Virus record (IMG/VR): IMGVR_UViG_3300046004_001785
Location: 1-31,806 of that record
Source of the DNA: a virus
Strand: one strand, 5' to 3'
Length of the DNA stretch: 31,806 nt
The notes beneath the pieces were generated by a model. That model was not told the DNA's origin, made no database searches, and worked only from the letters and a program-made list of their open reading frames with translations. The position numbers and the translations under genes are program-made. Below are positions 1 to 31,806 of this stretch, one piece after another; the stretch's first letter is position 1, and the number at the start of each line of letters is the position of its first letter.

Positions 1-28
1 CTCTTCCGATCTGTGGAAAGAGAGAGAA
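1..28. other. Sequencing-adapter remnant plus unexplained bases
   Basis: Bases 1-12 (CTCTTCCGATCT) are the 3' end of the standard Illumina TruSeq-type adapter. Bases 13-28 are a purine-rich stretch with no counterpart in the paralogous gene at 28975. Homology to that gene begins exactly at base 29. I read the first 28 bases as non-biological or chimeric sequence left on the contig end, so nothing here should be translated. Confidence 0.88.
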
Positions 29-820
29 GCAACTATAAATTGGGTTGGTACATATAATATAGCTATTGGTTTCTATCGACATTGGTTTATCAACACCCCA
101 GCGGCCAATGGTACACTTAATATAGTTGGTAATATATTAGGCGGTGCTAGTACTACTTTAGGTGTAATTAATCAAACAGCAGCAAATTATACAGTAAATA
201 TAACGGGTAATGTGACTGCTGGTTCAAACGCTGGTATTCTAATGCAAGCAGCATCAATTATTAATGTGACAGGTAATGTGACTGGTGCCGCTAATAACGC
301 AATAACATTTAATGGTGGTTCTGGTACAGTAACGGTAACAGGTAATGTGAATGCTGGTACAGTTGCCGCTATTAGTAATAACACCACCAATTCAACATTT
401 ATTATTAATGGCAACGTAACTGCAAGTTCAGCAGCTAATGGAATATTAGGCAACGTTGTTGGTTCACTTGTAACAGTTAATGGTAACCTAACTAATACAT
501 CAGATTATATGGCAGTAAATGCGTTTAAAATGCGTATTTCACCAACAACTGAACAAACTTGGACATTTCAAACTGGTAGCGGAAATAGACTTATGTATAC
601 AGCTAATGCATTCAGTGGTGGTACAATGCCACTAGCTAGTGATGTTAGATATGGCGTAAGTTATGCTGGTGGTGCATTAAGTGGGACTTGTTATGTACCA
701 AATCCTAATAGTGTTGCATTTGGCGTACCAGTAGATAATACCACAGGTACAACAATCATAACAAGAGCTCAACTTTTATCAGATATGGGGGCTTTAGTGG
801 CTGCTTATCCTCAAATCTAA
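29..820 (+). CDS. Beta-helix fibre-like virion protein, 5'-truncated (paralogue C)
   Basis: The reading frame is open to the contig edge, and the true start is missing. The translation from base 29 (ATINWVGTYNIAIG...) matches the interior of the protein at 28975-30171 and continues to its end. The central part is built of short NITGNVT / VNGNLTN-type rungs, as expected of a parallel beta-helix. The last ~95 residues (from KMRISPTTEQTW to the C-terminal AAYPQI) form a conserved end domain shared by all three paralogues in this window. It is probably an exposed virion or fibre protein, by context and fold type only. The first 200 bases are identical to 29377-29576, after which the copies diverge, which suggests recent recombination or an assembly join. 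The stop overlaps the next start by one base. Confidence 0.8.
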   Translation, partial: ATINWVGTYNIAIGFYRHWFINTPAANGTLNIVGNILGGASTTLGVINQTAANYTVNITGNVTAGSNAGILMQAASIINVTGNVTGAANNAITFNGGSGTVTVTGNVNAGTVAAISNNTTNSTFIINGNVTASSAANGILGNVVGSLVTVNGNLTNTSDYMAVNAFKMRISPTTEQTWTFQTGSGNRLMYTANAFSGGTMPLASDVRYGVSYAGGALSGTCYVPNPNSVAFGVPVDNTTGTTIITRAQLLSDMGALVAAYPQI

Positions 821-1194
821 TGAATGATAAATTTATATATGAGGATGGAGATAAAGATGATTGTTTTTTTATTCATAAAGATATTCAATATCAACTAAGT
901 AATAAAAAGATAATCATAATACCAAAAGGAATGGAAACTGACTTTGCAACTATTCCAAGGTTCTTTTGGCGTTTATTTCCACCTCACTTAAAGAAATATA
1001 GACGTGGAGCTATAGTACACGATTACTTATATATGACAGAAGATGTGGTAACAAGTAGAACTTTTGCTGACGCAGAATTTAGAAGAATACTAATCAACCA
1101 ATCAACACCTAAATGGCAAGCTTGGTTATTCTGGTTAGTAATAAGATTATTTGGAAATAAAAGATGGAATAAATATAAACAAAATGCCAGTTAG
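820..1194 (+). CDS. DUF1353 family phage protein (copy 1)
   Basis: This 124-residue protein carries the DUF1353 signature: an ETDFATIPRFFWRLFPP segment (residues ~38-55), then an AIVHDYLY segment and FADAEFRRIL. DUF1353 is common in tailed-phage structural regions. Its biochemical role is unknown, though the conserved HD pair has led to suggestions of an enzymatic function. The start ATG overlaps the stop of the preceding fibre-like gene by one base, so the two are translationally coupled. A clear paralogue (31365-31751) sits directly after another fibre-like protein at the other contig end, which makes fibre plus DUF1353 a repeated cassette. The two copies agree strongly in the core and differ mainly at both termini. 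Confidence 0.85.
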   Translation: MNDKFIYEDGDKDDCFFIHKDIQYQLSNKKIIIIPKGMETDFATIPRFFWRLFPPHLKKYRRGAIVHDYLYMTEDVVTSRTFADAEFRRILINQSTPKWQAWLFWLVIRLFGNKRWNKYKQNAS

Positions 1195-1645
1195 ATTAGG
1201 AAAAGATAAAGAAGGTTGTTATGCTGCTTGGGGACAAGAAGGTAAACATTATTATTATACTTGTGATAATTCACAATCATTATCAATTGCTAAATCAAAA
1301 GCTAACGCACAGGGAAGGGCTATAAACGCTTCATTTGCTGAAAGCTATACAGACTATCCACAAGCTGCTTCCGACAACGCTCAGCAAGCTTTAGATTGGG
1401 CTAAAGAAAATGGTTGGGGAGATTGTGGTACACCAGTTGGTAAAGCAAGAGCTAATCAACTAGCAAAAAGAGAACCAATCTCAAGAGATACAATAGCAAG
1501 AATGGCTTCATTTGAAAGACACAGACAAAGTTCTGATAGAGCTTTAGGTGAAGGCTGTGGTCGTTTAATGTGGCAAGCTTGGGGTGGTGATGAAGGTATT
1601 GCTTGGGCCCAACGTAAATTAAAAGAAATAGATAATGGCAACTAA
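1184..1645 (+). CDS. Small phage protein of unknown function with conserved C-terminal motif
   Basis: I chose the ATG at 1184, which overlaps the DUF1353 stop by 11 bases. A longer reading from a TTG at 1151 is open but would sit deeper in the upstream gene. The 153-residue product has an N-terminal half with Gly/Tyr-rich strands (GCYAAWGQEG, HYYYTC). Its C-terminal half (from KREPISRDTIARMASF through GCGRLMWQAWGG to AQRKLKEID) resembles a short module that, from memory, recurs in phage head or structural loci. I cannot assign a biochemical function. Its place between DUF1353 and a gp10-like gene suggests a virion or assembly role. It overlaps the next gene by 11 bases. Confidence 0.75.
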   Translation: MPVRLGKDKEGCYAAWGQEGKHYYYTCDNSQSLSIAKSKANAQGRAINASFAESYTDYPQAASDNAQQALDWAKENGWGDCGTPVGKARANQLAKREPISRDTIARMASFERHRQSSDRALGEGCGRLMWQAWGGDEGIAWAQRKLKEIDNGN

Positions 1646-1940
1646 TATTCAATCAGATTTAAGCCAAGCGGCAATGATAATGACTCAACTTGTTCAAGCT
1701 GAGCTTAAAAGGCAGCGTTTAGTTGATACTGGTAAACTATTAAACTCAATAAAGTTTACTGCAAAGAAAGATTCGAAAGGATATAAACTAACAATGACAT
1801 CTCTAGATTATTTCGAATATTTGAATAAGGATTACAATATAATCAACAACGTAATCAAATCATCTCAATTCAAACAAGTACAAGACTTATTAGCTAAAGC
1901 TCTGGCTCAAGAAATACAAGATGAGTTAACCAAAAGTTAA
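1635..1940 (+). CDS. HK97 gp10-like tail/neck protein
   Basis: This 101-residue protein has the layout of the HK97 gp10-like (neck/tail completion) family. It has an N-terminal amphipathic helix, a VDTGKLLNSIKF segment at about residues 30-41 matching the family's typical DTGxLxxSI motif, a short beta region, and a C-terminal helix (FKQVQDLLAKALAQEIQDEL). Such proteins act at the head-tail interface during assembly. It overlaps the preceding gene by 11 bases and is the last gene before the late promoter candidate for the tail-tip genes. The assignment rests on this motif and on size, so it is moderate. Confidence 0.6.
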   Translation: MATNIQSDLSQAAMIMTQLVQAELKRQRLVDTGKLLNSIKFTAKKDSKGYKLTMTSLDYFEYLNKDYNIINNVIKSSQFKQVQDLLAKALAQEIQDELTKS

Positions 1941-1975
1941 AAACAAAAGTATGTTAAGCATAATTTATTATAAAC
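1939..1975 (+). promoter_or_regulatory. Late promoter candidate PL1
   Basis: AAAAAC at 1939-1944, then exactly 15 bases, then ATAATTTATTATAAAC at 1960-1975. The downstream block starts 24 bases before the ATG at 1984. This is one of nine occurrences of the same bipartite element, and the C of the upstream block is always 16 bases before ATAATTT in the seven best copies. Confidence 0.65.
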
Positions 1976-1983
1976 ATTAAATT

Positions 1984-3471
1984 ATGGCTTATTCAATTAT
2001 AGCACAACCACAAGATTTCACGCCCGTATATAATCCAATATATTTTTATATTGATTCAAGCAATAAAGGTGAGGAAGGTTTTAAATATATAGCTGATGTC
2101 TTTTCAGCTGGTACAAACGATAGATTATCTCGTTATAAACTATTCCCTAGACCTAATGATGGCTACGGTGTAGTTGATGTTAACCAAATACTTTCAACTC
2201 AAACTACTTATACTCTTGACCAAAATGCTCATTCATTTAATCAATGTTTTAATGATTATGTAAATTATGATGTTAGATTTGGTGAGGAATTTATTTATTT
2301 CTGGCCATTTGATGATACCTTATTTACACTTACAGGTTCAACAGCTGGTTTTACAACATTTATTAATACAGGTTCTACAACTCCTCACTATTTTGTTAGT
2401 GGGGATTCAATCGTTATATCAGCTTCTTCAGTTGATTATAATGGTTTAGTTGGTACTGTCACAGATGTGTTGAATGATTATTCATTTGAGACCAATATCC
2501 CGTGGTTTAGTGGTACCAATGCTGGTACTGTAGTATTTTCTGATTACGCCAAAACAGTCTTTTTATATAATGTAATTAGTACAGCTAATACAGCTTTTAA
2601 CGGAGCTGTAAGTCATCAAGATTTTCCAACTTATCAACAAAGTGGTTATACACTTAATACAGTAAGTCCAAATTCACGTAAATTTGTAACGAGTGTTCCA
2701 AATGAATATTCTGTTAAAATAGAAAATAATATGTGGATTCATTATAATATAACAAGTGGTGGTACAAGACCATTAGGTATGTATGTTAATACGTTTGACG
2801 CAAATGGTAATGGTTTAGGAATGTATAACTTCAATAATCTATTAACAGGTGCTACTAAACCAATGGAACAAGTTGCTTGTGGGCCTAATGATTTATTAAA
2901 CTTCAGTCCATCAGGAACAGTTATATCTGGTTCATCATCAATATTTGGTGCTAATGTTGCAAGTTATACAGTTTATTTATATGTGAATGTATTGGGTACT
3001 GATTTAAGAATATCAGAAATTAAAACTTTCAATATAAATTCAGATTGTTTCAAATTTACCAATATTGAATTGTTATTTATGGACCGATTAGGCTCATTTA
3101 TACCAGCCAATTTTGAACTTAATTCAATCAGAAGTATCAACATTAACCGAAGTGAATTTAAACGCATTGTAGGTGATTTAAATGGTTCATCTTGGAACTA
3201 TCAATCAACAGAGTTTGGTAACACACCATTGAATATAAATGAAGTTCAACAATTAGAAATACAATCTAATTGGTTAAGTGAGGCTGACGCAGCTTTCTTG
3301 AAAGAGCTATATACAAGCCCAGCGGTATTTATCAAGGAGAAAGGTCAATTCTGGCCAGTTCTTGTAAGAACAAATACAATACAGTTATTAACAAAGAATA
3401 ACAAAAAGAATTTAGCCTATAGAATGGTTATAGAATATTCTAATAACGATTCAATCAATACAATATATTAA
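1984..3471 (+). CDS. Phage tail structural protein (tail tip), 495 aa
   Basis: I recognise the type, a large mostly beta protein of Bacteroidota phage tail regions, but not a named family. The N-terminal part (residues ~1-110, including QPQDFTPVYNPIYFYID and YRLFPRP-like strands) and the C-terminal part (from ~380, RLGSFIPANFELNSIRSININ to MVIEYSNNDSINTIY) look like structural beta domains. The middle contains Ser/Gly/Thr-rich strands. It is followed by only one base before the next gene, so the two form one unit from PL1. Lying next to the hub/fibre-like gene and upstream of the tape measure, it is best read as a distal-tail or baseplate component. No enzymatic motif was seen. Confidence 0.7.
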   Translation: MAYSIIAQPQDFTPVYNPIYFYIDSSNKGEEGFKYIADVFSAGTNDRLSRYKLFPRPNDGYGVVDVNQILSTQTTYTLDQNAHSFNQCFNDYVNYDVRFGEEFIYFWPFDDTLFTLTGSTAGFTTFINTGSTTPHYFVSGDSIVISASSVDYNGLVGTVTDVLNDYSFETNIPWFSGTNAGTVVFSDYAKTVFLYNVISTANTAFNGAVSHQDFPTYQQSGYTLNTVSPNSRKFVTSVPNEYSVKIENNMWIHYNITSGGTRPLGMYVNTFDANGNGLGMYNFNNLLTGATKPMEQVACGPNDLLNFSPSGTVISGSSSIFGANVASYTVYLYVNVLGTDLRISEIKTFNINSDCFKFTNIELLFMDRLGSFIPANFELNSIRSININRSEFKRIVGDLNGSSWNYQSTEFGNTPLNINEVQQLEIQSNWLSEADAAFLKELYTSPAVFIKEKGQFWPVLVRTNTIQLLTKNNKKNLAYRMVIEYSNNDSINTIY

Positions 3472-3472
3472 T

Positions 3473-6400
3473 ATGAGCTTTATAACAAAAATACAATTAG
3501 GTAACTTAGGATATCTAGATATTGATGAGAACGTAAGTGTACCATTAAATTTTAGTGTTGCTGAGATTCAAGATATAAGCAAGAGACAAGGTGGATATTC
3601 AAAGACCATTAAATTACCAGGAACAAAAAACAATAACATTCTTCTTGGCCAATTATTTAATGTTAATATATATGATGCATCATTCAACCAAAATATAAAG
3701 ACTGAATGTACAATACTTCAAAATGGGGTACCAGTATTCAATGGTTATTTACAATTATTGAATGTTGTTAAAAATTCACCAACAGCTTTAAACCCAGACC
3801 AAATTAAAAGTTATGAGGTTGCGGTTAAGGATAACACTGGTGATTTTTATACTAGCCTTCAAGAGAAACGTCTTCAAGATATTGATTTTAGTTTTTATGA
3901 CCATCAATACACATTATCATCAGTAACAGCTACTTCAGCTTATACATCTGATGATGTTTATACTTATTTTTTACCTAATAGACAAAGTGGTGTTTATGTT
4001 TTAACCGATTTTACCCCTTCAATTTATGCTAAAGCTTATTGGGATAGAATATTCTACTACGCTGGTTATTCATACACTTGGACTGGAATGACAGAAACAG
4101 GTTTTGATAAATTAATTATTCCATATAATGGTGATATTCCAAAGGTTGATTTGAGTGGTAACACATTCAGAGCTGGTATATCAGCTTCAACAACTTCTGA
4201 TGTTAATTTAGGCGTAGGTATTAATTTTTTAAATCCATTATTTAATAATGATACAACTGGTTCAAATTTTGATTTAAATAATAATTATGACCCTACTACT
4301 GGTATATATACTAGTAATTTTATTGGTCAAGACCAATTTACAAGAGCTTTTACTTATAAAATTACTTTATCTGCTTCAACAGCAATGACTCAAACTGGTT
4401 TAGGGGCTATTAGATTAGACTTATATCACAGAGGTTATATAGATGGACAATTTGCACCAATATCAGACCCATTATTTTATTCACAAGCATATACTTCTTT
4501 ATCTTTATCTGCTGGTACAAATATACTTGAAACAGGTTATACTACAAATTCATTTATAACACAAGTTTTTAATGGTACTCAAATACAAGAAAGAGTTGAA
4601 GCTAATTATTGGGCTAATGCTGTAACTTGGTTAGACTTAAGTGGTAATACAATACCACAAGCTAATTGGCCTATACTTCAAGTTGAGTTTGGTTTTGATG
4701 AACCAAATGATGTTAATAATTATTTTTATAATACACCAGATTCAACACTTAACGAAGGAATGATTGTTCAAATGAATCAATTTATTCCTACTCAAATTAA
4801 ACAAAAGGATTTTATAGCTTCTATTATAAAGATGTTTAATCTTTATATAACACCTAATCCAGATGATGAAACAAATCTTATTATTCAAACAAGAGATGAG
4901 TTCTACGATAGTGGTAAAACTCTTGATTGGACTAAAAAGATTGATATGCTTTCAGAACAAAAGCTTCAATTTCTTCCAGATGTAACAAACAAACGTATTT
5001 TATTATCTTATAAAGGTGATAAAGACTTATATAATGATGGTTATCTAGCAAGTACTGGTGAAATATTTGGTCAACAACTTTATACCTTCCAAAATGAATT
5101 CGTTCAAGATGTTAAAAAGATTGAACCTATATTTAGCCCAACACCATCGGTTAAAAATATTTCAAATAATATAGTTCCAGCTATTGATAGAAAATCACCT
5201 AAAAATAATATTAGAATACTTTATAATGGTGGTTGGATTGATGGAAATTGGATTTTAGCTGGTAGTGGTGGAACATTTACAAATATTAGTGGATTTTTTA
5301 CAAATTTTACTAAATATCCTTATGCTGGTCACTTTGATAATCCATATATACCTTCAATAGATATTGATTTTGGTACCAATGATTATGAAATGTATAATGA
5401 TTGGAATTATATAACTAATAACAACTTATATAACAAATATTATAAAAGACAAATTTCTCAAATTGAGTCTGGTAAATTATTAACAGCTAAATTCAACTTG
5501 AATGAGTATGATATCAATAATATTGATTTTAGAGATAGAATCTTTATCCACGATACTTATTGGTTCTTAAATAAGATAGTTGATTATAATGCAAATATTG
5601 ATGGTAGTTTAACTACTGTTGAATTGATTAATGTTGATGAGGGGCTTAAATTCTCTCCTACTCAAACAGATATTGAAACGATTGGTGGTTTTACAAATAT
5701 TATTAATAACGAAATATCATTAGGTACTGTTAAATTAGATAATACAATTGGTTCTGTTAATGGTACTGATATATTGGGTGGTCAAGATAATACTTTATCT
5801 GATGGAACTGTTAGAATGCGTATTGCTGGTAATAGTAATAACACTGCTGTTATCAATGGTGAGATTGTTGGTGATTTAAACTCTATTAGCGGCTCTGATT
5901 TATTCGTTCACGGCTACGGTAATACAATCGCTGGCCCAGCAAATAATGTATCAATACAAGGCAATTTAAATACCTTATCATCTTCAACTGAAAATATAAA
6001 TATATTCGGTAGTGGAAATACACTTGGTTATAACACTGGCAATATTGGCTTATATAATTCAAGCAATAATAATGTTGGTAACTTTGTAAGTGGTGCCACG
6101 TTGATAAATAGTAATAACGTAACTATAGCTTCTGATGTAACTAACGTTGTCGTTTTGAATGCTAATGGTATAACTATAACTGGTTCAAATCAAACTTATA
6201 CATCATCTGGTAGTTCATCAGTTGCTTATTTTGAAGTAACTTGGACTGATTTAACTACTATATTAATTCCAGGTAATTTATTACAGGTAGGAGCTTTATA
6301 TAAGATTGATACGGAAGAAACAACTTGGAAAAATAATGGTTTATTTTTACAGGCTATTTCAACTAATCAGTTAGAAAAAATTGGTATTGTATTATTCTTG

Positions 6401-7597
6401 GCACCATCAACTTATCAAACAATAACTGATGGTTACGGAAATAACTGGTTAGGTATTTGGGACTCATCATTAACACCATCAATAGGTGATTTAGTTATAT
6501 GGGGTGGTTTAGTATGGAGTAATGTCAATGGATTAGTAGGAGCTGCTACTGATGATTTTACTCTTGATTCTGAATGGAATAGAATTGATAAGGATTCTTT
6601 TTCAAATAATGAATATACTGAGATAGAAATGACTTGCCAATATGATGTAATTAATGATTGGGTTGAAAGACAATGGGATGGGAATGGTAATGAAGTTGGT
6701 TTAGATTTTATAACACATCAATTAATTTTAGGTAATATTAATAGATGTGAAGTTTCTGATTGGAATTTTGGTACATTAGGAAATCCTTTTTATGAAAATA
6801 AATGTTCTGCTGGATTTTATAATAATAGAGTTGCTGCATTAAATTCAAACGAATGTTTTTCAATCTATTCTAATAGAATTATTTCAGGTGGAGTAATTAC
6901 AGGTAATAAACTTGGTGATTATTCTATATATTATAATGTAGAAGTTAGTATTTTTGGTAATAAAAATAATGGTGAAATTTCAAATAATGGTCAAACTTAT
7001 CAAAACTTTTTTGAAATTTATTATAATACCAATAAAGGTAGTATTTCTTATAACGAAAATACTGGAGGTAGTAGTTTATATATTAGACAAAACTATAATA
7101 ATAGTGCTATTAATACTAATGAATTTGATGGTGGTTATATTCAATATAATGGTAATGATGGACAAATTAATAATAATATTAGTTTATCTACTGGTGAAAG
7201 TATTGAATTTAATACAAATTCTGGCGGTATTGGTAGTAATCAAGGGCCTATAAGATATAATTCAAATAATGGTGAAATATCTTCTTCTATAAATATACAA
7301 TTTAATTCTAATAATGGATATATAGATTCTAATACCTGTCCAACTATTGGACATAATTCAAATTTAGGTAATATTAATAGTAATACAAATATTGATGAGA
7401 TTACTCATAACTCTAATAATGGAAGTATTAATGGTAATGATAGTAATATAAATTTAATATCATATAATTCAAATGGTGGATATATATCTAATAATACTGG
7501 TACAGGTGGTCCTTGGAATATATCTAATAATATCAATAATGGTTATATAAGTGGAACTTTAACTGCTGACGTTACTGATACTATTGTTAATAAATAA
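3473..7597 (+). CDS. Large tail-tip/fibre protein with Asn-rich beta-helix C-terminus, 1374 aa
   Basis: The N-terminal ~700 residues (start MSFITKIQLGNLGYLDIDE, then VAEIQDISKRQGGYSKTIKLPG) look like a virion-attached hub or baseplate domain common in Bacteroidota phages. Residues ~760-910 form short repeated rungs (GNSNNT, GYGNTI, GSGNTLG) typical of a beta-helix. A globular insert follows (YKIDTEETTW, then WLGIWDSSLTPSIGDLV). From ~1100 to the end there is a second, extremely Asn-rich array of NNGxIxxN-like rungs. The architecture is that of a tail hub fused to a receptor-binding or depolymerase-like spike. No catalytic residues can be assigned by eye. The last 800 bases are markedly richer in AAT codons than the rest, which suggests separate acquisition or expansion of the repeats. 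Confidence 0.75.
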   Translation: MSFITKIQLGNLGYLDIDENVSVPLNFSVAEIQDISKRQGGYSKTIKLPGTKNNNILLGQLFNVNIYDASFNQNIKTECTILQNGVPVFNGYLQLLNVVKNSPTALNPDQIKSYEVAVKDNTGDFYTSLQEKRLQDIDFSFYDHQYTLSSVTATSAYTSDDVYTYFLPNRQSGVYVLTDFTPSIYAKAYWDRIFYYAGYSYTWTGMTETGFDKLIIPYNGDIPKVDLSGNTFRAGISASTTSDVNLGVGINFLNPLFNNDTTGSNFDLNNNYDPTTGIYTSNFIGQDQFTRAFTYKITLSASTAMTQTGLGAIRLDLYHRGYIDGQFAPISDPLFYSQAYTSLSLSAGTNILETGYTTNSFITQVFNGTQIQERVEANYWANAVTWLDLSGNTIPQANWPILQVEFGFDEPNDVNNYFYNTPDSTLNEGMIVQMNQFIPTQIKQKDFIASIIKMFNLYITPNPDDETNLIIQTRDEFYDSGKTLDWTKKIDMLSEQKLQFLPDVTNKRILLSYKGDKDLYNDGYLASTGEIFGQQLYTFQNEFVQDVKKIEPIFSPTPSVKNISNNIVPAIDRKSPKNNIRILYNGGWIDGNWILAGSGGTFTNISGFFTNFTKYPYAGHFDNPYIPSIDIDFGTNDYEMYNDWNYITNNNLYNKYYKRQISQIESGKLLTAKFNLNEYDINNIDFRDRIFIHDTYWFLNKIVDYNANIDGSLTTVELINVDEGLKFSPTQTDIETIGGFTNIINNEISLGTVKLDNTIGSVNGTDILGGQDNTLSDGTVRMRIAGNSNNTAVINGEIVGDLNSISGSDLFVHGYGNTIAGPANNVSIQGNLNTLSSSTENINIFGSGNTLGYNTGNIGLYNSSNNNVGNFVSGATLINSNNVTIASDVTNVVVLNANGITITGSNQTYTSSGSSSVAYFEVTWTDLTTILIPGNLLQVGALYKIDTEETTWKNNGLFLQAISTNQLEKIGIVLFLAPSTYQTITDGYGNNWLGIWDSSLTPSIGDLVIWGGLVWSNVNGLVGAATDDFTLDSEWNRIDKDSFSNNEYTEIEMTCQYDVINDWVERQWDGNGNEVGLDFITHQLILGNINRCEVSDWNFGTLGNPFYENKCSAGFYNNRVAALNSNECFSIYSNRIISGGVITGNKLGDYSIYYNVEVSIFGNKNNGEISNNGQTYQNFFEIYYNTNKGSISYNENTGGSSLYIRQNYNNSAINTNEFDGGYIQYNGNDGQINNNISLSTGESIEFNTNSGGIGSNQGPIRYNSNNGEISSSINIQFNSNNGYIDSNTCPTIGHNSNLGNINSNTNIDEITHNSNNGSINGNDSNINLISYNSNGGYISNNTGTGGPWNISNNINNGYISGTLTADVTDTIVNK

Positions 7598-7603
7598 AGT
7601 TTA

Positions 7604-7640
7604 AGAAACTAATATCCAATTAATATAATTTAATATAAAC
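7604..7640 (+). promoter_or_regulatory. Late promoter candidate PL2
   Basis: AGAAAC at 7604-7609, 15 bases, then ATAATTTAATATAAAC at 7625-7640, starting 24 bases before the tape-measure ATG. It lies just after the stop of the 1374-residue tail gene. Confidence 0.65.
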
Positions 7641-7648
7641 AAGAAACA

Positions 7649-9571
7649 ATGGCAGAAAAAACCATACAATTAGATATACTTTTCAATACAGCTGATGCTG
7701 CTACTAATGTACGTGACCTTAAAACAGCTCTTAAGGACCTTAAATCTGCTGCTTTAGAAGCTGGTGAAGGTAGTGAAGCTTTCGCTAAAATCACTCAAAA
7801 GGCTGGTGAACTTAATGATAAAATAAGTCGTGTTAATGATAATATTAGAGCTAACACTGGTTCAGCTGTTGAAAATGCTGCTAGAGGTCTTACAAACTTA
7901 GCTAGTGTTGGTGCTGGTGCTTTTAGTACCGTACAAGGAGCTGCCGTTTTATTTGGTAACGAATCAAAAGACTTAGAAAAAACTCTTGTTAAGTTAAATG
8001 CTGCTGTTGCTTTGACCTCTGGTCTTAAGTCATTAGCGGAGGCCCCAGATATCATCAGAGACTCTGTAAATGCATTTAAAGCATTAAATTTAGTAACAAA
8101 AGTAAATGAAGGTATTACATTTTTAGCTACCGCTGCACAAACAGCATTTGCTGTTGCTACTGGTGGTGTTACACTTTCAATGAATGCGTTGAAGATTGCA
8201 ATTGCTGCTACTGGTATTGGTTTATTAGTTGTTGGTATAGGTCTAGCTGTTACAGCATTAGATGGTTTTAGTTCTGGTGTTGATGATGCTGCCTTGGCCC
8301 AAGACAAATTTAATACAAGTATTGATAATACTAAAACAAAATTAGAAGCATTAAACTTATTATATGATTCTGGTAATTCATTTTTAACTGCAAACTTAAA
8401 CTTGCTTAAAGCAAGAGGTGCATCTCTTGAGGACCAAAATAAAATAGAGACAGCAATTTTTGATTACAATGCTAAAAAATTAAAGTCAGATTTTGATGCT
8501 AACGTTGCTTTAGCTGTATTACAAATTGCCGAAATAAATAGATTAGAAGCAAAAGCAAAATTAGATGAAGATGAAGGAAAAAGACTTACTGATTTAAAAT
8601 CTAAACAAATAATTTTAGATGCTCAACTTGTTAAAGGTCAAATTGAACTTGATAATATTTCAACCAACCGTAATACTTTATTAATTAATCAAGCTAACGC
8701 AATAAGCGATAGAAACGCAAAGGCTGCTAAAGACGCAAAAGATTTAGCTGATAAATTAGCGAAGGAGTTATTAGAAAAAGAAAAAGACACCACTAATAAA
8801 CTAGGTGACGAAATACTTAAAAGGCAACAAGCGTTTAATAAAGCAGAACTTGATGGTATAGCTTTAAGTAGATTAGCTAGAGATGAAGAGTTTAAGATTG
8901 AAGACGAGAAGACTAAAAAACTTATTGATGAGATTAATAAAAGACGTGAAGCTCAAAAATTAGCTGATGATGAATCATCTAGAACTAGATTTGAAGCAGA
9001 AGAGGCTAGTCAAAGAGAATTTGATGCTAGAGAACAAATAGCTCAACAATCATTCAACGCTTTAGCTGGATTAAATGATTTATATTATACTATTGCCGCT
9101 GCAAATGGTAGTAAAGATTTAGAAAGACAAAAGAAACAAGCTAAAGTAGCTTTTGGTATTAATAAAGCTATTAGCATATCTTCAACCATTACTCAAGGTA
9201 TATTTGGTGTGGTTAATGCTTTGACAGCTAAATCCCTTTTACCAGAACCTATTGCTCAAGCTGTTAGAGTTGCTAACGCTGTTGCTATTGGTATAAGTAC
9301 AGCCGCTAACGTAGCTAAGATTGCTTCACAAAAATTTGATGATAGTTCATTTACATCAGCAGCTTCTGGTGGCGGTGGTAGTATTTCAACCCCATCAATT
9401 CCTAACCAAGCAACTCCTTCATCATTTGCTTTATTCGGTACTGGTGGTTCATCTAATCAAGCTGGTGCTGTAGATAATACTGGTGTAGGTGCTCAACGTG
9501 TTTATGTTCTTGAAAGTGATATAACCAATACACAAAATAGGGTTGTATCTTTGGTAGCCGAGATAGGTTAA
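7649..9571 (+). CDS. Tail tape-measure protein
   Basis: This 640-residue protein has the expected tape-measure composition. The N-terminus is helical (NVRDLKTALKDLKSAALEAG). A central hydrophobic stretch at about residues 155-210 (including ATGIGLLVVGIGLAV) could insert in the host membrane during DNA entry. Residues ~290-470 are a long charged coiled-coil rich in Lys, Glu and Ala. A second hydrophobic Ala-rich region at ~505-560 and a Ser/Gly-rich tail follow. Tape measures set tail length and help DNA ejection. At roughly 0.15 nm per residue of helix this length would suit a tail of about 100 nm (inference). It has its own promoter candidate and is followed by a terminator. It lies upstream of its chaperone candidates instead of downstream. 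Confidence 0.85.
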   Translation: MAEKTIQLDILFNTADAATNVRDLKTALKDLKSAALEAGEGSEAFAKITQKAGELNDKISRVNDNIRANTGSAVENAARGLTNLASVGAGAFSTVQGAAVLFGNESKDLEKTLVKLNAAVALTSGLKSLAEAPDIIRDSVNAFKALNLVTKVNEGITFLATAAQTAFAVATGGVTLSMNALKIAIAATGIGLLVVGIGLAVTALDGFSSGVDDAALAQDKFNTSIDNTKTKLEALNLLYDSGNSFLTANLNLLKARGASLEDQNKIETAIFDYNAKKLKSDFDANVALAVLQIAEINRLEAKAKLDEDEGKRLTDLKSKQIILDAQLVKGQIELDNISTNRNTLLINQANAISDRNAKAAKDAKDLADKLAKELLEKEKDTTNKLGDEILKRQQAFNKAELDGIALSRLARDEEFKIEDEKTKKLIDEINKRREAQKLADDESSRTRFEAEEASQREFDAREQIAQQSFNALAGLNDLYYTIAAANGSKDLERQKKQAKVAFGINKAISISSTITQGIFGVVNALTAKSLLPEPIAQAVRVANAVAIGISTAANVAKIASQKFDDSSFTSAASGGGGSISTPSIPNQATPSSFALFGTGGSSNQAGAVDNTGVGAQRVYVLESDITNTQNRVVSLVAEIG

Positions 9572-9576
9572 TAATT

Positions 9577-9604
9577 TGGGTCCTAATTAGGGCCCATTTT
9601 ATTT
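9577..9604 (+). terminator. Intrinsic terminator after tape-measure gene
   Basis: TGGGTCC (9577-9583) pairs with GGGCCCA (9590-9596) around a TAATTA loop with one G-T wobble, followed by TTTT and an AT-rich run. It starts six bases after the tape-measure stop. Confidence 0.8.
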
Positions 9605-9641
9605 AAAAACAAATCTTAAATAGGAATAATTTTATTAAAAA
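9605..9641 (+). promoter_or_regulatory. Late promoter candidate PL3
   Basis: AAAAAC at 9605-9610, 15 bases, then ATAATTTTATTAAAAA at 9626-9641, starting 23 bases before the ATG at 9649. It directly follows the tape-measure terminator, so it opens a new transcription unit. Confidence 0.6.
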
Positions 9642-9648
9642 AGATATT

Positions 9649-10176
9649 ATGGAAAAAGATTTAAAAAAATTTACTATTAACAAATTTCAAAAATTACTTA
9701 ACATTTATGTTAATAGCTTTGAATTTGAATTTGAAAGACAAATTCATTTACTATCATTATTCACTGAAAAAACAATTGATGAGGTTGAAGAATTAGAACT
9801 TGATGAATTTAAAGAATTATCAAGTCAAATTAACAAATTAGAATTTGATTCATTTTCAACCGATTTTAAAAATGAAATAAAAATTAATGATAAGGTTTTT
9901 ATTTCAGATATTCAAGATAATAAATATAAAGCTAAGGTTAAAGAAGTATATTTGGTTAATAAATATGTGAATGAAAATCTTGATGATTACTTAAAATATA
10001 TTGCTGCTATTATTTTTAAACCAGTTGTTGATGGTAATGTTATAAAAGATTACTCTACTGAAGGAATACAAGAAAGAGCAGAATTATTTGATAAAGAAAT
10101 AACTATTGATACGTTAAGCCCTTATCTTAATTCGCTTTCAATTAATTTAATTGCTAAAAATGAAGTTTCCGAATAA
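9649..10176 (+). CDS. Tail assembly chaperone-like protein 1
   Basis: This is a 175-residue acidic protein of alternating helices: FQKLLNIYVNSFEFEFERQIHLLSLF, then TIDEVEELELDEFKEL, then a beta-like KVKEVYLVNKY segment, and a C-terminal helix pattern that recurs in the next gene. The start of the pattern (short acidic 'isi-dLdyd-fk' segment after a helix) is typical of phage tail-assembly chaperones, which coat the tape measure before tube polymerisation. It is weakly but visibly paralogous to 10160-10933. Position next to the tape measure supports this role, although it lies after that gene, not before. The 3' end overlaps the next gene in a different frame around an AAAAA run. Confidence 0.55.
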   Translation: MEKDLKKFTINKFQKLLNIYVNSFEFEFERQIHLLSLFTEKTIDEVEELELDEFKELSSQINKLEFDSFSTDFKNEIKINDKVFISDIQDNKYKAKVKEVYLVNKYVNENLDDYLKYIAAIIFKPVVDGNVIKDYSTEGIQERAELFDKEITIDTLSPYLNSLSINLIAKNEVSE

Positions 10177-10933
10177 TTGGTTAACAATAAATGTTGCTCA
10201 ATTTACCGAGCTATTTTCATTGAACCTAAAAGAATTTGAATCACAAGATGACTATTATATCCAAATCCTTAGTATCCTCAGCAATCAATCTGTTGAATCT
10301 ATTGAAGACCTTGATTATGATGTTTTTAAACAACATATAGCTAATCTAAATTTTGTATATAGGTTACCAACCAAACAACCTTCAATCAAACTTAGCATTA
10401 AAGATACGGACCTTTATTTGATGGATTTAAACCAATTAACAATTGGTGAATTTATTGACTTGGAACATTTTATAACCAATGGTTACTCAAATAATCTTAG
10501 TGTTATACTAGCTATCTTATACAGACAAAAAACAATATATAACTCACCATTTAAACTTGATGAGTTTGAACCTTATGGTAACTGGATATATCACAGAGCC
10601 CCTTTATTTGAAGATATCTGTGTGAATGATGTATATGGTGTTATAACAAATTATATGACGTTTAGAAGCAATATATTTGATACATACCAAGGTTTATTTG
10701 ATAACCAAGACCCAGAAGAGTTGGATATAGATGAATCAGAATCATTCAAGTCAAAGTTAGAAAAAACGAAAGCAAATAATGATGGCAAGGCAATAAGGAA
10801 GTGGGGATGGGATGCTTTATTATTAAAGCTGGCCAAGAATGACCCATCAAGATTAAATGAGGTAACAGGTATGCCATTAATTCAAGCGTTAAATGTATTG
10901 AGTATGGTTCGTGAATTGAATATCGAATTTTAA
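10160..10933 (+). CDS. Tail assembly chaperone-like protein 2
   Basis: I start this gene at ATG 10160 (MKFPNNWLTI). A TTG nine bases upstream is less likely. The 257-residue product repeats the layout of the preceding protein: FTELFSLNLKEFESQDDYYIQILSIL, then VESIEDLDYDVFKQHI, then LTIGEFIDLEHFI and a conserved APLFEDICVNDVYGVITNY segment. It adds a charged C-terminal extension (SKLEKTKANNDGKAIRKWGWDALLLKLA). The DLDYDVFK and LTIGEFIDLE motifs are typical of proteins annotated as tail-assembly chaperones in Bacteroidota phages. It overlaps gene 9649-10176 by 17 bases in the +1 (equivalently -2) frame, so translational coupling or a programmed frameshift is possible. Confidence 0.6.
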   Translation: MKFPNNWLTINVAQFTELFSLNLKEFESQDDYYIQILSILSNQSVESIEDLDYDVFKQHIANLNFVYRLPTKQPSIKLSIKDTDLYLMDLNQLTIGEFIDLEHFITNGYSNNLSVILAILYRQKTIYNSPFKLDEFEPYGNWIYHRAPLFEDICVNDVYGVITNYMTFRSNIFDTYQGLFDNQDPEELDIDESESFKSKLEKTKANNDGKAIRKWGWDALLLKLAKNDPSRLNEVTGMPLIQALNVLSMVRELNIEF

Positions 10934-10966
10934 ACAATAACAAAGAAAATATAATTTATTAATAAA
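10930..10966 (+). promoter_or_regulatory. Late promoter candidate PL4
   Basis: TTAAAC at 10930-10935, 15 bases, then a full ATAATTTATTAATAAA at 10951-10966, abutting the ATG at 10967. If ATAATTTA is the -10 block the transcript would be almost leaderless. The 12-base core TTTATTAATAAA is a perfect palindrome. Confidence 0.65.
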
Positions 10967-11995
10967 ATGAACGAATTACCTATATATAAAATAAGTATTG
11001 ATGACATCTTCGAAGAAGGTGGTTTAGATTACGTATCTTTGGTAGCTGACCCAGCCATACAAATGAAAGGACTTGCATTTTCGTCTATTGAAGACTTATT
11101 TACATTCAAGTTCAACGCTGACAAGCAAATAATCGCTGGCCCAGCACTTATACCAGATAAATTAATATATAGAGAAGACCCAGATTTAGGTCAATTTTAC
11201 GTAGTTTTTGATGCAAATACAATTGAAAAATTGGTTGCTAAATTCAATAAAACCCCTAAAGAGTTCAAGGTTAATGTTGACCATTCTAGTGTTGTACCAA
11301 GTGCCTATATCTTCTCAAACTGGATTATAACAGATTCTTCAAATGACAAATCTAATTCGTATGGGTTTAGTCTTCCAGAAGGCACTTGGTTTTGTGAGGT
11401 TAAGATTGATGATACAGAATTTTGGAATACCGAAGTTAAAACCAATTCTAAATTTGGATTTAGTGTTGAAGGACTTTTCGGATTAAAATTAAATAATAAT
11501 AAAATACAAAAACAAGAAGAAATGACAAACAAATTAAAATTTGCTGAAGCTAAGTTAGCTGATGGTACAACTGTTTATGCTTCTTCAATTGAAGTTGGTG
11601 CTGAAGTTTACGTTATAGATGAAAACTTAGATAAGGTTCCAGTATTTGATGGAGAACACGAATTAGCTGATGGTACTGTAATAGCAACTGTAGATGGTAA
11701 AATTACTGAAGTAAAATCTAAAGAAGAAGCAATGACTGAAGTAACTCCAGAAATTGAAGTAGAAGCTGCTGAAGAAGTAGTTATTGAACCAGTTGCTGAA
11801 GCTGTTCCAGCTATTGATGAAGCTAAAGTAATGGAATTGGTTCAACCTAAATTTGATGAACTATATTCAATGATAGCTGAATTGAAAACAATGATTGAAA
11901 CTGCTGAAATTGAAGATGAGGTTATGGATATGAAAGAAACAAAACTTTCAAAAACACAAACTGTCTTAGCAATGGTTAACCAATTAAAAAAGTAA
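10967..11995 (+). CDS. XkdF-like prohead protease with C-terminal scaffold-like domain
   Basis: The N-terminal ~180 residues match the XkdF-type putative phage serine protease family (Peptidase_S78_2). They start with YKISIDDIFEEGGLDYVSLVADPAIQ, followed by AGPALIPDKLIYR. The catalytic candidates are His106 in VNVDHSSV and Ser166 in FGFSVEG. After residue 186 the protein changes to an acidic Glu/Val/Ala-rich stretch with a predicted coiled-coil (KVMELVQPKFDELYSMIAELKTMIE), typical of a capsid scaffold. The family processes or shapes the prohead, and a fused scaffold domain directly before the capsid gene fits that. A Met at residue 186 behind an A-rich leader could start a separate scaffold product. 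Confidence 0.8.
   Translation: MNELPIYKISIDDIFEEGGLDYVSLVADPAIQMKGLAFSSIEDLFTFKFNADKQIIAGPALIPDKLIYREDPDLGQFYVVFDANTIEKLVAKFNKTPKEFKVNVDHSSVVPSAYIFSNWIITDSSNDKSNSYGFSLPEGTWFCEVKIDDTEFWNTEVKTNSKFGFSVEGLFGLKLNNNKIQKQEEMTNKLKFAEAKLADGTTVYASSIEVGAEVYVIDENLDKVPVFDGEHELADGTVIATVDGKITEVKSKEEAMTEVTPEIEVEAAEEVVIEPVAEAVPAIDEAKVMELVQPKFDELYSMIAELKTMIETAEIEDEVMDMKETKLSKTQTVLAMVNQLKK
11522..11995 (+). CDS. Possible nested scaffold protein (internal in-frame start)
   Basis: ATG 11522 lies in frame inside the protease gene, exactly where the catalytic domain ends. The ~40 bases before it are almost entirely A and T with many A runs, like the leaders of other genes here, and unlike normal coding sequence of this protein. 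The 157-residue product would contain the acidic linker and the coiled-coil alone. Lambda makes its scaffold in the same way from an internal start in the protease gene. Only the sequence composition supports this. Confidence 0.35.
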   Translation: MTNKLKFAEAKLADGTTVYASSIEVGAEVYVIDENLDKVPVFDGEHELADGTVIATVDGKITEVKSKEEAMTEVTPEIEVEAAEEVVIEPVAEAVPAIDEAKVMELVQPKFDELYSMIAELKTMIETAEIEDEVMDMKETKLSKTQTVLAMVNQLKK

Positions 11996-11996
11996 A

Positions 11997-12033
11997 TTAA
12001 ACAAAAAAACAAAAATAATAATTTATCAATAAA
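11997..12033 (+). promoter_or_regulatory. Late promoter candidate PL5 (capsid gene)
   Basis: TTAAAC at 11997-12002, 15 bases, then ATAATTTATCAATAAA at 12018-12033. The ATG of the capsid gene is 33 bases beyond the element, a longer leader than at the other sites. Confidence 0.65.
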
Positions 12034-12044
12034 GATAATAAATT

Positions 12045-12059
12045 AAAAACAAATAAACA
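12045..12059 (+). promoter_or_regulatory. A-rich translation leader element of the capsid gene
   Basis: AAAAACAAATAAACA lies 22 bases before the capsid ATG. The identical 15-mer occurs at 13050-13064, 24 bases before the tail-tube ATG. Both genes encode what should be the most abundant virion proteins. No Shine-Dalgarno sequence is present, so this may be an unstructured ribosome-loading leader. Confidence 0.45.
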
Positions 12060-12066
12060 AAAGAAT

Positions 12067-12981
12067 ATGAAAAAATTAATGTTCGATTTAACTGATAATA
12101 CAGTTTATGCTGGTAAAAATGATGCAGCTTTCTATAGCGCAGCTATAATTGAAGGTGGTTCAAAAGAAACCTTCCGTTTAGTTTCTAACGTAAAAAGCAA
12201 AATCAAATTAGCAAAATATGACTTGGGTAGCCTTGTTCAAGATGCTGACTGTACATTCTCTAACGCTGGTGAAGGTACTCTTTCACAAAAAGAATTTGAC
12301 GTATGTGCAAAGAAAATTAACTTGGAACTTTGCCAACGTACTTTCGAAACTGACTACTTGTCAGAAAGAATGAGAGCTGGTTCTCTTAACTCAGAAGTTG
12401 CTCCAGCTGACTTTGTTAACTATATGATTGACAGAGTTGGTAAACAAGTATCTGCTGACTTAGAAAAAGCTACTTGGGCTGGTGTTTTAACTGGTGGTAC
12501 TTATCCTCTTAACATTTGCCAAGGTCTTATTGAAATAATGACTGCTGATGCTGACGTTATTGATGTAACTGCTACAACTATTACTACTTCTAACGTTATC
12601 GCTCAAATACAAAGAGTTTACGATGCGATTCCAGATGCTGTAATTGAAAAATCAGACGTTGCTATCTACGTATCAACTAACATTGCTAGAGCTTACAAAG
12701 CTGCTGTTGCTGCTGCTTCTTCTGAAGCTTACTACACTAAAGATGCTGAATTGACTTTCTTAGGTGTTGAATTGATTGCTGCTCAAGGTCTTCCTTCAAA
12801 CAGAATGGTTGCTGCTCAAAAATCTAACTTGTTACTTTTAACTGACTTAGTAAGTGATTTCGAAGAATTACTTATCCTTCCTCAAAAAGGTGTAACTGGT
12901 GAACCAACTATCCGTGTGGTAGGTGAATTCAAATTCGGTGTTGATTACCTTTACGGTGCTGAAGTAGTTTTATACTCATAA
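12067..12981 (+). CDS. Major capsid protein
   Basis: The 304-residue product has the size and layout of an HK97-fold major capsid protein. The sequence EKATWAGVLTGGTYPLNICQGLIEIM (residues ~137-162) resembles the spine helix followed by a loop. The C-terminus (GEFKFGVDYLYGAEVVLYS) matches the closing strand of such proteins. It follows the protease/scaffold gene, has a promoter candidate and long A-rich leader, and ends before a strong terminator, all expected of the most highly expressed gene. Codons are richer in C-ending forms (AAC, TTC, GAC) than in neighbouring tail genes, consistent with high expression. Confidence 0.85.
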   Translation: MKKLMFDLTDNTVYAGKNDAAFYSAAIIEGGSKETFRLVSNVKSKIKLAKYDLGSLVQDADCTFSNAGEGTLSQKEFDVCAKKINLELCQRTFETDYLSERMRAGSLNSEVAPADFVNYMIDRVGKQVSADLEKATWAGVLTGGTYPLNICQGLIEIMTADADVIDVTATTITTSNVIAQIQRVYDAIPDAVIEKSDVAIYVSTNIARAYKAAVAAASSEAYYTKDAELTFLGVELIAAQGLPSNRMVAAQKSNLLLLTDLVSDFEELLILPQKGVTGEPTIRVVGEFKFGVDYLYGAEVVLYS

Positions 12982-13005
12982 TCATAACCAATAATTAAAA
13001 TTAAA

Positions 13006-13037
13006 TAAAAGGGCTGAGCCAACGCTCGGCCTTTTTT
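13006..13037 (+). terminator. Intrinsic terminator after capsid gene
   Basis: GGCTGAGC (13012-13019) pairs with GCTCGGCC (13024-13031) around CAAC with one G-T wobble, preceded by AAAA and followed by six T. It probably reduces but does not abolish read-through to the tail-tube gene, which has no clear promoter of its own. Confidence 0.88.
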
Positions 13038-13049
13038 ATAAACAATAAT

Positions 13050-13064
13050 AAAAACAAATAAACA
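13050..13064 (+). promoter_or_regulatory. A-rich translation leader element of the tail-tube gene
   Basis: This is the second exact copy of AAAAACAAATAAACA, placed 24 bases before the ATG at 13074. It is shared only with the capsid gene leader at 12045-12059. Confidence 0.45.
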
Positions 13065-13073
13065 TATAAAAAA

Positions 13074-13595
13074 ATGGCTTGTAATACTTCACTTACTTCA
13101 ATTTTAAAAGGTTGCGATAACAATATCGGTGGCCTTACACACTTTTATGTTATTCCAACAGAATTTGTAACAGCTATCGTTGATGACGGTGCTGGTACTA
13201 TTACTGGTGTAACTGTAACCTCTGGTTCTACTTTTGTTGAATATGAATTCAATAAAAATACTGCAAATTACACAGAAGAAGCTGCTATTGACTTGGTTAA
13301 TGGTTCAACTTTCTACAATCAAACTGTAAACTTAACTATCCCACGTAGAGAAGTTGCTAAACGTAATAGCTTAGCTCTTATCGCTGCTGGTCAACGTAAC
13401 CTTAATATAATCGTTAAAGATGCTAATGGCCTTTATTGGTTCGTAGGTCGTGCTAACGGTGCTAACCTAACTGCTCAAGGTGATGGTTCTGGTACTGCTA
13501 AAGCTGACGGTTCTAAATACACTCTTACATTCCTTGCTGAAGAGCCAGAACAAATGTTTGAAGTGGACTCAACAATAATCCCAGCATTATTATAA
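13074..13595 (+). CDS. Major tail tube protein
   Basis: This 173-residue, mostly beta protein has a form typical of phage tail-tube subunits of Bacteroidota phages. The N-terminus CNTSLTSILKGCDNNIGGL contains two Cys, followed by VTSGSTFVEYEFNKNTANY, the basic strand VNLTIPRREVAKRN, and a C-terminal TLTFLAEEPEQMFEVD. It lies right behind the capsid gene, shares its leader element and is followed by its own strong terminator, which fits the second most abundant virion protein. It is the only candidate for a tube protein in the window. Confidence 0.75.
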   Translation: MACNTSLTSILKGCDNNIGGLTHFYVIPTEFVTAIVDDGAGTITGVTVTSGSTFVEYEFNKNTANYTEEAAIDLVNGSTFYNQTVNLTIPRREVAKRNSLALIAAGQRNLNIIVKDANGLYWFVGRANGANLTAQGDGSGTAKADGSKYTLTFLAEEPEQMFEVDSTIIPALL

Positions 13596-13617
13596 TTCCA
13601 TAATAATTTTTCTTTCA

Positions 13618-13650
13618 CAAAGACCCCATTCAATCGAGTGGGGTTTTTTG
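13618..13650 (+). terminator. Intrinsic terminator after tail-tube gene
   Basis: ACCCCA (13623-13628) pairs with TGGGGT (13639-13644) around a 10-base loop, with AAAG before and TTTTT after the stem. It separates the tail-tube gene from the next unit, which starts with promoter candidate PL6. Confidence 0.85.
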
Positions 13651-13687
13651 TTAAACAGAAGCGTTAAAAGAATAATTTATTAATAAA
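13651..13687 (+). promoter_or_regulatory. Late promoter candidate PL6 (portal-lysis unit)
   Basis: TTAAAC at 13651-13656, 15 bases, then a full ATAATTTATTAATAAA at 13672-13687, starting 22 bases before the ATG at 13694. It begins immediately after the tail-tube terminator's T run. It should drive 13694 to 17025. Confidence 0.7.
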
Positions 13688-13693
13688 GTTAAA

Positions 13694-14065
13694 ATGATTC
13701 TAATAAATAAAGATAGCCTTAATACTGTGATACTAACTCTAACGGAGAATAGTTCATTGATGTTCCCAAATTATATATTTGAGTTCTTCAATGATATTCA
13801 AGATAAGACAGTTATATTCTCGGCCCCAGACCTATCGACATTCGGTTGTAGATACAATAGATTTGAAATCACCGAAACAGGAACAACTTTCACAGACAAT
13901 AATAACGGAATAATAAACTTAGTACCAAGCGGCTATTGGAGTTACAACGTATACGAATCGACTGGAACAACACTTTCAATAAGTGCAACCACTGGTGTCG
14001 TATTAGAAACAGGTAAAGTCTTTGTTAATGGTACTGATAACGCTATTCCATCAATCTATCAATAA
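13694..14065 (+). CDS. Small structural protein of unknown function
   Basis: The 123-residue product is mostly beta strands with alternating hydrophobics: TVILTLTENSSLMFPNYIFEFFN, then FEITETGTTFTDNNNGIINL, then YWSYNVYESTG. The pattern suggests a small immunoglobulin-like or jelly-roll virion protein. I have seen this type next to the portal in Bacteroidota phages but cannot name a family. It opens the unit driven by PL6 and ends two bases before the portal start. A decoration or neck role is possible but unproven. Confidence 0.65.
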   Translation: MILINKDSLNTVILTLTENSSLMFPNYIFEFFNDIQDKTVIFSAPDLSTFGCRYNRFEITETGTTFTDNNNGIINLVPSGYWSYNVYESTGTTLSISATTGVVLETGKVFVNGTDNAIPSIYQ

Positions 14066-14067
14066 AT

Positions 14068-15270
14068 ATGAAAATACTAGGAATGAATTTTGGTGCAAAA
14101 CCAAAGCAAACAGAAGCCTTTGAAGTTAAATTTGATGACCCAAATCTAAACGCAATGAGCTTTAAACTAAATCAAAACTATTCTCAACCAATTATCAACG
14201 AAAGATATTCTGGCCGTGGTTATATGTTTTACGGTCAAGATAATATGTATCCAGAATACTTGAAAAAGATGTATGCTGGTAGCTCTTTACACGCATCTCT
14301 AATCAACTTTAAAAAGATTATGACAGTAGGTAATGGCTTCGTTATTGATACCACTAAATTGAAAGGAATGGACCTTATTGAAGCTAATCAAATCCTTAAT
14401 CAATTTGATGGTGAGAAAAGTCTTAATAAAATCCTTGATAAGATATCTCTTAACTATTGGATGTATGGTTCAGTTTATATCAAGATTACTTGGAATGCTG
14501 ATAATACAAAAATTATAAAAAGAGAAGTTATCAGTGGTGATACAATACGTTTAGGTGACCACGATAAATTCGGTAAAATTACAAGTTTTTACTACTGCTT
14601 TGATTGGACCCAAACTGGTAGATATCCTATTGTTAAGCTTCCAGCTTTCGATAAAGAGAATACCAAAGAAAAAGTACAAGTATATTCTTTCATACTTGAT
14701 ACACCAATAACCAAGTTCTATTCAGCTCCAGTTTACCAAACAGCTGGTAACTGGATTATGCTTGATGCTGAGATTGGTAACTATCATAAATCAAATATCT
14801 TCAACTCAATTAACCCTTCATTTGCATTGAAGTTCTATAAAAAACCTGGAAGTCCAGAAGAACGTGATATGATTCTAAGAGGTATTGAAGATAACTTTGC
14901 TGGTTCATCTAACACTGGCCGTGCAATGGTATTCTTCAGTGATGGTAAAGAAACTGCACCAGATATCGAACCTATCAATGTATCTAACATTGATAAACAA
15001 TTCCAAGTAACTGCTGATGCTATTCAACGTAATATTCTTTATGCTCACGGTATCAGCCCAATATTGATGGGTTTCAAAACTCCAGGGTCATTAGGTTCTG
15101 GTCAAGAACTTCCAATTGCTTACGAGATTGCAAATAACTCTGTTATTAAGCCAGCTCAAAAAGATATTGAAGAGATAATAAATACAATCTTCCAACTTAA
15201 TGGAATCACAGTTGATTTTAAATTAAGACCAGTTGATTTATTCACAATAACACCTAATCTAACAGCTTAA
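14068..15270 (+). CDS. Portal protein
   Basis: The 400-residue product fits a phage portal. It has an N-terminal region with YSGRGYMFYGQDNMYPEYL and SSLHASLINFKKIMTVGNGF (residues ~48-90), the characteristic stretch LNYWMYGSVYIKITWN, then GSPEERDMILRGIEDNFAG, and NILYAHGISPILMGFKTPGSLGSG near residue 345, a motif typical of portal proteins. The C-terminus is short. The portal forms the dodecameric DNA-entry ring at one capsid vertex and docks the terminase. It is unusual that this gene follows capsid and tail genes and is far from the terminase genes. Five bases separate it from the connector gene. Confidence 0.85.
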   Translation: MKILGMNFGAKPKQTEAFEVKFDDPNLNAMSFKLNQNYSQPIINERYSGRGYMFYGQDNMYPEYLKKMYAGSSLHASLINFKKIMTVGNGFVIDTTKLKGMDLIEANQILNQFDGEKSLNKILDKISLNYWMYGSVYIKITWNADNTKIIKREVISGDTIRLGDHDKFGKITSFYYCFDWTQTGRYPIVKLPAFDKENTKEKVQVYSFILDTPITKFYSAPVYQTAGNWIMLDAEIGNYHKSNIFNSINPSFALKFYKKPGSPEERDMILRGIEDNFAGSSNTGRAMVFFSDGKETAPDIEPINVSNIDKQFQVTADAIQRNILYAHGISPILMGFKTPGSLGSGQELPIAYEIANNSVIKPAQKDIEEIINTIFQLNGITVDFKLRPVDLFTITPNLTA

Positions 15271-15275
15271 TTATT

Positions 15276-15845
15276 ATGGCAATATATTTTATTTCAGAAC
15301 AATACCTTAAAGCAAATACAGCTATATCAGCATTGGTTGACCCAGCTGATATTGCACCTCAAATACCAGCAGCTCAAGATATGTGGACTCAAGATATCTT
15401 GGGTAGCAATTTCTATACTTATTTATGGAATGCTTATTCAGCACAAACACTTACATCAGTTGAGATTACTCTTGTTGAAAAGATTAAACCAGCTCTAGCT
15501 TGGAGATGTGCTGAAATGACTGTACCTTTCCTTAACTATAAAATAAGCAACAAAGGTATGCAATCTCAAAATGGTGACTTTAGTAATAGCGTTACCCTTG
15601 AAGAGTTACGTTATCTACGTCACGAATTAAAGAATAATGCAGAGTTTTACGAAGAAAGGCTTATCAAATATTTATGTGATAATGGTAATCTTTATCCTCA
15701 ATATTCAAGCAATAATTCAACTGACTTATCACCTAACAATCAAACAACTTATGATTGTGATTTAGCATTCCCTTCAACACGTTGCGGAATACATTGCACA
15801 AGCTGCAATAACTATTATTATGGAACATCTTGTGGATGTCATTAA
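15276..15845 (+). CDS. Head-tail connector/adaptor-like protein with Cys-rich C-terminus
   Basis: This is a 189-residue helical protein. The N-terminal region (FISEQYLKANTAISALVDPADIAPQIPAAQDMWTQDILG) and the helix KIKPALAWRCAEMTVPFLNYKISNKG match the type of small adaptor protein (gp6-like/DUF6712-like) that sits below the portal in Bacteroidota phages. The last ~30 residues are unusual: six Cys with a Tyr-rich stretch (CTSCNNYYYGTSCGCH), which could bind metal or form disulphides. It directly follows the portal and precedes the lysis genes. Confidence 0.6.
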   Translation: MAIYFISEQYLKANTAISALVDPADIAPQIPAAQDMWTQDILGSNFYTYLWNAYSAQTLTSVEITLVEKIKPALAWRCAEMTVPFLNYKISNKGMQSQNGDFSNSVTLEELRYLRHELKNNAEFYEERLIKYLCDNGNLYPQYSSNNSTDLSPNNQTTYDCDLAFPSTRCGIHCTSCNNYYYGTSCGCH

Positions 15846-15880
15846 TCAATAAATGAATCACTTTAAATGTTTTAAAAATT

Positions 15881-16429
15881 ATGAATGCAAGTAAAAAACC
15901 AAATCTAATGCAACACGAATTAATTATACTTACTACTAGCATCAAACAAAACCTAATAATATTTTTGGGTATGCTTTGGGCCTTTTTCTTGCCTGTGGCA
16001 CCACTTCTTGTTGTGTGTGGACTTGCTATATTAGCTGACACTGTAATGGGTGTTATAAAGGCTTATAAGCTTAAAGAAAAGATAACATCACGTAAGCTAT
16101 CAAGACTTATTAGTAAAATGCTTTTATATCAACTTACAATCATTTTATTTTTCTTTCTTGAGAAGGTTTTACTTCACGAGTTTATTGCTTTATTTTCTGG
16201 TATTGAATTATTGCTTACCAAGATAGTTACAACAGTTTTGATTAGTGTTGAGATATTATCTTTCAATGAATCTTTTACAGCTGTTGCTGGCTTTAGTATT
16301 TGGGATAAATTTGTATCATTGGTTAAACGTGGTGGTGAAGCAAAAAAACTAATTGAGGACCAATTAGGTGATGACGTATTAAAACCAGCTGATAAAGATA
16401 AACCAGCTGATGAACCATTAATTAAATAG
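15881..16429 (+). CDS. Phage holin (holin 4_1-like)
   Basis: The 182-residue membrane protein has hydrophobic segments at about residues 24-50 (IIFLGMLWAFFLPVAPLLVV), 80-100 and 105-130. Between the first two is the holin-type motif ADTVMGVIKAYKLKEKITSRKLSRLISKMLLY. The C-terminus is charged and Pro/Lys/Asp-rich (KPADKDKPADEP). This pattern fits the holin family also found with toxin secretion (Phage_holin_4_1). The holin opens the inner membrane so that the endolysin encoded next (16435) can reach the wall. The start is ATG 15881, 35 bases after the connector stop. Confidence 0.8.
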   Translation: MNASKKPNLMQHELIILTTSIKQNLIIFLGMLWAFFLPVAPLLVVCGLAILADTVMGVIKAYKLKEKITSRKLSRLISKMLLYQLTIILFFFLEKVLLHEFIALFSGIELLLTKIVTTVLISVEILSFNESFTAVAGFSIWDKFVSLVKRGGEAKKLIEDQLGDDVLKPADKDKPADEPLIK

Positions 16430-16434
16430 TTATT

Positions 16435-17025
16435 ATGAATGTTACACAAGAACAATTAAATATAAAAGATGAAGCTCTTTTAGCAGCTATCAACGAAGTT
16501 TTAGCAAAATATAATATAAATACACCACTTAGAATACAGCATTTTCTTGCTCAAATTTACACTGAATCTGGTGGCCTTACCGTATTCAAAGAAAACCTTA
16601 ATTATAGCAATACAGGTCTTCGTAGAGTGTTTGGTAAATATTTTACAGAGCTACAAGCTCTTCAATATCAAAGACAACCAGAGAAGATTGCCAACAGAGT
16701 ATATGCTAATCGTTTAGGTAATGGTCCAGAGAGTTCTGGTGATGGTTGGAAATACCGTGGAAAAGGAGCTATCCAAATAACTGGAAAAGCTAATTATCAA
16801 TCACTATCTAATGATTTAGGTATAGACTTTGTGACTAACCCACAACTGCTTGAAACAATACCTTATTCAATAATAAGTGCTGGTTGGTATTGGGATAAAG
16901 CTAAATTGAATGTAATAGCTGATAAGGATGATGTTATGGCCGTATCAAAAAAGGTTAATGGTGGAACCAATGGGCTCCAAGAACGTATAAAGTGGTTAGA
17001 ACACTTCAAAAAAGTTATAAAATAA
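16435..17025 (+). CDS. Endolysin, GH19 (chitinase-like) family
   Basis: The 196-residue cytoplasmic lysin has glycoside hydrolase family 19 motifs. The first catalytic Glu is Glu44 in AQIYTESGGL and the second is Glu53 in FKENLNYS. These are followed by the conserved RVYANRLGN and WKYRGKGAIQITGKANY segments (residues ~90-120) and a C-terminal VSKKVNGGTNGLQER. GH19 phage lysins cleave the peptidoglycan glycan backbone, whereas the plant relatives cleave chitin. There is no signal peptide, so release depends on the neighbouring holin. It ends just before a terminator that faces the minus-strand block. Confidence 0.9.
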   Translation: MNVTQEQLNIKDEALLAAINEVLAKYNINTPLRIQHFLAQIYTESGGLTVFKENLNYSNTGLRRVFGKYFTELQALQYQRQPEKIANRVYANRLGNGPESSGDGWKYRGKGAIQITGKANYQSLSNDLGIDFVTNPQLLETIPYSIISAGWYWDKAKLNVIADKDDVMAVSKKVNGGTNGLQERIKWLEHFKKVIK

Positions 17026-17028
17026 AAA

Positions 17029-17055
17029 GGGGCCTTACGGGGCCCCAATTTATTT
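17029..17055 (+). terminator. Terminator between lysis unit and minus-strand block
   Basis: GGGGCC (17029-17034) pairs with GGCCCC (17041-17046) around TTACGG, followed by AATTTATTT. On the other strand a run of A before the stem gives T after it, so it may work in both directions between the converging units. Confidence 0.78.
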
Positions 17056-17125
17056 AACATAACAGCTTAATAAAAACCAATCAAAAAAGCTAATTATTAG
17101 TACAAATATACGAAATATATTTGGA

Positions 17126-17467
17126 TTATGCAAGTTCTTCGTACTGATATCCTAAATAATATTCTGTTGTTATGTAATCAACAGCTCTTACTTGAGAAAG
17201 TTTTCTTTTAAAATGAATTATATCACTAAAGTTAATTGTCTTAAGTACATCTTGATTATCTGTTGAGATTGGTCCTTCAGTAAAGCTAGTTACCTTGGCA
17301 CCTTTAAATTCCCATCCTCTAAGCTTTGATTCTTTATCTTGGGCCATCACGTAAAGTGATTGGATTGATTTACTCATTGGTCCTTTAAAGGTTATTTTAA
17401 ATAGGTTACCTTCAATCATTAGGAATAGTGTAAACGGTTGTTCTTTTAATTCGATTTCTAAATTCAT
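17126..17467 (-). CDS. Uncharacterised small protein, last gene of minus-strand block
   Basis: The 113-residue product is not recognised. It is mostly beta at the N-terminus (LEIELKEQPFTLFLMIEGNLFKITFKG), then a mixed region with SLYVMAQDKESKLRGWEFKGAKV, and ends in a helix-strand region with several Tyr (YITTEYYLGYQYEEL). There are no membrane segments or Cys. The start ATG follows an A-rich leader (AAAAACAAAATG). It lies downstream of 17539-17829 and a possible 25-residue ORF, probably in one unit. Such small early proteins often act on host functions, but nothing specific can be claimed. Confidence 0.65.
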   Translation of the reverse strand: MNLEIELKEQPFTLFLMIEGNLFKITFKGPMSKSIQSLYVMAQDKESKLRGWEFKGAKVTSFTEGPISTDNQDVLKTINFSDIIHFKRKLSQVRAVDYITTEYYLGYQYEELA

Positions 17468-17474
17468 TTTGTTT

Positions 17475-17552
17475 TTATTTATTTGTTTTTATTGTTTGCG
17501 CTTCAAATAGTTGAAGCAGCATTATTGTTATTTGTTCTTTAGTAGGTTGCAT
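17475..17552 (-). CDS. Possible 25-residue micropeptide gene
   Basis: ATG at 17552 overlaps the end of the upstream gene by 14 bases and reads MQPTKEQITIMLLQLFEAQ... to a TAA at 17475. The stop lies seven bases before the next ATG, so it fills the whole gap between the two neighbours. The peptide would be one amphipathic helix. The coupling geometry supports translation, but the short length makes chance likely. Confidence 0.35.
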   Translation of the reverse strand: MQPTKEQITIMLLQLFEAQTIKTNK

Positions 17553-17829
17553 TGTGTGTACGTATATATTCTTTTATGTTATTATTCATCTTATTAAACT
17601 CTTCTCTTACCTTTTCGTTATTCAAGTCAGAGAATGTAGCGTACACGTGTACTGCTGTCGTTAGAGTTAACGTAATCATTTGAAAGGTAACCGCAGCTTC
17701 TTCGTAGTTCTCATTCAATTCGTCATCATATAATTTATTTTGAAGCTTGAATAGCTCCTCGGCTAGTTCATCACATATTGAATCCAAGTATGTTTTAATG
17801 TCTTTTGGTTGTAGTTCTTCATTTTCCAT
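17539..17829 (-). CDS. Uncharacterised small helical protein
   Basis: The 96-residue product is acidic and entirely helical in appearance: PKDIKTYLDSICDELAEELFKLQNKLYDDEL, then YEEAAVTFQMITLTLTTAVHVYATFSD and VREEFNKMNNNIKEYIRTH. It looks like a small helical bundle. No family is recognised. It is the first gene of a two- or three-gene unit with a host-type promoter candidate at 17902-17933, whose upstream element overlaps a perfect inverted repeat, suggesting repressor control. An antihost or regulatory role is possible only by position. Confidence 0.65.
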   Translation of the reverse strand: MENEELQPKDIKTYLDSICDELAEELFKLQNKLYDDELNENYEEAAVTFQMITLTLTTAVHVYATFSDLNNEKVREEFNKMNNNIKEYIRTHNATY

Positions 17830-17901
17830 TGGTTTTAATTTTTAATGGTTTGTTATCTATACTAATAAATATTCCATTATCTTTAAAAGTACAAGGTATG
17901 A

Positions 17902-17935
17902 CGAAAATAAATTGTAATTGATTGATTGTCAATTA
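17902..17935 (-). promoter_or_regulatory. Host-type promoter candidate with overlapping operator-like inverted repeat
   Basis: On the minus strand ATTG (17930-17933), 20 bases, then TATTTTCG (17902-17909) approximates the Bacteroidota TTTG/TAnnTTTG promoter with the same 20-base gap as its neighbours. TAATTGA (17915-17921) and TCAATTA (17929-17935) form a perfect 7-base inverted repeat overlapping the upstream element. Confidence 0.5.
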
Positions 17936-17948
17936 GTATAAAATACAA

Positions 17949-17972
17949 ATGGCCCCTAAACTTAGGAGCCAA
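17949..17972 (-). terminator. Terminator after secreted-protein gene
   Basis: On the minus strand GGCTCCTA (17963-17970) pairs with TAGGGGCC (17951-17958) around a four-base loop with one wobble, followed by a T-rich stretch (ATTTGTATTTT). It lies about 30 bases after the stop of 18002-18358. Confidence 0.72.
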
Positions 17973-18001
17973 ATGTACTGATGATATATATGTAAGGTAA
18001 G

Positions 18002-18358
18002 TTATTTTTTTTCCATAATAATATATGTTATACTAGATTCACCAACTACTTCAACATAAGCTGAAACTATTTTATAACCATTATATGCTAAGAAATTTAC
18101 AGCATCAATAGTTGAATTGAAAATAATTACATTACCATCTTTATCTTTTATTTTAAGCTCTTGTTGGTTTGTAAATATTTTACTAGCTTGGCCAGCGTCT
18201 AAAGTTACATTAACTTTGGTACTCATTATTTTTGGTCTAACAGAGATGCTAATATAAGGAACATTAAGTTCCGATACTGGAACATCATTGATAGTTTGTG
18301 CATTGCTAGAGAATGCGATTGCGATTGCGGCCAGAGCCGTTAAGATTGTTTTTTTCAT
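18002..18358 (-). CDS. Small secreted protein with signal peptide
   Basis: I start this gene at the ATG at 18358, where the product begins MKKTILTALAAIAIAFSSNAQ, a textbook signal peptide with cleavage expected after SNA. An upstream ATG at 18391 would overlap the promoter and bury the signal. The mature ~97 residues have a beta/alpha pattern (ISISVRPKIMSTKVNVTLDAGQ, then DAVNFLAYNGYKIVSAYVEVVGE). The hydrophobic core and AQ cleavage style look like host Bacteroidota periplasmic proteins. It has its own promoter and terminator, so it is a monocistronic early gene. Export of a phage early protein suggests envelope modification or superinfection exclusion (inference). No family is recognised. 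Confidence 0.78.
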   Translation of the reverse strand: MKKTILTALAAIAIAFSSNAQTINDVPVSELNVPYISISVRPKIMSTKVNVTLDAGQASKIFTNQQELKIKDKDGNVIIFNSTIDAVNFLAYNGYKIVSAYVEVVGESSITYIIMEKK

Positions 18359-18388
18359 TTTTTTATTGGTTTTTAAATTGTTATGGTA

Positions 18389-18420
18389 CAAAGGTACGGA
18401 TTATTTTTGAAACTTGCAAA
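18389..18420 (-). promoter_or_regulatory. Host-type promoter of the secreted-protein gene
   Basis: On the minus strand TTTG (18417-18420), 20 bases, TACCTTTG (18389-18396): an exact match to the Bacteroidota primary-sigma consensus TTTG/TAnnTTTG. The predicted start site lies about 25-30 bases before the ATG at 18358. Confidence 0.85.
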
Positions 18421-18427
18421 TTTATTT

Positions 18428-18835
18428 TTAAAATTGATATCTAGCTTTTTCGTAAAAAGTCATTTTAGATGTAACCAAATCGTAGCTTAAATTAAAATCG
18501 TGAGCTATTTTATAAATTTTATGATTAACTTCAGCTGACATTAAAGCACTTATATATTTAGTAAGCTCTTTATTTTTTTCAGCTCTTGCTTTATCCATTT
18601 CTATTTCAAGTTTATCTAAACGTGTAAATATCTTATTAAATTCATTATCAAGTTTACCAGATACATCTTCAGCGTCTTTTAAGTATTCTTCAATGATTGG
18701 TTTAATGTTTTTTATATCTTCAAAGCTATCTGATTGTAACCAATCAAAATACTTTGGAAAATTTCTGTGGATATATTGAAGTGATTTACCTTTATGTAAT
18801 CCGAATGTTAGTTTGTAATTTTTTGCTTTCATCAT
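18428..18835 (-). CDS. ExoX C-terminal-like protein
   Basis: The N-terminal ~35 residues (KLTFGLHKGKSLQYIHRNFPKYFDWL) match the small domain found at the C-terminus of exonuclease X-like proteins (pattern: GxHKGKxLxxI...YxxWL), which is thought to help nucleic-acid binding. The rest is a long helical coiled-coil (LDNEFNKIFTRLDKLEIEMDKARAEKN) and a C-terminal helical segment. No nuclease domain is fused. It lies between the polymerase candidate and the secreted protein and has its own exact host-type promoter. The start is MM (two adjacent ATG codons); either could be used. A DNA-associated early function is likely. Confidence 0.6.
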   Translation of the reverse strand: MMKAKNYKLTFGLHKGKSLQYIHRNFPKYFDWLQSDSFEDIKNIKPIIEEYLKDAEDVSGKLDNEFNKIFTRLDKLEIEMDKARAEKNKELTKYISALMSAEVNHKIYKIAHDFNLSYDLVTSKMTFYEKARYQF

Positions 18836-18851
18836 TTATTGTTTTATTTTA

Positions 18852-18883
18852 CAAAGATACTAATTATTTTTGATAGTACCAAA
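18852..18883 (-). promoter_or_regulatory. Host-type promoter of the ExoX-C-like gene
   Basis: On the minus strand TTTG (18880-18883), 20 bases, TATCTTTG (18852-18859). Element, spacing and even part of the spacer (CAAAAATAAT) match the promoter at 18389-18420. It starts right at the end of the polymerase candidate gene. Confidence 0.85.
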
Positions 18884-20431
18884 TTAATTTTTATATTGTT
18901 TTATTAAGTACTCAATTTCGTCTTCAGTAGTTGTGTCATCAATAAGTCCTAAAAAAGAGTATATGTTAGATTCAGATATACCTTCGTTGAATAATCTTCT
19001 CTTAAGGGCACCAGCTTCGATTTTAGCAACTTTTTTCTCTTCGGTGATAGTTGATACTATAACTGGCTCAACCTTCGTTAAATCGTTTTTAATTGAGTCG
19101 TTTGAACAAACTAATTTACAAGTGAAGTTTATTGAGTTGAAATATTCATTGGCAATCTCTAAAATGCGGGAGACATCTCCCGTTTTTACAATTAATGAAT
19201 CGTGTTTGGTTAAACAGAAGAAACCTTCTTCTTTGATATTCTTCCAAATATTATCAATAAACATCTCAGATTCAAACTTTTGAAGCATAACTGCAAATTC
19301 TTCATATCCATTTTCTTTTTTATAGTCATCAATCCAAGTTACCACATTAGGAAATAATAGCTTTAATTTAGCTTTAGCAGTAGTACGATTGTTTTGGTGA
19401 GAGAATAATAATTCAAACATTGCTGTTTTGGCCTTTTTTCTTGTCTCTAATGATAGTTCTTCTTGAATATAGGTATAGAGTTCACCAGAGATACAAAGTT
19501 CTTTAAAACGTTTAAAATCGGCCTTATCTTTAAGTTCATCAATTTGACCCAATATATGGCTTAAGATACTAAATTGAGAATTAGATAAATCAATTTGAAT
19601 TAAATCATTATCTTTACAGATGATATCAGTAAGATTAGAACATAAGTTTGTTATGTTAGTATCAAGTCTACGATTTCTATCATTACGTGATGCTAACCAA
19701 AATTCTTTAGATAATTTAAGTACTGATTCATCATATGCTATTTTAATAGCCTTTTTCTTCATTGTAATGAACTCATCTTCATTCATAAGGTAGAAGTTCA
19801 TTTTATCTTGGATAATTGATTTGTTGGTCTCTCTTGCTCTTATTATAGCTTTATCTTTAGCCATAAAGTATTTATACATTCCTTTTTCACTATAAGCTAT
19901 TAATTCAAATGAATTTTCTCTTATGTCTTCATTAGTTTTAAATTCACTAATAGATAATGAATTTACTCTTTCATTGATAACTTTAAAAAGTTTATCTGAA
20001 TCTATATTTAATTGTTTTAAATCTTCAGATACCATATCACGTATTAGTTGATATTCCTCATCTTTAATAAAAACGGGAGACAGGTACGATATTATACCAC
20101 TTGTTGTATTGTTATAATAATAATTATTAATAGAATAAGATTTACATATACCTTTATAAGTTGAATAATGATTATCAACTGTTATAATGTTATTCTCTAT
20201 TAAAACAGATAACCATTCTCTATAATGATTATTGAAAGCTTTTGTTATGTAAGTAAAAGGTATATCAACTGATGATATATGATTACCATATTTACGAAAT
20301 GATTTGTTTCTAATAACTTCAATGAATCTAATTGAGTTATGTAATTGAGCCTTTGTTAGAGGTAATGACTTTAAATCATTTATTAAAGTCGATGGTAGGT
20401 AAGAAAACCTGTTTTGTTTTGTTTTGAACAT
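18884..20431 (-). CDS. Putative replicative polymerase, family A/T7-RNAP-like palm (TV-Pol-like)
   Basis: The N-terminal ~110 residues (SYLPSTLINDLKSLPLTKAQLH, then HYREWLSVLIENNIITVDNHY) look like a winged-helix replication-initiator region. The C-terminal half carries a set of palm motifs: an Arg-rich strand NRRLDTNITNLCSNL at residues 253-267, motif A with Asp281 in IDLSNSQFSILSHIL, motif B with Arg331 and Lys335 in RKKAKTAMFELLF, and motif C with His410-Asp411 in CLTKHDSLIV. This combination fits the superfamily of family A DNA polymerases and T7-like RNA polymerases, especially the reduced TV-Pol group of mobile elements and viruses (Iyer, Abhiman and Aravind 2008). No exonuclease or helicase domain is visible, and no other replication enzyme is encoded here, so this is the likely replication protein. 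Its 5' leader holds a strong hairpin. Confidence 0.62.
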   Translation of the reverse strand: MFKTKQNRFSYLPSTLINDLKSLPLTKAQLHNSIRFIEVIRNKSFRKYGNHISSVDIPFTYITKAFNNHYREWLSVLIENNIITVDNHYSTYKGICKSYSINNYYYNNTTSGIISYLSPVFIKDEEYQLIRDMVSEDLKQLNIDSDKLFKVINERVNSLSISEFKTNEDIRENSFELIAYSEKGMYKYFMAKDKAIIRARETNKSIIQDKMNFYLMNEDEFITMKKKAIKIAYDESVLKLSKEFWLASRNDRNRRLDTNITNLCSNLTDIICKDNDLIQIDLSNSQFSILSHILGQIDELKDKADFKRFKELCISGELYTYIQEELSLETRKKAKTAMFELLFSHQNNRTTAKAKLKLLFPNVVTWIDDYKKENGYEEFAVMLQKFESEMFIDNIWKNIKEEGFFCLTKHDSLIVKTGDVSRILEIANEYFNSINFTCKLVCSNDSIKNDLTKVEPVIVSTITEEKKVAKIEAGALKRRLFNEGISESNIYSFLGLIDDTTTEDEIEYLIKQYKN

Positions 20432-20474
20432 TTGTTTATTCCTTTATTATTGTGTTATACCCTTATTTGTTTTA

Positions 20475-20517
20475 CTTGGGAAAGGAACCAGCTAGGAGCT
20501 ACCCAGCTGGACCCAAG
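20475..20517 (-). other. Nested hairpin in the 5' leader of the polymerase gene
   Basis: CTTGGG (20475-20480) pairs with CCCAAG (20512-20517); inside, CCAGCT (20488-20493) pairs perfectly with AGCTGG (20505-20510), giving two 6-base stems separated by a 7:1 internal loop. It is the most GC-rich point of an AT-rich region. It lies in the untranslated leader between the promoter (20541-20571) and the ATG at 20431. It may be a riboregulator of the polymerase mRNA or a replication origin hairpin. Confidence 0.6.
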
Positions 20518-20540
20518 GCAATCATCGCTGATTACATTTA

Positions 20541-20571
20541 TAAATATAACACATTTTTAAAAAAGGTCAAA
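20541..20571 (-). promoter_or_regulatory. Host-type promoter of the polymerase gene
   Basis: On the minus strand TTTG (20568-20571), 19 bases, TATATTTA (20541-20548). The downstream block deviates from TAnnTTTG only at the last base. The predicted leader is about 100 bases and contains the nested hairpin. Confidence 0.65.
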
Positions 20572-20579
20572 TGAAATAC

Positions 20580-20593
20580 GGGAGAAGTCTCCC
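20580..20593 (-). terminator. Short GC hairpin between 20626 gene and polymerase unit
   Basis: GGGAGA (20580-20585) and TCTCCC (20588-20593) form a 6-base stem with a 2-base loop, preceded on the minus strand by AAAAGT and followed by GTATTT. It lies after the stop of 20626-21102 and before the polymerase promoter. It could be a weak terminator or protein-binding site, since CGGGAGA recurs at 19167 and 20074 inside the polymerase gene. Confidence 0.45.
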
Positions 20594-20625
20594 ACTTTTA
20601 TATAACTCATTGATTATCAATCAAA

Positions 20626-21102
20626 TTATTTTCTCTTCCTTGCTTGAATCGGATTAAACTCAAACAAAGAATCTTGATTTATAAACTCAATCATCTGAGT
20701 CAAGAAGCATTTATGTTTATCAATCATCTCTTTATCCTTTATATCAATCTCTTGTTTGAAGAATAAAGCCCACTCAAAGTTAACAAACACGTCACTCAAT
20801 TTTTTCATATAATCAAGTTGTTCGGGAAACTCAATTAACATAATTGTAAAATTATCGTTTATAAGCTCACCAAATAATTCAAATGATACTTTCCTTGTCT
20901 GGGTCCTTAATCGTACCTTAAAAAGGCTGTAATCACGTCTAAGGTCATTTTCTTGGTTGAGTTGAGTACACCAAGCACCAGTATAAACATAACTGTTACG
21001 TTGTTTGCTTCTATTCATTACTCCGAATGCGGTGTGATAACCTTCAATCTTTTGTTTGTTGTGAATTGCTTTATCACAATCTGTTTTTTTCTTAGTTGAC
21101 AT
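20626..21102 (-). CDS. Uncharacterised early protein, 158 aa
   Basis: The basic N-terminus (STKKKTDCDKAIHNKQK) is followed by a mixed region with YVYTGAWCTQLNQEND, a beta pair (SLFKVRLRTQTRKVSFELFGE) and helices (EQLDYMKKLSDVFVNFEWALFFKQEI), and ends in a basic tail (IQARKRK). I do not recognise the family. It has an exact host-type promoter and is the first leftward gene after the divergent control region, so it should be transcribed right at the start of infection. Candidate roles such as DNA-binding regulator or host takeover factor are not proven by sequence. Confidence 0.68.
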   Translation of the reverse strand: MSTKKKTDCDKAIHNKQKIEGYHTAFGVMNRSKQRNSYVYTGAWCTQLNQENDLRRDYSLFKVRLRTQTRKVSFELFGELINDNFTIMLIEFPEQLDYMKKLSDVFVNFEWALFFKQEIDIKDKEMIDKHKCFLTQMIEFINQDSLFEFNPIQARKRK

Positions 21103-21121
21103 ATATTAGTTTTTATAAATA

Positions 21122-21153
21122 CAAATATACATATAAAATATTAATTAATCAAA
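21122..21153 (-). promoter_or_regulatory. Host-type promoter, leftward early
   Basis: On the minus strand TTTG (21150-21153), 20 bases, TATATTTG (21122-21129), an exact Bacteroidota-type promoter. The leader to the ATG at 21102 would be roughly 15 bases. Confidence 0.82.
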
Positions 21154-21229
21154 TTTATAATAATATATAATTAATAATAATAGTTATAACTTATAAAAAA
21201 CGAAAAATTTTTGATATATGCAAGCTTTT

Positions 21230-21261
21230 TTTGTCTTTTTTCATTTTTTAAAGTATTTATA
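21230..21261 (+). promoter_or_regulatory. Host-type promoter candidate, rightward early
   Basis: TTTG (21230-21233), 20 bases, TATTTATA (21254-21261), ATG at 21276. The spacing is the same as in the leftward promoters, while the downstream block matches TAnnTTTG only partly. It would drive the nuclease candidate and both sigma-like genes. Confidence 0.5.
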
Positions 21262-21275
21262 TTAAAACCAACACA

Positions 21276-21812
21276 ATGAAAGTACAAAAAATAACCAATC
21301 AAGAATACAAATTCTTCTCTGCTTCAACAACTGAAAGACAATGTATACTTCACCTTAACTCGTTTCAAGACTTTACAATCACACATATCAGCAAGATTGA
21401 AGGATATGATAGCTGGGATGTGGTTTACGTATCTGGTGGTACCAACAATCTAGCTGAAATAAAAGTAAGAAATAAATTTATTGATGGGTATCCAGATTAT
21501 ATTATCGAAGAAAAGAAGTATAATGAGTTAATAAGACTCACTTCAACCGACAAAGCGAAAGCAAATAACCTTCAACCAATCTATATCAATTTCTTCTTTG
21601 ATGGATGTGTTATATGGAATCTAAATGAAGTTGAATTAGAGTTTAAACCAATGGATATGCCATCCAACTCTCAAACAACAAATTACACCAAAAGCAAATC
21701 TTGTGCTTTACTTAGACCAAAAGATGGCCATATTATAAGATATAACACTGATATAACTAAAAGACAAGAAGAAGCAATAACAATAATGAAATTCCTATTC
21801 CCAAATAACTAA
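21276..21812 (+). CDS. Putative PD-(D/E)XK nuclease-like protein
   Basis: The 178-residue product has the arrangement of the PD-(D/E)XK fold core: Asp48 in DSWDVVYVSGG, then Glu61-Ile-Lys63 in LAEIKVRNKF, a helix with a possible Lys/Glu pair (IIEEKKYNELIRL) and a following strand IYINFFFDGCVIWNL. An earlier Glu20 could complete the site. Such small nucleases in phages act as recombination or Holliday-junction-type enzymes. The fold call is from motif order only. It ends one base into the sigma gene (TAATG), so the two are coupled, and it is the first gene of the rightward early unit. Confidence 0.5.
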   Translation: MKVQKITNQEYKFFSASTTERQCILHLNSFQDFTITHISKIEGYDSWDVVYVSGGTNNLAEIKVRNKFIDGYPDYIIEEKKYNELIRLTSTDKAKANNLQPIYINFFFDGCVIWNLNEVELEFKPMDMPSNSQTTNYTKSKSCALLRPKDGHIIRYNTDITKRQEEAITIMKFLFPNN

Positions 21813-22558
21813 TGGACTACAAAGAATATATGCGTAAAGCACCAATCAATACCAACGAACAAAACATTGAATATATAAACCAAGGTAATTATGATGCTGT
21901 CGTTAACGGTAATCTACGTTACGCAGCAATGATGGCCAACAAATATGGTAAGGTAAATAACTACGATGACTTAATGCAAGAAGCAATTATAGGTCTTTGG
22001 AATGCTGCACAAAACTTTGATACCTCAACCAATCACTCATTTGTTGTTTATAGCAGCTGGTATATCAAAAAACAAATATTCGAATATTTTGATAGTAATA
22101 AAACAATAAGAATACCAAACCATATCAAAAGACAAATATCAACTTTCAATAAATTAAGTGAAAATGAATACTTTAATATTTATGACCATCAAGAAGATTT
22201 TGATAAATCGGTATTTGATTATTTTAAAGACCCTATAAGCACTTATAGCATTGATGTGCCAGATATTACTCACTATAGTGTTAGACCTCAGGAAATCGAA
22301 GATAAAGTGGTAAATTTCGAAGATTATGAATCAGAAGACATTACCAAAAAGATAATAAACAAAATTGTTGATGAATTAAAGCCAAGATATAAATTTATAG
22401 TAACCCATTACTACGGATTAAATGATGTTGAACAATTAAATACAAACCAAATAGCAAAGAAATTGGGTATAAGCAGACAAGCCGTTCACGACCAATTATT
22501 AAGAATCCAGGAAAAAATTAAAAAGAATTTATCAAATTATCCAGGTTTTTTAAAATAA
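21812..22558 (+). CDS. Phage-encoded sigma-70-like factor
   Basis: This 248-residue protein has sigma region 2 at residues ~35-100: an N-terminal helix RYAAMMANKYG, the core-binding YDDLMQEAIIGLWNAAQNFD, and SFVVYSSWYIKKQIFEYF, the -10 recognition and melting helix with its W-x-x-K-K pattern. Region 4 is at ~200-245: a helix-turn-helix LNTNQIAKKLGISRQAVHDQ, then RIQEKIKKNL. A ~60-residue acidic linker lies between, and region 1.1 is absent, as in late-gene sigma factors of phages. It should bind host RNA polymerase and direct it to new promoters. The repeated late element in front of nine transcription units is the natural candidate target. Confidence 0.88.
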   Translation: MDYKEYMRKAPINTNEQNIEYINQGNYDAVVNGNLRYAAMMANKYGKVNNYDDLMQEAIIGLWNAAQNFDTSTNHSFVVYSSWYIKKQIFEYFDSNKTIRIPNHIKRQISTFNKLSENEYFNIYDHQEDFDKSVFDYFKDPISTYSIDVPDITHYSVRPQEIEDKVVNFEDYESEDITKKIINKIVDELKPRYKFIVTHYYGLNDVEQLNTNQIAKKLGISRQAVHDQLLRIQEKIKKNLSNYPGFLK

Positions 22559-22564
22559 CTTACT

Positions 22565-22578
22565 ATTTATATATAAAT
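22565..22578. promoter_or_regulatory. Palindromic AT element before small gene
   Basis: ATTTATATATAAAT is a perfect 14-base palindrome in the 45-base gap between the sigma gene and 22604. A related near-palindrome, TATATTTATAGATAAATA, lies at 31752-31769 before the last ATG of the window. Neither has the AAAC block of the late promoters, so they may be a different promoter class or operators. Confidence 0.35.
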
Positions 22579-22603
22579 AACATTACTTAACTTTAGAAAA
22601 CCA

Positions 22604-22726
22604 ATGACAGAAGAAGAAAAATTAAACCTGAACAAAACAATCTTAAGAAAATTAAGAGCATTAAATAAAAAATATGATAAATTACTTATCACCCAACCAA
22701 TCAAAAAACAATTAATTAATGGATAA
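22604..22726 (+). CDS. Small basic helical protein, 40 aa
   Basis: ATG 22604 to TAA 22726 encodes a 40-residue Lys-rich helical peptide (MTEEEKLNLNKTILRKLRAL...). It overlaps the next start by eight bases (ATGGATAA), a coupling typical of real phage genes, and it follows a 45-base gap holding a palindrome. I do not recognise it. The basic helix would suit binding to RNA polymerase or nucleic acid, a possible sigma partner by neighbourhood only. Confidence 0.6.
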   Translation: MTEEEKLNLNKTILRKLRALNKKYDKLLITQPIKKQLING

Positions 22727-23261
22727 GCAACAAATAATAAATGATTACTTTAGCATAAAACACAAATATATTTATGAATGTGCTAATAACATCCTTAAAA
22801 AGCAAGGAAGAACGGATTTAGCCTCTGAATTAGTATCAGAGGCTTGCCTGTATCTATTAGAAGACGATAGAATACAACCTAAAACACCAAGTGAAGTTGA
22901 AGGGATACTGGTAAATTGGATGAATAAACAAATTATCTGGCAAAAAACAGCATTCAAAAAGAAATATCTAGATAAAACACATACTGATTCAATCAAAGAT
23001 AACCAAGATTTTGCTGATGCAGAATTTAATGAAGAACAAATACTAGAAAAAGAATACGAATACCAGAACAAACTTAATATAATACAAGTTAATCTAGCTC
23101 AAATGGACTACGATAAAAAGGTACTCTACGACCTAGTATTCAATCAAGGATATGACACCAGTGGAAAACTAGCCAACTTCATCAAGCTATCAAGAACAAC
23201 TTGCTACTTCCTAATTAAAGATTTAAAAGAAAAACTAAAAAATGGATATATTATTAATTAA
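22719..23261 (+). CDS. Second sigma-factor-like protein
   Basis: The 180-residue protein has two helical halves like a small sigma factor. Residues ~12-75 resemble region 2 (HKYIYECANNILKKQGRTDLASELVSEACLYLLED, then VNWMNKQIIWQKTAFKKKYL). Residues ~125-175 resemble region 4 with a helix-turn-helix (DKKVLYDLVFNQGYDTSGKLANFIKLSRTTCYFLIKDLKEKL). It is less canonical than the product of 21812. Similar proteins are annotated in Bacteroidota phages as sigma-like or HTH proteins. Two sigma-like genes in one phage suggest a temporal cascade or a sigma/anti-sigma pair. It overlaps both neighbours by 8 and 20 bases. Confidence 0.6.
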   Translation: MDKQQIINDYFSIKHKYIYECANNILKKQGRTDLASELVSEACLYLLEDDRIQPKTPSEVEGILVNWMNKQIIWQKTAFKKKYLDKTHTDSIKDNQDFADAEFNEEQILEKEYEYQNKLNIIQVNLAQMDYDKKVLYDLVFNQGYDTSGKLANFIKLSRTTCYFLIKDLKEKLKNGYIIN

Positions 23262-23514
23262 ACTTATAGGTAGCGCAGCGTTAACCTACTTATTTATCAA
23301 TTCAGAACCTACTAACAGACTAGTAGGTTTTCTGCGTTTAAACCAACCAGAATTTCCTGGATTTATTGGCTTCATCTCCCGACTCCTTCAATGTGCATTA
23401 TGTTTAGGGTTCTGGGTATCGCTTATTGTAACTGGTAATTTATTACTGGCAGCGATTGGCTCTTTATTGAGTGAAGTGGTAAACAGATATATGAATAACA
23501 ATAATTTAATATAA
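23242..23514 (+). CDS. Small membrane protein
   Basis: The 90-residue product has an N-terminal hydrophobic segment (LLIKLIGSAALTYLFI) and a C-terminal one (ALCLGFWVSLIVTGNLLLAAIG). Between them is the sequence ISRLLQCALCLGFWVS, whose CxxCxGFW motif recurs in a family of small phage membrane proteins (DUF1360-like). It overlaps the preceding gene by 20 bases. Its 3' end contains promoter candidate PL7. Function is unknown; an inner membrane protein made late or middle is likely. Confidence 0.65.
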   Translation: MDILLIKLIGSAALTYLFINSEPTNRLVGFLRLNQPEFPGFIGFISRLLQCALCLGFWVSLIVTGNLLLAAIGSLLSEVVNRYMNNNNLI

Positions 23515-23517
23515 AAC
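23479..23517 (+). promoter_or_regulatory. Late promoter candidate PL7 (terminase unit)
   Basis: GTAAAC at 23479-23484, 16 bases, then ATAATTTAATATAAAAC at 23501-23517, starting 24 bases before the ATG at 23525. It lies inside the 3' end of the membrane-protein gene, so the coding sequence doubles as promoter. Spacing is one base longer than at the best sites. Confidence 0.55.
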
Positions 23518-23524
23518 AACGATT

Positions 23525-23764
23525 ATGACACCAGAGAGAATACAAAACCTACAGGCCCTACAAAGTCTTATGAATGCTTTACAAGGTCAATACAAAGCAG
23601 ATAACACTCAATTGACACTGCTATTCAACTTGAATAACTACTTCTTCCCTCAGAACAAAGAACACGGTAAAGGATGTGGTGCTTGCCGTCAAAGAGTTTA
23701 TCAAAGAATGCTTGGTTTTATCAACGGCCAAGGTAAAGAAGAATTATCAACACTTAATAACTAA
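23525..23764 (+). CDS. Small protein with CGxC motif, upstream of terminase
   Basis: The 79-residue product is helical at the N-terminus (ERIQNLQALQSLMNALQGQYKAD) and has a small CxxC-containing basic stretch (KGCGACRQRVYQRM) near residue 52. Small CxxC proteins of this type are recurrent next to terminase genes in Bacteroidota phages. The function is not known, though a metal-binding knuckle is possible. It is the first gene of the PL7 unit and precedes a 46-base gap with a hairpin before the small terminase. Confidence 0.65.
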   Translation: MTPERIQNLQALQSLMNALQGQYKADNTQLTLLFNLNNYFFPQNKEHGKGCGACRQRVYQRMLGFINGQGKEELSTLNN

Positions 23765-23771
23765 AAAAATT

Positions 23772-23797
23772 TGCAATGAAGATTGCAGATTATTGCA
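23772..23797 (+). promoter_or_regulatory. Hairpin and TTGCA repeats before small terminase gene
   Basis: TGCAAT (23772-23777) pairs with ATTGCA (23792-23797) around 14 bases, followed by TTTTT; TTGCA occurs three times in 27 bases (23771, 23783, 23793). The site ends 13 bases before the ATG at 23811. It may be a weak attenuator or a binding site for the terminase or another regulator. Confidence 0.4.
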
Positions 23798-23810
23798 TTT
23801 TTAGAAAAAT

Positions 23811-24266
23811 ATGAAGAAACAAGAAAAATTACCTAAGAGAGAATTGGATGGTGGACGTAATAAGTTGAATCCACTTCAATTAACAATGCGCCCATCTACG
23901 ATGTCAGTGCTGCAAGAGATATATGACTTAAGAATCAATAGAGGATGGCCAGAACATAAAATTAAAATATATTTAATGGGTGACCGTCACTCTTATTCAG
24001 AAAGAATGGCATTTTATTATTTACAATATTTACGTGATTATATTAAAGAGAATGTTAATGTTGATAGGGAAGAGATGATGGCAACGCATCTTCAACAATT
24101 GGAAACAATGGCCAGCGATTTAAAAGAAACTGAGCCAAAGTTATATTTGGAATATATGCGAGAGATTAATAAATTAACTGGATTATATGAGCCACAAAAG
24201 GTAGATATTACCAGCAAGGGCGAACAAATCGTCATAAATTTAAATCTAACAAAAGATAATGAGTAA
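23811..24266 (+). CDS. terS: Terminase small subunit
   Basis: The 151-residue protein has an N-terminal DNA-binding-like region (STMSVLQEIYDLRINRGWPEHKIKIYLMG, a helix-turn-helix pattern), a middle oligomerisation helix region (MMATHLQQLETMASDLKETEPKLYLEYMREINKLTGL) and the closing motif KVDITSKGEQIVINL, common at the end of small terminases before the motor-binding tail. Small terminase recognises the phage DNA and regulates the large subunit. It overlaps the large subunit gene by eight bases and sits in the usual order before it. Confidence 0.78.
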   Translation: MKKQEKLPKRELDGGRNKLNPLQLTMRPSTMSVLQEIYDLRINRGWPEHKIKIYLMGDRHSYSERMAFYYLQYLRDYIKENVNVDREEMMATHLQQLETMASDLKETEPKLYLEYMREINKLTGLYEPQKVDITSKGEQIVINLNLTKDNE

Positions 24267-25608
24267 TAAATTAGTTATTAACCCCACTCTTACCAATAAA
24301 CAAAAAGATGCAATGCGTATTCTTTTGGATTATAATAATGGTATAAGTGAACTTGTATACGGAGGAGCAGCTGGTGGTGGTAAAAGCTATTTAGGTTGCT
24401 TATTCCTTATTATAAGCTGTTTAAAATACAAAGAGACTAGATGGTTGATGGGTCGTTCAAAGCTAACCTCTTTAAAGCAATCAACTCTTAAAACATTTTT
24501 TGAAGTTGCTAAAAGTCTTGGTTTAAAAGAAAACGAACATTTCACTTATAATCAACAATCTAACTTTATTAGATTCGAAAATGGAAGTGAAATAATACTT
24601 AAGGATTTATTCACGTATCCTTCTGACCCTAACTTTGATTCGTTGGGTTCTATTGAGATTGCTGGTGCCTTTATTGATGAGGCTAATCAAGTAAGTGAAA
24701 AAGCAAAGAATATAGTAATGAGTCGTATACGTCATAAATTGGATGAATATAATATAACTCCAAAGATGTTTATGAGCTGCAATCCAAATAAGGGTTGGAT
24801 ATATAATGACTATTACAAGGCTGATAGAGATAATAAGATTCAACCTCACAGGGCCTTTATTCAAGCTAAAGTAACAGATAACAACTATATAAGCAAACAC
24901 TATATATCAAATCTTGAAAAGCTTGATGAGATATCTAAGAAACGTTTATTATATGGTGAGTGGGAATATTCCGATTCAACATCTATTATTGATTATGATG
25001 CGATTGTAGCGATGTTTAATAGGCAATCCATATCAACGGATAACCAAGACTACTATCTATCAGTAGACGTAGCGAGATTAGGTAAAGATAAAACTTGTAT
25101 ACTTATCTGGAAGGGTTATAGTATAGTTGAAATAATCGAATTAGAAAAACAAACATTAGATATTCAACTTAAAAAGATTAATGAATTAAAATCTAGATTT
25201 AACATTCCAAATGAAAGAATAGTTATTGATACTGATGGTGTTGGTGGTGGCTTAGCCGATATGTTATCTGGAAGTATTAATATGGTAAATAACTCTAAAC
25301 CTTATGATGGTGAGAATTATCAAAACCTTAAAACTCAATTATATTTTAAATTGGGTAGCCTCATAAATGACGGAACCATATCAATATTTGATTTTAATGA
25401 TGACCAAGAAGCAAGACTTACTCAAGAGTTACAGATACTTAAACGAGAAAAGATTGACCAAGACGGTAAAATAAGAATGACCGATAAGCAACAAGTTAAA
25501 CAACAAATAGGTCGAAGCCCAGATATAAGTGATGCAATGGCCTATAGAATGATTTTTATTTATAAGTCTAAGGTTTGGGATTACGAATTTGTTAGTATCA
25601 GTTTTTGA
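24259..25608 (+). CDS. terL: Terminase large subunit
   Basis: The 449-residue packaging motor has an ATPase domain with Walker A GGAAGGGKS at residues 35-43, Walker B with the DE pair in AGAFIDEANQ at ~135-144, and a coupling region with SCNPNKGWIYNDYY. The nuclease domain has a first Asp (Asp270) in YLSVDVARLGKDKT, a second in IVIDTDGVGGGLADML near 320 and a third in DISDAMAYR (422-430). It cuts concatemeric DNA and pumps it into proheads. Both terminase genes lie far from the portal, separated by the lysis genes and early region. It ends 44 bases before the fibre gene. Confidence 0.93.
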   Translation: MSNKLVINPTLTNKQKDAMRILLDYNNGISELVYGGAAGGGKSYLGCLFLIISCLKYKETRWLMGRSKLTSLKQSTLKTFFEVAKSLGLKENEHFTYNQQSNFIRFENGSEIILKDLFTYPSDPNFDSLGSIEIAGAFIDEANQVSEKAKNIVMSRIRHKLDEYNITPKMFMSCNPNKGWIYNDYYKADRDNKIQPHRAFIQAKVTDNNYISKHYISNLEKLDEISKKRLLYGEWEYSDSTSIIDYDAIVAMFNRQSISTDNQDYYLSVDVARLGKDKTCILIWKGYSIVEIIELEKQTLDIQLKKINELKSRFNIPNERIVIDTDGVGGGLADMLSGSINMVNNSKPYDGENYQNLKTQLYFKLGSLINDGTISIFDFNDDQEARLTQELQILKREKIDQDGKIRMTDKQQVKQQIGRSPDISDAMAYRMIFIYKSKVWDYEFVSISF

Positions 25609-25644
25609 TAAACTAAAACACATAAAGAATAATTTAATATAAAC
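25608..25644 (+). promoter_or_regulatory. Late promoter candidate PL8 (fibre gene)
   Basis: ATAAAC at 25608-25613, 15 bases, then ATAATTTAATATAAAC at 25629-25644, starting 24 bases before the ATG at 25653. The upstream block begins at the last base of the large-terminase gene. Confidence 0.65.
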
Positions 25645-25652
25645 GTAAATAA

Positions 25653-28600
25653 ATGCAATCATATAATCAAATTAAATCAGCACTAAGTCAATTTGCTAAC
25701 GCTCACTTATCTCTTCGTAGATTTAAGATGAGCTTCTTTGAGCAAATGCCGAACTTTAGCACAGCTGATGAAACATTCCCAATACTTTATGCAATACCTA
25801 ACGATGTTAGCCTTGAAGAGAATATAAACGTATTCTCATTCCGTATATATGTTATTGACCTTCTTCAAAAAGATAGAAGCAACGAAGCTGACGTATTGAA
25901 TGATACTTTACTTATTCAACGTGACTTACGTAACTGGTTAGCCCTTGGCCAAAACGACCTTAATGTTCTTAATAACCCTACAGCTATACCAGTTAATAAC
26001 TTCCTTATGGATTTTACAGCTGGTTGGTATATGGATGTTGACCTTGAGGTTGATACAGAAAACAATGATTGTTCAATTCCATTTAGTTCTAACTTTGTTC
26101 TTACTGGATTAACTTGTGATTTTTCTTATGCAAGTCCATATTTAACTTGCCAAACATTACAAGATTGCCAAACGATACTTAATATTGAAGGTGATATAAC
26201 AAACATATATGATATCCTTTCAACAATATCTGGTGGTACTGGTGCCGATTATTGGACCTCTGGTAGTACTGGTAACTATTCAGTTAAACAAATAACTGAT
26301 ACAGCAACTGATGCTTTAGGTGATTATAGTGTGGCTCAAGGTATCTCTACAATAGTTTATTCTGTTGCTTCACACTCAGAAGGTGAAGGTGGTATAGTTA
26401 CAAATTATGCTAGTCACGCTGAAGGGCAAGAAACAATAGCTGGTAAATTTATTGAAGTATCAACATTAAATACAGAAGAAACTGAAATAATTATAAATGG
26501 AGATTATACTGGCTTTTTTGAACTTACACAAAAAGTTATAACACTTGATTCAGCTAATAATACTCAAGACTACAGTAATGCTTTAATAGATATAGTTTAT
26601 GATAGTATAAATGACCTTACAATACTTACTTTTAATATTGGTTTTTATTTATCTGAACCACCAGCATACATATTAGTTAAACCAAATTATGGTTATACAT
26701 CTCACGCTGAAGGTGATTATACTAAAGCAAGCGGTGATGGTAGTCACGCTGAAGGTAATACTACATTAGCTATAGGTAGTTTTTCACATTCTGAAGGTGA
26801 GAATACAATAGCCAAAGGCCAATCATCTAACGCTCAAGGAGCAAGTACAAAAGCTTTAGGTGATTATTCTCACTCTGAGGGTGTTGGTTCACAATCTATC
26901 GGTCAAACATCTCACGCTGAAGGTACAAGCACAATTGCCAGCGGATTTACTTCACATTCTGAGGGCCAAAATACACAAGCAAATGGTGACGTATCTCACG
27001 CTGAAGGTAAAGAAACTGAAGCAAATGGATTTATCAGCCACGCTGAAGGTTTTAGAACTAAAGCTAACGGTGAATTATCACACGCTGAAGGTTTTTACTC
27101 AGAAGCAAACGGATATGGTTCATTTGTAAATGGTGATACCAATAAAGCTAATGGTACTTATTCAGCTATCTTAGGTGGTGTAAATAACACATTGGATGGT
27201 AACTATTCAACTATATTAGGTGGACAAAATATATCTGGTACAACTGATTATACTACTTATGTTCCTTACTTGAATATTTCAAATATAAACTCTTCAGCTG
27301 GTGATGTATTGGGTCGTGACCCAATTACTGGTGAAGTAGTTATAATAACAAGCTTAGGTAACTACCTTCCACTATCTGGTGGAACAATGGATGATAATGC
27401 TATCATTTTTTTTAACAATGGTAGTGCTCTTCAAGAAGGTAATTATGACTTTGGTGGCCAAGGCGGTATAAGCCAAATCTGTTCTGTTGCTTTTGAACTT
27501 AACTGGCAAGCTGGTAGTGAATATGTATTCGATAACAACGGCTTAATACGTATTGCACAATTCAAGTTTAATACAGCCCCAGATGTTAACTCTGACTCAT
27601 CTCAAAGATTTAAAGTTGGCTCACGTTGGATATTAGATGATGGCACAAGCTACGTTTGTACTGACAATACTGTAGGTGCTGCCGTTTGGAATTTAGAAGC
27701 AAATGGAACAACTGTTACTGGTGTAACTTGGAGTCCAAATACGCTTACTGTAGCTCAATCTGATGGTTCTACTTATGATGCAACTATATCAGCATTCACA
27801 GCCTTTAATTATACCGATGGTGGACAACAATTAGGCCGTATTTTAACATCTGATGCTAATGGTAATGCCAGCTGGCAAGTACCAACTGTTGGTACTTCCC
27901 TTACTTATTTCTTCAATAATTTATCGGCTGGTACCAGCACATATTATCAAGCTAAGACAGATGTTCAATTTCAAGCACTTGAAACTATAACTAATTTAAA
28001 CGTAGTTAATAATCAATTTCTTGCTGGGTTTATTACTGACGCTGGACAACCAGGATTAACCTTTATACCAGGTGGTATAGTTAACCTTCACATTCACGCT
28101 GCTAATACCAATAATGGTAAAGATACCGAGTTATACTTTGAGCTATACAAGAGAACAACAGGTGGTACTGAGACGTTGATGGGAGCATCAAATCTTACAT
28201 TAACACTTGGAAATTTACAATCTGGTGTTGAAACTGATTTAGCAATAACAGCTACCACTCTTAATGTAACAGATAGACTTGTAACCAAAGTGTATGCTAG
28301 GGTAACAGGTGGTGGCCCAGCTCCTCATATTGATTTATATCTTGCTGATGCTACTTTATCAAGAGTACAAATACCAGCACCAGTACTTAATTTTACCAAT
28401 TACGTTCCATATAGCGGAGCAACAAGTGATGTTAACTTAGGTACCCATTCATTGATAGCAACAACAATATCAGCTACAACTTATCAAGGGCTTCCAGTAT
28501 ACGCTAGATTAAATGATAATGATATAGTAAACTTCTTCAACTACTGTGGATTAGCAATCTCTGGCACAAGTCAGAATAGCCCAACGTGGCAAATTAGTAG

Positions 28601-28682
28601 AATAAGTTGGTCATCAACAACACCAACAACAGCTTACGCTGTAGGAGCTTGGAGTGGCCGAACATCATTAATATACTCATAA
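25653..28682 (+). CDS. Tail fibre with YadA-like SHAEG repeats, 1009 aa
   Basis: The N-terminal ~140 residues (YNQIKSALSQFANAHLSLRRFKMSFFEQM, then FSFRIYVIDLLQKDRSN) look like a neck/baseplate attachment domain. Residues ~241-530 hold about a dozen copies of a 14-residue unit (SHAEGxxTxAxGxx), the repeat of YadA-head-type trimeric adhesins, also common in phage fibres. An ~85-residue non-repeat domain interrupts the array between copies. A second module (~535-1009) contains YVPYLNISN, then LSGGTMDDN, a jelly-roll-like domain, and a C-terminal YVPYSGATSDVNLGTHSL domain. The layout suggests a long trimeric host-binding fibre. It is a single-gene unit driven by PL8. Confidence 0.8.
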   Translation: MQSYNQIKSALSQFANAHLSLRRFKMSFFEQMPNFSTADETFPILYAIPNDVSLEENINVFSFRIYVIDLLQKDRSNEADVLNDTLLIQRDLRNWLALGQNDLNVLNNPTAIPVNNFLMDFTAGWYMDVDLEVDTENNDCSIPFSSNFVLTGLTCDFSYASPYLTCQTLQDCQTILNIEGDITNIYDILSTISGGTGADYWTSGSTGNYSVKQITDTATDALGDYSVAQGISTIVYSVASHSEGEGGIVTNYASHAEGQETIAGKFIEVSTLNTEETEIIINGDYTGFFELTQKVITLDSANNTQDYSNALIDIVYDSINDLTILTFNIGFYLSEPPAYILVKPNYGYTSHAEGDYTKASGDGSHAEGNTTLAIGSFSHSEGENTIAKGQSSNAQGASTKALGDYSHSEGVGSQSIGQTSHAEGTSTIASGFTSHSEGQNTQANGDVSHAEGKETEANGFISHAEGFRTKANGELSHAEGFYSEANGYGSFVNGDTNKANGTYSAILGGVNNTLDGNYSTILGGQNISGTTDYTTYVPYLNISNINSSAGDVLGRDPITGEVVIITSLGNYLPLSGGTMDDNAIIFFNNGSALQEGNYDFGGQGGISQICSVAFELNWQAGSEYVFDNNGLIRIAQFKFNTAPDVNSDSSQRFKVGSRWILDDGTSYVCTDNTVGAAVWNLEANGTTVTGVTWSPNTLTVAQSDGSTYDATISAFTAFNYTDGGQQLGRILTSDANGNASWQVPTVGTSLTYFFNNLSAGTSTYYQAKTDVQFQALETITNLNVVNNQFLAGFITDAGQPGLTFIPGGIVNLHIHAANTNNGKDTELYFELYKRTTGGTETLMGASNLTLTLGNLQSGVETDLAITATTLNVTDRLVTKVYARVTGGGPAPHIDLYLADATLSRVQIPAPVLNFTNYVPYSGATSDVNLGTHSLIATTISATTYQGLPVYARLNDNDIVNFFNYCGLAISGTSQNSPTWQISRISWSSTTPTTAYAVGAWSGRTSLIYS

Positions 28683-28709
28683 TTAATATACAGATAATTT
28701 ATAAATAAA
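28673..28709 (+). promoter_or_regulatory. Late promoter candidate PL9 (weaker)
   Basis: The downstream block ATAATTTATAAATAAA lies at 28694-28709, 30 bases before the ATG at 28724. The upstream block is poor (ATACTC, C in register 16 bases before). It would drive the paralogous fibre genes and DUF1353. Confidence 0.45.
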
Positions 28710-28723
28710 AATACAAAAACAAA

Positions 28724-28972
28724 ATGGCAATAGAATTAACTTCACAAGCAATCCCAGACGTTAAGTACGAACTTAATTTAAACATAACAGGTTTAGCTAC
28801 TAACTGCGTATTCAAAGCATACCAATATGTTGGAGGTGTAAAAACATTTTTCCCTCACTTGGATAAGACTATCTTAGCGATTGATATTAGCGAGTCTGGA
28901 ACAGAGGAGCAAACAGCAGCTTATTATATAATGACTGCTTTACAAAATTACATAAACTCTAAAAACTACTAA
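28724..28972 (+). CDS. Small virion protein, 82 aa
   Basis: The product begins MAIELTSQAIPDVKYELNLNI and has a beta-rich N-terminal half with a Cys, then YQYVGGVKTFFPHLDKTILAIDIS and a C-terminal helix (EQTAAYYIMTALQNYI). I do not recognise the family. Small proteins of this type are seen between fibre genes, as adaptors or fibre chaperones. It ends two bases before the next fibre-like gene, so the unit 28724-31751 is continuous. Confidence 0.62.
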   Translation: MAIELTSQAIPDVKYELNLNITGLATNCVFKAYQYVGGVKTFFPHLDKTILAIDISESGTEEQTAAYYIMTALQNYINSKNY

Positions 28973-28974
28973 TT

Positions 28975-30171
28975 ATGGCAATAAGATACGTAACAGCAAG
29001 TGGTGTATGGTCAAATCCAGCAATATGGGATGGTGGTGTAGCATTACCAACAGCTGCTGATGATGTATTCAGCAATAACTTTATAGTTACTGTAGACCAA
29101 GACATTACTGCCTCAAGCTTAAGAAATACATCAAATGCCGCTCCTGTAATAGCTTCTGGTGGTTATTTTAATGTCACAGGTAATACAGGAACCAGAGCTA
29201 TAACATTAACTGGAACAACAGGTACTGGTGGTAGCTCCCCTTCTGGTATATTCTCTTTTGATAACGTTACAGCTGCCTTTAGGATAGCATCAACATCTGG
29301 TGCAACTGTAAACGTGTCTAGCCCATTAGGTGCCCCACAAACAGGTATTGGTTCAACGGCAGAAATCACAGGTAATGCAACTATAAATTGGGTTGGTACA
29401 TATAATATAGCTATTGGTTTCTATCGACATTGGTTTATCAACACCCCAGCGGCCAATGGTACACTTAATATAGTTGGTAATATATTAGGCGGTGCTAGTA
29501 CTACTTTAGGTGTAATTAATCAAACAGCAGCAAATTATACAGTAAATATAACGGGTAATGTGACTGCTGGTTCAAATGCTGGTATTCTAATACAAGCAGC
29601 ATCAATTATTAATGTCACTGGTAATGTAACTGGTGCCGCTAATAATGGAATAACATTTAATGGCGGAACTGCAACAGTAACGGTAACAGGTAATGTGAAT
29701 GCTGGTACTGTTGCTGGTATTAGTAATAACTCTACAAACTCAACATTTATTATTAACGGTAATGTAACAGCAAGTTCTGCTAATAATGGTATAATTGGTA
29801 ACGTAATTGGTACATTGGTTACAGTAAATGGTAACCTAACCAATACTTCCAATTATATGGCGGTACTAGCATTAAAAATGCGAATATCTCCAACAGCACA
29901 ACAAACTTGGACTTATCAAACAGCTGGTCCTAACAGACAAATGTTCACGGCCAATGCATTTAGTGGTGGAACAATGCCTGTAGCGTCTGATGTTAGATTA
30001 GGTGTTAGCTATGCTGGTGGCTCTTTGTCTGGTACCTGTGCCGTCCCTTCAGCTAATAGTGTAGCCTTTGGTGTACCAGTAGATAATACAACGGGTAATG
30101 CAGTGATAACAAGAGCACAGTTATTTTCAGATACTGGAGCAATCATAGCAGCTTACCCTCAAATCAATTAA
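28975..30171 (+). CDS. Beta-helix fibre-like virion protein (paralogue A)
   Basis: The 398-residue product starts RYVTASGVWSNPAIWDGG, LPTAADDVF, TVDQDITASSLRN: a cap-like domain resembling the N-terminal strand pattern of G8-like extracellular beta-helix proteins. The centre is a run of NITGNVT/VTVTGNVNAG rungs of a right-handed parallel beta-helix. The last ~95 residues (KMRISPTAQQTW to AAYPQIN) form an end domain shared with paralogues B and C. Its likely place is the virion surface as a receptor-binding or decoration fibre. Bases 29377-29576 are identical to bases 29-228 of the contig, while flanking parts diverge. Confidence 0.72.
   Translation: MAIRYVTASGVWSNPAIWDGGVALPTAADDVFSNNFIVTVDQDITASSLRNTSNAAPVIASGGYFNVTGNTGTRAITLTGTTGTGGSSPSGIFSFDNVTAAFRIASTSGATVNVSSPLGAPQTGIGSTAEITGNATINWVGTYNIAIGFYRHWFINTPAANGTLNIVGNILGGASTTLGVINQTAANYTVNITGNVTAGSNAGILIQAASIINVTGNVTGAANNGITFNGGTATVTVTGNVNAGTVAGISNNSTNSTFIINGNVTASSANNGIIGNVIGTLVTVNGNLTNTSNYMAVLALKMRISPTAQQTWTYQTAGPNRQMFTANAFSGGTMPVASDVRLGVSYAGGSLSGTCAVPSANSVAFGVPVDNTTGNAVITRAQLFSDTGAIIAAYPQIN
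29377..29576 (+). repeat. 200-base exact repeat of contig bases 29-228
   Basis: Bases 29377-29576 equal 29-228 without a mismatch at a constant offset of 29348. Before base 29 the two differ completely and after base 228 they are about 85 percent alike by eye. The exact block is either a real recent gene conversion or the place where the assembler joined the ends. Confidence 0.9.
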
Positions 30172-30183
30172 AAATTATTAATT

Positions 30184-31362
30184 ATGGCAACAAGATATGC
30201 GGTAGCTAGTGGAGTTTTTAGTAATACAGCAACTTGGAATGGTGGAACATTACCAACAAGTGCTGATGATATATATACGAACAACTTCAATGTTACAGTC
30301 GACCAAGATATAACAGCGATTACCCTTAGAAATATATCTAACGTCTCACCAGCAATTGCAGCTGGTGGCCAATTTATAGTTACAGGTAGTACAGGAACAA
30401 GAGTTATAACATTAACAGATATAACTAGTGGTGTTAGAAGTAATAGTTCGACTGTGACTACAACAGCAATCGTAATAAATTCAACTTCTGGTGCAACAGT
30501 AACGATAAACACTAATTTTAATAATACTGGTCTTAGTCAACAACAAGGTATATTCTGTAACGGAAATTGCACGGTTAATATAGTTGGTAGTTCTACAGGT
30601 GTCTATGGTTCGTTTTTTTCTAACAATACGAATGCAAATGGAGGAACACTTAATATAGTTGGTAATATAAGCGGGAATATATTTGCTGGAAGTGGTTCTC
30701 TTATACTAGGTGCTACTAATTACACTACTAACATAACAGGTAATGTAACAGGTAACGCAGGTTGGTGCATTACGACCAATTCTACGACCATAAATATAAC
30801 TGGAAACGTATTTGGGTCTACTGACAATGCAATTGCAGCTGTTTCAAGCTGTGTCATAAATATAACAGGTAATATAACCTCAGGTGCGGCACAGGCTATT
30901 GGTGGTGGTAGTGCTACTGCTGCTGCTGGTAACATAACAGTAACAGTAAATGGCAATATCACCTCAAGCTCGACAGCAGCAGCTATATCTACAACTAACG
31001 TGAACTCGACAGTAACAGTAAATGGCAATCTAATAAACACTTCAGATGTGATGGCATTGTATTCACCTAAATTCAGAATATCGCCAACAGCACAGCAGGC
31101 TTGGACATTCCAGACAGCTGGTCCTAATAGACAAATGTTCACGGCTAACGCATTTAGTGGTGGTACAATGCCAGCTGCTTCTGATGTTAGGTTAGGTGTT
31201 AGCTATGCTGGTGGCTCTTTGTCTGGTACTTGTGCTGTACCATCAGCTAATAGTGTAGCCTTTGGTGTACCAGTTGATGCAACTACAGGTACTTCACTAA
31301 TAACAAGAGCTCAATTCTTGACGGATTTGGGTACAATAGCGGCTGGGTATCCACAAATATAA
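30184..31362 (+). CDS. Beta-helix fibre-like virion protein (paralogue B)
   Basis: The 392-residue product has the same three-part layout as paralogue A: cap (RYAVASGVFSNTATWNGG, PTSADDIYTNN, VDQDITAITLRN), a central helix of NITGN rungs with a different sequence and pattern, including a few Cys (CNGNCTVNIVGS), and the shared end domain (MALYSPKFRISPTAQQAW to AAGYPQI). The end domain is more similar to A than the centre is. This pattern, conserved ends and diverging centre, is what host-range fibres show when the centre binds receptor. It starts 12 bases after A and stops two bases before DUF1353. Confidence 0.72.
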   Translation: MATRYAVASGVFSNTATWNGGTLPTSADDIYTNNFNVTVDQDITAITLRNISNVSPAIAAGGQFIVTGSTGTRVITLTDITSGVRSNSSTVTTTAIVINSTSGATVTINTNFNNTGLSQQQGIFCNGNCTVNIVGSSTGVYGSFFSNNTNANGGTLNIVGNISGNIFAGSGSLILGATNYTTNITGNVTGNAGWCITTNSTTINITGNVFGSTDNAIAAVSSCVINITGNITSGAAQAIGGGSATAAAGNITVTVNGNITSSSTAAAISTTNVNSTVTVNGNLINTSDVMALYSPKFRISPTAQQAWTFQTAGPNRQMFTANAFSGGTMPAASDVRLGVSYAGGSLSGTCAVPSANSVAFGVPVDATTGTSLITRAQFLTDLGTIAAGYPQI

Positions 31363-31364
31363 GA

Positions 31365-31751
31365 ATGAATATTAATACAGAAAAATTTATTTACGAAGAT
31401 AGCGATGATGAAAAAAAACAAGATTGTTTTTTGATTAACAAACCTATCAAATATGTTCTAAGCAACAATAAGGAGATAATAATACCAAAGGGTCTTGAGA
31501 CAGATTTTGCGACAATACCAAGGTTCTTTTGGCGTTTATTTCCCCCTCACTTAAAGAAGTATAGGCAAGGTGCCGTGGTTCACGATTACTTGTATATGAC
31601 AGAGGATATAATAGTAAGTAGAGCTTTTGCGGATGCAGAGTTCAGAAGAATACTAATTAGTAAAGGTACTGCCAAATGGCAAGCTTGGTTATTTTGGTTT
31701 GTTATTAGGTTATTCGGAAATAAAAGATGGAAAAATTATAAAAATAAATAG
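31365..31751 (+). CDS. DUF1353 family phage protein (copy 2)
   Basis: The 128-residue product has the same DUF1353 core as copy 1: GLETDFATIPRFFWRLFPP, AVVHDYLYM, FADAEFRRIL and the C-terminal WQAWLFWFVIRLFGNKRW. It differs from copy 1 mainly at the N-terminus (extra acidic residues) and the last ten residues. It directly follows a fibre-like paralogue, as copy 1 does, so the pair is a duplicated cassette. The gene after it is not the same as after copy 1. Confidence 0.85.
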   Translation: MNINTEKFIYEDSDDEKKQDCFLINKPIKYVLSNNKEIIIPKGLETDFATIPRFFWRLFPPHLKKYRQGAVVHDYLYMTEDIIVSRAFADAEFRRILISKGTAKWQAWLFWFVIRLFGNKRWKNYKNK

Positions 31752-31772
31752 TATATTTATAGATAAATACAA

Positions 31773-31806
31773 ATGGGAAATATACGAAACTTTAATTTTA
31801 ATAAAC
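31773..31806 (+). CDS. Start of a further gene, truncated by contig end
   Basis: ATG 31773 opens a frame MGNIRNFNFNK that runs off the contig after 11 codons. It follows a 21-base gap with the near-palindrome TATATTTATAGATAAATA. It does not match the gene that follows DUF1353 copy 1, so new sequence must lie to the right. Confidence 0.5.
   Translation, partial: MGNIRNFNFNK

Follow-up and report, generated by a model that had tools for sequence, protein, structure and literature searches.

What is the 515-residue open reading frame in the middle of the virus record IMGVR_UViG_3300046004_001785, and does it replicate the phage that carries it? The window, which is the whole stretch of DNA that was analysed (31.8 kb), has a siphovirus-type gene set, and the frame runs uninterrupted over exactly 18884-20431 of the minus strand. 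It gave no meaningful score against the Pfam, PHROG, NCBIfam and PADLOC profile libraries and no match in a sequence search of the PDB; by sequence, it is recognised by no named family. A sequence-only reading had noticed in it the palm motifs of family-A polymerases behind a winged-helix-like N-terminus. The motifs A (D281, in IDLSNSQ), B (R331xxxK335xxxF339xxxF343) and C (H410-D411-S412) are indeed all present in the family-A order. An AlphaFold2 model computed from the 52-sequence alignment A4 (pLDDT 81.5, pTM 0.74) contains the expected palm as part of a palm/fingers domain, together with a winged-helix N-terminus in which a helix-strand-helix-helix-wing pattern spans residues ~27-101. Judged from the sequence and this model, the frame encodes a diverged family-A polymerase that has a winged-helix N-terminus; its predicted parts are as follows.

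18884-20431, minus strand: polymerase gene, 515 aa, with winged-helix N-terminus, helical thumb-like region, family-A palm/fingers and helical C-terminal tail
20117-20404, minus strand: winged-helix-like domain, residues ~10-105 (AlphaFold2 secondary structure, mostly high pLDDT; a second polymerase subfamily aligns across the region)
19643-19672, minus strand: GR..(S/T)...NL hairpin, RRLDTNITNL, residues 254-263, with the invariant R255 (homologue alignment, profile comparison)
19562-19603, minus strand: motif A, residues 277-290, with the invariant D281 and NSQ (homologue alignment)
19397-19441, minus strand: motif B, RxxxKxxxFxxxF, residues 331-345 (homologue alignment, profile comparison)
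19193-19216, minus strand: motif C, residues 406-413, with HDS at 410-412 (homologue alignment, profile comparison)

The aspartates D281 and D411, whose conservation was critical to the sequence-only reading, are invariant in 52 of 52 homologues, as are R255, S285, Q286, G316, Y319, K335 and E387; H410 is kept in 51 and S412 in 48. Position 331 is R or K among the 52 homologues and is not strict, being A in one close relative. Most of these loci were retrieved by the patterns GR.HTN or DI.NSQ, so the conservation of R255 and D281 is partly a matter of ascertainment. K335, E387 and D411 lie outside the retrieval patterns, and R255, D281, K335 and HDS are also kept in homologues found without motifs (tblastn matches and Flavobacterium relatives).

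The region upstream of the gene bears directly on its function. A similar structured region was first noticed there in the window and in the Flavobacterium genome G201, and then before other Flavobacterium homologues. Its elements follow in the order P1a-P2a-loop-P2b-bulge B-P1b-linker-B'-start codon, and a promoter-like box immediately precedes them.

20429-20535, minus strand: structured 5' leader of the polymerase gene (covariance model, covariation, folding)
20518-20535, minus strand: leader hairpin P0
20512-20517 with 20475-20480, minus strand: leader helix P1
20502-20510 with 20488-20496, minus strand: leader helix P2
20481-20487, minus strand: bulge B, TTCCTTT, 5' half of the proposed pseudoknot (B/B' complementarity)
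20439-20445, minus strand: B', AAAGGAA, 3' half of the proposed pseudoknot, 7 nt before the start codon (B/B' complementarity)
20541-20571, minus strand: Bacteroidota-type promoter-like TTTG-N19-TATATTTA, just upstream of the leader (putative, read from the sequence)

A covariance model, R1, was built from six unaltered sequences and one mis-trimmed one (L122), with the window left out, and it found the window leader at E 6.6e-7. A second model, R2, was built from unaltered matches and used for all genome scans. Over ten matches, 95.7% of the cells are paired and 10 of the 14 pairs show changes on both sides; compensatory cells number 38, compared with 12.2 in shuffles. Fitting of the alignment to the structure works in the structure's favour, but the shuffle control retains the same columns. 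When the structure is slid along the alignment, pairing drops to 28-56%. In 17 of the 19 scored loci, B and B' are fully complementary over 6-7 nt, and B itself takes at least 13 different sequences; the chance per locus is 0 to 0.07, one partial case apart; two copies of B' are often present in these loci. Folding of the window leader alone gave a z of -2.66. A strict structure parser could not handle two sequences whose helices are imperfect, and its scores for simple shuffles were at times comparable; we therefore rest the argument on the covariation counts and the B/B' complementarity. No Rfam 15 covariance model matched the leader. On this comparative evidence, it is a previously uncatalogued folded RNA whose helices covary strongly, and the pairing of B with B' is proposed as a pseudoknot. 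It was not found with the jumbo-phage members of the family, with the distant bacterial members or with 3 of the 14 Flavobacterium homologues.

Where else the leader occurs is informative about what it precedes. When 249 Flavobacterium genomes were scanned with R2, the eight strongest matches all lay directly before a polymerase of the family. Five weaker real matches preceded a second polymerase subfamily (two) or winged-helix initiator-like genes (three), and in these five B/B' is full in four and 6/7 in one, though R2 does not include B'. The second subfamily, with motif A DYxxLHPN, matches the family profile at E 7.7e-14, the winged-helix part included. The three swapped genes encode proteins of 242-272 aa with winged-helix character, and the label initiator-like stands for weak HTH matches (best E 0.005) together with our reading of the sequences. 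In one prophage with the leader, an initiator-like gene takes the place of the polymerase, while its head genes share 47-79% identity with those of polymerase-bearing prophages. Gene exchange behind a constant leader in a constant backbone is a usual sign of functional equivalence, so the swap and the initiator-like proteins support a replication role. These comparisons suggest that the leader might be a swappable 'replication control' cassette before unrelated replication genes, and the analogy with plasmid rep leaders suggests that it could act by translational control. Two other matches, L348 and L350, were rejected as lying inside unrelated coding genes, and a leader-pattern scan of viral contigs gave one match, a false one in GC-rich repeats. 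Wider Flavobacteriaceae and Bacteroidota samples yielded nothing else credible. The leader therefore seems to be restricted to elements of Flavobacterium, and this also hints at the host of the phage. The Bacteroidota setting given by the sequence-only reading holds, the phage being of the Flavobacterium type.

The polymerase itself is spread more widely, its relatives spanning jumbo phages, Flavobacterium prophages and non-phage integrative elements. With tblastn, a Hymenobacter plasmid gave a homologue at E 9e-5, and uncultured jumbo phages, 595-735 kb in size, gave others at E values down to 9e-11. Alignment-based scans gave 41 bacterial loci, mostly from Bacteroidota with some from Planctomycetes and Verrucomicrobiota, and 125 viral relatives, 80 of which are listed as loci. 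Of the 249 Flavobacterium genomes, 14 carry a homologue; in three it is a close one, with 45%, 42% and 42% identity along the matched stretches. The 42%-identical homologue of G201 belongs to a complete ~35 kb prophage that interrupts a comM-like gene and carries a large serine recombinase at one of its ends. Another, in G179, lies in a ~28 kb non-phage element that is also in a comM-like gene, has a large serine recombinase and carries apparent metal-resistance genes (named by eye). These two homologues are about 40% identical to the window protein over its length. In G258 and G236, a large serine recombinase, likewise named by eye, follows directly 3' of the polymerase gene.

The sequence-only reading had seen no exonuclease, helicase or primase beside the gene, and Pfam and PHROG scans of its neighbours likewise found none. 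A Walker-A scan identified the terminase as the sole P-loop ATPase ORF of both the window and the G201 prophage; no recognisable P-loop helicase is thus encoded in either. The polymerase appears to be the sole replication gene of the phage, and it is unusual for a polymerase to carry out replication when no helicase is encoded with it. A search for iteron-like repeats near the gene found none. Comparing the leader, the gene swap and the missing helicase across loci, we infer that this is the replication gene of its element. Our preferred reading, which we consider probable though well short of secure, is that the frame encodes a fused winged-helix/family-A polymerase that replicates the phage, is gated by a pseudoknot leader and uses the host helicase. 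It draws on what was computed, namely the polymerase fold and motifs, helix covariation, B/B' complementarity, the lack of a phage P-loop helicase and the exchange of downstream genes, and would add to these origin binding, catalytic activity, a direction of translational control and the making of the first primer. A bolder form is doubtful: a one-protein replicon whose winged-helix/family-A polymerase would both bind the origin and prime itself with no phage helicase or primase, behind a pseudoknot leader that would be a general swappable cassette of Flavobacterium phages and integrative elements.

Alternatively, copying of the phage could be left to the host replisome, with the protein serving as an accessory, primer-dependent DNA polymerase in repair or gap filling, the role proposed for divPolA2. 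The Barba-phage polymerase of the divPolA2 group is among the structural neighbours (E 2.2e-5), divPolA-type enzymes occur beside a regular polymerase (PMC11348598), and in jumbo phages no recognisable replication gene cluster surrounds the family members, which are adjoined by an S-AdoMet-lyase-like gene and genes not recognisable as replication genes. We nevertheless find this reading fairly unlikely for the window, where no other phage replication gene was recognised and where the leader and the phage backbone are common to unrelated initiator-like genes, as expected of a replication gene and not of a repair gene. The role of the polymerase may differ across the family, given the jumbo-phage neighbours and the H. 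qilianensis plasmid; the member on that plasmid was considered as its sole Rep and rejected, a separate replication initiation protein being annotated there.

If the polymerase is the phage replicase, its gene would be transcribed from its own promoter, and the leader would fold into P1 and P2, with B pairing to B' at the ribosome-binding region. The pseudoknot might alternate between blocked and open translation, most simply blocked when formed, and the second B' copy of some loci could be an alternative partner. Once translated, the winged-helix domain would probably recognise an origin in the phage DNA, where the minimal family-A polymerase, without an exonuclease, would synthesise DNA; because the phage encodes none, the helicase and other factors would come from the host. 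The gating would work in principle as in the rep-gene leaders of IncI-type plasmids. The passage on repZ of the IncI-alpha plasmid ColIb-P9 in PMC10724649, citing Asano & Mizobuchi 1998, describes an RNA pseudoknot leader, so that there, as proposed here, a pseudoknot precedes a replication initiator gene. The layout of the repZ leader seems to differ from that of the phage leader, in which the pairing segment is a 3' bulge set between the stacked helices P1 and P2, with B' positioned at the start codon.

The leader could instead work as DNA, as an origin hairpin or a binding site, since it adjoins a replication gene and origins can be DNA hairpins. This seems unlikely to us: the element lies in every case on the coding strand, immediately ahead of the start codon and 3' of the promoter-like box, its B' occupies the ribosome-binding region, and some of its pairs are G-U, all of which argues for the RNA.

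Another issue is which kind of polymerase this is. Motif C does read HDS, as the sequence-only reading had noted, but the leaning towards T7 RNA polymerase that it drew from HDS did not hold up. That the protein is a single-subunit RNA polymerase of the T7 or N4 kind transcribing phage genes is very unlikely, although HDS is the T7 RNA polymerase form and weak single-member or family-profile matches point the same way (PHROG 'RNA polymerase' E 7e-4, N4 RNAP2 E 1.1). In a Foldseek search of the PDB, the top 50 matches were all family-A DNA polymerases (best E 3.1e-5, probability 1.00), among them T7 DNA polymerase, Bst, Taq and polymerase theta; whole-chain TM scores are low, about 0.3, which we attribute to differing N-terminal parts. 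Viral models gave E 1.4e-19 and 6.6e-15, the second annotated 'putative DNA polymerase I', and these best matches are 400-aa proteins. Comparison of family profiles also favours DNA polymerases, at E 8.5e-4 vs 0.074 for T7 RNA polymerases, and aligns the residues of motifs B and C with those of the DNA polymerases; against single T7 proteins, hhalign gave too weak a signal to use. T7 RNA polymerase has the forms DxSCSGxQ in motif A and RxxxKxxxMxxxYG in motif B. Neither these motifs nor the profile of T7-like single-subunit RNA polymerases fits the present protein, in which HDS is the only common feature and position 339, at K+4 of motif B, is F/Y in 42 of 52 homologues, the Pol I pattern. A sigma-factor-like protein of the phage also points to use of the host RNA polymerase. 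On the whole, sequence and model place the polymerase nearer DNA than RNA polymerases. An inactive core, leaving the winged-helix part as a plain initiator, would suit the swapped leader-bearing genes that encode only winged-helix-like proteins of 242-272 aa but is extremely improbable, given metal-binding aspartates, K335 and R255 that are invariant across very diverged sequences.

Within DNA polymerase family A, the protein has the palm/fingers fold, the two metal-binding aspartates and (R/K)xxxK of the superfamily. It shares with DNA polymerase I and T7 DNA polymerase the fold, the GR...NL hairpin, RxxxKxxxFxxxY/F and the HD of motif C, but differs in lacking a 3'-5' exonuclease, in HDS instead of HDE, in motif A DxxNSQ and in family profiles that stay below threshold, including DNA_pol_A (PF00476). 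TV-Pol (PMC2579912) is similar by description: it too is a minimal family-A core without a nuclease, in which a thumb, a hairpin arginine, a pair of palm aspartates and (R/K)xxxK fingers are combined, and it too occurs in phages and in mobile elements that carry serine resolvases or integrases. The N-terminus is all-helical in TV-Pol and winged-helix here, and a D5-like helicase is neither fused nor adjacent here; standalone TV-Pols have also been described (PMC2579912, Iyer et al. 2008). MAP_030 of Microcystis phage Ma-LMM01, tried as a TV-Pol reference, showed no match and no motifs and is possibly the wrong gene. The CcPol-MP/PolA-SSB primases of SCCmec-like elements (PMC7581432, PMC10061031) are likewise family-A polymerases serving large-serine-recombinase elements, and related elements here carry apparent metal-resistance or BREX cargo. 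They belong to Bacillota, whereas the present polymerase belongs to Bacteroidota, has its own winged-helix domain, no identified OB-fold partner and, in the phages examined, no helicase; for the first primer, CcPol depends on a partner protein (PMC7581432). By analogy, the polymerase might work like TV-Pol or CcPol. The divPolA1 and divPolA2 enzymes (PMC11348598), of which divPolA1 is known from Flavobacterium phages, are also diverged family-A enzymes without an active 3' exonuclease, but, compared by description, they coexist with a regular polymerase in larger genomes.

If the preferred reading is correct, many Bacteroidota phages and integrative elements would rely for their replication on a polymerase family that escapes current profile libraries, and Flavobacterium elements would share a folded RNA controlling whichever replication gene follows. 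The leader could then serve as a search handle for unrecognised replication genes, their control could be tested by small compensatory mutations, and the plasmid idea of copy control by a leader RNA would extend to phages.

Several observations were made along the way. The second polymerase subfamily with the leader is unannotated at L351 8622-10433 and L352 8307-9950, with motif A DYxxLHPN and motif C VYDAL. In large phages, a conserved 440-aa protein without a Pfam match precedes the polymerases of the family, and a conserved 177-aa S-AdoMet-lyase-like protein follows (L017 11002-11535), with relatives in at least 20 other viral loci. The G258 element (L326, L331) combines the polymerase, a large serine recombinase and a BREX-like defence cluster (named by eye). 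Polymerase-bearing phages and non-phage elements share the comM-like (YifB) gene as an insertion site, in G201 (L320, L329), G179 (L322, L330) and L128. In the window, 21812-22558 encodes a phage sigma-70-like factor (PHROG 351, E 3.3e-30) with relatives in Flavobacterium prophages, 18002-18391, near the polymerase gene, encodes a 129-aa protein with a signal-peptide-like start (KKTILTALAAIAIAFSSNAQ), and 26689-27176 holds ten 42-nt tandem units, SHAEG-type repeats in a 1009-aa probable tail/adhesin protein. Repeated genes at the window start (29-328, 470-769, 841-1140) are 73-96% identical to copies at the other end (29377-29676, 29818-30117, 31012-31311, 31404-31703), so the assembly probably broke inside a repeat and the genome is near-complete, perhaps circularly permuted.
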